Positions 1 through 64,000 of a stretch of 64,000 nucleotides of DNA are shown piece after piece. Under the pieces are notes generated by a model. That model was not told the origin of the DNA. It saw only the letters and a program-made list of their open reading frames with translations, and did not search any database. Origin of the DNA: Gluconobacter sp. P1C6_b (GTDB taxonomy: Bacteria; Pseudomonadota; Alphaproteobacteria; Acetobacterales; Acetobacteraceae); the NCBI RefSeq assembly GCF_018811945.1, contig NZ_JACRVU010000014.1, positions 1 through 64,000 of the forward strand, in the 5' to 3' direction. The translations under genes and the position numbers were made by a program. The number at the start of each line of letters is the position of its first letter. Positions within the stretch are counted from its first letter, which is position 1.

Positions 1-166
1 GGGGCGGGGCCTTGGCGTCGGTCTTGGCATGGCGGCCGGAATGGCTGTGGCTTCGCCTTATGGTTATGGCGGCTACAGCGGTTATGGATATGCGCCGGGC
101 TATGCTCCCGGTTATTACGCCGCGCCGTCCTATTCGGGTGTACCGCCCTACACCTGGGGGTACTGA
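1..166 (+). CDS. Gly/Tyr-rich protein, C-terminal part (5' end outside window)
   Basis: The open frame enters from the left edge and stops with TGA at 164-166. The visible 54 residues are almost only Gly, Tyr, Ala, Pro and Ser, with repeated GYG, APGY and GGYSG blocks, ending in YTWGY. This composition is typical of small exported or surface-exposed proteins with a Gly/Ala-rich hydrophobic stretch (GLGVGLGMAAG-like) before a Tyr-rich tail. No function can be assigned. A strong hairpin follows directly. Confidence 0.6.
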   Translation, partial: GRGLGVGLGMAAGMAVASPYGYGGYSGYGYAPGYAPGYYAAPSYSGVPPYTWGY

Positions 167-171
167 TCGAA

Positions 172-208
172 AAAAAGCCGCCGGAGTCCGGGACTTCGGC
201 GGCTTTTT
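172..208 (+). terminator. Rho-independent terminator (probably bidirectional)
   Basis: The sequence AAAAAGCCGCCG pairs with CGGCGGCTTTTT around a 13-nt loop. It has a T-run on the + strand and an A-run that becomes a T-run on the - strand. It can end both the Gly/Tyr-rich gene (+) and serB (-). Confidence 0.85.
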
Positions 209-233
209 CGTTTCTGGTGGTGCGGATGTCCGG

Positions 234-1127
234 TCAGTCGGTGACAAAGTCCCGCGCGTGATAACCCTGTGCGAAGAGATGTGCGCGCAGGCTGGCGAAG
301 TTGATCTGTGTGGAAATGATGCGGCGGACATTGGGCTTGGCATGGAAGGCCAGACCGAGCCCGGCGCTGGCGAGCATCGGGATGTCGTTGGCGCCATCGC
401 CGGTCGTCAGGGCAGCGCGTAGCTGCACGCCGCGCTCTGACGTCAGGCGTTCGAGATGGTCACGCTTGGCATCGGGACCGAGGACGGGTCCGGCAAGGCG
501 GCCGGTGATTTTGCCATCTTCGATTTCCAGCGCATTGCCGTAATTCTCATTAAAGCCGCAGAGCTCGGCCACGCGCTGGGTGAACCATGTGAAACCGCCG
601 GAAACCAGAGCCGTGCGGCCATTATGTTTGCGCATGGTCTGCACGAGTTCCTTTGCGCCTTCCGTCAGGGTGACGGAGTTCCAGACGTCTTCAAGGACTG
701 ATGCCGGCTTGCCTGCCAGAAGGGCCACGCGCTGTTCGAGGGCTGCGTCGAACTCCAGTTCGCCGTTCATCGAGGCGCGGGTGATGGCCGCGACTTCCTC
801 ACCACAGCCTAGAAGGTCTGCCAGTTCGTCCAGTGTTTCGCCGGTGACGATGGTGCTGTCCATGTCGGCGACGAGGACGGCCTTGCGTCGGCCGCGGGTC
901 TTCATCAGCAGCGCATCGACGCGGTAGGGGGCCAGCGTCGCGCGGATGGTGGCGGCGCTGGCGGAGCCGGGGCGTGAGGGTGGGCAGGGAATGTCCACCG
1001 CTTCGCCTGGGGACAGGACGATCGGGGCATTGCCCTTGACGAGGGTGCGGGCGATGTCGATCGCCTCGGGCTTGAGGGGACCGGATGTCCGGTCGGCGAT
1101 GAGGGTCAGGACGGCAGGAAGGGACAT
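234..1127 (-). CDS. serB: Phosphoserine phosphatase SerB
   Basis: This HAD-superfamily enzyme makes L-serine from phosphoserine, the last step of serine synthesis, in the cytoplasm. The 297-residue frame (start ATG at 1127) has an N-terminal ACT-like region (residues about 1-75). HAD motif I follows as VADMDSTIV, with the nucleophile Asp at 88 and Asp90. Next come the cap segment TGETLDELADLLG, motif II SGGF (about 177-180) and motif III/IV GDGANDIPM (243-251). An in-frame ATG 60 nt upstream would add an unlike, low-quality tail, so the inner start is preferred. It is divergent from miaA. Confidence 0.95.
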   Translation of the reverse strand: MSLPAVLTLIADRTSGPLKPEAIDIARTLVKGNAPIVLSPGEAVDIPCPPSRPGSASAATIRATLAPYRVDALLMKTRGRRKAVLVADMDSTIVTGETLDELADLLGCGEEVAAITRASMNGELEFDAALEQRVALLAGKPASVLEDVWNSVTLTEGAKELVQTMRKHNGRTALVSGGFTWFTQRVAELCGFNENYGNALEIEDGKITGRLAGPVLGPDAKRDHLERLTSERGVQLRAALTTGDGANDIPMLASAGLGLAFHAKPNVRRIISTQINFASLRAHLFAQGYHARDFVTD

Positions 1128-1168
1128 GGGCTCTCGTAACGGTCCGGCACGTGTGGCAGGAGGGGAGA

Positions 1169-2161
1169 ATGAACGCCCCGAAGACAATAAAAACTGCGAT
1201 CATTGTGGCCGGACCGACGTGCTCCGGCAAGTCGGCACTGGCGCTCGATCTGGCCCGGCGCTTTGAGGGCACCGTCATCAATGCGGATTCCATGCAGGTC
1301 TATCGTGATCTGCACATTCTGACCGCTCGACCTGACGCGACCGACGAAGCTGCTGTGCCGCATCGGCTTTACGGCGTGCTGGACGCGGCCGTGCCGGGAA
1401 GTGTGGCTTGGTGGCGGTCCGAGGCGCTGCGGGAAATGGACGCGGCCTGGGCCGAGGAGCGCATACCGGTCCTGTGTGGCGGGACGGGGATGTATCTGCG
1501 GGCGCTGACGGATGGTCTGGTGGAAGTGCCGGACCCTGGTGACGCGGCACGCACCGAAGCGCGGGGACTGGCAGAGGAGATCGGGCCGGAGGCGTTGCAT
1601 GCGCGGCTGATGCAGGTTGATCCAAAAACGGCATCGGGGCTGCGTCCGAATGATACGCAGCGGATTTCGCGGGCCTGGGAGGTCTGGACCGGGACAGGAC
1701 GCGGGCTGGCCTGGTGGCGCTCTCAGCCGGGACTGCCGCCTGCGCCGTGCCGGTTCGTGTCCGTGCGGCTGGACCCGGAGCGGGACGGTCTGCGCCGGGC
1801 GATCGATTCCAGATTCGGGCAGATGCTGGAGGCCGGGGCTCTTGAAGAAGTGTCCTCCCTGCTGGAGCGGGGGCTCGATCCGGTTCTACCTGCCATGCGT
1901 GCGCATGGGGTGCCGGAACTGGCGGCTGTGCTGCGGGGGAAGGTCTCGCTTGAGGAAGCGCGGAAATCCGCCGTCCTTGCCATCGGGCGCTATACGCGGC
2001 GACAGGCGACCTGGTTCCGGCATCATGTGCTGGGGAAGGGTGATGATGGGATGATTTCGTTGCGCAGATATACCCATTTTGCGCAAGAATCGGAAAGTCA
2101 GTATGAAAAAATAGAGAACTTTATATCTGAACGAGTTGACGCCGCTGCGCGGGCGTCCTAA
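1169..2161 (+). CDS. miaA: tRNA dimethylallyltransferase MiaA
   Basis: MiaA adds dimethylallyl to A37 of tRNAs that read codons starting with U. The 330-residue protein has the P-loop GPTCSGKS (15-22), the family motif NADSMQVYRDL (38-48) and GGTGMYLRAL around residue 110, as expected for the family. An ATG 18 nt upstream exists, but the start at 1169 follows a good AGGAGGGG ribosome site. The gene ends only 30 nt before ilvB, so the two are probably co-transcribed. Confidence 0.95.
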   Translation: MNAPKTIKTAIIVAGPTCSGKSALALDLARRFEGTVINADSMQVYRDLHILTARPDATDEAAVPHRLYGVLDAAVPGSVAWWRSEALREMDAAWAEERIPVLCGGTGMYLRALTDGLVEVPDPGDAARTEARGLAEEIGPEALHARLMQVDPKTASGLRPNDTQRISRAWEVWTGTGRGLAWWRSQPGLPPAPCRFVSVRLDPERDGLRRAIDSRFGQMLEAGALEEVSSLLERGLDPVLPAMRAHGVPELAAVLRGKVSLEEARKSAVLAIGRYTRRQATWFRHHVLGKGDDGMISLRRYTHFAQESESQYEKIENFISERVDAAARAS

Positions 2162-2191
2162 ATCCCGCCGCTCATACCTTGGGAGGAAACG

Positions 2192-3984
2192 GTGACGGCT
2201 GCTGAAAGAGACGCAGGAACAGGCAATGAGGCGCTGAATGGCGCGGAGGTGCTTCTGCGCGTTCTCGATGAAGAGGGTGTGGAGGTCATATTCGGATATC
2301 CGGGTGGGGCTGTCCTTCCGATTTACGATGCTCTCTTCAAGCAGGACCGTATCCGTCACGTTCTTGTCCGCCATGAGCAGGCAGCCGTGCATGCGGCCGA
2401 GGCCTATGCGCGTTCGACGGGCAAGGTGGGTGTGGTGCTGGTGACGTCGGGTCCGGGTGCGACCAATGCCGTGACCGGGCTGGTGGATGCGCTGATGGAT
2501 TCCATTCCGCTTGTCTGCCTGTCGGGTCAGGTGCCGACCAAGCTGATCGGCAATGACGCGTTCCAGGAAGCCGACACCACGGGCATCACGCGTCCGGCGA
2601 CCAAGCACAACTATCTCGTGCGGGAGCCGGGCACGCTGGCGCAGACCGTGCGCGAGGCGTTCGAGGTTGCGCGTTCGGGCCGTCCGGGGCCGGTGCTGGT
2701 GGATCTGCCCAAGGACATCACGGTCGGCAAGGCGCCGCTGACGAAGCCTGCGCTGTCCCGCCTGCAGCGTCTGAGCCATCAGGGTGGTCCGGATGCAGAG
2801 GCGATCGCGCGGACCGTCGAAGCGATGAAGACGGCCAAGCGTCCGCTCTTCTATACGGGCGGTGGCATCATCAATTCCGGTCCGGAAGCGTCGGAGCTGC
2901 TGCGTCGTCTGGCGCGCAAGACCGGTTTTCCGGTGACATCCACGCTGATGGGTCTGGGCGCGTTTCCGTCTCCCGATCCGCAGTTCCTCGGCATGCTGGG
3001 CATGCATGGTTCGGTCGAGGCCAACATGGCCACGCATGGCTGTGACCTGCTGATCGCGCTGGGCTCGCGCTTCGATGACCGCGTGACGGGGCGTGTGGAT
3101 GCGTTCTCGCCCAATTCGTTCAAGGTGCATGCCGATATCGACCCGAGCCAGATCGACAAGATCGTGCCGGTCGATGTGCGGATCGAAGGCGATGTGCGCG
3201 ATACGCTTGAGGCGCTGCTTGAGGCCTGGGGCGATACGCCTGCGCCGGATCTGTCCACCTGGTGGAACCAGATCGCGTCCTGGCGCAGCGTGGACGGCTT
3301 CGGCTTCACGCAGGACATGGACCCTTCGGCCATCATCCGTCCGCAGCATGCCATCCGCCGTCTGTACGAACTGGCCAAGGAGACGGGGCGTGACACGTTC
3401 GTGTCCACCGAGGTCGGACAGCATCAGATGTGGGCGGCCCAGCACTTCCAGTTCGACAAGCCGAACCGCTGGCTGACGTCGGGCGGTCTGGGGACGATGG
3501 GCTATGGTCTGCCGGCTGCCGTGGGCGCTCAGGTGGCGCATCCGGATGCGCTGGTGATCGATATCGCCGGTGAGGCGTCCACGCTCATGAACATTCAGGA
3601 ACTGGGGACGATCGCGCAGTATCGCCTGCCGGTGAAGATCTTCATCCTGAACAATCACTATATGGGCATGGTCCGTCAGTGGCAGGAGCTGCTTCACGGG
3701 TCGCGCTATTCGCAGTCCTACAGCGAGGCGCTGCCGGACTTCGTAAAGCTGGCTGAAGCCTTCCATGCGACCGGTATGCGGGCGACGCATGTGGGTGAAC
3801 TGGATGACGTGATCCGCCGGATGCTGGAGCATGATGGGCCGGTTGTGGCTGATATCTGCGTGGCCGAGGGCGAGAACTGCTATCCGATGATCCCGTCGGG
3901 TGCGGCCCATAACCAGATGCTGCTGGGTCCGGATCAGGATTCCGAAGCGGCGGGACTGACCGAAGAAGGGAAGATGCTGGTCTG

Positions 3985-3985
<1 letters not shown>
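2192..3985 (+). CDS. ilvB: Acetolactate synthase large (catalytic) subunit
   Basis: This ThDP enzyme condenses two pyruvates, or pyruvate with 2-oxobutyrate, in valine, leucine and isoleucine synthesis. The 597-residue protein has the N-terminal PYR domain with VIFGYPGGAVLPIYDALF and catalytic Glu62 in RHEQAA. The middle FAD/NAD-like domain and the C-terminal ThDP domain with ILNNHYMGMVRQWQ follow. The metal-binding motif, usually GDAS, is GEAS here with Glu461. Translation starts at GTG behind GGAGG. The stop overlaps the ATG of ilvH by one base (TGATG), which implies coupled translation of the subunits. Confidence 0.96.
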
Positions 3986-5531
<1,546 letters not shown>

Positions 5532-5569
5532 TCGGACGGATCCGGGGGCCGGATTCGGCCCTTCGGAAC

Positions 5570-5590
5570 GGGGAAGCCTCGGCTTCTTTC
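5570..5590 (+). terminator. Weak hairpin terminator candidate after ilvC
   Basis: The short stem GAAGC/GCTTC with loop CTCG is followed by TTTC. A second G+C hairpin (GGGCC/GGCCC) lies just upstream at about 5544-5562. It is placed where ilvBHC transcription should end. The T-run is short, so confidence is limited. Confidence 0.4.
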
Positions 5591-5740
5591 GGGCGTCGGG
5601 ATTTCCGGGATTCGTTTCCCGGCGATCCGGCGCCCGAACTGTATTTGCCGTGGGATATGCAGAAAAGTTCCGTGGCTCAGCCCTGTGTGCAGGAAAGGGA
5701 AAACCCGTTTCTCATGCAGTGGGGACATGGGCCGGCAGAG

Positions 5741-5805
5741 ATATGTGACATATTGGGGAATCACCCCATAAAGTGCTTGCATCAGGGGGGAGGGGCCGCT
5801 AACTA
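5741..5805 (+). promoter_or_regulatory. speD promoter with two upstream dyads
   Basis: The 339-bp gap between ilvC and speD holds no convincing gene. A sigma-70 type promoter is visible: TTGCAT at 5777-5782, a 17-bp spacer and TAACTA at 5800-5805. Just upstream are two inverted repeats, ATATGT-G-ACATAT (5741-5753) and TGGGG-AATCA-CCCCA (5754-5768). Their position just above the -35 box fits activator or repressor sites. A small GGGCA/TGCCC hairpin lies in the leader at about 5825-5840. Confidence 0.5.
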
Positions 5806-5870
5806 GCGCGCTTCCTGGCCCAAGGGGGCAATTTTGCCCAACAGGCTGTCTACTGGTTTGGGGGTACGTG

Positions 5871-6350
5871 ATGAACGCACTTGCTCAACTGGGGATGGTA
5901 TCGGAACTCCCGAGAGATATCCAGAACGGCGCAGCTCACCTCGTTGAGGAAGAGCGCAAGGACTACTTCATTGAGCGTGATGGCGAGCGTTTTGCTGGCA
6001 ATCATCTGCTGATCGACTTCTGGGACGCCCGGAATCTCGATGATCCCATGCGGATCGATGAAACGCTGTGCGAAGCTGCGGTGGCGGCAGGTGCCACGAT
6101 CCTGCACAGCCATTTTCACCACTTCACGCCCAATGGTGGCGTGTCCGGTGTGATCGTGCTGGCTGAAAGCCATATCTCGATCCATACGTGGCCGGAACGG
6201 AATTATGCGGCTGTGGACGTGTTCATGTGCGGTGCATGTGATCCGAACCTGTCGATCCCGGTGATGCAGCGCCTGTTCCAGGCTGGCCGGATCGAGGTCG
6301 ACGCCGTGCGGCGTGGCCGCGTGCAGGACAAGGCCGTCAAGGCGGCCTGA
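5871..6350 (+). CDS. speD: S-adenosylmethionine decarboxylase proenzyme (prokaryotic class)
   Basis: The enzyme decarboxylates AdoMet to supply the aminopropyl group for spermidine. It is made as a proenzyme that cuts itself. Ser100 in LAESHISIHTWPE becomes the pyruvoyl group, and the downstream VDVFMCG segment carries the conserved Cys. With 159 residues it is longer than the smallest SpeH forms by an N-terminal extension of about 30 residues. A GTG precedes the ATG directly; the ATG is preferred. It is followed by speE, the next enzyme in the pathway. Confidence 0.93.
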   Translation: MNALAQLGMVSELPRDIQNGAAHLVEEERKDYFIERDGERFAGNHLLIDFWDARNLDDPMRIDETLCEAAVAAGATILHSHFHHFTPNGGVSGVIVLAESHISIHTWPERNYAAVDVFMCGACDPNLSIPVMQRLFQAGRIEVDAVRRGRVQDKAVKAA

Positions 6351-6357
6351 ACTGACG

Positions 6358-6386
6358 AAAGGACCGGGCAAAAACCGGTCCTTTTT
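6358..6386 (+). terminator. Hairpin with T-run between speD and speE
   Basis: AAAGGACCGG pairs with CCGGTCCTTTT around a 7-nt loop and is followed by further T residues. It may end speD transcripts or lower speE read-through, because speE starts only 31 nt later. Confidence 0.7.
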
Positions 6387-6416
6387 CAATACAATCCGAC
6401 AAGGAAACGATGATCC

Positions 6417-7289
6417 ATGGCTGAAACATGGCTCAACGAGACCCTGTACCCGGACTGGGGACAGCGCTTTCTCGTTACGCGTGAGCTCGCACGGGTAAAA
6501 TCCGACTTCCAGGATGTGGTGGTGTTTGAAAGCTCCAGCCACGGCCGCGTGCTGGTGCTGGATGGTGTCATCCAGATCACCGAGCGTGACGAGTTCGTCT
6601 ATCAGGAAATGCTGACGCATGTGCCGCTTCTGGCGCATCCCTGTGCGAAGCGCGTGCTGATCATTGGTGCGGGTGACGGTGGCGTTCTGCGTCGCGTCCT
6701 GCAGCATGACACGGTCGAGAAGGCTGTCATGGTCGAGATCGACGGTGCGGTGATCGACCTGTCCAAGCAGTATCTGCCGGACATTGCCGGGGATGCGTGG
6801 AACGACCCGCGGGCCGAAGTCATCGTCGGCGATGGCATCGACTATGTCGCCAAGGCGGCTGACGGCTCGTTCGACGTGATCATCGTCGATAGCACCGATC
6901 CGATCGGTGTGGGCGAAGTGCTGTTCACGGACGAGTTCTACAGCAACTGCGCACGTATCCTGTCGGCCGAGGGGCTGATCGTGAACCAGTGCGGTGTGCC
7001 GTTCATGCAGGCTGATGAGCTGTATGAGACAAGCCTGCGTCGTGCGAAGTTCTTCCCGCATGTGGGTGCGTATGTGGCCGCTGTTCCGACCTATGTCGGT
7101 GGGTTCATGACGCTGGGTGTGGCCTCCAAGGGGCAGGCACCGAACGCGCAGACGGTCGAGCAGATCCGCACCCGTGCGGAAGCCGCGAAGATCCTGGGGA
7201 CGACGCGCTACTGGACGCCGGAGATCCATGTCGGGTCGTTCAACCTGCCGCCCTATATTGCCGAGCATCTTCCGAAAACCGGAAAATGA
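6417..7289 (+). CDS. speE: Spermidine synthase (polyamine aminopropyltransferase)
   Basis: It transfers the aminopropyl group of decarboxylated AdoMet to putrescine. The 290-residue protein has the N-terminal beta domain (ETLYPDWGQRF), the Rossmann motif IIGAGDGGVLR (84-89 core), the acidic MVEID strand end and the catalytic stretch VDSTDPIG (Asp158, Asp161). The ribosome site is AAGGAAA. It sits downstream of speD; no ornithine or arginine decarboxylase gene is in the window. Confidence 0.95.
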   Translation: MAETWLNETLYPDWGQRFLVTRELARVKSDFQDVVVFESSSHGRVLVLDGVIQITERDEFVYQEMLTHVPLLAHPCAKRVLIIGAGDGGVLRRVLQHDTVEKAVMVEIDGAVIDLSKQYLPDIAGDAWNDPRAEVIVGDGIDYVAKAADGSFDVIIVDSTDPIGVGEVLFTDEFYSNCARILSAEGLIVNQCGVPFMQADELYETSLRRAKFFPHVGAYVAAVPTYVGGFMTLGVASKGQAPNAQTVEQIRTRAEAAKILGTTRYWTPEIHVGSFNLPPYIAEHLPKTGK

Positions 7290-7294
7290 TCCCG

Positions 7295-7323
7295 TGCCTG
7301 CCTCGTCATTAAGGGGGCAGGCA
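7295..7323. terminator. Hairpin at the speE/marR convergent junction
   Basis: TGCCTGCC and GGCAGGCA form an 8-bp stem in the 35-bp gap between the convergent speE and MarR genes. No good T-run follows on either strand, so it may be a weak or factor-assisted terminator. Confidence 0.35.
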
Positions 7324-7324
7324 G

Positions 7325-7771
7325 TTACAGCTGGCTTTTCAGGCTGCTGTTGATCCGTTCCAGAAGTGTTACGAGAATATTGCGTTCGAGGGGTGTAAAC
7401 CCCTTGAGTGCTGTGTCGGTAAAGTGTTCCATAATCGGAACAATATTCCGACTTTTCCGCTGGCCGTCCGGTGTCAGTGTGACCAGTGTGCTGCGGCGGT
7501 CTGCCGGGTCTGGTTCGCGCTGGATCAGGCCGTCGCGTTCCATCCGGGCGAGAAGTGTCGTCATGCCCGGCTGTTCGATATCCGCAAAATCCGCGAGGGC
7601 TTTCTGATTGAGGCTCTTCCCGTCCTGCAAAGCCTGCAGCACGGGGAGTTGACCGCTTCGGATACCTGTTTTTTTGAGTTCGCGTTCCAGCAGGAGTGTG
7701 AAGAGCCTGTTGTTGCGCGTGGTCAGAACGCTCAGTTGCGAAGGGGGGATCATTCGGATTCCGGGGATCAT
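7325..7771 (-). CDS. MarR-family transcriptional regulator
   Basis: This winged-helix regulator is about 148 residues long. The recognition region is GKSLNQKALADFADIEQPGMTTLLARMERDGLIQREPDPADRR-like, with the wing signature DPADRRSTLVTLTPDG, and helices at both ends should form the dimer. Three in-frame ATGs are possible (7786, 7771, 7753). The first lies inside a perfect 22-bp palindrome, so 7771 or 7753 is more likely. The palindrome suggests autorepression. The effector is unknown. Confidence 0.85.
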   Translation of the reverse strand: MIPGIRMIPPSQLSVLTTRNNRLFTLLLERELKKTGIRSGQLPVLQALQDGKSLNQKALADFADIEQPGMTTLLARMERDGLIQREPDPADRRSTLVTLTPDGQRKSRNIVPIMEHFTDTALKGFTPLERNILVTLLERINSSLKSQL

Positions 7772-7779
7772 GTGGATGA

Positions 7780-7801
7780 AATACATAACATGTTATGTAT
7801 T
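7780..7801. promoter_or_regulatory. Perfect 22-bp palindrome, probable MarR operator
   Basis: The inner 20 bases are ATACATAACATGTTATGTAT, with a matching A and T outside them. The site covers the 5' end of the MarR gene, as expected for an autoregulated MarR promoter. It is A+T-rich and stands out from the surrounding sequence. Confidence 0.75.
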
Positions 7802-7810
7802 GGAATAATG

Positions 7811-7844
7811 AAAAACCCGGCTGGCCTTTTCAGGCCTGGCCGGG
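7811..7844 (-). terminator. Terminator of the DUF333 lipoprotein gene
   Basis: On the - strand CCCGGCCAGGCC pairs with GGCCAGCCGGG and is followed by TTTTTC. It lies directly after the lipoprotein stop codon. Confidence 0.8.
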
Positions 7845-7852
7845 CTGGAAAA

Positions 7853-8119
7853 TCAGGGCGTCATCTTGGCCAGGGGCGCGATGCAGCGGTGCTCGCGATA
7901 GAGCGTCCATTCATCGCAGACCTGATTGGGGGGGAAGGTGCAGATGCCGGTTTCGCCGCCGGCAGTCCGGACGTCACCGTGGCGGCCGCCCTGCTGCGTG
8001 CAATAGACGCTGGCGGGGTTGGGAATGCCGATCAGGCGCTGGCGGGGATTGTGTTGCGGGTGGGAGGCGCAGGCGGACACCGTGCCGCAGAGAAGAGTGG
8101 CGGCGAGGAGGCGTTTCAT
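7853..8119 (-). CDS. Small DUF333-domain lipoprotein
   Basis: The 88-residue protein begins with a lipoprotein signal (MKRLLAATLLCGTVSAC), with lipobox cysteine 17. It continues into a DUF333 domain (NPASVYCTQQGGRHGDVR, GGETGICTFPPNQVCDEW) with three further cysteines. DUF333 proteins are small envelope lipoproteins once called putative hemolysins; their role is not known. An alternative ATG lies 15 nt upstream, but the chosen start gives a proper signal peptide. It lies 18 nt behind the ABM gene, so the two may be co-transcribed. Confidence 0.8.
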   Translation of the reverse strand: MKRLLAATLLCGTVSACASHPQHNPRQRLIGIPNPASVYCTQQGGRHGDVRTAGGETGICTFPPNQVCDEWTLYREHRCIAPLAKMTP

Positions 8120-8137
8120 GTTCGACAGATGCATTGT

Positions 8138-8440
8138 TCAGGGAGCTCTCTTCTTCAGGAAGCGGACACTGCGTTCCTTGATCTCCAGATCTTTTACAGC
8201 TTTTGCAAACACCCCGAAATGCGGGGTCTTGAGGTGCGCTTCGAAGGCGGCACGGTCGGTATAGACTTCCACGAGAATGACCGTGTCGGCTTCCGTCTCG
8301 GGAGAAAGAACCGTGAAGCTATGGCAGCCGGATTCGTCGGCTACGGAGCGCTCGCTGTCATAGGCGCAGGCTTCGAGGAACTTCTCATAGGTCGCGGGTG
8401 TGGTCTCGAATTCGGCAATGACCGTCAGTTCTCCAGCCAT
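8138..8440 (-). CDS. Antibiotic biosynthesis monooxygenase (ABM) domain protein
   Basis: This 100-residue ferredoxin-like alpha/beta protein carries ABM-family hallmarks: an ELTVIAEFET first strand, SGCHSFTVL and the HLKTPHF segment near the C-terminus. Members are putative quinol monooxygenases or aldehyde-handling enzymes that act as dimers. The start is set by AAGGAGAA eight bases before ATG at 8440. It is similar to the protein at 13448-13759 on the other side of the gcv genes. Confidence 0.8.
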   Translation of the reverse strand: MAGELTVIAEFETTPATYEKFLEACAYDSERSVADESGCHSFTVLSPETEADTVILVEVYTDRAAFEAHLKTPHFGVFAKAVKDLEIKERSVRFLKKRAP

Positions 8441-8526
8441 GATGTTCTCCTTTGCGTGTTGCAGGGCAAAAGACACAACGCATGAGCGATCGTAACGATT
8501 GCGGAGTTTTTCGGAAACTGGCAGGA

Positions 8527-8700
8527 TCGCGGGGACCGACACGGGAGAGACCAGCCGTCAGGCTGGCGCCGAAGGAGCAACCGCCCCGGAAACTCTCAGG
8601 CCAAAGGACCGAGGCGGTCAGGACATTCTGGAGAGAGGTGCGCTGGACGCATCCGCCGACGGGATAGCGATCTCAGGCGAAAGGACAGAAGGGGCGACGT
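8527..8700 (+). ncRNA. Tandem glycine riboswitch upstream of gcvT
   Basis: Two aptamers follow one another. The first has CGGGAGAGACC (from 8542), GCGCCGAAGGAGCAA and CTCTCAGGCCAAAGGACCG (to about 8612). The second has CTGGAGAGAGG (from about 8629), GCCGACGGGATAGCGA and CTCAGGCGAAAGGACAGA (to about 8690). These match the conserved glycine aptamer segments. In other bacteria the tandem element turns the glycine cleavage operon on when glycine is high. A possible expression platform with a T6 run and G-rich pairing lies between 8695 and 8750. This element fills the 320-bp gap before gcvT. Confidence 0.95.
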
Positions 8701-8760
8701 TTTTTCCGGTCCGTTTTGCGGGGGGCCGGGGGCGTCTGCATCTTCACGTCTTGAGATAGA

Positions 8761-9924
8761 ATGGACCGGGCTTTCCCAATGAGCGATTCCCTCCAGCGTA
8801 CTCCCCTTTACGATCTGAATCTGGAACTTGGCGCGAAGATGGTGCCGTTCGCAGGCTTTGAAATGCCGATCCAGTTCCCGGCCGGGCTGATGACCGAGCA
8901 TCTGCACACGCGCGAACAAGCCGGTCTGTTTGATGTGTCCCATATGGGGCAGATCCGCATTGCCGCGAAAAGCGGAGACGTGAAGGACGCGGCTGCGGCT
9001 CTGGAGACGCTGGTTCCGGCTGATTACGTCGGGCTTGCCGCCGGGCGTCAGCGTTATGGACTGCTGACCAATGAGAAGGGCGGAATTCTGGATGACCTGA
9101 TGGTCGCCAATATGGGCACGGACCTGCTGGTTGTCGTCAATGCGGGCTGCAAGGTTCAGGACGTCGAGCGGATCGAGAAGGCGCTGTCTGATCGCTGTGT
9201 GGTAACGCGCCAGTTCGACCGTGCGCTTATGGCGCTTCAGGGCCCTGCGGCGGAAGCGGCTCTGGCGCCGCTCTGCCCGGCCGTGAAGGACATGCGCTTC
9301 ATGGATGTGATCGAGACCGAGCTTGCCACGGCGACTGGGCCTGTGCCCGTGACGGTGTCGCGCTCCGGTTACACGGGCGAGGACGGGTTCGAAATCGGCT
9401 GTGCGGGCGCGGATGCCGAAAAGGTCGCACGCGCGATTCTGGCGCAGCCGGATGTGCTGCCGATCGGACTGGGCGCGCGGGATTCGCTGCGTCTTGAAGC
9501 CGGGCTGTGCCTGTATGGCAATGACATCGATGTCACGACCACGCCGGTTGAGGCGTCGCTGGGCTGGGCGATCCAGAAGGCGCGCCGTGAAGGCGGTGTG
9601 CGCGAGGGTGGCTATCCGGGTGCGGACGTTGTGCTGAAGCAGACGCGCGATGGCGTAGAGCGCAAGCGCGTCGGGCTGGTTGCGGATGGCCGGGCTCCGG
9701 TGCGGGCAGGGGCGAAGCTCTTTGCCGATGCTGAGGGGCAGAAGGAAATCGGGGTGGTCACGTCCGGGGCGTTTGGCCCGAGCGTGAAGGCTCCTGTTGC
9801 GATGGGATATGTCACGCCGGATCACGCGGCGGTGGATACGCCCGTCTTTGCGGAACTGCGGGGCAAGTATGTGCCGCTGCATGTGCGGGCGATGCCGTTC
9901 GTGGCCCCCGGCTTCAAGCGCTGA
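8761..9924 (+). CDS. gcvT: Glycine cleavage system T protein (aminomethyltransferase)
   Basis: GcvT takes the aminomethyl group from lipoyl-GcvH, releases ammonia and forms 5,10-methylene-tetrahydrofolate. The 387-residue protein has RTPLYDLNLELGAKMVPFAGFEMP near the N-terminus in two parts, VSHMGQIR (about 59-66), YTGEDGFEI (about 204-212) and LRLEAGLCLYGNDID. The ATG at 8761 has only a weak ribosome site; a second ATG at 8779 would give the more usual short N-terminus. It is under the glycine riboswitch and is followed by gcvH. Confidence 0.93.
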   Translation: MDRAFPMSDSLQRTPLYDLNLELGAKMVPFAGFEMPIQFPAGLMTEHLHTREQAGLFDVSHMGQIRIAAKSGDVKDAAAALETLVPADYVGLAAGRQRYGLLTNEKGGILDDLMVANMGTDLLVVVNAGCKVQDVERIEKALSDRCVVTRQFDRALMALQGPAAEAALAPLCPAVKDMRFMDVIETELATATGPVPVTVSRSGYTGEDGFEIGCAGADAEKVARAILAQPDVLPIGLGARDSLRLEAGLCLYGNDIDVTTTPVEASLGWAIQKARREGGVREGGYPGADVVLKQTRDGVERKRVGLVADGRAPVRAGAKLFADAEGQKEIGVVTSGAFGPSVKAPVAMGYVTPDHAAVDTPVFAELRGKYVPLHVRAMPFVAPGFKR

Positions 9925-9960
9925 ATTTACAGTCGAACTTCAGATCAGGAAAAAGCAGCA

Positions 9961-10320
9961 ATGACGACCTATTACACCAAGTCCCATGAATGGATCCGCG
10001 TCGATGGCGAGCAGGCCATTGTCGGCATTACCGCACACGCCTCTGAAGAGCTGGGCGAGCTGGTGTTCGTCGAAGCCAAGGATGAGGGCACGGAAGTCGC
10101 CGCCGGTGATGCGGCAGCGGTCGTCGAGTCCGTGAAGGCAGCCTCCGACATCTATGCGCCGGTTGCGGGCGTACTGGCTGGATTCAATGACGCGTTATCC
10201 GATGATCCGACGCTGGTGGGCAAGGATCCGGAAGGCGAGGGCTGGATTTTCCGCATGACGGTTTCCAACCCGGACGACCTCAAGGGCCTGCTGACAGCCG
10301 AACAGTATAAGAGCCTCTGA
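9961..10320 (+). CDS. gcvH: Glycine cleavage system H protein
   Basis: The 119-residue lipoyl carrier shuttles the aminomethyl group between GcvP, GcvT and the lipoamide dehydrogenase. Lys59 in [14 protein letters not shown] is the lipoylation site. The N-terminal [11 protein letters not shown] and C-terminal EGWIFRM segments are typical. It starts 36 nt after gcvT and is certainly co-transcribed with it. Confidence 0.97.
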
Positions 10321-10328
10321 GGGGAGGG

Positions 10329-10358
10329 GGGGTCTGCGCTGGCAGGCCCCGTTTTTTC
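10329..10358 (+). terminator. Terminator-like hairpin between gcvH and gcvP
   Basis: GGGGTCTGC pairs with GCAGGCCCC (nine pairs, one G-T) around GCTG and is followed by GTTTTTTC. It is a strong intrinsic terminator by appearance, so gcvP may be expressed less than gcvTH or from its own promoter. Confidence 0.8.
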
Positions 10359-10396
10359 TTCAGCCTGCCCCCGATTTCCGCCACTGCTTTCATGAA

Positions 10397-13252
10397 ATGC
10401 CAGAGAACCTGCCTGTGACGACCTTGTGGCCTGCCCAGACCGAAGATTTCAGCTCCCGCCATATTGGCCCGCGCCCTTCCGAAATCGGAGAGATGCTGCG
10501 TGTCGTGGGGGCTTCTAGCCTTGATGACCTGATCGACCGCACCATTCCGGCCGCCATTCTCGATCGCGGGGATCACGGGATTGGTGCGGCCCTGACCGAA
10601 CAGGATGCACTGGCGCGTCTGCGGCAGATTGCCTCGCGCAATCAGGTTCTGACGTCCATGATCGGGCAGGGCTACTACGATACGGTTCTGCCGCCGGTCA
10701 TCCAGCGGAACATCCTGGAAAATCCGGCCTGGTACACGGCTTACACGCCGTATCAGCCCGAAATCAGTCAGGGCCGTCTTGAGGCGCTGCTGAACTTCCA
10801 GACGCTGGTGGCGGATCTGACGGGGCTGGACATTGCCAATGCGTCCCTGCTGGACGAGGGCACGGCCTGTGCGGAAGCCATGGCGCTGGCGCAGCGCGTG
10901 GGCAAGTCGAAGGCGACGGCGTTCTTCGTGGATGCCGATACGCACCCGCAGACGGTTGCCGTGATCCGCACGCGGGCCGAGCCTCTGGGCTGGGATGTTG
11001 TGGTCGGTGATCCGGAGACGGATCTGGAGGCGTCTTCCGTCTTTGGCGCGCTGCTGTCCTATCCGGGCTCTTCGGGGCGCGTGCGGGATCTGCGCGGCGT
11101 GATTGCGGCGTTGCATGAGAATAGTGCGATTGCGGCTCTGGCCTGCGATCCACTGGCTCTGGTCATGCTGGAAAGCCCGGGCGCACTGGGCGCGGATATC
11201 GCGATCGGCTCGATGCAGCGTTATGGCGTGCCGATGGGCGCCGGTGGTCCACATGCGGCGTTCATGGCGACGCGCGATGCGTTCAAGCGGCACATGCCGG
11301 GGCGTCTGGTTGGGGTGTCGCGCGATAGTGCGGGCAAGCCGGCCTATCGTCTCGCACTTCAGACGCGCGAGCAGCATATCCGTCGCGAGAAGGCCACGTC
11401 CAACATCTGCACGGCGCAGGCCCTGCTGGCGATCATCGCGTCCATGTATGCGGTCTATCACGGTCCGGAAGGGCTGAAGGCGATTGCCGCGCGCACGCAC
11501 CGGATGGCGGCGATCCTGTCCGCCGGGCTGAAGGCCCTGGGCGCAACGGTTGAGACGGATGTGTTCTTCGACACCATCACCGTTCAGGCTGGTGCTTCTG
11601 CGTCGCAGGTTCTGGCGCGTGCCGTGGCATCGGGCATCAACCTGCGTGATGCGGGGGATGGCCGGATCGGCGTGTCCTGCGACGAGACCACGACACCGGA
11701 GACGATCCGCGCGGTCTGGGCGGCGTTTGCGGGCGAGGGGGCGGACCTGTCGGCCATCGAGCAGGCGCTCGATGTGGCTGATGCGCTGCCGGAAACGCTG
11801 TCGCGATCTGCACCGCTGCTGACGCATCCGGTGTTCCATGCGCACCGCTCCGAGACCGACCTGCTGCGCTACATGCGTGCGCTGGCCGACAAGGATCTGG
11901 CGCTGGACCGGACGATGATCCCGCTGGGCTCCTGCACGATGAAGCTCAATGCGACGGCAGAGATGATCCCCATCACCTGGCCGGAATTCGCGCGGATTCA
12001 TCCGTTCGCACCCGCCGATCAGGTTCAGGGTTATGCCGAACTGTTCGCCTATCTGGAGCGCACGCTCTGTGCGATTTCGGGTTATGACGCCGTGTCGCTT
12101 CAGCCGAATTCCGGCGCGCAGGGCGAATATGCGGGGCTTCTGGCGATCCGTGGCTATCATCGTGCACGTGGGGATGAGAACCGCGACGTCTGCCTGATTC
12201 CGGCCTCCGCACACGGGACCAATCCGGCTTCTGCCCAGATGGTCGGGATGCGGGTTGTCGTCGTGGCCTGCGATGAAAATGGCAATGTCGATGTCGAGGA
12301 TCTGAAGGCGAAGATCGCGCAGAATGACGGGCGCGTGGCAGCCATCATGATCACCTATCCGTCCACGCATGGCGTGTTCGAGGAGCGGATCGTCGAAATC
12401 TGCGAGCTGGTTCATGCAGCCGGCGGTCAGGTCTATCTGGATGGCGCGAACCTCAATGCACAGGTTGGTCTGGCGCGACCGGGGCTGTATGGCGCGGATG
12501 TCTCGCATTTCAACCTGCACAAGACGTTCTGCATTCCGCATGGCGGCGGTGGGCCGGGCATGGGGCCGATCGGTGTGGGTAAGCATCTCGCGCCCTATCT
12601 GCCGGGACAGCATGGCATTGCGGTGTCCGCTGCGCCTTTCGGGTCGGCGTCCATTCTGCCGATTTCCGCAGCTTACATCATGATGATGGGCGACGAGGGA
12701 CTGCGTCAGGCCACGACGATGGCGATCCTGAATGCGAACTACATCGCCTCGCGTCTGGAAGGGCATTATCCGGTTCTGTATCGCGGCACGAACGGCTTTA
12801 CGGCGCATGAATGCATCGTGGATCTGCGGCCGCTGAAGGATGCGGTCGGCGTGACAGTGGACGATATTGCCAAGCGTTTGATCGATCACGGGTTCCATGC
12901 GCCAACGGTCAGCTTCCCGGTGGCCGGGACGTTCATGATCGAGCCGACGGAATCCGAAGGCAAAGGCGAGCTGGATCGCTTCTGCGATGCCATGATCGCC
13001 ATTCGCGCGGAGATTGCGGAGGTCGAAGCCGGGCGTGTGGCGATGGATGCCAGCCCGCTGCGCTTTGCGCCGCATACGACGGCCGATCTGGCGGGGGATT
13101 GGGAGCGGTCCTACAGCCGTGAGGCAGGATGTTTCCCCGGTGGCGTGGATACGTCGAAATACTGGTCGCCGGTCGGGCGTCTGGACAATGCCTGGGGGGA
13201 CCGGAACCTTGTCTGTTCCTGCCCGGATATTTCGACCTACGCGGAAGGCTGA
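10397..13252 (+). CDS. gcvP: Glycine dehydrogenase (decarboxylating), P protein
   Basis: This PLP enzyme decarboxylates glycine and loads the aminomethyl group onto GcvH. The 951-residue chain is the single-polypeptide (P1+P2 fused) form. The N-terminal half has [12 protein letters not shown] and GQGYYDT, and the C-terminal half has the PLP lysine K709 in [18 protein letters not shown]. The start has no strong ribosome site, but [11 protein letters not shown] precedes the conserved RHIGP at the usual distance. Confidence 0.96.
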
Positions 13253-13280
13253 GCAGTTTTCCAGTCCAGTGTTTCTGGCA

Positions 13281-13310
13281 AAGGCGTCTTCCTTCGGGGA
13301 GGCGCCTTTC
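13281..13310 (+). terminator. Terminator after gcvP
   Basis: GGCGTCTTCC pairs with GGGAGGCGCC around a TTCG tetraloop, with an A-run before and TTTC after. It lies 30 nt past the gcvP stop codon. Confidence 0.8.
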
Positions 13311-13374
13311 TGCTGTCCGGTCCTTTAGGGACGGATACCCGGCATGGGTTCTTTATCACAAAAGGGTGAGGTAT

Positions 13375-13390
13375 GGTTTCACGTGAAACG
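13375..13390. promoter_or_regulatory. parS-like ParB binding site 1
   Basis: The 14-base core GTTTCACGTGAAAC is a perfect palindrome and identical to the centre of the bacterial parS consensus (TGTTTCACGTGAAACA). Only the two outermost bases differ. It lies in the gap between gcvP and the next gene. Confidence 0.75.
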
Positions 13391-13447
13391 CTGCCCGCCG
13401 CCTGAAGAGGCTCCAGGGCAGCTTCATTGTTGATGAGGAGTTCCACC

Positions 13448-13759
13448 ATGAGCCAGACGGTTCACATCACGGCCGTTGTCACGGTTCCCGCTGAACATGC
13501 GGCAGCGGCAGAGGCAGCTTTTGCGGCCTGTGTCGTGGCATCGCGCCGGGAAGAGGCCTGCCGCCAGTATGTGATCAGCAGGGATATCGAGAAGGCCGGC
13601 CGCTTCGTGGCCAACGAGGTCTGGGCTTCGGAAGCTGGGTTTGAGGCCCATCTCGCCGCGCCGCATTTCAAGGTTCTGGGCGATGCCCTTGCGAAGTGCG
13701 GAGCGCAGGCCGAGATCATGAAGGTCCAGCCGCTGGACGAGGCTACCGACGCAGCCTGA
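13448..13759 (+). CDS. ABM-domain protein, putative quinol monooxygenase
   Basis: This 103-residue protein begins with the strand HITAVVTVPAE and carries RREEACRQYVISRDI and the segment GFEAHLAAPHFKVLGDAL. The last segment aligns with AFEAHLKTPHFGVFAKAV of the protein encoded at 8138-8440. GAGGAG before the ATG at 13448 fixes the start. The family fold is clear; the substrate is unknown. Confidence 0.8.
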   Translation: MSQTVHITAVVTVPAEHAAAAEAAFAACVVASRREEACRQYVISRDIEKAGRFVANEVWASEAGFEAHLAAPHFKVLGDALAKCGAQAEIMKVQPLDEATDAA

Positions 13760-13779
13760 AAAAGCGGTTTGCTTTTTTG
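13759..13779 (+). terminator. Short terminator after the ABM gene
   Basis: AAAAAGC pairs with GCTTTTT around GGTTT and continues into another T. The left arm overlaps the stop codon. Confidence 0.5.
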
Positions 13780-13847
13780 CCGGAATATGTCCCACTCGGG
13801 GATCGACTGCTTTGCGGAGCAGCCTCTGGAAAACAGGAGAGTTTCTT

Positions 13848-14060
13848 ATGGTTTCGATGGTGACGTTCAAGGTTGACGGGATGTCGTGCAACGGATGCTC
13901 GGGCAAGCTGCAGTCCGCGCTGTCCAGTGTTCCCGGCGTATCGTCTGCGCAGGTGACGCTCGATCCCGCGCAGGCCGCCATTCAGTACGATGAGCAGAAA
14001 GTGACACCGGTTGCGTTGCAGCACGTGGTGGAAGACGTCGGGTTCGACGTGATCGCCTGA
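13848..14060 (+). CDS. Heavy-metal-associated (HMA) domain protein, CopZ-like
   Basis: The 70-residue protein is a single ferredoxin-like HMA domain. The metal motif GMSCNGC (residues 12-18) gives the two cysteines that bind Cu(I) or a similar soft metal. It resembles copper chaperones. AGGAGAG lies before the ATG at 13848. No copper ATPase or CueR-type regulator is beside it, so a free-standing chaperone role is an inference. Confidence 0.85.
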   Translation: MVSMVTFKVDGMSCNGCSGKLQSALSSVPGVSSAQVTLDPAQAAIQYDEQKVTPVALQHVVEDVGFDVIA

Positions 14061-14083
14061 AGCGTACCGGAAAGGCCTGTCAC

Positions 14084-14713
14084 CTAGCGATGGTAATGGG
14101 GCAGGCCGATCCCTTTGATGAGCGCTGCGGCACGCAGGCTGAAGCCGGCCAGGACGGCGATGGCTGCCGCGAGTGTGGTGCTCAGACCCAGGGCCGTCAG
14201 GGAGACATAGGTTCCTGATGCCAGGGCAACGGCCGTGACATAGAGTTCAGGCCGGATGATGATGGATGGCACACCGGCCAGAACATCCCGGAAAATACCG
14301 CCCATGCAGGCGCTGACAATGCCCATGAGGGCTGCGGGAATCAGGGGGATGCCGTATGCAAGCGCCTTGGCCGAGCCAAAGACGCCATAGGCCGCAATCC
14401 CGAGCCCGTCGAACCATTCCACAGCGCGTGCAGGCCAGAAGCGCGCGGGCGTGAACCAGACGGCGATGGCGGACAGCAGGCAGGCTGCAATCGGGACGGA
14501 GGTGTGCATCCAGAAGACTGGGGCGCCGATCAGCAGATCCCGCACGGTGCCGCCGCCAACGCCCGTGATGGCGGCAAAGAACATGAAGGTCACGATGGTC
14601 AGGCGTGCGCGCGCGGCTTCGATGGCGCCCGAAATGGCAAAGACAACCGTGCCTGCGATATCGAGGATGGGCAGCGCAGATGTGGAGAAGGCCTGAAGGG
14701 TGGGAGGGATCAT
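14084..14713 (-). CDS. TRIC/UPF0126 family membrane protein
   Basis: The 209-residue integral membrane protein has two repeats of the UPF0126 domain: AISGAIEAARARL...GVGGGTVRDLLIG and the second FGSAKALAYGIPLIP...CMGGIFRDVLAG. This is the bacterial TRIC fold, a trimeric monovalent cation channel with about seven helices. Some relatives have been linked to glycine transport, which is interesting near gcvTHP but unproven. The start at 14713 was chosen because residues upstream are not family-like. Confidence 0.85.
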   Translation of the reverse strand: MIPPTLQAFSTSALPILDIAGTVVFAISGAIEAARARLTIVTFMFFAAITGVGGGTVRDLLIGAPVFWMHTSVPIAACLLSAIAVWFTPARFWPARAVEWFDGLGIAAYGVFGSAKALAYGIPLIPAALMGIVSACMGGIFRDVLAGVPSIIIRPELYVTAVALASGTYVSLTALGLSTTLAAAIAVLAGFSLRAAALIKGIGLPHYHR

Positions 14714-14745
14714 CGGGCCGTCTTGAAGAGGTGTGTTGAAAACAG

Positions 14746-14773
14746 AAAAGCCCGGCACGAAGGCCGGGCTTTC
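14746..14773 (-). terminator. Terminator of glnA
   Basis: On the - strand AAAGCCCGGC and GCCGGGCTTT pair, followed by TCTG. It sits between the glnA stop and the TRIC gene start. Confidence 0.8.
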
Positions 14774-14798
14774 CATGGAAGTGATGTTCTGACCCGGA

Positions 14799-16331
14799 TC
14801 AGACCGAGTAGTACATCTCGAACTCTGCCGGATGCGGCGTGTGTTCGAACTTGTAGACTTCCGGCCACTTGATGTCGATGTAGCTTTCGATCTGGTCCTT
14901 GGTGAAGACGCCGCCTTCGAGAAGGAATGCGTGGTCTTCCTTGAGGGCTTCGAGAGCTTCACGGAGCGAACCGCAGACCGTCGGGATCTGGGCCAGCTCT
15001 TCCTTCGGCAACTCGTACAGATCCTTGTCCATGGCGTCGCCCGGGTGGATCTTGTTGCGGATGCCGTCAAGGCCGGCCATCAGCATCGCCGCAAAGGCGA
15101 GGTATGGGTTGGCGGTCGGGTCCGGGAAGCGGACTTCAACGCGCTTGGCCTTCGGGTTGGTCGCATGCGGGATACGACACGAAGCCGAACGGTTTGCAGC
15201 GGAGTAGGCCAGAAGCACGGGGGCTTCGAAGCCCGGGATCAGGCGCTTGTAGGAGTTGGTGGACGGGTTCGTGAAGGCGTTCAGGGCCTTCGCGTGCTTG
15301 ATGATGCCACCGATGTAGAACAGCGCGTCTTCGGACAGGTCAGCGTACTTGTCGCCAGCGAAGGTCGGCTTGCCGTCCTTCCAGATGGACTGGTGGACAT
15401 GCATGCCCGAGCCATTGTCGCCCGAGATCGGCTTCGGCATGAACGTGGCCGTCTTGCCGTAGGAGTGGGCGACGTTGTGCACGCAGTACTTGTAGATCTG
15501 CATGAAGTCGGCGGACTTCACGAGCGTGTCGAACTTCGTGCCGAGCTCGTGCTGCGACTGCGCGACTTCGTGGTGATGCTTCTCGATCGGCAGGCCCATT
15601 TCGCCCATCGTGGAGAGCATTTCGGCGCGCAGGTCGTTTTCGCTGTCCACGGGCGGGACCGGGAAGTAGCCACCCTTGACGACAGGGCGATGACCCATGT
15701 TGCCTTCCGGATAGGCCTTCAGGGAAGCGCCGGGGCCTTCGATGCTGTCGAGCTGGTACATGCCGAAATTCGGGCCTGTGCCGAACTGCACGTTGTCGAA
15801 GATGAAGAACTCGGCTTCCGGACCGAAGAACGCCGTGTCACCGAAGCCGGCATCCTTGAGGTAGGCTTCTGCGAGCTTGGCAGTCGAGCGCGGGTCGCGG
15901 TTGTAGAAGTTGCCCGTCTTCGGATCGATGATGTCACAGAACAGGATCAGCTGCGGCTTGGCGGAGAACGGATCCATGACGGCCGTTTCCGGATCCGGAA
16001 GCAGGACCATGTCGGACTCGTTGATGGCCTTCCAGCCCTGAATGGAAGAGCCGTCGAACATGAAGCCTTCAACGAAGGTATCGTCTTCGATGGTCGAGAC
16101 TGTCTGGGTCGTGTGGTGCCACTTGCCCTTGGGGTCCGTAAAGCGCAGATCGACGAATTCCGCCGCGTGCTCCTGGATCATCTCGAAGACGCGGGCAACG
16201 GCCTGCGGGTTCGGGGCGGGCGGCTTGCCAGCTGCTGCGGGAGCAGCCTTGGGGGCTGCGGCCTTCGAGGTACGGCGCGCGGGAGCGGCCTTCGGTTTCA
16301 CGGTAGAGGAAGTGGGGGCTTTCTTGGCCAT
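14799..16331 (-). CDS. glnA: Glutamine synthetase type I with Lys/Ala/Pro-rich N-terminal tail
   Basis: GlnA makes glutamine from glutamate, ammonia and ATP. The core (from about residue 42) is a normal GSI-beta of about 469 residues: [31 protein letters not shown]-like [19 protein letters not shown], and the adenylylation Tyr439 in DKDLYELP. It is preceded by about 41 residues ([20 protein letters not shown] and onward) rich in Lys, Ala and Pro, like a histone H1 tail. The total is 510 residues. The start is supported by AAGGCGACAG. No glnB is adjacent. Confidence 0.95.
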
Positions 16332-16524
16332 CGATCTGTCGCCTTGCATCGTGTAAACGGCTGCAAAACGATTAAGCGACAAATGCCCGTCTGTCGAGTA
16401 TGGGAAATTACGCCATTTGGCGGATTTATGATTGAATCTTTCGGAAGCGAACCGGAGTTTTCCATATCTGGTCCGGAACTTGCATGGAAAGAGGACAGCG
16501 AGACTCTTTTTGGGAAATATCCTC

Positions 16525-17151
16525 ATGGCCCCTGCTTCCTCATCTCCCGACGGCTGGAAAGACAGCGATCTTCTCCCCCTGCCGGTTGAACAGTATCTGC
16601 ACGAGTTCCGGGGTGGCCTGCTCAGCCTGCCTGAAAGCGAGCGGGATGTGATCGTCGCTGAAGTGCGGGCGCAGGTTGCGGCGCAGGCCCGGCTGGGGGA
16701 AGGGGCGGCGCTGGCGCTTCTGGAAAGACTGGGAAAGCCGGACAGGCTCGCGGCACGCTTTACGATCCGGCACGAACTTTCCGTTGGCGTGCAGCAGTCG
16801 AATCCGTTTGGCTTGGTCTGGGTTCTCCTGCGGCTGGCGGCGGGGAGCCTGGTTGCGTTTGTGGGTGGATTCGTCGTGATCGTGCTTGGTCTGACGGGGC
16901 TTCTGCTGACGGCAATGCCGGTGTTGCGGCTCTTTGTCCCGCAGGATCTTTTTAGGGTGGATGACAATCTGTTTGCGATCACTGTCACCACGGAGGGTGT
17001 GCCGAAAAATGCCAGTCCGCTCTCCTGGGGGGATGCGATCATTTGCTGCTGTGTCGGAATCGTCCTCGTCGTGCTGGCGATGCTTCTTCTGCGGGGGCTG
17101 GGGCAGATCCTGCTCCGTGACATGCGCCGCAAAACGCAAGGGCTGGACTGA
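16525..17151 (+). CDS. HAAS/DUF1700-like membrane protein
   Basis: The 208-residue protein begins with a soluble helical segment, [20 protein letters not shown]...[15 protein letters not shown] (about 20-85). This fits HAAS/DUF1700 domains found in membrane proteins that partner PadR-like regulators. Two or three hydrophobic helices follow (about 97-140 and 173-198). No PadR gene is next to it. The ATG at 16525 has a weak ribosome site; a TTG at 16432 is possible but the added residues look unnatural. Function unknown. Confidence 0.65.
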
Positions 17152-17270
17152 GGGACGGGAGACGGGATTTCCATTATGGAACGGAAGGGGAGTGCGAAAG
17201 GCTTTTCAGCTCTCCTTCAGCCTGCGATGGTGCAGGGCATTCTGTTTTCCGTCAGTTCTGGAATCCGTTG

Positions 17271-18434
17271 ATGAAAACGCCCAATCAGTATCTTGCGAGC
17301 CTTCCGACAACCATCTTCACGATTATGTCACAGCTTGCCGTGAAGCATGGGGCGATCAATCTCGGGCAGGGGTTTCCGGATACGGAGGGGCCACAGGACA
17401 TCATTCAGGTCGCGGCGGATGCGCTGCAGGACGGGCGTAACCAGTATGCGCCGCTGACGGGCCTGCCGGAGCTGCGTGAGGCCGTGGCGGCGTCCAACCG
17501 ACGTTTCTATGGGCTTGAAGTCGATCCGGCGACCGAAGTTGTCGTGACGTCTGGCGCGACGGAGGCTCTGGCGGCGTGTCTGATGGCGGTCGTGGAGCCG
17601 GGGGATGAGGTGGTGGTGATCGAGCCGCTTTATGACACCTATCTGCCGGCACTGAAGCTTCTGGGGGCGGTGCCACGCTGTGTGCGGCTTGCCCCGCCGC
17701 ACTGGTCTGTGCCGGAGGCGGAGCTTCGGGCTGCGTTTGGCCCGAAGACCAAGGCGATCATGCTCAATTCGCCGATGAACCCGTCCGGGAAGGTGTTTGT
17801 CCGCGAGGAGCTTGAATTGATTGCGGATCTGGTGCGGGAGCATGATGTCTATGCGATCTGTGACGAGGTTTACGAGCATCTGACGTTTCACGTGAAACAC
17901 GTCCCGCTGATGACGCTGCCGGGGATGCGGGAGCGCTGCATGCGGATCGGGAGCGCGGGCAAGAGCTTCTCCCTGACGGGATGGAAAGTCGGCTATGTGA
18001 CAGCCCCGGCGGCGCTGGCGTCCGTGGTGGCGAAGGCGCATCAGGTTCTGGTGTTCGCAACTGCTCCGAACCTTCAGCGGGCCGTGGCTTACGGGCTGAA
18101 CAAGGATGACAGCTATTACGAAGGGCTGTCGGCGCAGATGGAAATACAGCGGGATCTGCTGCGGGATGGGCTTCATCGGCTGGGTTTTGAAACGCTGCCT
18201 GCGGATGGCAGTTATTTCATCGTGGCGGATATTTCGCGCCATGCGGCCGGACGGGGTGATGTTGAATTCGCGCGCTGGCTGGTGGAACATGCGGGGGTCG
18301 CGACAATCCCGGTTTCGGCTTTCTATGATCCGGAGGGGGATGCCGCGCCACAGAACCTGATCCGGTTCGCGTTCTGCAAAAAGCCGGAGATCCTGCGGGA
18401 GGCCTTGAAACGGCTGGAAAAAGCCCTTTCTTAA
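17271..18434 (+). CDS. PLP-dependent class I/II aminotransferase (MtnE/KAT-like)
   Basis: The 387-residue fold-type I aminotransferase has INLGQGFPDTEGP, YAPLTGLPELREAVA, VTSGATEALAACL, NSPMNPSGKV, CDEVYEHLTF and the PLP lysine in SAGKSFSLTGWKVGY. The closest kinds are methionine/kynurenine aminotransferases (YbdL-like, MtnE). The exact amino donor cannot be read from sequence. A parS-like site lies inside the gene and encodes the FHVKH stretch. Confidence 0.9.
   Translation: MKTPNQYLASLPTTIFTIMSQLAVKHGAINLGQGFPDTEGPQDIIQVAADALQDGRNQYAPLTGLPELREAVAASNRRFYGLEVDPATEVVVTSGATEALAACLMAVVEPGDEVVVIEPLYDTYLPALKLLGAVPRCVRLAPPHWSVPEAELRAAFGPKTKAIMLNSPMNPSGKVFVREELELIADLVREHDVYAICDEVYEHLTFHVKHVPLMTLPGMRERCMRIGSAGKSFSLTGWKVGYVTAPAALASVVAKAHQVLVFATAPNLQRAVAYGLNKDDSYYEGLSAQMEIQRDLLRDGLHRLGFETLPADGSYFIVADISRHAAGRGDVEFARWLVEHAGVATIPVSAFYDPEGDAAPQNLIRFAFCKKPEILREALKRLEKALS
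17884..17899. promoter_or_regulatory. parS-like ParB binding site 2 (inside the aminotransferase gene)
   Basis: GTTTCACGTGAAAC at 17885-17898 is the same perfect palindrome as site 1; the 16-base form CGTTTCACGTGAAACA differs from the consensus only in its first base. It is read through as codons for FHVK in the aminotransferase. Confidence 0.75.
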
Positions 18435-18510
18435 AAGCCCTGTGTTGTGAGCCGGTCTGTGTTCAATCTGTCTGCCGGAAAAGCCGGTCTGTTCTGTCTG
18501 GAGATTTCTC

Positions 18511-19974
18511 ATGTCTGTTGCTGCTGATGCTCTGGGCGCTCTTGCGACGACCGATGCCCTGTTTTTCGGGCGACCTGATTCAAAACTGAGCCGTGACGAT
18601 GCCCGGGCGCTCGTCAATCGGGGGCTTGATGGCGTGGATGATGGCGAGCTGTTCCTCGAATACCGGGAGAACGAAAGCATCAGCCTGGATGACGGGACGA
18701 TCCGTTCGGCGAGCTTCAACACCTCCTCGGGGTTCGGGCTGCGGGCTGTTCTGGGGACGGAGACGGCTTTTGCGCATGCGGACGATATCAGCCGGGATGC
18801 TCTGGAGCGGGCTGTCAGTACAGTGGGTGCCGTACGGCAGGGACGCAGCGGCATCATGGCGCCGGGACCGCAGGCGACGAACCAGCGGCTTTATGGCGAC
18901 TCCCGCCCGCTTGAAGGAACGGATTTTGCAGCGCGTGCAGCGGTTCTGAGCGAGATCGATGCCTATGCGCGGGGGCTGGATTCCCGGGTGGTGCAGGTCA
19001 GTGCCGTGCTGAGTTCCGAATGGCAGGCCGTGCAGATCATGCGACGCGCGGACTCCGGCGGCGATGTTGCGGACCTGCGTCCGCTGGTGCGGATGAATGT
19101 GTCCGTCGTTGTGGAAAAGGACGGTCAGCGTGAGAGCGGAAGCTGTGGTCTGGGAGGGCGCTATGAGCTGGACCGGCTGCTGGCGCCGGAAACGTGGCGC
19201 GATGCGGTCGATAAGGCCCTGAAACAGGCGTTGATCACACTGGAAGCCACACCGGCACCTGCAGGTGAAATGGATGTGGTGCTTGGTCCGGGATGGCCGG
19301 GTATTCTGCTGCATGAGGCGGTCGGACATGGGCTGGAAGGCGACTTCAACCGCAAGGGAACTTCGTCCTTTTCGGGGATGATTGGTAAGCGTGTTGCGTC
19401 TCCGGGCGTGACGGTGGTCGATGATGGAACGCTTCCGGAGCGTCGTGGCTCGCTGAGTGTTGATGATGAGGGAACGCCGACGTCCCGGACCGTCCTGATC
19501 GAGGACGGGATCCTGACCGGGTATCTTCAGGACCGGCTGAATGCCCGTTTGATGGGCACGAAATCCACCGGGAACGGACGCCGGGAATCCTATGCGCATG
19601 CTCCGATGCCGCGCATGACCAATACGCTCATGTTGGAAGGAAGTGCGACCACCGATGAGATGATCCGTTCGATGAAGCGGGGGCTGTATGCCGTGAATTT
19701 CGGCGGCGGCCAGGTGGATATCACGTCGGGCAAGTTCGTGTTTGCGGCTTCGGAAGCCTATCTGGTCGAGGAGGGGAAAATCGTCCGCCCTGTGAAGGGT
19801 GCCACGCTGATCGGCAATGGGGCGGATGCGATGAACCAGATTTCCATGATCGGGTCCGATGTGGCGCTGGATCCTGGCATCGGAACCTGCGGCAAGGCCG
19901 GTCAGGGCGTGCCGGTGGGTGTCGGGCAGCCGACCCTGAAGATTTCGGGTCTGACGGTGGGTGGTACGGCCTGA
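18511..19974 (+). CDS. tldD: Metalloprotease TldD
   Basis: TldD forms a zinc-dependent protease with PmbA/TldE and trims small unfolded peptides such as microcin precursors. The 487-residue protein has the metal motif HEAVGH (His268, Glu269, His272) followed by GLEGDFNRKGTSSFSG, and the C-terminal barrel with GNGRRESYAHAPMPRMTN. The ribosome site is GGAG before ATG. No tldE gene is adjacent in this window. Confidence 0.95.
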   Translation: MSVAADALGALATTDALFFGRPDSKLSRDDARALVNRGLDGVDDGELFLEYRENESISLDDGTIRSASFNTSSGFGLRAVLGTETAFAHADDISRDALERAVSTVGAVRQGRSGIMAPGPQATNQRLYGDSRPLEGTDFAARAAVLSEIDAYARGLDSRVVQVSAVLSSEWQAVQIMRRADSGGDVADLRPLVRMNVSVVVEKDGQRESGSCGLGGRYELDRLLAPETWRDAVDKALKQALITLEATPAPAGEMDVVLGPGWPGILLHEAVGHGLEGDFNRKGTSSFSGMIGKRVASPGVTVVDDGTLPERRGSLSVDDEGTPTSRTVLIEDGILTGYLQDRLNARLMGTKSTGNGRRESYAHAPMPRMTNTLMLEGSATTDEMIRSMKRGLYAVNFGGGQVDITSGKFVFAASEAYLVEEGKIVRPVKGATLIGNGADAMNQISMIGSDVALDPGIGTCGKAGQGVPVGVGQPTLKISGLTVGGTA

Positions 19975-20016
19975 TCCGGGAACGCCGGGCCGTTCGAGAG
20001 ACGAAAGCTATTCGTG

Positions 20017-20226
20017 ATGGGTCATAATTACGCCAAACCCCTGACGGCTGAAGCCCGGATGGAGCGCGTTTTCTCCCGTCTGCCAGCGGACTGGGCTGTG
20101 AAAATGGAGCATCAGCCGGGAACGGGATGGTCGGTCTGGATGCAGCGCCCGGATGGGACGCCGCATCAGGAGATGCGGGATACGCTGGCCGAAGCACTGG
20201 AAGATGTGTGGCGCGCCCTGAGATAG
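20017..20226 (+). CDS. Small conserved-looking protein of unknown function
   Basis: A 69-residue soluble protein: GHNYAKPLTAEARMERVFSR at the start, then GTGWSVWMQRPDGTPHQEMRD and a helical end DTLAEALEDVWRALR. It lies 42 nt after tldD in the same direction and probably rides on its transcript. A GTG directly precedes the ATG. No family is recognised. Confidence 0.6.
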   Translation: MGHNYAKPLTAEARMERVFSRLPADWAVKMEHQPGTGWSVWMQRPDGTPHQEMRDTLAEALEDVWRALR

Positions 20227-20233
20227 GCCTTTT

Positions 20234-20539
20234 TCAGAAGCTGTTATGCGTCGCGAGCATGAAGAAGATCCGGTTGACGGCCGGGTAGACCAGAAACTGG
20301 ATCAGCAGCAGGACGACCATAGGCGCAAAATCCATACCGCCCGTGTTGGGAAGGATGCTGCGGATCGGAGCCATGACAGGTTCGACGATCCGGGCCAGTG
20401 TGTTGAAAATGGAATAGAAAAACCGGTTGCGGATATCCAGGATCCCGAAACCCAGCAGCATCGACAGGATGCAGTACGCCAGCAGAATCCACACAAAGGC
20501 CTGGATCAGCATCAGGATAATGGAATGCAGGGCAACCAT
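20234..20539 (-). CDS. YggT family membrane protein
   Basis: The 101-residue protein has two hydrophobic segments around the family signature (LLAYCILSMLLGFG, then RIVEPVMAPIRSILPNTGGMDFAPMVVLLL). YggT proteins are small inner-membrane proteins linked to osmotic or ion stress and division-site biology. An upstream ATG would add an unrelated tail, so the start is set at 20539. It converges with the small gene at 20017-20226. Confidence 0.85.
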   Translation of the reverse strand: MVALHSIILMLIQAFVWILLAYCILSMLLGFGILDIRNRFFYSIFNTLARIVEPVMAPIRSILPNTGGMDFAPMVVLLLIQFLVYPAVNRIFFMLATHNSF

Positions 20540-20641
20540 ATAAAACCTCGTCGAATGTCGGGAAGGGCAGCCGAAAGGCTGGTTGAGGAACGCTTGTAGC
20601 CATAGCGATAGCACAGAACAACGTCCTGCGTGCAGGGCTGC

Positions 20642-20670
20642 TTGACAGCCTGCGAGAAGAAGAGAACTAT
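20642..20670 (+). promoter_or_regulatory. Promoter of tRNA-Ala
   Basis: A consensus -35 box TTGACA (20642-20647), a 17-bp spacer and AACTAT (20665-20670). Transcription would begin a few bases before the mature tRNA end at 20682. Confidence 0.8.
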
Positions 20671-20681
20671 TGTTTTGCCGT

Positions 20682-20757
20682 GGGGCTGTAGCTCAGATGG
20701 GAGAGCGCCTCGTTCGCAATGAGGAGGTCAGGGGTTCGATTCCCCTCAGCTCCACCA
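20682..20757 (+). tRNA. tRNA-Ala (anticodon CGC)
   Basis: The 76-nt cloverleaf includes the encoded CCA. The acceptor stem is GGGGCTG/CAGCTCC, the D-arm GCTCAGATGGGAGAGC and the anticodon arm CCTCG-TTCGCAA-TGAGG with CGC at the anticodon. The T-arm is AGGGGTTCGATTCCCCT. The anticodon stem differs from the common TGC isoacceptor, as expected. Confidence 0.95.
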
Positions 20758-21233
20758 CGGTTTTCATTTGCTGTAAAATATGGATAAGACTGAATTGTTT
20801 CTCCTGTAGTAGTGGAGATATCAAATACTGTATTTTTAGGGTTGTCCCCTCCTAGAGAATGCTAGGTGTGTTCTGGTTTGTCTGCTTTTGCGGATAATAG
20901 AATACATCGTTGAATATCTTACCCTAATCAGAGGATTCTTGGAGTAAAACCTCCTGATAATTTAAGTTAAATCTGCATAATTAAATTTGTCGATTTTACA
21001 ATATGATGTGAAATGCGCTTCAAAATCACTCGAACATCATATTGTTGGAATATTTCGTGCGTATAAGGGATTGTCTGGTCTATTCTTTCCTCATAGCATT
21101 CTGATACAGTGTTTTTAAACTGGGTAAATCTTTCTATTCACGGGAAAGTGCTCGCAGGATACTTTGCTCGCAGGATACTTTGCTCGCAGGTAGAGATGCC
21201 CTTGGCTGATTTTTGTAAGATGGATGCGTTAGA
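20758..21233 (+). other. A+T-rich gap without a recognisable gene
   Basis: These 476 bases lie between tRNA-Ala and a large glycosyltransferase gene. They are clearly richer in A and T than the chromosome around them and contain many stops in all frames. The only clear structure is a short tandem repeat at 21149-21190, just upstream of the glycosyltransferase gene. Confidence 0.6.
21149..21190 (+). repeat. 16-bp perfect tandem repeat, 2.6 copies
   Basis: The unit TGCTCGCAGGATACTT occurs twice without a mismatch, followed by its first ten bases. It ends 43 bp before the start codon of the glycosyltransferase gene and lies in its probable leader or promoter. Confidence 0.85.
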
Positions 21234-23741
21234 ATGTCTAAACCGGTAGAAACTCGAACAGCCTTAGTTCAGTTCCAAGGACATTTTGACGGTCTGGAAG
21301 ATGGTTCCGTCCGAGGGTGGGCGACATGTAATCTGGAAAAATTTTCTCCTGTAAGAATTCACATTATCATTGATGGGCAGGAAGTCGGAATGGCGATTGC
21401 CGATTTGCCCCGTGAAGACGTTCAGGAAACGTTTTCACTACCGACCGCCAACCTGGGTTTCAGTTTCCAAATACCATCAAGCTACTTTAACGGTGAAAAA
21501 CATACGCTTTCATTGCGTCTGGATGACCGTTCCGCTCTACCACTTTTATCCGATGGCATGACCTCGATCACATTTTTCGGCCATCTCAAGCCTTCTTATA
21601 AAAGTCATGTCGACGGCGTGAAGCAGGGGGCACTTCGCGGTTGGGTGCTTCGCAAGTTGCGGGATGGTGAAGAGACTGGTGGTGTGGTGCTATCAATTCT
21701 CGTCGATGGTATTCGGATCGGACAGACACGCGCAAACCGTTATCGTGGAGATGTTGCTGCCGTTTTGGGGTGTGATCCCAATTGCGGGTTTGAGTTTCCA
21801 ATTCCGCAAGCGTTAAGAGGAAGTGGCCAGCATACAATCAAGGTCTTGGCCCAGCCGGATGATATAGAGCTTGATGGCTGTCCAATAGTAACATCCTTTG
21901 CGGATGATGCATTTGAAAGCCGGATCATCGACGTCACCAACGAACTCGATGAAATTTACAGACGCATGGCGAAGCTGCGGCAGGAGCTTCGTGATCTCGT
22001 TCCCAAGCGTTCCTATACGTTGGGAGACTATGATCGATGGGCACGCAAATATTATGCTCTTTTGGGCAAACGAGTGGCTGAACAGCGCGGGCACGAAGAA
22101 AAAAATAGCGCATTCACGCCGCTTGTCTCAATTCTTTGCCCTGTCTATCGCCCGCTTGAAAGTGACTTCAAGGCAGCTGTCCAGTCTGTTCTTGATCAGA
22201 CCTATCAGAATTGGGAGCTTATCCTGGTTGATGATGCGGGTAAAAGTCGCGAAACAACGGAAATCATCAATAACTTCGCCAAAATCGATCCACGCATCAA
22301 ATGTATTGCCCTAAAAAAGAATGTGGGAATTGCTGGCGCTACAAATGTAGCAATGGATGCTGCCAAAGGGCAGTATGTTGCTTTCTTTGATCATGATGAT
22401 CTTCTGGTGGATGTTGCTATTGAAGTCATGGTGCGAGCGGCTCATGAAACCGGAGCCAAGCTGCTTTATTCGGATGAGGATAAAATCGATCAGGCCGGGT
22501 ATTACCTGGAACCCAATCTCAAACCTGATTTCAACTATCGTTATCTTCTTGGCTGCAATTATATATGTCATTTAACGATGGTAGATGCTGCGACAATGCG
22601 GAAGATTGGGCATCTCAACTCCGATTACAACGGAGCGCAGGACCATGATTTCGTACTGAAAGCAACGGAAGTTCTTAGTCCATCGGAAATTTTCCATGTG
22701 CCCGAAATTCTTTATCACTGGCGTAAAACCCCCAATTCCACAGCTGTTGATGTGAGCCAGAAAACTTACGCGATCAATGCCGGCGTAAAATGTGTGACCG
22801 ACCATCTCAAGAGGCAGAAAATAGCCTCAAAGGTTTCGTCCATCCGCGGGCTGACGCTTTATGGTGTAGAATGGACCTCGCGTACCCAGCCGTCAGTGAC
22901 CATCATCATTCCCTTTAAAGATCAGCTGGATACGACGCTTACCTGCATCGAAAATATCCTCAAACATACGGTTTACAAGAATTACAATATTATTCTGATC
23001 GATAATTGGTCGGTGCGTGATGAGACACTGGATTTTATCAAAAAAATTCAGGAACATAAAAATGTTTCCGTCATAACGGTAGAAGAACCATTTAATTTTT
23101 CCAGGCTTAACAATATCGCGGTAGATCAAACCACAGCTGATTATGTCGTATTCATGAATAACGACGTGTTTGTGGAAGACGCAAAGTGGTTACACCGGCT
23201 GGTTGGAGAAGCCCAGGCATTTAAAGATGTCGGAGCTGTGGGTGCCAAGCTACTTTATCCTAATGATACGATCCAGCACGCCGGTGTAGCTGTTGGTCCA
23301 GCTGGTGTGGCAGCTCATGTTCATCGGGGGGATCCGTTATCAGAATATGGTTATATTGGCCGCACCATGCTTTCGCACGAAGTAACAGCTGTTACTGCGG
23401 CCCTGATGCTGGTCAGACGGACTGTTTTTGATGAGGTGGGCGGATTTGATGAAGAAGCGCTGAAAGTTGCTTTCAATGACGTCGATCTATGTTTGAAAAT
23501 TCGTCGGGCCGGATACCGGATTATCTTTAGTGCTGAGACGGTTGCCTATCATCACGAGAGTCTGTCTCGTGGAACTGATGACAAACCCGAACATGAAACG
23601 CGCTTCTTCCTGGAAACCCAGACTATGCTCGAACGCTGGAGTTCAGATCCGCTGTTTGAACGCGACCCATCTTATCCGCGCTATTTTACTGTCGACCAGC
23701 AGACATTCTTTAACCTGATAGATCCTGAAGACCTTCCCTGA
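21234..23741 (+). CDS. Large tandem-domain family 2 glycosyltransferase
   Basis: The 835-residue protein has two N-terminal beta modules with a repeated GWA/GWV signature (GSVRGWATCN about 25, GALRGWVLRK about 135). A helical linker (about 240-290) follows. Next come two GT-A domains: the first starts PLVSILCPVYRP (about 298) with the metal motif FDHDD (about 385-389), the second starts VTIIIPFKDQ (about 556) with MNNDVF (about 640). This layout is seen in enzymes for rhamnose-rich O-antigen or exopolysaccharide. Base composition is A+T-rich compared with the core genes. The start lacks a strong ribosome site. Confidence 0.85.
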   Translation: MSKPVETRTALVQFQGHFDGLEDGSVRGWATCNLEKFSPVRIHIIIDGQEVGMAIADLPREDVQETFSLPTANLGFSFQIPSSYFNGEKHTLSLRLDDRSALPLLSDGMTSITFFGHLKPSYKSHVDGVKQGALRGWVLRKLRDGEETGGVVLSILVDGIRIGQTRANRYRGDVAAVLGCDPNCGFEFPIPQALRGSGQHTIKVLAQPDDIELDGCPIVTSFADDAFESRIIDVTNELDEIYRRMAKLRQELRDLVPKRSYTLGDYDRWARKYYALLGKRVAEQRGHEEKNSAFTPLVSILCPVYRPLESDFKAAVQSVLDQTYQNWELILVDDAGKSRETTEIINNFAKIDPRIKCIALKKNVGIAGATNVAMDAAKGQYVAFFDHDDLLVDVAIEVMVRAAHETGAKLLYSDEDKIDQAGYYLEPNLKPDFNYRYLLGCNYICHLTMVDAATMRKIGHLNSDYNGAQDHDFVLKATEVLSPSEIFHVPEILYHWRKTPNSTAVDVSQKTYAINAGVKCVTDHLKRQKIASKVSSIRGLTLYGVEWTSRTQPSVTIIIPFKDQLDTTLTCIENILKHTVYKNYNIILIDNWSVRDETLDFIKKIQEHKNVSVITVEEPFNFSRLNNIAVDQTTADYVVFMNNDVFVEDAKWLHRLVGEAQAFKDVGAVGAKLLYPNDTIQHAGVAVGPAGVAAHVHRGDPLSEYGYIGRTMLSHEVTAVTAALMLVRRTVFDEVGGFDEEALKVAFNDVDLCLKIRRAGYRIIFSAETVAYHHESLSRGTDDKPEHETRFFLETQTMLERWSSDPLFERDPSYPRYFTVDQQTFFNLIDPEDLP

Positions 23742-23859
23742 TCTCAGGGAGTTATATTGGTTGCTTTTAGGAAATGATGTAGCGTGGAAACAGCTCGCTT
23801 CTCCCTTCGGGACGGAGTTTTGTCTCAGGCTCTGTGAGGAGCTGGAGATTAGCGAGCTG

Positions 23860-24215
23860 TGCTTGACTGACGAACAAATGGATTATCAGTCGTTCTTTTT
23901 CCGAAGAGTTTGGAAGCTCCTGGGGAGAGAAGATCGCTGCCTGTTAAGGGGTATCATTTTTGCGTAGCAGTAATGATCCATGCTGGCGTGATATTTTCGA
24001 AAGATTATGGCTTACACACGACGCTGTATAACTGCTGTAAGTGTTGGGTCATCATGATTGATGAGACTGAGGTCAACGAAGCATCGTGCCCTGAACGGTT
24101 TTAAGTCTGCGAGGTGAGGAAAATCTTGGTCGGCTGACTAGACGGGAAAAAGATAGTCTGAATATAAATCTGCATGCCGGCATAGAGCGGAGCGGACGTT
24201 CGTCATTGTTGGAAT
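23860..24215 (+). pseudogene. Decayed IS5-family transposase remnant
   Basis: Pieces of an IS5-type transposase follow each other in the right order but in different frames. LTDEQM and DRCLLRGIIF come first (23863-23964), then a WRDIF fragment, and KDYGLHTTLYN-KCW at about 24000-24045. IMIDETEVN (about 24053), KHRALNGFKSAR (about 24079-24114) and SLNINLHAGI (about 24152-24181) follow. Intact family members read LTDEQM...GIIF...YGP-KTLYNRWKRW...MIDAT...HRTA...GGLNSKLHAV. At least three frameshifts and several stops make it inactive. It is the only content seen in the 510-bp gap 23742-24251; no clear terminal repeats were found. Confidence 0.7.
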
Positions 24216-24251
24216 ACAAAACCAGACATGGGTTCATATTAAATAGCAGGT

Positions 24252-25904
24252 TCACAGGGGCGCAAAGAGCTCTAAATTAAGGTGGTGCCCATTTGAATAA
24301 TTCAGACCTTCTATTTTGTTGTACTCGACAACGTTTATTCCAAATTTCTTCAGGGTAGACATAAAGATATTCTTATCTTTGATGTCGATCAGCGCCAGGC
24401 TGCACTGGGGATGGTCGTGCAGATATGCGGCTGCGGCTTCCGGGCCGATGAGCTGCGTATTGGGGCCGACGAGAAAGACCAAGCTCGGCTCGGAATAGGA
24501 TGACGATATCAAAACACTGTCATTGCAGGGGCGGACGTCTTCGAAGAGGTCTGCAATCCGGGGGCTGAGACGGATGGTCTGGAGATTGGGGATCACGCTC
24601 AGGAACAGGCCGGCGTGAGCAATGACGGCTGCGCCCATGGCGCAGAAGGCTGCCTGTCGCCGTTGCTGCTTCAGGAGCATCATAATGGCGCCGAGCATCA
24701 GAGGCAGGGATCCACCCAGCGCGATCAGGGCGGAGAGTGAAAATGTGTGCTCAAGCTTGTACAGAGCGATGCTGCCAGCGAGGCAGAAGGCGATGCCGAT
24801 GACCGCCCACAGAACGCCATAGACCCCGAGAAGAGCCTTTGCCCATCGTGAGAGTGTGAGAGGGCGCCATGCCATGAGGCTTGCTGCAGTCAGGATGGCA
24901 ATCGCCGGATAGGTTGGCAGGACGTAATGCGGGAGTTTGGTGGCAATCAGTTCGAACACCAGCCAGTGCGGGACAATCCAGCTGAGGAGGAAGCGGACCT
25001 GCGGGAGTTTGCGGTTTTTCCAGACTGATGGAATGGCCAGGGCGGCGAAAAGCGAGCCGGGCCAGAAAGCCAGTCCGAAAACCAGAAGGTGGAAGCCGGG
25101 GGGAAGGCCGTGAGCTTCCTGACCATGGGTCACTTTTCCGAGAAAGTTGCGCCCCACCGCGCGGGCGAAGAAGTCCCCGCCGCTGATGACTTCGATGGCG
25201 ACGCACCAGGGAACGACCACGGCAATCATGAGCATCCAGCCCCAGCGCGGGCGCAGGCGGGGCCACCATGAGCGGTCCTTTTCCAGAAACCACAGGGCCA
25301 GGGGGGTGCCGAAGCCAGGAATGAGGACGACCGGTCCCTTGAGCATGAGTCCGACGCCAAGGGCGAGCCAGTATGCGACCGCGACCCGCAGATGAGTGGG
25401 GCGGCTCTTCTGCCGATCGGTGAGGGCACACAGAAGGGCGGCTTCGATGCACAGAATGTCCAGCAGCAGGACCGTGTCGATGGTCGCCATGTGGCTTTCG
25501 GCGACGAACAGGGTCGAGACCATCAGCAGGCCTGCCGCCATCAGGCCCGTTGCGCCACCGAAAAGCGTTGCGCCGATCCATGCTGTCAGGGGGACAATAA
25601 TGGTTGCGGCAAGGAGGCTCGGAATCCGGTAGGGCCATGTCTTGCGCAGAACCGAGGGACCGAAGATCTTTTCGGCAGCAGCGGTCGAGGCCGCTTCCAG
25701 CCAGTAGATGCCCGCTGGCTGGAGATAGCGTGGTTTGTCCTGGAAGCGGACGTCGATGAAGTTGTGGGAGAGAAGCATCTGTTCGGATGCTTCCATATAG
25801 CGGGGTTCGTCCCGATCGAGGGGCGGGAGCGTCATGCGGCCGGGGAGCGCGAGCAGAAAGGCCAGCAGCCCGAGAAGAGCATAATGCCGGAGGTTCAGGG
25901 TCAT
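24252..25904 (-). CDS. ArnT-like polyprenyl-phosphate-sugar glycosyltransferase (GT83/PMT superfamily)
   Basis: The 550-residue membrane protein has about 12 hydrophobic helices followed by a C-terminal periplasmic part (from about 460). The first periplasmic loop has PLDRDEPRYMEASEQM, carrying the acidic residues used by ArnT/PMT enzymes, then DKPRYLQPAGIYWLEA. It should move a sugar from an undecaprenyl carrier to lipid A or another envelope acceptor. It lies behind the GT2 gene at 25978-26745, the type of enzyme that makes such donors. No other arn genes are seen, so the sugar is unknown. Confidence 0.85.
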   Translation of the reverse strand: MTLNLRHYALLGLLAFLLALPGRMTLPPLDRDEPRYMEASEQMLLSHNFIDVRFQDKPRYLQPAGIYWLEAASTAAAEKIFGPSVLRKTWPYRIPSLLAATIIVPLTAWIGATLFGGATGLMAAGLLMVSTLFVAESHMATIDTVLLLDILCIEAALLCALTDRQKSRPTHLRVAVAYWLALGVGLMLKGPVVLIPGFGTPLALWFLEKDRSWWPRLRPRWGWMLMIAVVVPWCVAIEVISGGDFFARAVGRNFLGKVTHGQEAHGLPPGFHLLVFGLAFWPGSLFAALAIPSVWKNRKLPQVRFLLSWIVPHWLVFELIATKLPHYVLPTYPAIAILTAASLMAWRPLTLSRWAKALLGVYGVLWAVIGIAFCLAGSIALYKLEHTFSLSALIALGGSLPLMLGAIMMLLKQQRRQAAFCAMGAAVIAHAGLFLSVIPNLQTIRLSPRIADLFEDVRPCNDSVLISSSYSEPSLVFLVGPNTQLIGPEAAAAYLHDHPQCSLALIDIKDKNIFMSTLKKFGINVVEYNKIEGLNYSNGHHLNLELFAPL

Positions 25905-25977
25905 GGGGACTCTCCGCGCCGTTCTGTCAGGCCGGGCATGCGGCAGGATCCCGGAAGGTCCGGATCCGGTGACGGCT

Positions 25978-26745
25978 TCAGTGTTCGGTCAGATGATCGG
26001 GCAGATGCGTGCGGTTCTGAAGCCACATGACGCCCAGAAGGTCACGGATTCCCACGAGGGCCCGGTTGAAATTTGTATATTTCGAGCTGCCGTGAAGGCG
26101 TGCGCGATGCTGGACTTCGATGCAGATCAGCGGCGCGCCGTAATGTCCCAGCAGGGCAGGCAGGAAACGGTGGACGCCTTCGAACTGCGGGATTTTCAGG
26201 AAGAGATCGCGCGGAAACAGCTTGAGCGGCGCGCCGGTATCGGGGCAGCCGTCGTTCAGCAGGCGACGACGCAGACCATTGGCGAAGCGTGTGGCGATCC
26301 GGCGGGACAGGCGGTCATTGCGCTTGCGCCGGACACCCACAACCAGCGGCGCTGCGCTTGGAGCCGATGTCGCTTGGTCCAGCATTTTCAGGATGGCGGA
26401 CGGGTCGTCCTGACCATCGCCGTCAATGGTGGCGATCCACTGGCCCTTCGCGGCTGTGATACCTGTGCGGAGGGCAGCGGATTTTCCAAGACGCTTTGGA
26501 TGGCTGATGATGCGCAGGCGGGGCAGGAGTGTCTGCCGGGCCTCCAGAAGCTTTTTGACGGTGGCATCGGTGCTGCCGTCGTCAATGGCCAGAATTTCTG
26601 CGGAAGGGTCAGCGCCAAAGGTATCGGCCAGTTCCTGACAGACGGGGAGAATATTCTCCGCCTCGTTCAGAACGGCCATGACGACGGAGAGCCTTGTGGG
26701 CTGTCCGTCGTCATGAAAGGAACCTTGCACCGTGGAGGTGGGCAT
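25978..26745 (-). CDS. Family 2 glycosyltransferase, DPM/ArnC-like
   Basis: The 255-residue GT-A domain has LSVVMAVLNEAENI (about 19-32), LAIDDGSTDAT, DGDGQDDP (about 110-117) and ARLHGSSKY near the C-terminus, the pattern of dolichol/undecaprenyl-phosphate sugar synthases. It lacks the two C-terminal membrane helices of ArnC, like soluble DPM1. It starts 4 nt after the atpF stop, so it belongs to the ATP synthase F0 transcript, and it probably supplies the donor for the ArnT-like enzyme. Confidence 0.85.
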   Translation of the reverse strand: MPTSTVQGSFHDDGQPTRLSVVMAVLNEAENILPVCQELADTFGADPSAEILAIDDGSTDATVKKLLEARQTLLPRLRIISHPKRLGKSAALRTGITAAKGQWIATIDGDGQDDPSAILKMLDQATSAPSAAPLVVGVRRKRNDRLSRRIATRFANGLRRRLLNDGCPDTGAPLKLFPRDLFLKIPQFEGVHRFLPALLGHYGAPLICIEVQHRARLHGSSKYTNFNRALVGIRDLLGVMWLQNRTHLPDHLTEH

Positions 26746-26749
26746 CGGA

Positions 26750-27250
26750 TCAGGCAGCGGAGCGCCGAAGGGCTTCCGGCAGGCTGTCGATGCCCTTGTC
26801 GATCAGGGTTGCGGCGATGTCGGGGCTCTCCGTCAGACGGGTCGACACGACGTCGCGGGCTGCGGCAACGGCGATCTGGGCAGCGCGATCCTGGATCTCA
26901 CGGATGGCCGAACGTTCGGCTGCGTGAATGCGATCCTGCGCCATCTTTTCATAACGGGCTGCGGCGGCTTCGGCGTCCTGACGGGCGCGTTCTGCCAGAC
27001 CGGCGGCCTCGGCTTCGGAGCGTGCAAGCATGGCCTGTGTTTCGGCCAGGGTCTTTTCACGCTCGCGGGTGGCATCTTCCAGCATCTGTTCGGCTTCACG
27101 ACGCAGACGGGCCGCCTCGTCGAGGTCGTGGCGGACGCTGTCGGCACGCGCATCCAGATGGCCGGTGATGGCGACCCAGAGCTTGCGTCCGAAAATGACG
27201 AAGAACAGGACGAAGGCGAGGGCGGTCCAGAACCGGGGATCGTGGAACAT
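26750..27250 (-). CDS. atpF: F0F1 ATP synthase subunit b
   Basis: The 166-residue protein has an N-terminal membrane helix (FWTALAFVLFFVIFGRKLW) and a long charged, alanine-rich coiled coil that forms the peripheral stalk. It is the second of two b-type genes, which pairs with b' in alphaproteobacteria and cyanobacteria. It is 10 nt after the b' gene. Confidence 0.93.
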   Translation of the reverse strand: MFHDPRFWTALAFVLFFVIFGRKLWVAITGHLDARADSVRHDLDEAARLRREAEQMLEDATREREKTLAETQAMLARSEAEAAGLAERARQDAEAAAARYEKMAQDRIHAAERSAIREIQDRAAQIAVAAARDVVSTRLTESPDIAATLIDKGIDSLPEALRRSAA

Positions 27251-27260
27251 CTTCGTCTCC

Positions 27261-27821
27261 TTAGGCGCTGACGCGTTTGACGGCGCTGGCGACAGTCTGT
27301 TCGTCCTGCGTGCCGATCAGACGCGAAACCAGATCCTGGGTGGTGCTGGTGGCGATCTCGGACAGGCTGGACAGGGCCTGTTCACGGGACTGGGTGATAC
27401 GGGTCTCGGCGCTCGCGATCTCGGCTTCGAGGCGCTTGGCCGTTTCCGCAGCGTAAGATTCCGCATTGGTGCGGGCTTCGCTCTGGATCCGCTCCACATG
27501 GGCGCGGGCCTGCTCGGCTGCTTCATGACGGGCGCTGAGGAGTTCCGCGCTGGCGCGGTCGGCTTCAGCCTTGGCCTTGCGGGCAACATCCAGATCGTTC
27601 TGGATCCGGGTACGACGGTTGGTCAGCACCCGTTCGACACGCGGCAGTGCGAAGCGGCTCAGGGCGAGGTAGAAGCCGCCGAAGATGACGGCTCCCCAGA
27701 CGACCTGTCCGATCAGCAGCGGATCGTGGAAGTTCAGCTGTGGCATGCCCGCAGCCACGGCACGGCCCGGCACGGCCGCAAGCGGAGCGGCGAACAGGAA
27801 GAGGCGTGGCGTACGGTACAT
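27261..27821 (-). CDS. atpG: F0F1 ATP synthase subunit b'
   Basis: The 186-residue protein has a short hydrophobic leader (LFLFAAPLAAVPGRAVAA), then the membrane helix of subunit b' (PLLIGQVVWGAVIFGGFYLALSR in part) and a coiled-coil stalk ending in a DEQTVASAVKRVSA tail. The order c, b', b is characteristic of the split alphaproteobacterial F0 operon. The symbol atpG for b' is used variably in the literature. Confidence 0.88.
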   Translation of the reverse strand: MYRTPRLFLFAAPLAAVPGRAVAAGMPQLNFHDPLLIGQVVWGAVIFGGFYLALSRFALPRVERVLTNRRTRIQNDLDVARKAKAEADRASAELLSARHEAAEQARAHVERIQSEARTNAESYAAETAKRLEAEIASAETRITQSREQALSSLSEIATSTTQDLVSRLIGTQDEQTVASAVKRVSA

Positions 27822-27829
27822 GTTCGACC

Positions 27830-28087
27830 TCAGGCGAACAGGATCAGGAAGGCGATCAGCAGGGCGAACAGCGCGACGGCTTCCGTCAGCGCGAAGCCCA
27901 GCATGCCGATGCCGAAGACATGCGGCCGCGAGGCCGGGTTGCGTGCAACCGAGCTGATCAGCGTCGAGAAGATGTTGCCGAGACCCATGCCGACACCGGC
28001 GAGGGCGAAAACGGCAATACCGGCACCGAGGTCACGGGCGGCCTGGGCGATGCTGATGCCGAATTCGTGAGCGGCTTGAACGTCCAT
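27830..28087 (-). CDS. atpE: F0F1 ATP synthase subunit c
   Basis: This 85-residue proteolipid hairpin has helix 1 with [20 protein letters not shown], the polar loop ARNPASR, and helix 2 with the proton-carrying Glu in [13 protein letters not shown]. It forms the rotor ring. AAGGAACC precedes ATG at 28087. Confidence 0.96.
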
Positions 28088-28139
28088 TGTCAGGTTCCTT
28101 GTTGGGTCGATTAAAGGGTTAGTGCGAAGCTGGTGTGGC

Positions 28140-28907
28140 TCAGTGAGCGACGGCCTCACGCAGATAGATGCAGGTGAGGATGGCGAACACATAGGCCTGC
28201 AGCACACCCACCAGCAGTTCGAGGGCCGTCAGCGCGATGTTGATCGCGATCGGGGCGATGGCCAGGACATGGCCGAATGCGCCCAGACCGGCGAGCATGA
28301 TCGTGAAGCCGGCAAACACTTCCAGAAGCACGTGACCCGCCACCATGTTGGCGAAAAGTCGGATCGACAGGCTGACCGGACGCGAAAGGAAAGAGATGAT
28401 CTCGATCGGCACCAGCAGCGGAGCAAGCCAGACAGGCGTTCCAGCGGGCAGGAAGTGCTTGAGGAAGCCGACACCCTGAAAACGGATGGAAGCAAGGATC
28501 GAGATGACGAACACCATGATGGCCAGGCCGAAGGTCACGGCGATATGGCTGGTGTACGTGAAGGAGAAGGGCAGCAGGCCGAGATAGTTGCCGGCCAGGA
28601 TGAAGAAGAAGATCGCGAAGACGAACGGGAAGAACGTTGCGCCGTTTTCACCGATCGTGCTGACGGCGAGGTCGTGGACGAAATCGTAGCTGATCTCGGC
28701 GGCGGCCTGAAGGCGGCCCGGCACGACGGCGGCAGGGCGCATCCCGACATACAGGAAGACCAGAACGACGGCAGCGGCGATCAGCATGAACAGTGGCGAC
28801 TGCGAGAACCGCAGGGCTTCTCCCAGATGTCCAAGAACCGGATGGAGCTCGAACTGTCCGAGCGCGTCAATCGTCGATCCGGCTGCCACGCTGGCTTCTC
28901 CCGTCAT
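28140..28907 (-). CDS. atpB: F0F1 ATP synthase subunit a
   Basis: The 255-residue membrane protein has the essential Arg in [14 protein letters not shown], the [16 protein letters not shown] helix, and [15 protein letters not shown] near the C-terminus, which holds the Glu and Gln of the proton half-channels. Its first 41 bases overlap the 3' end of atpI, so the two are translationally coupled. Confidence 0.96.
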
Positions 28908-29235
28908 CTTTCGGTCCGGACACCATGTCCGAATCCTTCAAAACCCGCCAGACATTCAACATGCCGGCACCACATCCTGCCAGGGCGAAAACGGACAGGA
29001 ACAGAGCCCTGTACCCGAACCAGTGACCTAGCGCGTAGCCTATGGCTACACCGACCGCGAGCCCGGCCACAAGGTCCGTTCCCACGCGGATCGCCAGTCC
29101 AAGGGATGACATGGAACTGTCATCATTGCCCTCGTCGGTTACGGCGAACTCCCCGGCATGGGGATCAAGCTTCTGACGCGCACGCCGCAGGCGCTCGTCG
29201 AAGTTTCCGTCGTCACCGGCAGGGGCGTGTCCCAT
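28867..29235 (-). CDS. atpI: ATP synthase accessory protein AtpI/AtpZ type
   Basis: The 122-residue protein has a charged N-terminal half and two helices (GTDLVAGLAVGVAIGYALGHWFG, LFLSVFALAGCGAGMLNVWR) with the acidic residue typical of AtpI in helix 1. It helps c-ring assembly or Mg2+ supply in other species. First gene of the operon, behind a consensus promoter. Confidence 0.9.
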   Translation of the reverse strand: MGHAPAGDDGNFDERLRRARQKLDPHAGEFAVTDEGNDDSSMSSLGLAIRVGTDLVAGLAVGVAIGYALGHWFGYRALFLSVFALAGCGAGMLNVWRVLKDSDMVSGPKDDGRSQRGSRIDD

Positions 29236-29310
29236 GAGGTCTGATCCCTTACCCTGTACGCATCCTTCTTACCCGGTCGTTCAACCGGATTCCTTCTCAG
29301 CGCAGGCGCT

Positions 29311-29339
29311 AGCTACCGGCGAGTCCGTTGACTGTCAAT
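29311..29339 (-). promoter_or_regulatory. Promoter of the F0 ATP synthase operon
   Basis: On the - strand TTGACA (29339-29334) is followed by exactly 17 bp and then TAGCTA (29316-29311). The start of transcription would be near 29303, about 70 bases ahead of atpI. Confidence 0.75.
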
Positions 29340-29378
29340 GTATTCTGCTCGCCGGAGCCATCGAAACCCGTTTTCGCC

Positions 29379-30851
29379 CTAGCTGACCAGTTTCAGGCGG
29401 CGCCCGCGGTCCTTCCATTCCGGACTTTCACCGGACCCGCGTCCGAAGGGCAGCATGGGGGCTGGATCTTCCGAACTGGGTTCGACGCGGGGGGCGTCCG
29501 GCATGTGCTCGCCCAGATAGGCTTCCGACAGAGTGCGGAAGGCATAATCGAGCATGGAGGTCGCGTAAGCCGTGGACGGATCGCCCTCGACAGTGCCTGC
29601 GGGCCCGAAGCGCGTATAGGCGAATCGCTCCACAAAGGCCTCCAGCGGGGCACCATATTGCAGGCCGATGCTGACGGCATGGCTCAGGCAGTCCATCAGG
29701 CCGCGGGCCATAGGGCTCTCGCGGGGCGGGGTAAGACTGATTTCGCCGAGCGTGCCGTCCTCGAATTCGCTGGTCCGCATGAAAAGACTGTGACCGCCCA
29801 CGGCCGCACGCTGGGTGAAACCGGTCTGGCGCATGGGAAGCGGGCGACGCACGCCACGGGCCAGCCTGGCCTGAAGGTCGGCCAGATCGGGTTCCGGCAC
29901 CGCCGGCAGGAAGTCTACGACGTTCTTCACGGCAGCGTGCATCGCAGCCTGGGCCTGTGGGCGAACGGGTGGGAGCGGGGTCTCGCCAGCCAGCGCGAGC
30001 GCCAGAGCGGATTCGGGGGTTAGGCCACGGCACGCCAGTCGCGCCAGCGTGGATGCACGCAGATGTCCATCTTCGCGCAGCGGCGAGAAGGCTGGGGCGA
30101 GGCCGCAGGTTTCAACGCCCAGCAGGCCTTCGGTTGCGGCCGGGGAGGAAAATCCGGTTTCGATCGGGCAGAAATGCCGACCCTCTTCCGTGGCGCAGAC
30201 CGAGGATGCGATGGTTCGCAGTCCCGGCAGGGGCGATTCCGGAATGGAAGGCGGGGACAGCTTTGTTCCGGCGCGGGCTACCGTGGTGGCGAGCGCGGCC
30301 ATGGCACAGGCCGCAGTGCGGGCGTCGTCACTATCATAGTCGAGACCGAGGGCTGCCAGGCAGGCATCGAGATCGGTCAGGAGAATGAGGCCTGCGGCTT
30401 CGTCTTCAGGCTGGGCCGGCAGATCGAACAGGGGCAGCTCACCTGTACGTTCGATCCGGGTCGCGGCGTGAAGGCGGCGCAGGGCGTCGCAGGCCAGGCG
30501 GAGGCAGGCGACGAAATGTTCGGCAGCGAATCCGGCCTCCTGCACGAAACTGGACAGGCGGATGGTGAAGCCGGGCGTCTGGTCGGGCTGGCACTGCCAC
30601 AGCGCGGTGTTGGGCGCCATCTGCTGCATCAGCAGAAGATAGGACAGGCTCCGGCCGGGTGACGGGGTGTTGGCCGGGGTGCCGGGAAGGGGTGGGCACG
30701 CATCGATCGTGTCCACCCAGCGGGCGGCCTCCGCGGCAAGTCTGACCGGCCCACCGTTCAGGGTGATCTGGGCGAGGGCCTGTGCGGCCACGTCATCCCA
30801 GGCGGCAGGAAGGGTGACGGAGCGCAGGGCGCTGTCGTCGGGGTCGGTCAT
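29379..30851 (-). CDS. Stand-alone TSCPD-type protein like the C-terminus of class II ribonucleotide reductase
   Basis: A 490-residue protein if started at ATG 30851 (30869 and 30902 are alternatives). The C-terminal 170 residues match the end of B12-dependent NrdJ: MRQTGFTQRAAVGGHSLF, RTSEFEDGTLGEI, MARGLMDCLSHAVSIGLQYG, PLEAFVERFAYTRFGPAG, TSMLDYAFRTLSEAYLG. The N-terminal two thirds show no catalytic RNR barrel signatures and are Ala/Leu-rich. It may be a regulator or scaffold for nucleotide reduction, but this is inference. It is upstream of, and parallel to, the F0 operon, with about 140 bp between. Confidence 0.75.
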   Translation of the reverse strand: MTDPDDSALRSVTLPAAWDDVAAQALAQITLNGGPVRLAAEAARWVDTIDACPPLPGTPANTPSPGRSLSYLLLMQQMAPNTALWQCQPDQTPGFTIRLSSFVQEAGFAAEHFVACLRLACDALRRLHAATRIERTGELPLFDLPAQPEDEAAGLILLTDLDACLAALGLDYDSDDARTAACAMAALATTVARAGTKLSPPSIPESPLPGLRTIASSVCATEEGRHFCPIETGFSSPAATEGLLGVETCGLAPAFSPLREDGHLRASTLARLACRGLTPESALALALAGETPLPPVRPQAQAAMHAAVKNVVDFLPAVPEPDLADLQARLARGVRRPLPMRQTGFTQRAAVGGHSLFMRTSEFEDGTLGEISLTPPRESPMARGLMDCLSHAVSIGLQYGAPLEAFVERFAYTRFGPAGTVEGDPSTAYATSMLDYAFRTLSEAYLGEHMPDAPRVEPSSEDPAPMLPFGRGSGESPEWKDRGRRLKLVS

Positions 30852-31100
30852 GACCTGAAGCGTCCTCATGCGAACGCCGGTCCAGTGAAGGCGAGCTGTC
30901 ATATTGCGAATCTACGCCCTGCGCCCATGGGCCCGTAAGCCGGAAAAGGGCCTGTGGAAGGCCGCTAATGGGCGGGAACATGGGGATATGGGGGATAACA
31001 TTTTCCCGGGGACGGCCGAGCGACGATTTCTGCGGGAAGATTGGACGCGCGAAGCGGAGTCGGGTAGTGCTGGAAGGATGATTTTCACGAGGGTATCGTC

Positions 31101-31625
31101 ATGAGCGCTGTCACGGTCCGTCATGACCGGCTGGAGCTTCTGGCTGGGTTCGCTGTCCTGGCCTGCCTTGCGGGTCTTCTGGTCGCGGCGATGGTCGGGC
31201 ACCATCAGAGCGATGACGGGGGCTACCCTGTGCATGCGTCCTTCAGCCAGATCGACGGTCTGACGGTTGGTTCCGATGTGCGGCTGGCGGGCATTACCGT
31301 GGGGCACGTGACCGGCGCCGTGGTCGACCCTAGGAGCTTTCAGGCGCAGGTGACATTTACGCTCGCACCCGATGTGAAGCTGCCGACGGATTCCGCAGCA
31401 ATTGTGACGTCTGACAGCCTGCTGGGCGGGAAATACATCGCGCTGTCTCCAGGTGGAGCGGATTCGGTGGTGAAGCCGGGCGGTGTCATGACCGAGACGC
31501 AGGGCTCCATCAGTCTGGAGCAGCTTCTGAGCAAGTTCATTTTCTCCGTGACGGATTCGCTGCAGAAGAGCCAGAAGGCGGCTGCGGGAAAGCCGGCGAC
31601 GGGCAGTCTGGCGGATGAACCCTGA
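31101..31625 (+). CDS. mlaD: MlaD-type MCE domain protein (phospholipid transport)
   Basis: The 174-residue protein has a single N-terminal anchor (LLAGFAVLACLAGLLVAAMV, about 12-32) and one MCE domain: YPVHASFSQIDGLTVGSDVRLAGITVG in part, through LLGGKYIALSPGG. MlaD forms a hexameric periplasmic ring that takes phospholipids to the inner membrane with MlaE/MlaF. Those partners are not in the window. GAGGG precedes ATG. The 249-bp gap upstream holds no convincing gene. Confidence 0.9.
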   Translation: MSAVTVRHDRLELLAGFAVLACLAGLLVAAMVGHHQSDDGGYPVHASFSQIDGLTVGSDVRLAGITVGHVTGAVVDPRSFQAQVTFTLAPDVKLPTDSAAIVTSDSLLGGKYIALSPGGADSVVKPGGVMTETQGSISLEQLLSKFIFSVTDSLQKSQKAAAGKPATGSLADEP

Positions 31626-31628
31626 GCC

Positions 31629-31871
31629 ATGACGGATGCGCAGAAAAATGCGTTTCTGTGGGTCGACCACGAGGGCAATCCCGTGTCCTGTGTGGAGAAG
31701 GTCCAGATCCTGCGGGAAAACGATGCCGAGCTGCGTCAGGCCCTGCAGGATGCGTATGATGACGGGGTTCTGATGGGGGTTGCACCTCAGGCGATGCTGC
31801 AGACGTTTCAGGCCATGCTGTCCGATCTGAAGAGCCCGTTTCAGGGTGGGACTCAGGAGAAAGAGTCATGA
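31629..31871 (+). CDS. Small protein of unknown function between mlaD and DUF2155 gene
   Basis: The 80-residue soluble protein begins three bases after mlaD and overlaps the next gene by ATGA. It has an N-terminal beta-like part (NAFLWVDHEGNPVSCVEKV) and a helical part with acidic residues (ENDAELRQALQDAYDDGVLMG). The tight spacing shows it is translated with its neighbours. No family is recognised. Confidence 0.7.
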   Translation: MTDAQKNAFLWVDHEGNPVSCVEKVQILRENDAELRQALQDAYDDGVLMGVAPQAMLQTFQAMLSDLKSPFQGGTQEKES

Positions 31872-32560
31872 TGAAGCTCTGGTCGGACCGGGTTCTGCTG
31901 CCGTGCGGGGCTGCCGCAATGATTCTGCTTTGCGGAGTTTCGGGCGCGCGGGCCGCCACAGGTGTCGCGCCCCCGGCGATGTATCCGGCTGCAACCTGGC
32001 AGGGGCAGTCGCAGGCTGTGGTGCGCGTGCTGGACCGGCTGGATGCACATCTGGAGCTTCTGACGATTCCCGTGGGCGGGAGCGCGACCTATCACAGTCT
32101 TTCCGTGGGTGTTGAAGCCTGTGTCAGCCGGCCGCAGACGCTGGCCGCGGATGCCGGAGCCCTGCTGCATCTGAAGGACAGCAGCGATCCGCAGCGGCCG
32201 CCTTTCGATGGCTGGATGCTGGCTCAGGAGCCTTCTGTCGCAACTTATGGCAGCCCTTTGTACGATGTGCGCGTTGTCTCCTGCGCGGGAGTGCCGACGG
32301 CACCTCAGGCGGGGCCTCTGCCTGTGGTGAAGGCACCCGTGCTCGCCAGTGCGGAGGTTCCGGTGGAAGAAGGCGGCGATGCTCCGGCATCCCAGCCCGG
32401 TTCTGCCTCAGGCGGTCCTGTACCGCTTGCTCCGGACAGTCATAATCCCATTCCGCTCGCGCCTCCCAGTGGTGCGGCGCCGTCCCTTGCTCCGGCCATG
32501 CCAGCGCAGCCTTCGGGGCAGCCCCTGTCACCTCCCGAAGCTGATCCCGGCCTCGAATAA
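31868..32560 (+). CDS. DUF2155 domain secreted protein
   Basis: The 230-residue protein has a signal peptide (WSDRVLLPCGAAAMILLCGVSGARA in part, cut near residue 29) and a DUF2155 domain: AVVRVLDRLDAHLELL, VEACVSRP, PFDGWMLAQEPSV, YDVRVVSC. A Pro/Ala-rich, probably disordered tail follows (about 140-230). DUF2155 proteins of alphaproteobacteria sit in the periplasm next to mlaD; their role is unknown. GGAG precedes ATG 31868. Confidence 0.85.
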   Translation: MMKLWSDRVLLPCGAAAMILLCGVSGARAATGVAPPAMYPAATWQGQSQAVVRVLDRLDAHLELLTIPVGGSATYHSLSVGVEACVSRPQTLAADAGALLHLKDSSDPQRPPFDGWMLAQEPSVATYGSPLYDVRVVSCAGVPTAPQAGPLPVVKAPVLASAEVPVEEGGDAPASQPGSASGGPVPLAPDSHNPIPLAPPSGAAPSLAPAMPAQPSGQPLSPPEADPGLE

Positions 32561-32609
32561 AGGTGGGATGGGGCGGAATGACCCAGAAACAGGAAGAAAT
32601 GACAGCTTC

Positions 32610-33332
32610 ATGATTCAGGTTCCCTTTCCCCCGTCCCGGGCAGCCCTGCTGCTTGATTTCGATGGAACGCTTGTTGATATCGCGCCCACCCCGGAAAGCG
32701 TCCGGGTACCGGAGGGGCTCGCGGCGGATCTGCTGCGTCTTCGGGACATGCTCGATGGCGCGCTTGCGATTATTACCGGCCGGCCCATCGCACAGATCGA
32801 TCATTTCCTGCCGGATATTCCCCATGCCGTGGCCGGCGAGCACGGCGTGATGATGCGTCACGCACCCGGCCAGGCATTACGGGAGCGGAAACTGCCCGTT
32901 GTGCCCGGAGAATGGATACAGGCTGTTGAAAAGGCTGCGGCAGATCATCCCGGCGCCAGTGTTGAACACAAAAAAGCTGGAATGGTGCTGCATTACCGTC
33001 GTGCGCCCGAGGCGGAATCCGTTTTTCGGGAGCTGGCGTCGGTCTGGCCGGTGGAAAACCGGGGGTTTCACCTTCAGGATGCCCAGATGGCCATCGAACT
33101 CCGGCCACTGGGGATCGACAAGGGCAAGGCGCTGCGGGAACTGATGGCAGAGCCGCCTTTTGCAGGGCGGCTTCCGGTTTTTGCCGGTGATGATGCCACG
33201 GACCGCGACGGGGTGAGGGCTGCGCGCCAGATGGGGGGCGTAGGCTGGCTCATTCCCGATGATTTTCCAGATGCGGCCACGTTCCGGCGGTGGCTGCATG
33301 ATCTGTCGGAGGGACACGGATGGGGCGCCTGA
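32610..33332 (+). CDS. otsB: Trehalose-6-phosphate phosphatase
   Basis: This HAD enzyme removes phosphate from trehalose-6-phosphate. The 240-residue protein has motif I LLLDFDGTLVDIAPTP (about 14-29), IITGRP, VAGEHGVMMR and motif IV FAGDDATDRDGVRAA. The start at 32610 keeps only the family region. It overlaps otsA by 13 nt, so both trehalose genes are co-translated. Confidence 0.95.
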   Translation: MIQVPFPPSRAALLLDFDGTLVDIAPTPESVRVPEGLAADLLRLRDMLDGALAIITGRPIAQIDHFLPDIPHAVAGEHGVMMRHAPGQALRERKLPVVPGEWIQAVEKAAADHPGASVEHKKAGMVLHYRRAPEAESVFRELASVWPVENRGFHLQDAQMAIELRPLGIDKGKALRELMAEPPFAGRLPVFAGDDATDRDGVRAARQMGGVGWLIPDDFPDAATFRRWLHDLSEGHGWGA

Positions 33333-34663
33333 TCATTGTTTCCAACCGGACGCCTGCCCCTGGGGAGCGTACGCAGCCTGCCGGGGGGCTGACGGTTGGT
33401 CTGTATGATGCGGTACAGACGCAGGAGACCCTGTGGTTCGGGTGGTCGGGCCATCAGCATGCGGATGCGGCCGACCGGCCGGTTCAGAGCGAGCAGGTGG
33501 GGAACGTCAATTACGTGACGTTCGACCTGACCCAGAGGCAGTATGACCGGTTCTATCTGAACTTTTCCAACGGCGTCCTGTGGCCCCTGTGCCATTACCG
33601 GACCAACCTGATCCGCTACACCCGTGAGGACTGCGATGCCTATTATGAGGCTAACGAGGTCTTCGCGGATCGTCTGGTCGGGCTTCTGGAGCCGGATGAT
33701 ACGGTCTGGATCCATGACTATCACCTGTTCCCGCTGGGCAAGATGCTGCGGGACCGGGGCGTGACGGGTCGGATTGGGTTCTTCCTGCATATTCCGTTCC
33801 CGCCCTGGAGCGTGGCGCGTCTGCTGCCCAGGCTCGACATGCTGCTGAGCGGCTTGGCGGCCTGTGACCTGATCGGGGTGCAGACCCCTGAGGACGCGAC
33901 CAATCTCAAGGGATGTTTCGAGGTCTATGGTCTGAAGGCGGCAGTCGAGGCCGTGCCGATCGGAATCGATCCCGTCAGCTTCCGTCAGCAGGCGATCGAA
34001 AGCGCTTCCTCCGACGAGGTGGTGAAGATCATGGATACGCTGGAGGGGACGCGTCTGATCATAGGGGTGGACCGGCTGGATTATTCCAAGGGTCTGCCCG
34101 AGCGGATGAAGGGCTTCGAAGCTCTGCTGAAGAACTATCCCGAGCATCGTGGGCAGGTGACGTTCCTTCAGGTTACTCCGGTATCACGGGGTGGGGTGGA
34201 GAGCTATCGCCTGCTCAAGGAAGAGCTGGACGGGCTGGTCGGGACGATCAACGGCGCCTATGGCACGCCGGACTGGGTGCCGATCCGCTATACGACCTGG
34301 CCGATCGGGCGGCATATCCTCGCCGGACTTTACCGGATGGCGGATGTGGGGTTTGTCACGCCGCTGCGGGATGGCATGAACCTCGTGGCCAAGGAATTCA
34401 TCGCAGCGCAGGACGAGGACGACCCCGGCGTGCTGGTGCTGTCGCGGTTTGCTGGAGCGGCTCCGGAAATGCCCGAGGCGCTTCTGATCAATCCGCTGGA
34501 TGCGGAAGGAATGGCCGATGCGCTTCATATTGGCCTGACCATGGACGTGCACGCCCGTCATGCGGCATGGTCCGCGATGTATGACGAGGTTTCCCGCAAT
34601 ACGGCGGGGAGCTGGTCCAAGCAGTTTCTTGATAGCCTGGAGGCGATCCGTCCGTGCCACTGA
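33320..34663 (+). CDS. otsA: Trehalose-6-phosphate synthase (GT20)
   Basis: It joins UDP-glucose and glucose-6-phosphate. The 447-residue GT-B protein has the N-terminal IVSNRTPAP and [44 protein letters not shown] (phosphate/sugar binding Arg and Lys) and [18 protein letters not shown] lies before ATG. Trehalose protects acetic acid bacteria in strong sugar and acid media. Confidence 0.96.
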
Positions 34664-35169
34664 ACAGAACATACCGCCCCGTTTCAACATCTGCGCTGGG
34701 TGGTCTGTATGTTCTGGCGGGGCTGGTGACGCTCGGGGTCGTCTGGTTTGCTGAACACTGGCTGAAGCTTGCGCCGTGCGAGCTTTGCCTGTGGGAACGG
34801 CGTCCGTGGTGGGTGCTGATCGGGCTTGGAATCGTCACGATCGTGCTGCCGAAGCGCTATGCCCGGTACGGGGTTTTCTTCGGGCTTCTGTGCCTGATGA
34901 CCAGTATCGGGCTGGCAGTTCTGCATGCAGGCGTGGAGCACAAGTTCTGGCCCAGCCCGGCGCCGGAATGCAGAGCCCCGGTCTTTCACGGGGGAAACTT
35001 CAGGGACTGGATGTCGGCGATGCCCGCACGGCCGAACAAGCCGTGTGATTCGCCGGATTACCTGTTTGGTCTGCCCGTCTCCATGACGGAGCTGGGCGGT
35101 CTGTATGCGGTCGTGGTGTTCATAGTGGCTCTGGTCGGGAGCTTCCGCATGGGCCGCTCCCGACGCTGA
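34654..35169 (+). CDS. dsbB: Disulfide bond formation protein DsbB
   Basis: This inner-membrane quinone reductase reoxidises DsbA. The 171-residue protein has four helices, Cys42 and Cys45 in APCELCLWERRP, and the second pair Cys106 and Cys131 in the long periplasmic loop. The start is a GTG behind GGAGG and overlaps the end of otsA by 10 nt. This links it to the trehalose operon, although the functions are unrelated. Confidence 0.92.
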   Translation: MPLNRTYRPVSTSALGGLYVLAGLVTLGVVWFAEHWLKLAPCELCLWERRPWWVLIGLGIVTIVLPKRYARYGVFFGLLCLMTSIGLAVLHAGVEHKFWPSPAPECRAPVFHGGNFRDWMSAMPARPNKPCDSPDYLFGLPVSMTELGGLYAVVVFIVALVGSFRMGRSRR

Positions 35170-35178
35170 GGGGACGGA

Positions 35179-35355
35179 TCAGAGGCGCGTGCCGCGTCCG
35201 CGCCCGAAGATGAGGCTGATGATCAGCAGCACCAGGAAGATGAAGAAAAGGATCTTGCCGATATAGGCAAAATCTGCCGAAATTCCGCCAAAGCCCAGCA
35301 CCGCAGCACATAAGGCGAGGATAAGGAAGGCAATGGTCCAGCGTAGCAGGTCCAT
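35179..35355 (-). CDS. UPF0391/DUF1328 small membrane protein
   Basis: The 58-residue protein has two hydrophobic helices: [22 protein letters not shown] and [22 protein letters not shown] in outline. The motif LGFGGI...AKILFFIF is the family signature (E. coli YtjA). AAGGAGAC precedes ATG at 35355. Family members are often stress-induced; the function is unknown. It converges with dsbB. Confidence 0.9.
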
Positions 35356-35547
35356 GGGACTGTCTCCTTTGTCAGTAGCGCCCTCTGAGGGAGAGGCGGC
35401 GTGTGAGAAGGCTGAACGGCGGCGGAGTGAACAGGTTCATTTTCGCAACATCCGTTTTATGCCGGGGGTGTGCCTGGGAAGCCCGTTTTCAATATTTCCA
35501 TGGGTCGGATTCCTGTGTTCGGACATCCTGCCTGCCGGAGGACCATC

Positions 35548-37584
35548 ATGACCCTGTTCCGCTCCCTGTATCATCAGGGGTTCGCCCGGATCGCCGCCTG
35601 CACGCTGCCGGTGACGCTTGCCGATCCGCTGAAGAATGGTGAGCGCGTTCTGGGTGTTCTGCGCGACTGTGACCGGCAGGGTGTGGCGGCGGTGGTGTTT
35701 CCGGAACTGGGGCTGACGGGTTACACGCTGGATGATCTGCGGTTTCAGGACGTGGTGCTCGACGGGGCGATTGAGGCACTCCGGCGGGTTGTTGCCGGGT
35801 CTCGGGATCTGCTGTCCGTCGCGGTTGTGGGGCTGCCGCTGGTGCGGGGGGATCTACTCTATAACTGTGCGGCAGTGGTGCATCGCGGGCGGGTGCTGGG
35901 TGTGGTGCCGAAATCGCATCTGCCGCGTTACCGGGAATTCTACGAGCCACGGCATTTCACGTCCGGACTTCAGACGTCCGGGACGATCCGCCTGTTTGGT
36001 GAAGACGTGCCATTTGGGGCGGATCTGCTGTTTCAGGCCGAGGATATGCGCGGGCTGATGCTGGGCGTGGAGATCTGTGAGGATCTGTGGGTAGCGTCTC
36101 CGCCGAGCGGGAAACTGGCGGAAGCGGGGGCAACGGTCATTCTCAATCCGTCGGCATCTCCGGTGACGATCGGGCGGACGGATGACCGTTCCCTGCTTTG
36201 TCAGGCGCAGTCCATGCGGACGCTGACAGCCTATGCCTATGCGGCGGCGGGTGAAGGGGAATCCACGACTGATCTGGCCTGGGACGGGCAGGTCTCGATC
36301 CATGAGGCCGGGCGGCTTCTGGCGCAGTCGGACCGTTTTCCGCAGGGCGAGCGGCTGGTCGTGGCTGATGTGGATCTGGATCTGCTGCGGCAGGAGCGGA
36401 TGCGGACGGGCCAGTTCGGGCAGCCGGGACAAGGGTTCCGGACCGTTGGGTTCACGCTTGCACCGCCCATGACGGATCTGGGGCTGAAACGGGAGGTCGT
36501 GCGGTTTCCGTTTGTGCCGTCCGATGCACGGACGCTGGCGCGGGACTGCTATGAAGGCTGGACCATTCAGGTCAGCGCCCTGCGTCGCCGTTTGCAGGCG
36601 AGTGGCGCGCAGCGGGCCGTGATCGGGGTTTCAGGCGGCCTGGACAGCACGCTGGCGCTGCTTGTGGCGGTGCGGGCCGCCGATGAGCTCGGCTGGCCGC
36701 GAACACATGTTCTCGCCTACACGATGCCCGGTTTTGCGACGGGAACGGAGAGCCGTTCGCTGGCCCATGCGCTCATGGAAGCACTGGGCGTGGAGGTAAA
36801 CGAACTGGATATCCGGCCGACGGCTCAGACGATGCTGGCAGGGATCGGCCATCCTTTTGCCGAGGGGCAGCCCGTTCATGACATTACGTTCGAGAACGTA
36901 CAGGCTGGTCTGCGGACGGATTTCCTGTTCCGGATCGCCAATTACCGCAACGGGATCGTGATCGGGACAGGGGATCTGTCGGAACTTGCGCTGGGCTGGT
37001 GCACCTATGGTGTGGGGGACCAGATGTCCCACTACAACGTTAATGCCGGGATGCCGAAGACGCTGATCCAGCATGTCATCCGTTGGCTGGCGCGGGATGG
37101 AAAACTGGGTGACGGTGTGGTGGGGGCGGTTCTGGAGCGGATCGTCAATGCGGAGATCACGCCGGAACTGGTGCCTGATACAGGACAGGGCGTTCAGAGC
37201 ACGGAACAGACGATCGGCCCCTACCCGCTTCAGGATTTCACACTTTATCACATTCTGCGTCACGGCTTCAGACCGTCGCGGATCGCGTTTCTGGCGGAGG
37301 TGGCCTGGAGCGATGCGTCACGCGGAACATGGCCCGAGCATTATCCGCAGGATCGGAAGATTGCCTACGATCTGGGTGAGATCCGGCACTGGCTGGAAGT
37401 GTTTCTGCGGCGGTTTTTCGGGACGAGCCAGTTCAAACGCTCGGCCATGCCCAATGGTCCGAAACTGGTTTCCGGTGGCTCTCTCTCGCCGAGGGGAGAT
37501 TGGCGGGCGCCGTCTGATAGCACGGCAACGGCATGGCTTTCAGAGCTTTGTGATAATGTACCTGAAACGAACACACATCCGTGA
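35548..37584 (+). CDS. nadE: Glutamine-dependent NAD+ synthetase
   Basis: It amidates deamido-NAD with glutamine as ammonia source. The 678-residue protein has an N-terminal nitrilase-type glutaminase domain with the triad Glu53 (FPELGLTGY), Lys122 (VPKSHLP) and Cys177 (GVEICEDLW). The C-terminal ATP-pyrophosphatase domain has SGGLDST (362-368) and the GTGDLSELALGW stretch. GGAGGA before ATG 35548 sets the start; the 78 bases of open frame before it are not family-like. Confidence 0.95.
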   Translation: MTLFRSLYHQGFARIAACTLPVTLADPLKNGERVLGVLRDCDRQGVAAVVFPELGLTGYTLDDLRFQDVVLDGAIEALRRVVAGSRDLLSVAVVGLPLVRGDLLYNCAAVVHRGRVLGVVPKSHLPRYREFYEPRHFTSGLQTSGTIRLFGEDVPFGADLLFQAEDMRGLMLGVEICEDLWVASPPSGKLAEAGATVILNPSASPVTIGRTDDRSLLCQAQSMRTLTAYAYAAAGEGESTTDLAWDGQVSIHEAGRLLAQSDRFPQGERLVVADVDLDLLRQERMRTGQFGQPGQGFRTVGFTLAPPMTDLGLKREVVRFPFVPSDARTLARDCYEGWTIQVSALRRRLQASGAQRAVIGVSGGLDSTLALLVAVRAADELGWPRTHVLAYTMPGFATGTESRSLAHALMEALGVEVNELDIRPTAQTMLAGIGHPFAEGQPVHDITFENVQAGLRTDFLFRIANYRNGIVIGTGDLSELALGWCTYGVGDQMSHYNVNAGMPKTLIQHVIRWLARDGKLGDGVVGAVLERIVNAEITPELVPDTGQGVQSTEQTIGPYPLQDFTLYHILRHGFRPSRIAFLAEVAWSDASRGTWPEHYPQDRKIAYDLGEIRHWLEVFLRRFFGTSQFKRSAMPNGPKLVSGGSLSPRGDWRAPSDSTATAWLSELCDNVPETNTHP

Positions 37585-37676
37585 AGTTTTGGTGTGCAGG
37601 CGTGTGGGGGGTTTTGTCTGCCCGCATCCGTGCCAATATGTTGGAAACCCGTCACCACATAGGAACATGACTCGTC

Positions 37677-39068
37677 ATGGCTTACGCTACGATCAACCCT
37701 TATACCGGTGAGACGCTCAAGACCTTCCCGGAAGCAACCGACCAGGAAGTCCAGACCGCGCTGACCGAAGCCTATGATGCGTTCAAGAGCTGGCGTCACA
37801 CGCCGTTCGCCGAGCGCGCAAAGATCATGACGGCAGCGGCGAACATTCTTCGCCGTGATATCGACAAGTATTCCAAGCTTCTGACGCTCGAAATGGGCAA
37901 GATCTATGCCGAGGCCAAGGCAGAGACGATCCTGTCCGCCGAAATCTTCGAATATTACGCCAAGAACGCCGAAGAGCTGCTGAAGGCCGAGAAGCTGCCG
38001 GTTGCGGATCCGAAGGAAGGCGAGGCCGTCCTGATCCATCAGCCGCAGGGCATCGTGTTCGCGATCGAGCCGTGGAACTTCCCGTTCTACCAGATCGCCC
38101 GTATCATCGCCCCGCAGCTTTCTGCCGGTAACACGGTCATTCTCAAGCACGCATCCAACGTTCCGCAGTGTGCTGCCGCGTTCGATGATCTGATGAAGGA
38201 AGCCGGTCTGCCGAAGGGTGGATTCCGCAACCTGTATGCCGCCCGTCATCACACCGAGACGATCCTCAAGGATCCGCGCGTCTGTGGCGTGGCCCTGACG
38301 GGTTCGGAAGGGGCTGGTGCTGTTGTGGCCGGGATTGCGGCACAGGCACTGAAGAAGTCCACGATGGAGCTTGGCGGTTCTGACGCGTTCCTCGTTCTGG
38401 ACGACGCTGATCTGGAAAAGACCGCGAAGTGGGCGGCTTTTGGTCGTCACTGGAATGCCGGTCAGGTCTGCGTGTCTGCAAAGCGTCTGATCGTGGCGGA
38501 TGCCGTGTATGACCGCTTCCTGGAGCTGTACAAGGCCGAAGTCGCGAAGCTGATCCCGGGTGATCCGATGGACCCGAAGACCACGCTGGCGCCGCTGTCC
38601 TCGCAGAAGGCTGCGGATGATCTGAAGGCTCAGGTCGAGGAAGCCAAGAAGCACGGTGCCGTTGTCGAGGCTATCGGCCCGTCCGTGCCGGAGAAGGGCG
38701 CCTTCTTCCAGCCGCTGCTGATGACCAACCTGCACGAGAACAATGAAGCCCGTCTGTGGGAGTTCTTTGGTCCGGTGACGCAGCTGTATCGCGCCAAGGA
38801 CGATGCGGATGCCATCCGTATCGCCAATGACTCGCCGTTCGGTCTGGGTGGTTCCGTTTTCACGAAGGACACCCAGCGTGGCGTGAAGGTCGCCGAGCAG
38901 ATCTACACGGGTATGGTCTATATCAACCATCCGACGATGGTGAAGGCTGACCTGCCGTTCGGTGGCGTGGCCCGTTCGGGTTATGGCCGCGAGCTGATCG
39001 GTCTGGGCATCAAGGAATTCGTCAATCACAAGCTGATCGACGTTGTTGATATCGACGCACCGTTCTGA
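37677..39068 (+). CDS. NAD(P)+-dependent aldehyde dehydrogenase, succinate-semialdehyde type
   Basis: The 463-residue ALDH has the nucleotide-site GSEGAGAVVA, Glu231 in MELGGSD, catalytic Cys265 in GQVCVSAKR, and EFFGPV. The N-terminus TINPYTGETLKTF and overall length resemble the short SSADH class (YneI/Sad). The natural substrate could also be another small aldehyde in an oxidative acetic acid bacterium. AGGAA precedes ATG. A strong terminator follows. Confidence 0.88.
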   Translation: MAYATINPYTGETLKTFPEATDQEVQTALTEAYDAFKSWRHTPFAERAKIMTAAANILRRDIDKYSKLLTLEMGKIYAEAKAETILSAEIFEYYAKNAEELLKAEKLPVADPKEGEAVLIHQPQGIVFAIEPWNFPFYQIARIIAPQLSAGNTVILKHASNVPQCAAAFDDLMKEAGLPKGGFRNLYAARHHTETILKDPRVCGVALTGSEGAGAVVAGIAAQALKKSTMELGGSDAFLVLDDADLEKTAKWAAFGRHWNAGQVCVSAKRLIVADAVYDRFLELYKAEVAKLIPGDPMDPKTTLAPLSSQKAADDLKAQVEEAKKHGAVVEAIGPSVPEKGAFFQPLLMTNLHENNEARLWEFFGPVTQLYRAKDDADAIRIANDSPFGLGGSVFTKDTQRGVKVAEQIYTGMVYINHPTMVKADLPFGGVARSGYGRELIGLGIKEFVNHKLIDVVDIDAPF

Positions 39069-39118
39069 TTGAGGCGTATCGGGCTTCTTTGTGAAGCCGG
39101 GTTCGATCTTTCAGGTCA

Positions 39119-39160
39119 TGAAAAACCCGCTTCCGGAGCTGTCCGGGAGCGGGTTTTTTC
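39119..39160. terminator. Bidirectional terminator
   Basis: AAAAACCCGCTTCCGG pairs with CCGGGAGCGGGTTTTTT, giving A-run and T-run on both sides. It serves the aldehyde dehydrogenase gene on + and the large glycosyltransferase gene ending at 39184 on -. Confidence 0.85.
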
Positions 39161-39183
39161 TTGGACGGTCCGGGAAAGGGGTC

Positions 39184-42108
39184 TCAGCTTTTCCGGGGTT
39201 TGGCCCGTTCGGCGCTAAGGCGGATCCAGGGGTGTCTGGCCTGAACAAATGCTACGACGCGGGCCTTGTGGGCCTCCCTTTCGGTCGAGGCGTTCGTCAT
39301 GGATGTCTCATGCTGGCGGTAATCGGCCAGGATCTGCGGGACGTGATGGCCGTGGAGGCCGCGTTCCGCCAGTGAGCACCACAGATCGAAGTCCTCCCAG
39401 CCCATTGCTTCACGTGAAACATAGTAGCCGCCCACCGCAGCCCAGGCCCATTTGGTGACCATGGCCATGGCGTCGATCCTGTTCCCGGAGACGAGGGAAA
39501 GCGGATTGAATGGCAGATCTCCCAGAAGCTCTGGTGTACCTGGCTGCCGATGGGTGTCTGCGCTCATATCCATCAGGACAGGGCCGTGCTCGTTGAAGCA
39601 GGCGATGAGCGGATAGGCGTAGGCTGTGCTGTCACTCATGGAGTCCAGAAGCGTTTTGCAGGCTTCAGGACGCAGGATGTTGTCGGCATCCAGTTGCATG
39701 ACATGTACGGTCTCGGCTGCGTCCATTCCGATGTTGCGCGCGCCTCCCAGACCCGCATTTGCGATGGACTGGCGTAGGATGAGGCGGTTGAAGCGGTCGC
39801 AGTGCCGCTCCATCCACGTACGGGCCAGAGCGACCGAGCCATCCGATGATCCATCATCCACGACGATCAGATCCAGAACGGGAAGGGTCTGCGTCGCAAC
39901 GGATTCCAGCGCGTCCAGAAGATGTGTCTCGTAGTTATAGGACGTGATGACGACAGTGACGGGAGCTTCTCCCAGCGCGTCGTGATGGAAAAGGGTGCGG
40001 CTGGGCGGGATGACGGGCACGGGGGCCGGAGTGAGACGGTCTCTGGCAAGATGCGTTTCTCCGGCAAGGGCGGCGGCCTCGTCTCCGGACATGGATGTCA
40101 GAACGAGCTTCATGCGCCGGGCCTGTGCCTGCGGACCGAAGGGCCATAGGACGGAATGATAGGCGTCCCGTGCGATGCGGACGCGGCGTTCCGGGTTGTC
40201 GATCAGTTCGATCAGGGCGTCGTACCAGTCTGTCGGGCTGTCAGCCAGAAAGCCGGTTTCGCCATGGCGGATAACGCGCTGGAACGGTCCGGTGGGGGAA
40301 GCGATCGTTGCTGCGCCCGACAGCGCAGCTTCGAAAAACTTGATCTCGCTTTTGGCTTCACAGAAGACGTTTCCTGTCTCCAGAGGTGCGATGGAGATGT
40401 CGAACCGCGCGAACTCGTCCTGCAGTTCCTCAAGGGGGACCATGTCGCGCCATTCGATCTGGTCCTGCACGGGGATCAGGCTGGGAAATTCTTCCATCAG
40501 CAGGACCGGGCGATGCGTGACGGGTTCGCGGAACAGGACAAGGCGCGCCTCGGGACGCTGGCGCAGGACTTCCGCGATGGTGGGACAGATAGGGGCGAAG
40601 TCCCGCTGATGGGTCCTGGAGCCTGTGGCGTAGCCGATGCGGACCAGACCGTCGCCGGCGTTGACGCGGCCTGGCTCTCCACGCATGCGCAGTGCCATGC
40701 GTGCCCGTTGCAGGGCGGACATGTCATAGACGTTCGGAAGCAGGTGCACGACGGGGCGCAGGCTGTGCATGGCAAAGACCAGTTCGGCCGTGGTCGTCGA
40801 TCCCTGATCGCAACGCAGGAAGGTGCGGCGCATTTCCGAGAAGCAGCGCTCGATCCGTTCTTCTGTGGCGCCAATCGAACGGATGCCGTCGATCATGTCC
40901 ACGCGGGCATAGTGGGGAACGAAGACAATATCGTCCGCATCGAAGATGGTAATGACGTTTTCCGTTTCGGCAAGATCGAAGATTGTACTGACATGGCCAC
41001 TGTATTCGACCCGCCAGAACACCATCACATCTGCCCAGTGGATATCGTCATACCCGACCGCAGCGCAGGCTTGGACCCTGGCTTCAAAGCCGGCATCCCG
41101 AACAGCCGCGGCATTGCGGTAGCAGCGGTACAGAACGCCAGGCGTATCGGGTTCTCCCGCAACGAACAACACACGGCGTATGGAGAGAGGCGTGGGATTT
41201 GACGTTGGTTCTGGCTCTGGTTCGGGAGCCGGGACCGGAACGGCCTCGGGGCTGCTCTCCTCCATGTCGGGTTCTTCCTGAACCGGGAGGACGGGGAGGG
41301 AGGGACGGGGACGGAGAATGCGTTTGAGGCGTCGGCCAGCCCGGAACCAGAGCGGGGGTGTTGGAAGCGGGTCAGGAACCGGGTTTTCAGGTGGGAGAGG
41401 CACGACCAGCGGCGGAGCGGGCGGCTCTGTCTGTTCGGGCGGTGGGGGCTCGGGCGGCAACGGCGCATTTCTGGCGGCAAGCATCCGCAGAGAGACCCGG
41501 AGTTCCTGGATGGTCTGCGTTTTTTCAAGCGATGCCTGCTGTATCGCCTGCGTTCGGGATATTAGAAGGCGGGTTTTCCGACTGTCATCGAGAAGCAGTC
41601 GGATGTTGCGTCGGAGGCCGAGGCTTTCCGTGGTTTCGGACATCAGGACACGCAGAAAGGGTGAATCGCCTGCGTTCGTCAGGGCGCTTTCCGGGGTCAG
41701 GGTAATGGAGCCTGCGGGGTGATCTGGCCCGAGTTGGAGAACGGGCAAGGAAGAAGGGCTCCGGGGCGCGTCTTCCGTAATGTGGCACAGCAGGGGAAGA
41801 GCGGTCTCGTCGTTCCGGGACGCCTCGGAGACGATCCGGATGTCCCTGTCCGGCAGGTATGTTTCCAGCATTGCACGAAGAGCGTGACGAATCCGGGCAT
41901 AGACGCGAGGTGAACATTCAATCCGGGCAGCGGAAAGACTTTTTTCCTCGGTCAGGATCATTGTCAGCCAGGATGTCAAGAAAACGTGATCCTGAAGATC
42001 CGGAGGAGTATCGGCTTCTGACCTTCCCGATACCAGCAGGAGCGCCAGACATGCCAGATGATGGTCCGGCCCCGGAAGGGACATTGAAAGGGGGATGGGG
42101 AAATTCAC
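39184..42108 (-). CDS. Giant multi-domain glycosyltransferase (GT-B plus GT-A)
   Basis: The 974-residue protein has an N-terminal region without known family (about 1-210) and a Pro/Glu-rich linker (about 215-310). A GT-B like domain follows (about 315-680) with GEPDTPGVLYRCYRN, SYATGSRTH-type YATGSRTHQRDF and AKSEIKFFEAAL. Last is a GT-A family 2 domain (about 710-950) with VTVVITSYNYE, VVDDGSSDGS, QLDADN and GWEDFDLWCSL. The GT-B part is like that of the 901-residue enzyme at 43987-46692. The start is a GTG at 42108 (ATG 42084 is possible). It is divergent from the RTX-like gene. Confidence 0.8.
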   Translation of the reverse strand: MNFPIPLSMSLPGPDHHLACLALLLVSGRSEADTPPDLQDHVFLTSWLTMILTEEKSLSAARIECSPRVYARIRHALRAMLETYLPDRDIRIVSEASRNDETALPLLCHITEDAPRSPSSLPVLQLGPDHPAGSITLTPESALTNAGDSPFLRVLMSETTESLGLRRNIRLLLDDSRKTRLLISRTQAIQQASLEKTQTIQELRVSLRMLAARNAPLPPEPPPPEQTEPPAPPLVVPLPPENPVPDPLPTPPLWFRAGRRLKRILRPRPSLPVLPVQEEPDMEESSPEAVPVPAPEPEPEPTSNPTPLSIRRVLFVAGEPDTPGVLYRCYRNAAAVRDAGFEARVQACAAVGYDDIHWADVMVFWRVEYSGHVSTIFDLAETENVITIFDADDIVFVPHYARVDMIDGIRSIGATEERIERCFSEMRRTFLRCDQGSTTTAELVFAMHSLRPVVHLLPNVYDMSALQRARMALRMRGEPGRVNAGDGLVRIGYATGSRTHQRDFAPICPTIAEVLRQRPEARLVLFREPVTHRPVLLMEEFPSLIPVQDQIEWRDMVPLEELQDEFARFDISIAPLETGNVFCEAKSEIKFFEAALSGAATIASPTGPFQRVIRHGETGFLADSPTDWYDALIELIDNPERRVRIARDAYHSVLWPFGPQAQARRMKLVLTSMSGDEAAALAGETHLARDRLTPAPVPVIPPSRTLFHHDALGEAPVTVVITSYNYETHLLDALESVATQTLPVLDLIVVDDGSSDGSVALARTWMERHCDRFNRLILRQSIANAGLGGARNIGMDAAETVHVMQLDADNILRPEACKTLLDSMSDSTAYAYPLIACFNEHGPVLMDMSADTHRQPGTPELLGDLPFNPLSLVSGNRIDAMAMVTKWAWAAVGGYYVSREAMGWEDFDLWCSLAERGLHGHHVPQILADYRQHETSMTNASTEREAHKARVVAFVQARHPWIRLSAERAKPRKS
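39406..39421. promoter_or_regulatory. parS-like ParB binding site 3 (inside the glycosyltransferase gene)
   Basis: TGCTTCACGTGAAACA matches the parS consensus TGTTTCACGTGAAACA at 15 of 16 positions. It lies in the 3' part of the gene, in the GT-A domain. Confidence 0.7.
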
Positions 42109-42484
42109 GAAGGGGCCTGTCGGGATCTAAGTGTCTGTGAAGGGTAGATTGTTTCAGGAAAGGCGCAGCCCGGTCAGGTCCGGCTTGACGCAGTAGTGGT
42201 AATATTTATTTCTTGTGAAATTAACATTAACGGAACTTTTTTGATATAAAAGGATTTGACTGAAGAGCTGGATTACCCGCTCTTTTCCGTTTCCACATAA
42301 TGAAAATGGAAAATTCTTTGTCGGCATGGCTATTCGAATCCCCAAATGATGGATCTTGATTCCCTGTGTGGTGTCCGAAGTGGATTGCTTTTGATAATCT
42401 GGCTCTGATATATGCAAGAATCGTCGCTCGATCATTTGGGTGGTCCGAGGGCCGCCGGTGCGAGGCAACCTTTTTTAGGAGTGC
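42109..42484. other. A+T-rich divergent control region
   Basis: These 376 bases separate the giant glycosyltransferase (-) from the RTX-like gene (+). They are A+T-rich and hold no convincing gene. A promoter for the + gene can be seen at 42221-42250, which would leave a leader of about 228 bases. An AAGAGC/GCTCTT hairpin lies at about 42261-42285. Confidence 0.5.
42221..42250 (+). promoter_or_regulatory. Probable promoter of the RTX-like surface protein gene
   Basis: TTAACA (42221-42226), 18-bp spacer, TATAAA (42245-42250): each box differs from the sigma-70 consensus by one base. The A+T-rich surroundings fit a strong promoter. Confidence 0.45.
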
Positions 42485-43870
42485 ATGGTAATGGCTAACA
42501 TTACTACAGTAGTTGGCGCCTCCGGCCAGACCTTTGTGGTCACGGTCACTGGTGGGCAGACCCAGCTGCTGGCGCAGCAGTATCAGACTGCTGTTTCCAC
42601 CCTCCATGCGAGTGGTGGGCTTGATTCTTACGATCTGGTTCCGGGCGGGAATGCCGCTGCTGTTTCCAACACGGGCCACGGCCTGATCAGCCAGGGTGGT
42701 GACTACACCGTCTCGGGTGCTGCTACGCAGTACATTTCTGTTGGTAGCTACTCCACGACGGGCGAAGACACCCTGAACTCTGCTGTCAGCCTGGATCTTT
42801 CCGGCAGCACGGCCAATAACGTCAGCATTCTTGCTGGTGACTTCGCTGGTGTGTCCGTGACGGCCGGTAACCAGGCAGGCACGTTCATTGGCGGCGTTGG
42901 TAACAACACGTTCAATGGCGCCAATTCCACCGGGAACTGGACCATCGCCACGGGTGACGGCAACGACACCGTGACGGGCACCAATGGTAACGACACCATC
43001 AGCACGGGTGAAGGCAACAACCTCATCAAGCTGGGAACCGGTACGAACGTTGTCCGTTCCGAAGGTCAGGACACCATCGACGGCACGACCGGTACCGATA
43101 CGGTCACGCTGCTCGGCGGCAGCTCCGTGGTCACGCTGGGCGCCAACGCAACGGTTTACGACACGACGTCGCACAACACCGTTTCGGGTGGCAACAACAG
43201 CTTCATCACGGGCGGCAGCTCCAGCACCTACTTCTCGACCGGTGCCCTCAGCACGGTTTCGGGTGGTCTGAACGACACCATCTCTGCTTCCGCCGATATC
43301 TGGCAGATCCGTGGTACGGCCAACTCGATCACTGCTTCGGGAGCCCTGACGTTCCTGAACGGTACGGGTGCAACGACCGTATCCGCTGGTACGTCCACGC
43401 TGTTCGGTGCTTCGGGTCTTGACCTGCTGCTGGTCGGTGGTTCCGCAAGCTCCACCAACCTGTTTGTTGGTGGCGATGGCAGCGAGACCGTTTCGGCTGC
43501 TTCTTCCAACGGCACGCTGCATGCCTTCGCAGGAACGGGTGACGAGACCATCATCGGTGGTTCCGCTGCTGATACGCTGGTTGGCGGTTCGGGTGCGGCT
43601 ACCCTTACGGGTGGTTCGGGCGCGGCGAACCTGTTCGCTCTGAACAAGGGTTCTGCTGGCGGTGACTACACGATCACCGACTTCGGCAGCGCAGCCGGTA
43701 ACCTGATGGCTCTATACCAGTACGGCCTTCAGAACAACGATGGTCTGGCAAGTGTTCTGTCGAACGCTACGGTTGCTGGTGGTAACACCACGATCGAACT
43801 GTCCGACAACTCCAAGATCACGTTCGTTGGAATCACCGACCTGAACGCTTCTAACTTCACCCTGAGCTAA
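42485..43870 (+). CDS. RTX-like secreted surface protein, Gly/Ser/Thr/Asn-rich
   Basis: The 461-residue protein has no N-terminal signal peptide. Near residue 155-180 it has RTX-like calcium-binding nonapeptides (GDGNDTVTG, TNGNDTIST, GEGNNLIKL), and near 350-385 looser copies (GGDGSETVS, GTGDETIIGG, AADTLVGGSG). The end, DFGSAAGNLMAL...NASNFTLS, is like uncleaved C-terminal type I secretion signals. It has only five Lys/Arg residues and no Cys. AGGAG precedes ATG 42485 (ATG 42491 is also possible). It is flanked by glycosyltransferases, so it may be glycosylated. Confidence 0.75.
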   Translation: MVMANITTVVGASGQTFVVTVTGGQTQLLAQQYQTAVSTLHASGGLDSYDLVPGGNAAAVSNTGHGLISQGGDYTVSGAATQYISVGSYSTTGEDTLNSAVSLDLSGSTANNVSILAGDFAGVSVTAGNQAGTFIGGVGNNTFNGANSTGNWTIATGDGNDTVTGTNGNDTISTGEGNNLIKLGTGTNVVRSEGQDTIDGTTGTDTVTLLGGSSVVTLGANATVYDTTSHNTVSGGNNSFITGGSSSTYFSTGALSTVSGGLNDTISASADIWQIRGTANSITASGALTFLNGTGATTVSAGTSTLFGASGLDLLLVGGSASSTNLFVGGDGSETVSAASSNGTLHAFAGTGDETIIGGSAADTLVGGSGAATLTGGSGAANLFALNKGSAGGDYTITDFGSAAGNLMALYQYGLQNNDGLASVLSNATVAGGNTTIELSDNSKITFVGITDLNASNFTLS

Positions 43871-43908
43871 TGACGGCATCTGTCTTCTGACAGACTGGCA
43901 TTGTTCAG

Positions 43909-43941
43909 GAAGGCCGGATCCGGAAGGGTCCGGCCTTTCGT
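43909..43941 (+). terminator. Terminator of the RTX-like gene
   Basis: AAGGCCGGA pairs with TCCGGCCTT around TCCGGAAGGG and is followed by TCGTGTTT. It makes the surface-protein gene a transcript of its own. Confidence 0.75.
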
Positions 43942-43986
43942 GTTTCTGAAGTACTTTTTTATCTCCTCTTGTGAAAGCCTGACAGA

Positions 43987-46692
43987 ATGCGGGACGACCC
44001 GCGCGAAACCCTGACTGAAAGCTATCGCAGTGCGGCCCGCCTGAATGGCTTGAGAGCCGAACAGCTGCAGAAGGAAAATCAGAAGCTTCGGCGCCAGCTG
44101 TTTCTGATTCAGACGTCCCTGTCCTGGCGTGTGACGCTTCCCCTGCGGGCTGTGCGGGCTCTGACATTTGGCAGGCTGCTGTCCGGCCGCCCTGTGAGCG
44201 AACTTCCGGGGCGGCTGTTGCATTTCTGGGAACGGGAAGGTCTATCAGGGATCAGGAAAACTGTTACCCATCGTGTTCGCCGCCTGAAGCGCATCCATGG
44301 TGAACGGCAGAAAATTTCTACACCAGCCAAGGGTGATACAGCGGCGCTTCATTCTTACAAAGCTATTCCCCAGTGCGGAACTGCGAGACTGAAACCCCAG
44401 ATTCTCATCATTGCGGAACTCAGCCTGAGGCAGTGTGCCAAGTATCGTGTCTGGCAGAAGCGGGATTTCCTGAAGACGCTGGGCTGGTCAGTTCAGGTAG
44501 TGGACTGGCGGGATCTTGCCGAAGCACAGTCTGCCCTTCAGCTTTGCACGCATGTCATTTTTTATCGGGTTCCGGGCTTCGACGATGTCATGAAGCTGGT
44601 GCAGGAAGCGCATCGGCTGGGACTGGCTCCGCGCTGGGAGGTGGATGACCTTATCTTCGATGAAGGAGAGTATCGGCAGAACGGCAATATCGACACGCTT
44701 CCTGCGGCGGAACGTGATCTTCTGCTTTCAGGGGTGGCGTTGTTCCGCCGGTGTATGCTGGCCTGTGGTCGGGGCATTGCCTCGACGGCGGCTCTTGCGG
44801 GCGCCATGCGAGAGGCGGGGCTGACAGATGTCGCTGTTCTGGAAAATGCCCTGGACGCACAGACGCTTGGAATTGCAGAAGTTCTTCCTCTTCCTGTGCC
44901 ATCAGGCCGGATCTGGGTTTCGTATGGGTCGGGCACCAATACTCATGATGCCGATTTCAGGCAGGCCGAGGCGGGGCTTCTGGCAGCGATGGATGAGGAG
45001 CCGCGGCTTTGCCTGAGGGTTATCGGGCAGTTGCAGCTGTCTTCGGCATTCAGCCGGTTCGGGGATCGGGTCGAGCGTCTCACGGAGCTGACCTATCCGG
45101 ACTATCTGAAGGCCCTGTCCCAGACGGATATCGCGATTGCTCCGCTGGAAAAGACGCTGTTCAATGACTGTAAAAGCAACATCAAGTTTCTTGAGGCGGC
45201 CATTGTCCGGGTTGCGGCCATCTGTTCTCCCTGTGCCGCGTTCCTGACAGTTCTGCGCGATGGGAAGAACGGCCTCCTTGCCGCAGATACCGCAGCATGG
45301 CGAAACGGGTTCCTGGCCCTGGCGCGGGATGGAGATTACCGGAAACGTCTGGCGGAAGCGGCGTATAAGGACGTGATGGCGCGGTATGCCCCAGAGGCGA
45401 TGGCGCAGACACAGGCCCGGGCGTTGTTTGGTCTTCCGCCCAGTCGGGAAGCGGAAGGCCTCAGGATTCTGATGGCGAATGTCTATTTCGCTCCCCGCTC
45501 TTTTGGCGGTGCCACGATTGTGGCCGAGGAGATGGGGCGCCGGCTGGTCCGGAAAGGGGTTCAGGTCAGTGTCATGACGTCCAGACCACCTGCCGTGGAT
45601 ATCCCTGACGGGGATGTTCGTTACGACGTGGATGGCATGATGGTTTTTGCCTCCGTGTTGCCTGACGGTCTGGACGGGGTGGGGCATCTGGATAATCCGG
45701 CAATGGCTTCCCGGTTTGCGGATATGCTTGACGCCTGTCAGCCGGATGTCGTGCATGTTCATGCTGCGCAGGGACTGGGAACGGGGATCCTGCGGATCTG
45801 TCAGGAGAGGGGAATTCCCTACGTCCTTACGCTGCACGATGCCTGGTGGCTTTGTGAGCGGCAGTTCATGGTCAAAGGGGACGGACGGTACTGTTTCCAG
45901 ACCACTATCGATCCTGCGGTCTGTCAGGCCTGTGTACCGGGTGTGCGGCATCTTGCGGATCGGACTGTCGTGATGCGGCAGGCCTTGGCGGGTGCGGCCC
46001 TTCTGATCAGTCCGTCACAGGCCCATCGTGAGCTCTATCTTGCAAACGGGATTGCGCCTGAACGGATCGTGGTCAATCGTAACGGTTTCTGCTGGCCGAA
46101 GCGTGCGCGTCGGCCGCGCTCCCCCGGGACGCCGCTGCGCTTCGGATTTGTCGGCGGGACAGAGGCCGTCAAGGGATATGGCCTGCTGAAAGAGGCTATG
46201 CAGTCCCTATCGCGCAGTGACTGGGAGCTTGTCGTTGTCGATAACAAGCTCAACCTGGGGTTTCAGTCGATCTTTCCGGAAGACTGGACCGTTCGTGGGA
46301 AGCTGCGGGTTGTGCCTGCCTACACACAGGCCAGCCTTGATGACTTCTATGACCAGATCGATGTCCTGCTGTTTCCGTCGCAGTGGAAGGAAAGCTACGG
46401 CCTGACGGTGCGGGAAGCGCTGGCGCGGGATGTCTGGGTCGTCACGACGTCTCCGGGGGGACAATCGGAAGATGTGGTGGACGGGGTAAACGGAACGTGG
46501 TTGCCGCTGGACGGTAAACCACAGACGCTTGTCCAGGCCGTCTCCGCGCTTCTGGAGGCGCCGGAACGCTTCGAGGGATACGTTAATCCGTACAAGGAAC
46601 AGCTTGCGACATACGACATGCAGGCGGAGGAACTTTACGGCTTCCTGAAGCGGTCCGCCGGGCAGTCTAGCGGCCGAGAAGCAGGGCTATAA
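43987..46692 (+). CDS. Giant glycosyltransferase with two GT-B domains
   Basis: The 901-residue protein has a short coiled coil (about 15-40) and the segment TSLSWRVTLPLRAVRAL (about 43-59), often seen at the start of multi-domain cell-surface glycosyltransferases. The first GT-B half (about 135-480) has AKYRVWQKRDFL, SYGSGTNTHDADF and CKSNIKFLEAAIV; the second GT4-type half (about 490-890) has YFAPRSFGGATIVAEE, VVHVHAAQGLGTG, FVGGTEAVKGYG and FPSQWKESYGLTVREAL. The first half is like the GT-B part of the 974-residue protein. No strong ribosome site is seen before ATG. Confidence 0.82.
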   Translation: MRDDPRETLTESYRSAARLNGLRAEQLQKENQKLRRQLFLIQTSLSWRVTLPLRAVRALTFGRLLSGRPVSELPGRLLHFWEREGLSGIRKTVTHRVRRLKRIHGERQKISTPAKGDTAALHSYKAIPQCGTARLKPQILIIAELSLRQCAKYRVWQKRDFLKTLGWSVQVVDWRDLAEAQSALQLCTHVIFYRVPGFDDVMKLVQEAHRLGLAPRWEVDDLIFDEGEYRQNGNIDTLPAAERDLLLSGVALFRRCMLACGRGIASTAALAGAMREAGLTDVAVLENALDAQTLGIAEVLPLPVPSGRIWVSYGSGTNTHDADFRQAEAGLLAAMDEEPRLCLRVIGQLQLSSAFSRFGDRVERLTELTYPDYLKALSQTDIAIAPLEKTLFNDCKSNIKFLEAAIVRVAAICSPCAAFLTVLRDGKNGLLAADTAAWRNGFLALARDGDYRKRLAEAAYKDVMARYAPEAMAQTQARALFGLPPSREAEGLRILMANVYFAPRSFGGATIVAEEMGRRLVRKGVQVSVMTSRPPAVDIPDGDVRYDVDGMMVFASVLPDGLDGVGHLDNPAMASRFADMLDACQPDVVHVHAAQGLGTGILRICQERGIPYVLTLHDAWWLCERQFMVKGDGRYCFQTTIDPAVCQACVPGVRHLADRTVVMRQALAGAALLISPSQAHRELYLANGIAPERIVVNRNGFCWPKRARRPRSPGTPLRFGFVGGTEAVKGYGLLKEAMQSLSRSDWELVVVDNKLNLGFQSIFPEDWTVRGKLRVVPAYTQASLDDFYDQIDVLLFPSQWKESYGLTVREALARDVWVVTTSPGGQSEDVVDGVNGTWLPLDGKPQTLVQAVSALLEAPERFEGYVNPYKEQLATYDMQAEELYGFLKRSAGQSSGREAGL

Positions 46693-47593
46693 GGGCTTGG
46701 CGCCGGTCTTCGCTGGCCAGGGCCTGGATCAGTCTGGCCCGGAAGCCAGCGCGTTTGGCGCGGTTGCGGGGAGGTGTTGCCGCAAGATAACGGGCGATCC
46801 AGTCGGGGCTGAAGAAGGCGGGATCGGGGATTTCCTGCCGCCACAGATGGGTGGACGCGATTCCGCTCGGGTTGTCGCGCAGGAGTTCGGTCTTGATGAA
46901 GGGGGCGTGGCCGGAGCGCAGGACGGCGCGCCAGTCCGTGTGCATGGGGTTGAGCGCCAGAAGACGGGCGAGGCCTCGGGGATTGCTCCAGGCGGCTCCG
47001 CAAGACAGTCCGGCCGCCTTGATGGCGAGGCCGAGACCAAGTTCCCCGTGCAGGACGATCTCGTCCTTGCTCATGTCGCTGAAGGGCTGGTTGAAGATCC
47101 GTCGGACTGCCGGATGATCCAGCGCCTCGCGGGTCATGCACAGGAACCAGGATTGCAGATGGGGTACGACGGCTTCCGAGCGGACCATGCCCCAGATCTG
47201 AAGGTTCTGCGCCCGCATACGCTCCACGATGGGATTGAGCGGGAGAAGCGGGCCAAAGACGCTGTCATTGGCGAACAGGATTTCGTCAGCGTCCCTGTCG
47301 CACTCACGGGAGAGCAGGAATTGCCAGGCTCCGAAGTCCAGCCCGGTATTGGGGCGGGCATGGACGGTTGCTAGGACCGGAGGTGTACCGCTTGCGAGGT
47401 CATCGTGCAGCGCTTGGGCTTCTGTTTCCGACAGGCCGGAGGCGGCGATGTGGATCGTGAAGCCACACGATGAGATCTGGCGGAGCAGATGGCGTGTGTG
47501 AGGGGGAAACCCCGCTTCTGTACTGTAATATGCGAACAGGCAGACAGGGGCTGACACGGACCGTCCTGTTGAAGAAAGAAACGTTAAATTCAT
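46667..47593 (-). CDS. Rhamnan synthesis F (RgpF) family protein
   Basis: The 308-residue protein shows the RgpF core: VCLFAYYSTEAGFPPHTRHLL near the N-terminus (in two parts), ARPNTGLDFGAWQFLL (about 79-94), ILFANDSVFGPLLPL, IWGMVRSE and LQSWFLCM. RgpF members take part in making rhamnose-glucose or other surface polysaccharides, and may themselves transfer sugar. Its 3' end overlaps the convergent 901-residue gene by 26 bp. No good ribosome site is visible. Confidence 0.85.
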   Translation of the reverse strand: MNLTFLSSTGRSVSAPVCLFAYYSTEAGFPPHTRHLLRQISSCGFTIHIAASGLSETEAQALHDDLASGTPPVLATVHARPNTGLDFGAWQFLLSRECDRDADEILFANDSVFGPLLPLNPIVERMRAQNLQIWGMVRSEAVVPHLQSWFLCMTREALDHPAVRRIFNQPFSDMSKDEIVLHGELGLGLAIKAAGLSCGAAWSNPRGLARLLALNPMHTDWRAVLRSGHAPFIKTELLRDNPSGIASTHLWRQEIPDPAFFSPDWIARYLAATPPRNRAKRAGFRARLIQALASEDRRQALIALLLGR

Positions 47594-47736
47594 GATATAT
47601 GGTTGTTTCTAGGGCGGTTCTATAGGAAACACTATGGCATTCTGAGGCGATAGACAATCCGCCCTTCAGTTCGCATTAGCGGCATTTCTGTACCGGCAAG
47701 ATGCGATCTGCACTGAGTAAATCCGGAGTTTTATTC

Positions 47737-48006
47737 ATGAGCAAAGCTTTTCTTGCCGCAGTTCTGCAGGATTCCATGAACTGCACAGGCGTTGTTGCCC
47801 AGCGGGCGGTCAACGACATGATTGACGCCATTATTGAGGAACTGCGCGAAGAAGGCGGCTTTACGCTGCCGTCTTTCGGGACGTTCACGGTCTGTGAAAC
47901 CAAGGCAAGGCAGGCCGTCAATCCGCGGACCGGAGAGCCTGTCGAGGTTTCAGCAGGGCGGACCGTCAGGTTCAAGGCCAGTCCGGGACTGAAACAGCTT
48001 GTCTGA
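47737..48006 (+). CDS. HU/IHF family DNA-binding protein
   Basis: The 89-residue protein has helices KAFLAAVLQDSMNCTGVVAQRAVNDMI, FTLPSFGTFTVCETKAR and the DNA-bending arm AVNPRTGEPVEVSAGRTVRFKASPGLK in outline; NPRTGE is the HU signature. It is rather acidic and diverged in helix 1 (Cys at 17), so it may be an accessory HU. GGAG precedes ATG 47737. Confidence 0.9.
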   Translation: MSKAFLAAVLQDSMNCTGVVAQRAVNDMIDAIIEELREEGGFTLPSFGTFTVCETKARQAVNPRTGEPVEVSAGRTVRFKASPGLKQLV

Positions 48007-48017
48007 AGGATCGTGAA

Positions 48018-48044
48018 CGCTCTGACAGGGGAACTGTCGGAGCG
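48018..48044 (+). terminator. Hairpin after the HU gene
   Basis: CGCTCTGACAG pairs with CTGTCGGAGCG (11 pairs, one G-T) around GGGAA. No T-run follows, so termination would need Rho or the opposing transcript. It lies at the convergent junction with the next gene. Confidence 0.4.
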
Positions 48045-48082
48045 CCCGGTGCAACGTGCTTGTGACTGCGCCAAAAGGGCTG

Positions 48083-49534
48083 TCAGATAATGGACATGAT
48101 CTGGGGGCCGAGAAGCGACTTCAGATTCATCCTGTCGTCACTCTCGAGTGTGGATGATTTCAGTAAGAATTCTTCATACGGAAAAGATCCTGCAGAATTG
48201 AGCATGTAATATATCAGGTCCGAGGCCGGACCCTCGTTGTCTCCAACGAATGTCAGTTCAGATACCTTTTCTCCGAAGTAAAACTTTTCCCAGTCTGAAG
48301 CCTCTTCCCGGGAAAATTCTACGCTTCCACCATGACCTACGGGAATGCAGGTCAGGTATTTTTGAGTTTTCGGAGATTGTATGAAGATGGAACCATCCGA
48401 TTCATTGGAATCGAATTCAAATTCATAGCAGTAATTGCTTTGGGCCGAGTGGCTGATGTGGAATCTGACATTTGAGGAATACACAAAAGGATTCCGGAAA
48501 ATCCAGATTTTATTGCTGTCGTAGGGGATAGCCGCCAGGATTCGCTCAAATCCCTCTCCCTGAAAGAGATGTCCATCAATGTTGTTCAGGGAAAGGTATT
48601 CGCCATGAATGCTTTTGAGATGGAAGAGATCCACTTTTCTGTGAGGAGTCAGGCTGTTTTCCGTGTTTTCCAGAGCGTTTCCTTTCTCGAGGAAATTCTT
48701 CATCGAATACTGGAAAACTGATTTTTTGATATTGTTGTAGACGGTATTTGCCGCATTGATGCGTGCCTGATCCTGGGGGTCATAGACATCATTGCGATCA
48801 AAATGAGACCAGTAGACCGTACTGTTCGACAGATCGGAGCCCAGGCGTCTTTTGATGCGGTCGATGAAATGCTCCATGGAGCGACAGATGTAATGATTGA
48901 TTCTGGCGCCTTCCCACAGGATGTTTTTCGTCGCCCCGGGACGCCATTCTACGGGCTGGCCAGCAGCGTCCGCGTAATTTCCATAGGACAGGTTGAACTT
49001 GTGGGGGTTTTCATACACGAAGCTGACAGCTTCTGGTCTTACGAAGCTCTTTACGAGCGTATTGTCATTAAGTTCGGGCGTCGATCTGTGGTTGAAGACC
49101 TGGTAGGTCGGGACCTTGTCTTTCAGGACCCTGCTGGAACTTCCGTATATGCACCAGCTTAGGGCAATTCCCGTGTCGTCTTTACGGAATTTGTCCAGAA
49201 ACCCGTTTATGTCTTGGGTGCCGTCGATGCTGACATATTCGTCACCATCCAGCATGGCGATCCACTCATAATGATCGATGGACTTCTTGATGGCATCAAA
49301 ATAGCTGTCGCGTTGTCTGTAGTAAAAATTGCCTTCAAGCATGGAAGTCCTGCAAACCTCCACGTTGTAAATTCCTTCGCAGGATTTGGCTATTTCATAG
49401 GTCCCGTCGGTCGAGTGGTCGTCATATACAAATATTTTATCGAACCCGAGGGAAATATGCCATGATAGCCATGCCATGATGTCATGGGCTTCGTCTTTAA
49501 CGAAAAGCACTATTGCAGATTTTTCTTTTTTCAC
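48083..49534 (-). CDS. Glycosyltransferase of GT92/PF13704 type with beta-trefoil-like C-terminus
   Basis: The frame codes for AIVLFVKDEAHDIMAWLSWHISLGFDKIFVYDDHSTDGT in several blocks, the pattern of GT-A 'Glyco_tranf_2_4' enzymes, with the metal motif MLDGDEY. From about residue 300 (FHLKSIHGEYLSL...IQSPKTQKYLTC) the sequence looks like a beta-trefoil lectin or fascin module. The frame stays open into tRNA-Gln, so an inner start is needed. GTG at 49534, 483 residues, behind CAGGG, fits best. The gene is A+T-rich and looks transferred. Confidence 0.75.
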   Translation of the reverse strand: MKKEKSAIVLFVKDEAHDIMAWLSWHISLGFDKIFVYDDHSTDGTYEIAKSCEGIYNVEVCRTSMLEGNFYYRQRDSYFDAIKKSIDHYEWIAMLDGDEYVSIDGTQDINGFLDKFRKDDTGIALSWCIYGSSSRVLKDKVPTYQVFNHRSTPELNDNTLVKSFVRPEAVSFVYENPHKFNLSYGNYADAAGQPVEWRPGATKNILWEGARINHYICRSMEHFIDRIKRRLGSDLSNSTVYWSHFDRNDVYDPQDQARINAANTVYNNIKKSVFQYSMKNFLEKGNALENTENSLTPHRKVDLFHLKSIHGEYLSLNNIDGHLFQGEGFERILAAIPYDSNKIWIFRNPFVYSSNVRFHISHSAQSNYCYEFEFDSNESDGSIFIQSPKTQKYLTCIPVGHGGSVEFSREEASDWEKFYFGEKVSELTFVGDNEGPASDLIYYMLNSAGSFPYEEFLLKSSTLESDDRMNLKSLLGPQIMSII

Positions 49535-49673
49535 GACGAAGACCCTGATTGATGTCGGAAGTATGTCCTTCCAGATTACATCCTTGATCGAGATTAGCCA
49601 AATCAGTTGACGTGCATTGTCCTGAACCGCGGCGGACCTGTTGCGGGAAGGATTTTCCGGTTTTTTTAGAGGC

Positions 49674-49748
49674 TGGCTGGGGTGGGAGGATTCGAACCTC
49701 CGCATGGCGGAATCAAAATCCGCTGCCTTACCGCTTGGCTACACCCCA
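49674..49748 (-). tRNA. tRNA-Gln (anticodon TTG)
   Basis: On the - strand the 75-nt cloverleaf begins TGGGGTGTAGCCAAGCGGTA. It has the anticodon arm GCGGA-TTTTGAT-TCCGC, with TTG as anticodon, the T-arm GGAGGTTCGAATCCTCC, and ends CCCCAGCCA with the CCA encoded. Confidence 0.95.
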
Positions 49749-49819
49749 AATGATGCGCCCTTCAGAGCGCATGCTTCCGGCCTTCTAATCTGAACCGGCT
49801 GCCTTCGTAAAGTGCGAAG

Positions 49820-50509
49820 TCAGGATTCCAGTTCAAGATCGTGGTCGGGCAGGCCGGTATTGTTCATGGCCTCATCCATTTTGCGTCGGGCAGAAGGCTT
49901 GAGAATCCCGTAGCGCTCGGCACGGTCCAGGGCCGTATCGAGGGCTGCCATGGTGGCTGCGAGGTCGGGGCTTTCGTCCTTTTCCCAGGCCCGCATGGCG
50001 TGAGCCCAGACTCCGGCCAGGGCATTGATGCGCATCACGCCGCCAAAGCCTGTGCAGTCGATCCCTGCGGCTTCTGCGAGCCATTTCATGGAATCAAGGG
50101 TAGTGCCGGCCAGAAAAGCCGCCAGAGCCGGGTCGTAGGGTACGGCCTGGAGGACTGCGCGCACGCCTTCACGATATTCCTGGAAGATATCGAAGCGGCG
50201 CATGATCAGGTCGAAAAGATATTCGCGAAGCGTTCCGCCGTCACCGTCGTCACGCAGGGCACTGGCATCGGCAAGGCGCCCGAGCTGGAGCAGCAGAAGG
50301 GCCTTGACCGGATAGCGCCTGCGGACGGTTTCGACGGGAAGACCGGCTTCGCGGGCCGCGTCCACGAGGGAAAAGCGGTGCCATCCCTCGTTTCCGGCGA
50401 GCGACAGGGCAGACTGGAGAAGGGCGGCGTCGAAGGCTTCCTGCGCCATGTCCGGCGAACCGCTCAGTGCCATGTCGTCGGATTCAAAGGGGTCCTGCCG
50501 TCCGTCCAT
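49820..50509 (-). CDS. TetR-family transcriptional regulator
   Basis: The 229-residue protein has an N-terminal helix-turn-helix (AALLQSALSLAGNEGWHRFSLVDAAREAG in outline, VETVRRRYPVKALLLLQL) and a helical C-terminal domain. AGGAGA precedes ATG. Its 3' end is 72 bp from tRNA-Gln. It is not divergent to any obvious target: proC, ybjN-like and ubiK upstream all run the same way. The ligand is unknown. Confidence 0.8.
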   Translation of the reverse strand: MDGRQDPFESDDMALSGSPDMAQEAFDAALLQSALSLAGNEGWHRFSLVDAAREAGLPVETVRRRYPVKALLLLQLGRLADASALRDDGDGGTLREYLFDLIMRRFDIFQEYREGVRAVLQAVPYDPALAAFLAGTTLDSMKWLAEAAGIDCTGFGGVMRINALAGVWAHAMRAWEKDESPDLAATMAALDTALDRAERYGILKPSARRKMDEAMNNTGLPDHDLELES

Positions 50510-50590
50510 ACGGGTCTCCTGTCGAAAGCTTCTGGTTTCATGGTGGGAGCATTGCGGTCTGCCGACAAGCTCTCTCCCATAAAGAAACCG

Positions 50591-51412
50591 TCAGCCTGCG
50601 AGTTCGTCGGCCCGTTTTGTAGCAGCGTCAATAGCTTTTGGAACAGTCTCTGGCCAGGCGTCGGATTTCATGAGGACGGCCAGGGCTGCTGCTGTGGTGC
50701 CATTGGGGCTGGTGACGGCCTTGCGCAGGTCTTCCGCGCTGTCGGGCAGATCATCGAGCATGCGCCCGGCGCCGTAGATCGTTCCACGCGCCAGCCGGCG
50801 GGCGATTGTCGGGGACAGGCCATGCTGCTGACCGGCTTTTTCCAGAAGCTCTGCCAGCAGGAAGACATAGGCGGGGCCGGAGCCGGAGATGGCGGTGACG
50901 ACGGAAAGATCGGCTTCCTTCTCCACCGGGACGACGTCTCCGACTGCGAAGAGCAGATCGTGACAGATGGATTTCTGCTCCGGCGTGGCGGAGGGCGAGG
51001 CGTAGAGACCACTGATCCCGGCGCCCACGGCAGAAGGCGTATTGGGCATGGCGCGCAGGACCGGCATGTCCGCGCCAGCCAGTTGGGCCGCCTCCGAAAG
51101 GGCGGCGCAGGTGCGTCCGGCCATGACGGAGAGAATGGCGGCGTTGCTCATGCGGGGGCCAAGCGCCTTGCCGATTGCGTCGATCATGATTTCGGCAGTG
51201 GCTGGCTTGACGGCAAGAACGATGACGTCGGGTTTGAAACCGGCGGGGATTTCGGCGGCGGTACGGACGACGGTGATGGCGTCGTCCGTACCGGTTCGGT
51301 GTCGGTCAAGAATGACGAGCCGGGGCGGTGTGGGGGAGGCGAGCCAGCCGTCGAGCAGCGCGCCTCCCATCTTTCCGCACCCTGCGAGAAGAACCGAAGG
51401 GACGGATGGCAC
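50591..51412 (-). CDS. proC: Pyrroline-5-carboxylate reductase
   Basis: It performs the last step of proline synthesis with NADPH. The 273-residue protein has the Rossmann motif VLLAGCGKMGGALLDGW, ILAVKP-type VIVLAVKPATA, RAMPNTPSAVGAGISG, and the C-terminal SGSGPAYVFLLAELLEKAG. The start is a GTG behind GGAGACGC. The preceding ybjN-like gene stops 2 nt upstream, so the two are coupled. Confidence 0.94.
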   Translation of the reverse strand: MPSVPSVLLAGCGKMGGALLDGWLASPTPPRLVILDRHRTGTDDAITVVRTAAEIPAGFKPDVIVLAVKPATAEIMIDAIGKALGPRMSNAAILSVMAGRTCAALSEAAQLAGADMPVLRAMPNTPSAVGAGISGLYASPSATPEQKSICHDLLFAVGDVVPVEKEADLSVVTAISGSGPAYVFLLAELLEKAGQQHGLSPTIARRLARGTIYGAGRMLDDLPDSAEDLRKAVTSPNGTTAAALAVLMKSDAWPETVPKAIDAATKRADELAG

Positions 51413-51414
51413 GG

Positions 51415-51921
51415 TCAGGCGTCTCCTGCGCAGTCGAGCATTGCGGCGTCTATGGCGTCCTGCGGTGATTTCCCGCCCCAGAGTGCGAACTGGAAGGCGG
51501 GATAGAAGCGCTCGCATTCGGACATGGCGATGTCCACGAGGTCTTCCATGCTTTCACCGGGAAGAGTCTGTACGCCACGCAGCAGCAGCGTATGTCGGTA
51601 AGAGGGGGTTCCGGTATCGGGATCGACGGCGAAATGGCCGATCCAGAGGCGGTTATTGGCCAGGGAAACGAGTTCATGGACGGCCGGACGGCGCTTGGCG
51701 GGCGAGCGCAGGTCCAGGATGCAGTTGAGATGCAGGGCCGAGAGTTCGTCGGACCATGTGAAATACAGCGAATAATCGCACCACTGTCCGGGGGCCTGGG
51801 CGGCCATTTCGGACGGGCCGAGGCGTTCGAACTCCCATTCATAAAGGCCCATGACCTGTTCCATCAGGTCGAGCGGATGGGATTCTGTTTCCGTGGTGAG
51901 TGAGGTGCTCAGGGCAGGCAT
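51415..51921 (-). CDS. YbjN domain-containing protein
   Basis: The 168-residue protein has the YbjN/type III secretion chaperone-like fold: MGLYEWEFERLGPSEM, YSLYFTWSDELSALHLNCILDL in outline, NRLWIGHFAVD, MEDLVDIAMSECERFYPAFQFALWGG. YbjN proteins act as general chaperone-like or regulatory factors. A strong G+C hairpin (GCACCGGC/GCCGGTGC, 51950-51970) lies in its leader. It is followed immediately by proC. Confidence 0.85.
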   Translation of the reverse strand: MPALSTSLTTETESHPLDLMEQVMGLYEWEFERLGPSEMAAQAPGQWCDYSLYFTWSDELSALHLNCILDLRSPAKRRPAVHELVSLANNRLWIGHFAVDPDTGTPSYRHTLLLRGVQTLPGESMEDLVDIAMSECERFYPAFQFALWGGKSPQDAIDAAMLDCAGDA

Positions 51922-52099
51922 GGCGGGTCTCCCAAGGCCGTGGAGCCTGGCACCGGCCTGGCGCCGGTGCGGCGCTCCAGATGTCTGCGGCCGGAAGAGG
52001 CAAATCCCCTCCCGACATCAGTCACGTTATGGACCCTTTGCGCGGTGTGCAAGCATTACGCGTTGCAAAAGTCACACTGGCCCTGGTGACTGTTGCAGA

Positions 52100-52390
52100 T
52101 CAGCCCTGCGGGCCGCCTTTCTCTTCGGTTGCGAGTTCCTCGACAGCGGCGAGACGCGATTCGATTTCGGCCAGACGCTGTTCGGTGGCGTCCTGTGCCA
52201 TGCGGGCGCGGGTGGCCATTTCCTGCACGGCGTCGAATTCGTCACGGCGGACGAGGTCGAGGCTGTTGAGGATTTCGTCAACGCGGGTGCGGACGATGGC
52301 GTGAAGTTCTTCGCGGGCGCCCGTCACGGCGGAAAAGGCGTTGCCGGCAAGGCCTGCGAGGTCGTCGAAAAAGCGGGGTCTGTCAGCCAT
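52100..52390 (-). CDS. ubiK: Ubiquinone biosynthesis accessory factor UbiK (BMFP family)
   Basis: The 96-residue protein has an N-terminal amphipathic part (FFDDLAGLAGNAFSAVTGAREEL in outline) and a C-terminal coiled coil (LVRRDEFDAVQEM, RLAEIESRLAAVEEL) that drives trimer formation. UbiK helps ubiquinone synthesis by binding UbiJ or membranes. AGGAAC precedes ATG. It is divergent from hldD. Confidence 0.88.
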   Translation of the reverse strand: MADRPRFFDDLAGLAGNAFSAVTGAREELHAIVRTRVDEILNSLDLVRRDEFDAVQEMATRARMAQDATEQRLAEIESRLAAVEELATEEKGGPQG

Positions 52391-52471
52391 GATGAAGTTC
52401 CTGCTGTTCTGCGGCGTGTCATGTCGGGCGCGTCGCTTGGATCGTTATCGGGGACAGACTATACAGGAAGG

Positions 52472-53452
52472 ATGATTATCGTCACCGGCGGGGCCGGATT
52501 CATTGGTTCGTGCCTTCATGCAGCCCTGCGTCGCCGGGGCTTGCGGACGGTTGTGGTTGACCGGCTCAGGGACGGGGTGAAATGGCGGAATCTGGCGTCC
52601 CATGCGCCGGATCGCATCATCACGCCTGACGCGCTTGAGGGTTTCCTCGCATCGGAGCCGGATGTCGAAGCTGTGTTCCACATGGGAGCGATCAGCGCCA
52701 CCACAGCACGGGACGGCGATCTGGTCTGGTCGAGCAACGTGGACCTGTCGCAGACACTATGGCGCTGGTGTGCGGCACGGGGTGTGCGGATGATTTACGC
52801 TTCCTCGGCCGCGACCTATGGCGCCGCGGACCGGCCGGAGATGTTCCGTGACGGGCTGGAGAATATCGACGGGCTGCGACCGCTGAACCTGTATGGCTGG
52901 TCCAAGCAGGCGTTCGATCTGTGGGTAAAGCGCGAAATCGAAGCTGGTGCGCCGGTGCCTCCGCAATGGGCCGGGCTCAAGTTCTTCAACGTCTACGGGC
53001 CGAACGAATACCACAAGGGATCGATGATCTCCGTGGTGAAGGTCAAGTATGACGAGGTCGTGCAGGGCCACGCGGCAAAGCTGTTCCGCTCGGTTGTGCC
53101 CGGGCTTGCCGACGGGCAGCAGCAGCGGGACTTCATCTGGGTCGGGGATGTGGTGAACGTCATGCTGTGGCTGTTCGATCATCCGGGCGTCAGCGGACTG
53201 TTCAACTGCGGCACCGGCGTGGCGCGAAGCTATCTCGATCTGGCGCATGCGGTCTGCGAGGCAACGAAGCGGGCGCGGGATGTCGAATTCGTGGACATGC
53301 CCGAGAAGCTGCGCGGGCAGTACCAGTCTTTTACCTGTGCGGATATGAGCCGCCTTCGCGCTGCGGGTTACGATGCGCCGTTTACGTCTCTTGAAGACGG
53401 TATCGGGCAGTATGTGCGCGAGTATCTCTCCCAGCCCCACCCCAATCTCTGA
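52472..53452 (+). CDS. hldD: ADP-L-glycero-D-manno-heptose-6-epimerase
   Basis: This extended SDR makes the heptose precursor of the LPS inner core. The 326-residue protein has MIIVTGGAGFIGS, HMGAISATT, ASSAATYGAAD, the catalytic YGWSK and NVYGPNEYHKGSM, all typical of HldD. AGGAAGG directly before ATG 52472 gives the start; the longer open frame upstream is not family-like. It is followed by lgt. Confidence 0.95.
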   Translation: MIIVTGGAGFIGSCLHAALRRRGLRTVVVDRLRDGVKWRNLASHAPDRIITPDALEGFLASEPDVEAVFHMGAISATTARDGDLVWSSNVDLSQTLWRWCAARGVRMIYASSAATYGAADRPEMFRDGLENIDGLRPLNLYGWSKQAFDLWVKREIEAGAPVPPQWAGLKFFNVYGPNEYHKGSMISVVKVKYDEVVQGHAAKLFRSVVPGLADGQQQRDFIWVGDVVNVMLWLFDHPGVSGLFNCGTGVARSYLDLAHAVCEATKRARDVEFVDMPEKLRGQYQSFTCADMSRLRAAGYDAPFTSLEDGIGQYVREYLSQPHPNL

Positions 53453-53463
53453 GAACCGATTCC

Positions 53464-54285
53464 TTGAGCCATCCCCTGATCTTTCCGAATTTCGATCCGG
53501 TTGCCTTTCATATCGGTCCGCTGGCGGTGCGCTGGTATGCGCTTGCCTATATGGTGTCGTTCATCATCGCGCTGCCAATTGCGCGGCGACTGAACCGTCT
53601 GGCGCCGGAAGTAGCAACGAACGAGCAGGTGGATGACTTCCTGTTCTACGCCATTCTCGGCGTGCTGCTGGGGGGACGGCTGGGCTATGTGCTGTTCTAC
53701 CGGCCGATGGATTACCTGTCGCACCCGCTGGAGATCTTCAAGACCTGGGACGGCGGGATGTCGTTCCATGGCGGTGCGCTGGGCGTCATTCTGGCGCTGG
53801 CCTATTTCAGCTGGAAGACCCGGCTCAGCTTCCTGGCATTCGCGGACCGGATTGTGCCGGTCGTGCCGATCGGGCTTGGTCTGGGGCGTTGTGCGAATTT
53901 CGTGAACGGGGAGCTGTGGGGGCGGCCGGCGTCTCCGGATCTGCCCTGGGCGATGATCTTTCCGACAGGCGGGCCGATCCCGCGCCATCCGTCCGAACTT
54001 TACGAAGCCCTGACCGAAGGTGTGCTGCTGCTGTGCGTGATGCTGTTTGCCGCCAGCCGTCCGCAGGTTCGTGAGCGGTTCGGATTCCTGTCGGGGCTGT
54101 TCCTGTTCGGCTATGCCTGTGCGCGGAGCTTCTGCGAGTTCTTCCGTCAGCCGGATGCGAATATCGGCTTTCTGTCTGGTGGCACGACGATGGGGCAGTT
54201 GCTGTGCATTCCGATGGCGCTCGCGGGGATGGGACTCATGGTTTACGCAATGCGTCGCCCGGCGCAGGTTTCGGCGCATGTCTGA
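53464..54285 (+). CDS. lgt: Prolipoprotein diacylglyceryl transferase
   Basis: Lgt adds diacylglycerol to the lipobox cysteine in the inner membrane. The 273-residue protein has about seven helices with LAVRWYALAYM, GGRLGYVLFY, GGMSFHGGALG and the family signature GRCANFVNGELWGRP. The start is a TTG at 53464; no better ATG precedes the conserved FPNFDPVAFHIGPL region. It overlaps pgeF by 8 nt. Confidence 0.95.
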   Translation: MSHPLIFPNFDPVAFHIGPLAVRWYALAYMVSFIIALPIARRLNRLAPEVATNEQVDDFLFYAILGVLLGGRLGYVLFYRPMDYLSHPLEIFKTWDGGMSFHGGALGVILALAYFSWKTRLSFLAFADRIVPVVPIGLGLGRCANFVNGELWGRPASPDLPWAMIFPTGGPIPRHPSELYEALTEGVLLLCVMLFAASRPQVRERFGFLSGLFLFGYACARSFCEFFRQPDANIGFLSGGTTMGQLLCIPMALAGMGLMVYAMRRPAQVSAHV

Positions 54286-55045
54286 GGCTGTGCTGACGGG
54301 ATCGGTTCTCAAGGTGCCGCACGGGTTCTTCACGCGCCTCGGAGGCGTCTCACCGGCACCGTATGACAGCCTGAACTGCTCGCTGTCCTCGCAGGACGAT
54401 CCGGCGAATGTGGCGGAGAACCGGGCCCGGGTGGCGCAGGCGATCGGGGTGGCGCCGGATCATCTGCTGGGTCTGAAACAGACGCATAGTGACATCACTG
54501 TGCCCGTGACGGCTGAGACGCCGCTCTGGGTGGCCGGGACCGGACAGGTCGGCGATGCGCTGGTGACGGATCGCCCGGACATTGGCGTGGGCGTTATTAC
54601 GGCGGATTGCGGCCCTGTTCTGCTGTCTTCCGATGATGGACGGATTGTGGGAGCGGCTCATGCGGGCTGGCGTGGCGCTGTAGGCGGGATTCTGGAATCC
54701 GTGGTTGCGCAGATGGTCGCGCTGGGTGCCACAGGGATCAGTGCTGTTGTCGGGCCGTGCATTGCACCGGAAAGCTATGAGGTTGGCCCGGATATGCGGG
54801 ATGCTGTTCTGTCTCGAGGCGCAGCGGGTGAGAACTTCTTCCGTTCAGCCCCGCGCGTCGGACATTTCCTGTTTGATCTGCCCGCCTATTGCGGGTTCCG
54901 TCTGGAACAGGCTGGGGTCCGGACTGTGCAGATCCTTGGTGTGGATACGCTGACAGACCCGCGGTTTTTCAGCCATCGGCGGCGGACGCTCGCGGGTGGG
55001 GGGCATATCGGGCATCAGATCTCGGCGATCCGTCCAGTGGGCTGA
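54278..55045 (+). CDS. pgeF: Peptidoglycan editing factor PgeF (YfiH/DUF152 family)
   Basis: The 255-residue protein has GFFTRLGGVS, LKQTHSD, ITADCGPVLL, AAHAGWRGAVGGILE and GPCIAPESYEV, carrying the Cys/His zinc site. PgeF hydrolyses wrongly incorporated amino acids in peptidoglycan precursors; older names are laccase or polyphenol oxidase. The 3' end overlaps the convergent acyltransferase gene by 31 bp. Confidence 0.92.
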   Translation: MSEAVLTGSVLKVPHGFFTRLGGVSPAPYDSLNCSLSSQDDPANVAENRARVAQAIGVAPDHLLGLKQTHSDITVPVTAETPLWVAGTGQVGDALVTDRPDIGVGVITADCGPVLLSSDDGRIVGAAHAGWRGAVGGILESVVAQMVALGATGISAVVGPCIAPESYEVGPDMRDAVLSRGAAGENFFRSAPRVGHFLFDLPAYCGFRLEQAGVRTVQILGVDTLTDPRFFSHRRRTLAGGGHIGHQISAIRPVG

Positions 55046-56217
55046 GGGCGGCGCAGGCCGGATTTTTCGAGCAGCCAGCGATCGGCGGGGCACGAGAGAA
55101 AGCGGTCCACGAAGGCGCCAAGGCAGAAGGACAGGCCCAGGGCCGGGATGAACCAGACCCAGCCGAGCGCCCAGTTTTCTCCGGTGGCTCTGAACAGATG
55201 GATCATCGGCATGACGACGAACATGTGGCTGAGATAGATTTCATAACTCAGCCGCCCCCACTGGCGGGGCCATGCCAGAAACCGGCTTCCGGTGGCCTTG
55301 CCCCATCCGTTGTAGAAAGCGAGAAGCAGGGCAGCGCATGAGGCTGTGAAGAACAGCGGTGTTGCGTAGCCGAGGGTCAGCCAGACGACATGGCCGTCGA
55401 TCAGATAGAGACTGACGCCGAGACTCCCGGCCCAGCCGAGCCAGGGCGTGAGTCTTGCAAAGAGGGACGGGCTTATCCGGTGCGCCAGAAGGGCCGCGCA
55501 TACGCCCATGGCGATGGCAGAGATGCCCGGTCCGTAGGCTTCGTCTTGCCAGATGTCCGATGCGTTCCGGATCTGCCATTCCGCGAAAGGGCTGGACAGG
55601 GCAAGCAGCACGAAAACGAGGCCGAGCAGTCTGGGGATGCGTCCGCCGAGCAGGCAGAGGATCGGGAAGGCTGCATAGAACAGTTCCTCGACCGAGAGGG
55701 ACCACAGCACATCCCAGTTGGGGGGAAGATAGTTCGTCCGGGCTTCGTAGAGGTTCAGATGCATGAACAGGGCTGCGAAGATTGCGCCGGGCAGGGTCTG
55801 GGTTTCGTGATGGAAAAGGAAGTCAGACACGCCTGCGAGGTTGAGAACGGCGAGAATCCCGAGCAGGACCAGCAGGCATGGCAGGATGCGGCAGGCCCGG
55901 CGCGCTGAAAAGGCGATGGCGTTGATGCCGCCCAGACTGCCCCATCGGCGCAGTGTGTGATCGGTGATCAGAAAGCCTGAAATAACGAAAAAGATCTTCA
56001 CGCCCTTGGCGCCATCCCAGGTCAGGGCCTTCAGCAGTATCGCTGGAAAGACGGCGGAAAGGCCGGTGTGCATCAGGGGGATGCGCAGGGCGAGGTGGTG
56101 GATGACGACGAGGATGATGGACAGTCCTCTGAGCAGGTCGATCCCCGGATTGCGCTGTGCGCCTGTCGTTGCCTGCACCCTGAAATCCCATCCTGAAAAA
56201 GCGAAACGATTCTGCAA
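55015..56217 (-). CDS. Acyltransferase 3 family protein (OafA/YrhL-like)
   Basis: The 400-residue membrane protein has ten or so helices. The conserved features are IDLLRGLSIILVVIHHLALR (catalytic His; 19 of these 20 positions are family-like), FFVISGFLITDHTLRR and WDVLWSLSVEELFYAAFP. Members add acetyl or other acyl groups to LPS, exopolysaccharide or peptidoglycan sugars. The start is uncertain: TTG 56217 or GTG 56178. Confidence 0.85.
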   Translation of the reverse strand: MQNRFAFSGWDFRVQATTGAQRNPGIDLLRGLSIILVVIHHLALRIPLMHTGLSAVFPAILLKALTWDGAKGVKIFFVISGFLITDHTLRRWGSLGGINAIAFSARRACRILPCLLVLLGILAVLNLAGVSDFLFHHETQTLPGAIFAALFMHLNLYEARTNYLPPNWDVLWSLSVEELFYAAFPILCLLGGRIPRLLGLVFVLLALSSPFAEWQIRNASDIWQDEAYGPGISAIAMGVCAALLAHRISPSLFARLTPWLGWAGSLGVSLYLIDGHVVWLTLGYATPLFFTASCAALLLAFYNGWGKATGSRFLAWPRQWGRLSYEIYLSHMFVVMPMIHLFRATGENWALGWVWFIPALGLSFCLGAFVDRFLSCPADRWLLEKSGLRRPQPTGRIAEI

Positions 56218-56271
56218 CGGAAATCAGGCATGATTCCGTTCGGAATGCGGCGCAGATGGGGGGAGTAGATA

Positions 56272-56302
56272 TAAAAAGGGCCGGAGAATGTCTCCGGCCC
56301 CT
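56272..56302 (-). terminator. Terminator of the catalase gene
   Basis: On the - strand GGGCCGGAGA pairs with TCTCCGGCCC around CAT and is followed by TTTTTAT. It lies nine bases past the stop codon. Confidence 0.85.
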
Positions 56303-56310
56303 GTTCTGTC

Positions 56311-58416
56311 TCAGACAGCGTGGGTTCTGGCTTCGCGGTCCCAGAAGCGCAGTTTGCGGCACAGGGTGATGAAGGTTTTGAGGTCAGCGGGGGCCTCAAG
56401 GGGAATGATGCCGTCATCCTTGTCTTCCGGCGTGATGCCCCCCTTCGCGAGAAGGGGTTTGGCATCCGGGCCGTATCCGATGAACTTCGCATGGGCGAAT
56501 GCGTCGGCCACGAAGTCCCGTGCGGTGGCTTCGCCGGTCAGGAGCTTCGCCCCTGCTGCGGACGGAAGCAGGACGACCGCATCGTACAGGACCGAGGGGG
56601 CGCCAACGATCTTCTGGCCAGCCGGGACGAGCTTGCCGTCTGTCGTTTTCACGCCACCAACCGCCGGAGCGACCAGTTCGACAATGGTGCCTTCGGCTTC
56701 CGCCGCCTTCATCAGGGCTGCGAGCAGGTCCGCATCCGTGCCATCAGTAACGAGCACACCCAGCTTGCGGCCCTTGAACGTCTTGGGGCCGTTCTTGAGG
56801 ATGCTGAGCGGGTTCGAAGCTGGCAGATCCGTCAGCGGCGTGCGGGCAGCCGGGGCAGGAGTTGGCATCTTTTCCAGACGCAGACCCTCGGCCACGCCCT
56901 TGGCGAGCTTTTCATCGACGTTCAGCAGATGAGCGACGACGCGGGCGCGGATGGCCGGTGTGAGGCACTTGCTGAGTTCGAAGACGAAGGCGTTCTTGAT
57001 GTGCGTCTGCTCGGTCGGGGTCTGGCTGGTGTAGAACTGACGGGCCTGACTGTAGTGGTCGGCGAAGAGTTCGCCGCGCTCGCGGGTCTTTCGGCCGTTC
57101 ACGTCCTCAGCATAGGTCTTGTAGCCGGTCTGCGGGTTTTCGCGCGGCCCCATGCCCCAGGAATTGGGTTCGTAGTTCGCACGCCCTTTCGGGTTGTGCA
57201 TGGCCATGTGGCCATCCTGCTGGAAGTTATGGAACGGGCATTTCGGCGCGTTTATGGGGATATGCGTGAAATTCGGGCCGCCGAGGCGCTTCGTCTGGGT
57301 ATCCAGATACGAGAAGTTGCGGCCCTGCAGAAGCGGATCGTTGGTGAAGGCGATGCCGGGGACAACATTCTGGGTGCAGAAGGCGACCTGCTCGGTCTCG
57401 GCGAAGAAATTGTCCACCGTACGGTTCAGCACGAGACGGCCGATGCGACGGACCGGGATGAGTTCTTCCGGGATCAGCTTGGTCGCGTCCAGAATGTCGA
57501 AGTCGAACTTGTCAGCGAAGTCGTCATCGAAGAGCTGTACGCCAAGTTCCCATTCCGGGAAATCGCCGGAATTGATGGACTCCCACAGGTCACGGCGATG
57601 GAAATCCGGATCGGCGCCGTTGATCTTGACCGCTTCGTTCCACACTACGGACTGCAAACCCTGCTTCGGCTTCCAGTGGAACTTCACATAAGTGGATTTC
57701 CCCTCGGCATTGACGAGGCGGAAGGTGTGGACGCCGAAGCCTTCCATGAAGCGGAAGGAGCGCGGAATGGCGCGGTCGGACATGATCCACATGAGCATGT
57801 GGACGGTCTCGGGGGAGAGGGATGCGAAGTCCCAGAAATTGTCATGGGCGGACTGGGCCTGCGGGAAGCCGCTGTCGGGCTCTTCCTTCACGGCATGAAC
57901 CATGTCCGGGAACTTGATGGCGTCCTGAATGAAGAAGACGGGCATGTTGTTGCCAACAAGGTCCCAGTTTCCCTCTTCGGTATAGAGCTTTACGGCAAAG
58001 CCGCGCACGTCTCGGGCCACGTCGAAGGAGCCACGGCCACCGGCAACGGTCGAGAAGCGGACAAAGGCGGGAACGCGCTTGCCGATTTTGCCCAGCACGC
58101 TGGCCGTTGTGTAATCGGCCAGAGAGTCCGTCAGTTCGAAAAAGCCGTGTGCGCCATAGCCGCGGGCGTGGACGACACGCTCGGGAATGCGCTCGTGATC
58201 GAAGTGGAAGATCTTCTCCCGGAAATGGAAGTCTTCCAGAAGTGCCGGGCCGCGTGCGCCAGCTTTCTCGGTGTTCTGGTCATCCGAGACAGGAACACCC
58301 TGCTGGGTCGTGAGGGTTGGGGTCTCGCCTGAGGCCACCTGATGGGTGGCTCCCTGCGGACCACGTTCGAAAGTCTGGTCGCCGATGGTGATGGTCGTGC
58401 GTTTGTCCGTGCTCAT
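56311..58416 (-). CDS. katE: Large-subunit (clade 2, HPII-type) catalase
   Basis: The 701-residue protein has His83 in [12 protein letters not shown], the heme-side [21 protein letters not shown] (Asn), the heme ligand Tyr in [17 protein letters not shown] (17 residues), and a C-terminal flavodoxin/GATase-like domain (about 550-701: [15 protein letters not shown]) that marks large-subunit catalases. AGAGGTG before ATG 58416 sets the start. It would remove the hydrogen peroxide formed in strongly oxidative metabolism. Confidence 0.95.
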
Positions 58417-58601
58417 GAGATGCACCTCTGAGGGAAGTCTGGATGAGGAAGCTGCCCTTCTCACCGGAAAGGCCGTGCCCTTAAGAAGGCATGGTCAGGC
58501 TCAACTGTTCCTGAAATAAATCCGGAAAATTTTCTGAACCTGTCCGGAAGACGGGCCGTTAAGCGCAGGAACTCTGTCTATGACGACACAGGAGTGTTTC
58601 C

Positions 58602-59477
58602 ATGCCTGCTGATCCTCGTACCCGCTATCCGCGTCCACCGTTCCGGGGCCAGACGCAGAAATTTCCGGGTCTTTCGGAAAAGATGATCCCCCAGCCTGAT
58701 TACGGTGAAGAAACCTATAAGGGCTCTGGAAAGCTCGCGGGACTTAAGGCGCTGATTACCGGGGGTGATTCCGGGATTGGCCGGGCTGTCGCGCTGGCCT
58801 TTGCCCGGGAAGGCGCGGATGTCGCGATTTCGTATCTTGAGACGGAAACGGATGATGCGCGCGATATTGCGGCGCAGATCGAGAAAGAGGGCCGGACCTG
58901 TCTTCTGCTGCCTGGGGATATCCGCGAGGCGACACATTGTCGGGACATGATCCGCAAGTCCGTCGAGGCCTTCGGACAGCTTGATATTCTGGTGAACAAC
59001 GCGGCCTTTCAGAAGGCGCGTGCGAAGCTGGAAGAGATTTCCGACGAGGAGTGGAAGCGCCATTTCGCCACCAATACGGATGCGCTGTTCCATCTGACGA
59101 AGGCCGCCCTGCCGCATCTTCAGGCTGGGGCGTCCATCATCAACACGTCTTCGGTCAATCTGAAGACCGCGCCGGAACTGCTGGTACCGTATTCCATGAC
59201 GAAGGCGGCGATTGCGAACTTCACATCCAGCATGGCGCAGCAGCTCGCCGGGCGCGGCATCCGGGTCAACGCCGTGATGCCTGGGCCGATCTGGACGCCG
59301 TTCATCGCAACCGGAATGCCCGAGGAAGAGCAGGAACATCTGGGCTCGGATGTACCGCTGGGCCGTCCGGGACAACCGGCCGAGCTGGCAGGGGCCTATG
59401 TCTATTTCGCTGATCCGATGAACAGCTACACCACGGGCGCGCTTCTGGCGGTCAATGGCGGCGTACCGATAATCTGA
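58602..59477 (+). CDS. SDR family oxidoreductase (YghA/YhdF type)
   Basis: The 291-residue classical SDR has an N-terminal extension found in this subfamily (PFRGQTQKFPG, MIPQPDYGEETYKGSGKLAG in part), the NAD site ITGGDSGIGRA (about 52-62), NNAAFQ, Ser in INTSSVN and YSMTK with catalytic Tyr and Lys. YghA-like enzymes reduce aldehydes or act in general stress response. It is divergent from katE, which hints at shared stress control. AGGAG precedes ATG. Confidence 0.88.
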   Translation: MPADPRTRYPRPPFRGQTQKFPGLSEKMIPQPDYGEETYKGSGKLAGLKALITGGDSGIGRAVALAFAREGADVAISYLETETDDARDIAAQIEKEGRTCLLLPGDIREATHCRDMIRKSVEAFGQLDILVNNAAFQKARAKLEEISDEEWKRHFATNTDALFHLTKAALPHLQAGASIINTSSVNLKTAPELLVPYSMTKAAIANFTSSMAQQLAGRGIRVNAVMPGPIWTPFIATGMPEEEQEHLGSDVPLGRPGQPAELAGAYVYFADPMNSYTTGALLAVNGGVPII

Positions 59478-59495
59478 GGGCGTGCGTCCGAGGGT

Positions 59496-60827
59496 TCAAG
59501 ACTGTGCGAACGCCTGCTGGTCATCGAGCGGGCGTTTTTCCGTTCTGGGACCGAAGAGGAGCGTGACGGTGGCGCCCGACAGCAGGATCAGGGTCGTGAG
59601 GCCGAAAACGCCGGGGAAACCTGCGAGCGGGTAAAGCCAGCCGATCAGGACGGGGGAGGCGATGGCCCCCAGCCGGGCGATGGCGGAGGCGAGGCCCATG
59701 CCGCGGGCGCGCAGGGACGTCGGGAAAAGTTCGGGTGTGTAGGCGTAGATGCCGCCATAGGTGCCATTCATGAAGAAGGACAGCAGGATCCCGAAGATCA
59801 GGACTTCCGTGGGCGTCTGGCTCGCGGCCATGCCGATGGCGCTGATGGCTCCGGCGATCATGAAAAGGGCGACTGTTCCGCGCCGTCCCAGGCGTTCGGT
59901 GAGAAGGGCGGCGGAGGCATAGCCGGGAAGCTGGGCGAAATAGATCGAGATGGCATAGCCGAAGCTGCGCGTGACGGTCATGCCACGCTCGATCATCAGG
60001 GTCGGGATCCAGGTGAAAAACGCGTAAAAGCTGAAGGTGATGGCCAGCCACATGGCCCAGCTCATGAAGGTGGAACGGCGCAGGTTCGGGGCGAAGAGGT
60101 CCCGGACCGGGCGGAAAGCCGGGGCGCCCCGGTCGGTCGTCGTGGTGAGCCCGACGGCAAGGCCCGCGCTTTCCTCAATGTCGCCGACAATGCGGCAGGC
60201 TTCGGCTGTGCGTCCCCGTTCGTCCAGCCAGCGGGGGGATTCGGGCAGCGCACGACGCCACCACAGTAGCATCAGAACCGGAAAGCCTGTCAGGGCAAGG
60301 GCCCAGCGCCAGCCATCCGCCATGGCGGGAACGAGCATGAAGCCCATGATGGCGGCGGTGACATAGCCGAAAGAATAGAATCCCGTGAGGGCGGCGGTGA
60401 ATGCGCCGCGATAGCGGGCGGCGACGAATTCGCTGAGATAGGGCGCGATGATGGTTGCTTCCGCCCCCGCCCCGATGCCCGACAGGAGGCGGCACAGGAA
60501 AAAGCCTGCGAAGGAAGATGATCCGGCGGAGAGCAGGGAGCCGATGGCATAAATGGCCAGTGCGCTCATCATGACGCGGCGGCGGCCGGAGCGGTCTCCC
60601 CACCAGCCGGAGAGCAGGGCGCCGAGCCCGTAGCCGAGATAGGTGGCGCTGCCGAGCAGGCCGAGTTCCGGGCCGCTCAGGTGCCACTGGCTTTTCAGCA
60701 TCGGGAGCGCGAAGGCCACGATTGCGGAATCGAGACCGTCGAACGTGTAGCCGAGGCCGCCGAGGAACAGGAGTTGCCAGTGAAAGCGGGTAAAGGGCAG
60801 GCGTTCGATGCGGGCGGCGATGCTCAT
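59496..60827 (-). CDS. MFS transporter, sugar/aromatic acid:H+ symporter type
   Basis: The 443-residue protein has 12 helices with the MFS loop motif GWWGDRSGRRRVMM after helix 2 and the repeat TERLGRRG in the second half. PESPRWL and ELFPTSLRARGMG are the sugar-porter hallmarks (MhpT/NiaP-like). It may take up a sugar, nicotinate or an aromatic acid; the substrate cannot be told. It converges with the SDR gene (18 bp apart). Confidence 0.88.
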   Translation of the reverse strand: MSIAARIERLPFTRFHWQLLFLGGLGYTFDGLDSAIVAFALPMLKSQWHLSGPELGLLGSATYLGYGLGALLSGWWGDRSGRRRVMMSALAIYAIGSLLSAGSSSFAGFFLCRLLSGIGAGAEATIIAPYLSEFVAARYRGAFTAALTGFYSFGYVTAAIMGFMLVPAMADGWRWALALTGFPVLMLLWWRRALPESPRWLDERGRTAEACRIVGDIEESAGLAVGLTTTTDRGAPAFRPVRDLFAPNLRRSTFMSWAMWLAITFSFYAFFTWIPTLMIERGMTVTRSFGYAISIYFAQLPGYASAALLTERLGRRGTVALFMIAGAISAIGMAASQTPTEVLIFGILLSFFMNGTYGGIYAYTPELFPTSLRARGMGLASAIARLGAIASPVLIGWLYPLAGFPGVFGLTTLILLSGATVTLLFGPRTEKRPLDDQQAFAQS

Positions 60828-60919
60828 CGGGTGGGGGATCTGCCGGAAACTGTGGAAATGAAACGCAACCGTAGCGGTCTGCAGACGGGCTGGTCCAGAG
60901 GGGCGGAGTCCGAAAATGG

Positions 60920-60948
60920 TTGTGCCGGTGGCGGTTTTCCGCTACTCC
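60920..60948 (+). promoter_or_regulatory. Probable promoter of rplY
   Basis: TTGTGC (60920-60925), 17-bp spacer, TACTCC (60943-60948), about 65 bases ahead of rplY. The -10 box is poor. Confidence 0.4.
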
Positions 60949-61012
60949 GCGCCTCGCACAGGCACCCCTGGAGGTCTGTGTTGAGTGAAATTCAATACGC
61001 AGGAGCGTAACA

Positions 61013-61672
61013 GTGGCTAATTTGACGACACTTGCTGTCTCGACGCGTGCGAAGGCTGGTAAGGGGGCAGCGCGCGCAACGAGACGTGAGGGCCTCGTGC
61101 CGGCCGTGATCTACGGTGGCAAGCAGGAACCCTCCATCATCGCACTTGATCCGCGCGTGATCATGAAGGAACTGCATCGCGGTGGCTGGTCCTCCCGCGT
61201 GTACAACCTGGCTGCCGAAGGCGCAGAGCCGGTTGCAGCCCTGATCCGTGACGTGCAGCTGCACCCGGTTTCCGACGCCCCGATCCATGTGGACTTCCAG
61301 CGCGTTGCCGCTGGCACCAAGGTTCACGTCGAAGTCTCCATCGCTTTCGTTGGCGAAGAGAAGTCCCCGGGCATCAAGCGCGGTGGCGTTCTGAACGTCG
61401 TCCGTCACTACATCGACGTGCAGGCTGATCCGGCCAACATTCCGGAGCACTTCACGGCCGAGCTGAGCGGTCTGGACATCCACGACAACGTGCGCTGGAC
61501 GGACCTCAAGGGCACCGAAGGCGTTGTTCTGGGAAGCGGCCAGGCTGCTGACATGGTCATCGCCTCCATCGCTGCGCCGACGATCGATGCCGAAATGGAA
61601 GCCGAAGCTGCTGCCAAGGCTGCTGCTGAAGCCGAAGCCGCTGCTGCAAAGCCCGGCGCAAAGAAGAAGTAA
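61013..61672 (+). CDS. rplY: 50S ribosomal protein L25/general stress protein Ctc
   Basis: The 219-residue long form has the N-terminal 5S rRNA-binding L25 domain ([25 protein letters not shown] in outline, [17 protein letters not shown]), a C-terminal TL5-like beta domain, and an Ala/Glu/Lys-rich tail. The start is a GTG behind AGGAG. It is followed 3 nt later by pth, a very common bacterial pair. Confidence 0.96.
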
Positions 61673-61675
61673 TCG

Positions 61676-62245
61676 ATGAGGCTCTGGACCGGTCTCGGCA
61701 ACCCCGAGCCGGGGATGAGCCGTCATCGACACAATATCGGCTTCATGGCGGTCGACGAGATCGCCAGGCGCCACGGTTTTTCACCGTGGCGCAAGCGTTT
61801 CCGGGGGGAGACCTCCGAAGGCGTCATCGGGGGGCAGAAGATCCTGCTCCTCAAGCCGATGACGTATATGAACCGGTCAGGCGACAGCGTTCAGCAGGCC
61901 GCGCAGTTCTTCAAGATCGTGCAGGACGATATCACCGTATTCCACGACGAACTCGATCTCGCCTTCGGCAAGCTGCGCATCAAGCGTGGCGGTGGTGCCG
62001 CCGGGCATAATGGTCTGCGCTCCATGGACAAATGTCTGCCGGGGCCGGATTACTGGCGTGTGCGGATGGGGATCGGTCATCCGGGTCACAAGGACCGTGT
62101 AACTGGCCATGTTCTGGGCAATTTCGCCAAGGTGGAAGAGCCGGAGCTTGAGCGCTGGCTTGAGGCCATCGCCGATGCGGCTCCCCTTCTGGCGAAAAAA
62201 GAGCACGAAGCCTTCATGACGAAGGTCGCACTGCTGGCTGCCTGA
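61676..62245 (+). CDS. pth: Peptidyl-tRNA hydrolase
   Basis: It recycles tRNA from peptidyl-tRNAs that fall off the ribosome. The 189-residue protein has [18 protein letters not shown] with catalytic His19, [23 protein letters not shown] (Asp), [11 protein letters not shown] and [19 protein letters not shown]. Its 3' end overlaps the convergent CPBP protease gene by 32 bp. Confidence 0.96.
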
Positions 62246-63011
62246 CGGTCTTGCGGCTGAAATGGCCGCTCAGGGCCGGTCTGATGAACAGGGCGACGAC
62301 ATCCATCAGGGCGTGAAATCCCATCAGCCAGATCAGCGGTGTTCCGTTGAGGGCACGGATCATGAAGATCAGGCCGAGAATCGTCGTGGCCAGAACACCC
62401 TTGAATCCCTGATACCAGTGCATTCCCCCGAACAGCAGCGTTGAAAGCACGGCTCCGGCGATCAGGCTGCCGGTGAGCTGAGCTGTGAGCAGGGGAAGGG
62501 CCAGCCGGAAGAACAGCTCCTCGCCCAGACCGGCATTCAGGCACAGCAGAAACGCCAGCCCGGCTTCTGGCAGAGTGCGCGGGATCAGGGCCGCGAAGTC
62601 GCCCAGAGGGGCGAAGGGCGATGAGCGCTTCAGTTTTCGGAGCAGGATGAAAAATCCTGCGATGATCAGAATCCCGCAGCCAAATCCAATAAAAAAGGAA
62701 GGCGACATTTCGGGTGGGCGCGCGCTTGTCCTCGCGGAGGGAGCCGACAGGCGCAACTGGGTCAGGGCGGTCCAGCGCAGAGGCACGGGCAGGAGCCAGA
62801 GAGTCATGAGGCCTCCCAGATCGAAGAGCAGGACGCTCTGGAACAGCCATTTCAGGTAGAAGCGGCGTCGTTCATGGAGTTGGGTGGCATTCCGGAAGAC
62901 CTGCCAGTCCTGCGCGCCCCTGCGACTGTGGTGGATGCAGGCTCCCAGCAGGATCGCAAGCCAGAGAAAGGGCAGGATTCTGGCCATCGGAGTGCCGTGC
63001 AGGATTGTCAT
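62214..63011 (-). CDS. CPBP family intramembrane metalloprotease
   Basis: The 265-residue protein has about seven helices. The family motifs are [13 protein letters not shown] (EExxxR, about 164-176), [10 protein letters not shown] and MGFHALMDV, which supply the Glu and His metal ligands of Abi/CAAX-type proteases. These enzymes mature peptides or take part in self-immunity and envelope signalling. It is divergent from the membrane protein/HTH pair and shares the two-dyad control region. Confidence 0.85.
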
Positions 63012-63023
63012 GGTTCTGTTCTC

Positions 63024-63066
63024 TTTCCATAATGGAAAGTCAGATCATCATTTTCCACATTGGAAA
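63024..63066. promoter_or_regulatory. Two identical dyads TTTCCA-N3-TGGAAA in the divergent gap
   Basis: Copy 1 is at 63024-63038 (spacer TAA) and copy 2 at 63052-63066 (spacer CAT); their centres are 28 bp apart. They fill the 64-bp gap between the CPBP gene (-) and the membrane protein gene (+), where the promoters must be. The winged-helix protein encoded at 63549-63845 is the obvious candidate to bind them. Confidence 0.75.
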
Positions 63067-63075
63067 GTCAACACC

Positions 63076-63552
63076 ATGCAGCGGGATGGATTCGGGAACG
63101 CGGGCGTAACCAGCCGTGATGAAGCGCTTGCGCAGTTGGAAGCCCTTGGGGCTTTCCGGGGAAAGCTGGGGAACGAACTTGTCTGCCCATGGTGGAATGC
63201 GCTTGTCATGGGAGGGCTTCTGGCGCTGCTGACTTTTGCCATGAGCCTTGAGCCGCCGTTCATGTTTCTGCTGGAAGGGCTGTGCATCGCGTTGATGGGC
63301 GTTTTCTATGCGTTTGCACGACGGCGGATGGGATATTTCGTTAATGGCTATCGCCGCGGTCGGACACGGAAGATCGCGATCGGCATGATGCTGGCGGTGT
63401 ATGCGATGATGGCGCTGTCAGGGGCTGGTCTGCGGGTGTGGCATCTGGCGTGGCTGCCCTGGCTTGCGACGCTGGGCAGTTTTGCGATCGGCTATGGCGC
63501 GGGCCTGCTCTGGCAGAGGGCCTGGCAGGCTGATATGACAGCGGCGTTGTGA
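63076..63552 (+). CDS. Small membrane protein paired with a winged-helix regulator
   Basis: The 158-residue protein has a soluble N-terminal part (TSRDEALAQLEALGAFRGKLGNE in outline) and four hydrophobic helices: NALVMGGLLALLTFAM, FLLEGLCIALMGVFYAF, IGMMLAVYAMMALSGAG, WLATLGSFAIGYGAGLLW. ATG 63076 follows closely on the second dyad. Its stop overlaps the GTG of the regulator gene (GTGA). It may sense or export the signal for the regulator; no family name is certain. Confidence 0.7.
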   Translation: MQRDGFGNAGVTSRDEALAQLEALGAFRGKLGNELVCPWWNALVMGGLLALLTFAMSLEPPFMFLLEGLCIALMGVFYAFARRRMGYFVNGYRRGRTRKIAIGMMLAVYAMMALSGAGLRVWHLAWLPWLATLGSFAIGYGAGLLWQRAWQADMTAAL

Positions 63553-63845
63553 CTGCTGTTCCCCAATTCGATCCCGTCATTCATCCCCCCGCGCGTCTGC
63601 AGCTTGCTGCGGCCCTGTCGGAAGTGAACGACATGGAATTCGGACGGGCGCGGGATCTGCTGGGGGTGAGTGACTCTGTTTTGTCCAAGCATCTCGCCCA
63701 GATGCAGGAGGCGGGCTATGTGCGGTTGCGCAAGGCGCCTCTGGGGGGCCGGCAGCGGACCTGGCTGGTCCTGACGACGCAGGGGCGTGCGGCTTTGAAG
63801 GCGCATGTCCGGGCTTTGCAGGATCTGGCGGGAATCGTGGGCTGA
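63549..63845 (+). CDS. Winged-helix transcriptional regulator (HTH_34/MarR-like)
   Basis: This 98-residue protein is a single winged helix. It opens with RLQLAAALSEVNDMEFGRARDLL in outline, then the recognition helix SVLSKHLAQMQEAGYVRLRK, and the wing LGGRQRTWLVLTTQGRAAL. Such short regulators often control their own operon and a small membrane protein. Translation starts at GTG inside the GTGA overlap with the membrane protein gene. Confidence 0.83.
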   Translation: MTAVPQFDPVIHPPARLQLAAALSEVNDMEFGRARDLLGVSDSVLSKHLAQMQEAGYVRLRKAPLGGRQRTWLVLTTQGRAALKAHVRALQDLAGIVG

Positions 63846-63968
63846 AAAGCCTGTTCGCGGCGGGAAGTGGTTGTGAGCCTCTCCGGTTTCTGCGAACACA
63901 GGGCAACGGAATTTTCTGGAACGGATCGTTCGCATCTGAACGGTCTTCAATGATGATGGAGAGCACGA

Positions 63969-64000
63969 ATGGGTTTCAATTGCGGCATCGTCGGTCTGCC
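63969..64000 (+). CDS. ychF: Ribosome-binding ATPase YchF, first residues only
   Basis: The first ten codons read MGFNCGIVGL, the invariant start of YchF/OLA1-type GTPase-fold ATPases just before their P-loop. The window ends there. GGAGAG lies ahead of ATG. The usual neighbours rplY and pth are just upstream, interrupted by the CPBP and membrane/HTH genes. Confidence 0.85.
   Translation, partial: MGFNCGIVGL

Follow-up and report, generated by a model that had tools for sequence, protein, structure and literature searches.

A contracted and predicted catalytically dead class II ribonucleotide reductase in Gluconobacter and other Acetobacteraceae

Few enzymes of life are as conserved as ribonucleotide reductases (RNRs), whose large subunit as a rule either stays active or is lost. 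Inactive homologues of this subunit are encoded by betaherpesviruses, M45 of MCMV being one of them. Another one is UL45 of HCMV, and such homologues are reported to have lost catalysis and to have kept binding functions (PMC11772975; PMC5469499). The Gluconobacter protein analyzed here resembles them in being a predicted RNR descendant without catalysis, but the betaherpesvirus homologues are viral and act on host signalling whereas the present protein is bacterial, encoded on the chromosome and derived by contraction from a class II enzyme. No report of a bacterial RNR pseudoenzyme was found in the open-access papers searched.

Long C-termini of class II RNRs carry an IscU-like domain and a zinc finger, and no role is said to have been reported for the IscU-like domain (PMC9669993). 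The cysteine-rich C-terminal domain of RNR is described as mediating turnover (PMC5704485). In split class II enzymes of the Pseudomonas type (NrdJa+b), NrdJb is a separate gene with an IscU-like or TSCPD domain (PMC9669993), as is the gene described here. However, NrdJb has a zinc finger and a catalytic NrdJa as partner, whereas the present protein has neither, its genome has no class II barrel gene and it contains a dead half barrel of its own. NCBIfam also names an RNR-like subfamily, PRK06948 (ribonucleotide reductase-like protein), whose 604-residue model matches the barrel of intact RNRs; it is absent from the NCBIfam matches of the present protein with E up to 1. The closest described system is the class II NrdJ of alphaproteobacteria (PRK07562; structure 7b9q), which in most outgroups occupies a locus on the side of mlaD, as the short gene does. 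The short protein has collinear homology to NrdJ in the N-terminus, the second barrel half and TSCPD, and its remnant is predicted to fold alike. It is unlike NrdJ in having no first barrel half, active-site cysteines, middle segments or zinc finger.

The gene was found in the window, i.e. the whole stretch of 64 000 nucleotides that was analyzed, from a Gluconobacter genome close to Gluconobacter oxydans. A relative from the latter species (L130) is 98% identical across the N-terminal 345 residues. An open reading frame had been delimited at positions 29379-30851 by the original prediction. The frame is indeed intact on the minus strand, but its start was moved to position 30902 because W7, G9, V10 and R13, which are encoded upstream of 30851, are fully or almost fully conserved among 42 aligned sequences. 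The start codons of the relatives were picked by a script, and the common start is not independent evidence while the conserved residues are. The complete gene (29379-30902, minus strand) codes for 507 residues, and this protein used as query against its own genome retrieved only itself with E up to 1. The single TSCPD match of the genome is also this protein.

The TSCPD (IscU-like) domain of NrdJ is found at residues 347-475 (29478-29864, minus strand). It is matched by Pfam PF12637 at residues 373-462 (E 7.7e-9, 36.2 bits, above the gathering cut-off of 22.8) and by NCBIfam PRK07562, the B12-dependent RNR, at residues 351-475 (E 6.8e-40). The NrdJ-like C-terminus that had been recognized from motifs is real, but it spans about 130 residues instead of the last 170. 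With 136.5 bits the 507-residue protein lies below the PRK07562 equivalog cut-off of 1737 bits. A phmmer search of the PDB sequences returned nothing related, its single match being unrelated (E 0.085). The domain is followed by a tail, residues 482-507 (29382-29459, minus strand), predicted to be disordered with pLDDT mostly below 50, which stands at the place of the NrdJ zinc finger. It contains a conserved P-x-L-P motif and a C-terminal L-[RK]-L-V, with P482, L484, P485, L503, L505 and V506 invariant among the 42 sequences. The L-[RK]-L-V end is kept in most genera seen despite the disordered and variable sequence ahead of it. This conserved end looks like a docking motif.

The N-terminal two thirds of the protein had been considered unlike RNR and the catalytic barrel missing. 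Both statements have to be revised. The families were compared as alignments of 38 short proteins and of 20 intact alphaproteobacterial NrdJs, one row of the latter (L101) being truncated at its N-terminus. The whole-length profile-profile alignment gave P 1.7e-47, some of the NrdJ rows being faulty (wrong open reading frames in three of the 20). With the TSCPD domain cut off and the three faulty NrdJ rows replaced, residues 1-344 still matched NrdJ 492-697 in hhalign (P 1.2e-14, score 122), against scores of 17.7 and 16.8 for the reversed-profile controls. A chance similarity to NrdJ is ruled out by these controls, none of which reached 18. The matched remnant of the second barrel half comprises residues 114-276 (30075-30563, minus strand) and begins just past the lost active-site cysteines. 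Two more segments are collinear with NrdJ. The N-terminal segment, residues 3-105 (30588-30896, minus strand), corresponds to NrdJ 11-159 and ends in the motif APNxxxW; it is weak alone (P 0.015), and the N-terminal segment of relatives devoid of TSCPD gave a similar value (P 0.009). A helix at residues 314-330 (29913-29963, minus strand) corresponds to NrdJ about 860-876 and is also weak alone (P 0.28). The consensus motifs APNxxxW, LNLxxF, LGLDYDSxxGR and CGLAPxFS of the short family are paralleled by APNSPQW, LNLxxF, SGIPYDSDxGR and TGIEPDF in the NrdJ L090. Collinear homology is therefore present over the length of the protein, with end segments that are weak when taken alone.

The original prediction had also suggested a structural comparison with NrdJ. 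An AlphaFold2 model built with 42 family sequences has a mean pLDDT of 76 and a pTM of 0.64, residues 20-330 being mostly above 80. Foldseek returned 48 PDB matches with E of 0.001 or less, every one of them a ribonucleotide reductase; the NrdJ of Rhodobacter sphaeroides (7b9q_A, E 2.3e-6) ranked first. Alignment to 7b9q with VIA-align superimposed 331 residues, model 7-345 on chain 15-916, with a Z-score of 24.6 and an rmsd of 3.2 Å. The predicted fold is of the RNR type without a full barrel, the first 345 residues of the model containing too few strands for a complete ten-stranded alpha/beta barrel. The model may lean on RNR folds that AlphaFold has learned; the sequence evidence is independent of it. 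In the model, essentially the entire N-terminal part can be laid over an NrdJ from which large pieces have been removed. Judged by sequence and model together, the protein is a contracted NrdJ over its whole length, and not the C-terminal end of NrdJ joined to something unrelated; a part of the barrel survives in recognizable and collinear form.

The contraction brought the protein to 507 residues compared to about 1200 for NrdJ. The counterparts of NrdJ about 160-491, 698-860, most of 877-950 and everything after about 1096 are not found. Fourteen cysteines are invariant in the 20 NrdJs, at positions 199, 464, 476 (within the motif NPCSE), 487, 684, 846, 850 and 893 of L090, plus six at 1165-1191. 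All of them are located in the lost parts except C684, which is replaced and aligns with V263 of the short protein. C199, C476 and C487, known from RNR biochemistry as the redox pair and the thiyl-radical cysteine (the latter in NPCSE), fall in the absent segment 160-491. The six terminal cysteines of the turnover domain are gone as well, together with the cysteine-rich zinc finger, the protein ending after TSCPD with its cysteine-free tail. Reciprocally, the 38 short proteins have no invariant cysteine column; C266, the most frequent one, occurs in 31 of 38 and stands opposite a threonine of NrdJ. An active miniature RNR was rejected on the absence of the active-site cysteines. From its sequence the protein has lost active-site residues and is predicted to be catalytically dead, and the proposal of a free-standing, non-catalytic derivative of NrdJ was borne out.

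The genomic context indicates where this protein came from. The divergent neighbor of the short gene is mlaD (31101-31625, plus strand; Pfam PF02470, E 2e-20), which belongs to an Mla block also containing a DUF2155 gene (31868-32560, plus strand; PF09923). Near the short gene, mlaD was present in 98 and DUF2155 in 96 of 100 loci, a sample of 20 family genomes and 80 records in which some genomes are counted twice (the spacing is identical in L110 and L150, for example), some loci are cut by contig ends and one (L118) has mlaD 6 kb away. mlaD was divergent from the short gene in the 28 arrangements listed. Between mlaD and the DUF2155 gene, a conserved gene for 80 residues (31629-31871, plus strand) was observed in 96 of 100 loci and had no Pfam match above cut-off. 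Elsewhere in the window, two dips in GC content (about 0.46-0.49 compared to about 0.61), at 21234-23741 on the plus strand and 48083-49705 on the minus strand, coincide with glycosyltransferase genes that are possibly acquired surface-polysaccharide genes.

The same neighborhood is found around intact nrdJ. In 18 of 24 outgroup alphaproteobacteria, intact nrdJ is divergent from mlaD with starts less than 3 kb apart, the NrdJ starts being estimated from the TSCPD match. The pair is looser in G403 (3.4 kb) and G413 (6.6 kb) and absent in G164, G176, G279 and G380. These 24 outgroups were picked from genomes with a NrdJ match and listed coordinates for both genes, G171 being left out. Most simply, the short gene occupies the ancestral nrdJ slot beside mlaD, and therefore nrdJ itself would have shrunk in place. 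In a tree of the TSCPD region, 32 short proteins (of the 38, after thinning) form one clade with a support of 100/100 and a long stem. This clade falls among alphaproteobacterial NrdJs, with a deeper placement that is poorly supported, and apart from the intact NrdJs of the family genomes G053 and G130. These two genomes (L108, L109) carry an intact NrdJ of about 1200 residues in addition to the contracted gene. The NrdJ of G053 reaches 2097 bits with PRK07562 and is a true member, therefore at least one genus has both forms.

On its other side the gene adjoins F0 ATP synthase genes (atpI, a, c and two b-type subunits; 26750-29235, minus strand, identified by Pfam). The common direction of transcription pointed out by the original prediction is correct as to the strand but incidental, since atpB accompanies the gene in 40/100 loci against 98/100 for mlaD. 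A function tied to the F0 ATP synthase or to the adjoining Mla lipid-transport block is suggested by the gene neighborhood in Gluconobacter. The link to F0 was rejected on the 40/100 loci, and mlaD adjacency is common to intact nrdJ in the outgroups, which makes such a function as a whole very improbable.

Not all members of the family retained the same pieces. The 18 genomes in which no copy had been detected were searched again with the family profile. A match to the N-terminal part was obtained in five of them, weak matches in G133 and G050 and none in eleven. The five genomes belong to two genera (G045 and G125 to one; G097, G490 and G500 to the other) and contain no TSCPD match anywhere, and their genes are all near mlaD. 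Four of the five genes are complete and end without TSCPD while that of G097 is cut by the contig end. The four complete proteins (L217-L220) align continuously with NrdJ 491-876 (P 3.5e-20, score 164, against 16 for the reversed control), and their match to the short family has P 4e-23. The Pfam RNR barrel PF02867 was detected in the two that were scanned, with 27.0 and 28.0 bits for a cut-off of 23.9. By eye, these TSCPD-less forms also jump from the APNxxxW-like region to LxxF and they have no conserved C-terminal tail. The simplest history drawn from these sequences would be one shared deletion of the first barrel half, after which most lineages also lost the later segment and two genera lost TSCPD. 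As two genera dispense with TSCPD, the half barrel would be the shared core.

This distribution bears on the possibility that the protein is an Fe-S or sulfur carrier acting through its IscU-like domain. Modelled alone, the C-terminal domain has a pLDDT of 71. It gave no Foldseek match below E 0.001, and its weak fold matches are lipoyltransferases (Z 7.4) and SufU/IscU (Z up to 6.6). The inclusion of SufU and IscU among the best fold matches speaks for a carrier. Nevertheless, no cysteine is conserved in the TSCPD domain, C404 included, and the five genomes of two genera without any TSCPD match are at odds with a carrier role, which is extremely unlikely. The weak SufU/IscU resemblance of the modelled domain is compatible with the description of class II C-termini in PMC9669993.

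The gene is widely retained in the family. With the full protein as query, a match was found in 136 of 150 family genomes and in 120 of the 126 of good quality; adding the profile-recovered G045, G125 and G097 brings the latter figure to 123. Every match with E of 1e-5 or less entered this tally, whether in short form or not, and it includes G038 (residues 349-505 only, in an 801-residue frame) and several contig-edge fragments. No copy was detected in the good-quality genomes G062, G137 and G066, nor in four genomes of one genus. The loci L225-L227, from one genus, likewise had no detected copy beside mlaD. In G066 (L224), a genome of 2.0 Mb, mlaD adjoins atpI with no trace of the short gene between them, which corresponds to a clean loss. 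The losses in G066 and in one genus imply that the gene is not essential everywhere. In a sample of the class, 181 of 289 genomes had a match. The matches listed outside the family lie in frames of more than 1000 residues except four (325, 812, 852 and 918 residues), therefore the short form is recognized only in this family.

Selection was estimated from nine comparisons of the gene with relatives, which gave dN/dS values of 0.033-0.134, and of 0.033-0.074 where dS is below 1, the distant pairs having a dS close to saturation. When the protein was divided in two, TSCPD was in the more constrained half, with 0.036-0.040 against 0.075-0.096 in three comparisons of same-length proteins. From these substitution rates, purifying selection acts on close relatives. 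A stray fragment is contradicted by the retention of the gene in 123/126 genomes, its low dN/dS and its adjacency to mlaD. Some copies are broken: one with an in-frame stop was seen in G126 (C1:19465-20954), and the two copies of G136 (C1:7417-8941 and C1:1935652-1937177) are both damaged, one by stops and the other by a split between frames. Either decay or assembly error may account for them. That the protein would be a decaying relic without function is compatible with the large deletions, the strong divergence of the deep lineages of the short protein, the broken copies of G126 and G136 and the five genomes of two genera in which no copy was found. Against it stand the 123/126 good-quality genomes with a match, the dN/dS of 0.03-0.13 that is low in both halves, the many invariant residues and the conserved C-terminal end. 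A relic and nothing more was rejected on conservation and dN/dS, and this explanation is improbable.

The RNR complement of the genome was surveyed as the original prediction had proposed. The only RNR barrel match is the class I NrdA, located on another contig next to NrdB. No class III NrdD was found in the genome, and NrdAB is the only RNR detected. It had been correctly noticed that no catalytic partner stands next door. A subunit of a split class II RNR, comparable to NrdJb with its catalytic partner elsewhere, would account for a free-standing TSCPD gene but is contradicted by this class I barrel; furthermore, the zinc-finger cysteines supplied by NrdJb are absent and the protein has its own dead half barrel. 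Without catalytic partner and zinc finger, this candidate was rejected and is extremely unlikely as well. Across the family an RNR barrel gene is present in 144/150 genomes and is usually a class I-like NrdA, the class being called from the pattern of matches. Some genomes also have other class II RNRs, L049 and L043 reading as class II enzymes with cysteine-rich tails, therefore the absence of a class II enzyme holds for this genome and not for the whole family.

As one form of a binding function, the short protein could regulate or scaffold the NrdAB that replaced it, for instance by nucleotide sensing or by acting on NrdA oligomers, in place of a missing ATP-cone. Such a role is attractive because no ATP-cone was found with Pfam in the NrdA and NrdB of the genome, which form its only detected RNR. 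NrdA and the short protein also have the RNR fold in common, and an RNR barrel gene is present in 132 of the 136 family genomes with a short-protein match. However, G062, G137 and G066 possess an RNR barrel gene and no detected short gene. What the short protein has lost includes the segments that build the alpha-alpha interface of RNR and its allosteric loops. In addition, no palindrome resembling the consensus of the NrdR box was seen by eye in 30903-31100. Regulation of NrdAB is doubtful on this balance.

The explanation that we favor, and consider quite likely, is that the gene is the nrdJ of the family itself, shrunk at its original locus to a dead pseudoenzyme which was kept for binding another protein. 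Catalytic residues were lost yet the gene is kept by selection, therefore the protein probably has a new non-enzymatic job. Its sequence is consistent with the earlier suggestion that it may have taken a new task. In the contraction scenario, a class I RNR would have taken over dNTP synthesis, and nrdJ would thereby have been freed from catalysis and kept for binding. The folded half barrel could serve as the platform binding another protein, while the TSCPD domain might mediate self-association. The flexible and conserved C-terminal tail might act as a docking motif, except in the TSCPD-less forms, which have no tail. Among putative partners, one involved in dNTP supply or in DNA replication is judged somewhat likelier than others. 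A more specific version, in which the protein was made in place after the class I takeover, regulates or scaffolds the supply of DNA precursors or replication without catalysis, as a dedicated cellular RNR pseudoenzyme, and has been kept since the ancestor of the Acetobacteraceae, is possible rather than probable.

For annotation, the labels of a free-standing TSCPD domain or of a B12-dependent RNR put on this gene should not be read as B12-dependent dNTP synthesis. The lineages that retained different remnants reveal the part that matters, the half barrel being common to them and the TSCPD domain not. If a function is found, the short protein might also help to understand what the IscU-like domain does in class II RNRs. 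Overall, nearly a whole bacterial family has kept an RNR gene with a predicted loss of catalysis, and such a function would make the protein a case, in a cellular organism, of an RNR fold that works without chemistry.
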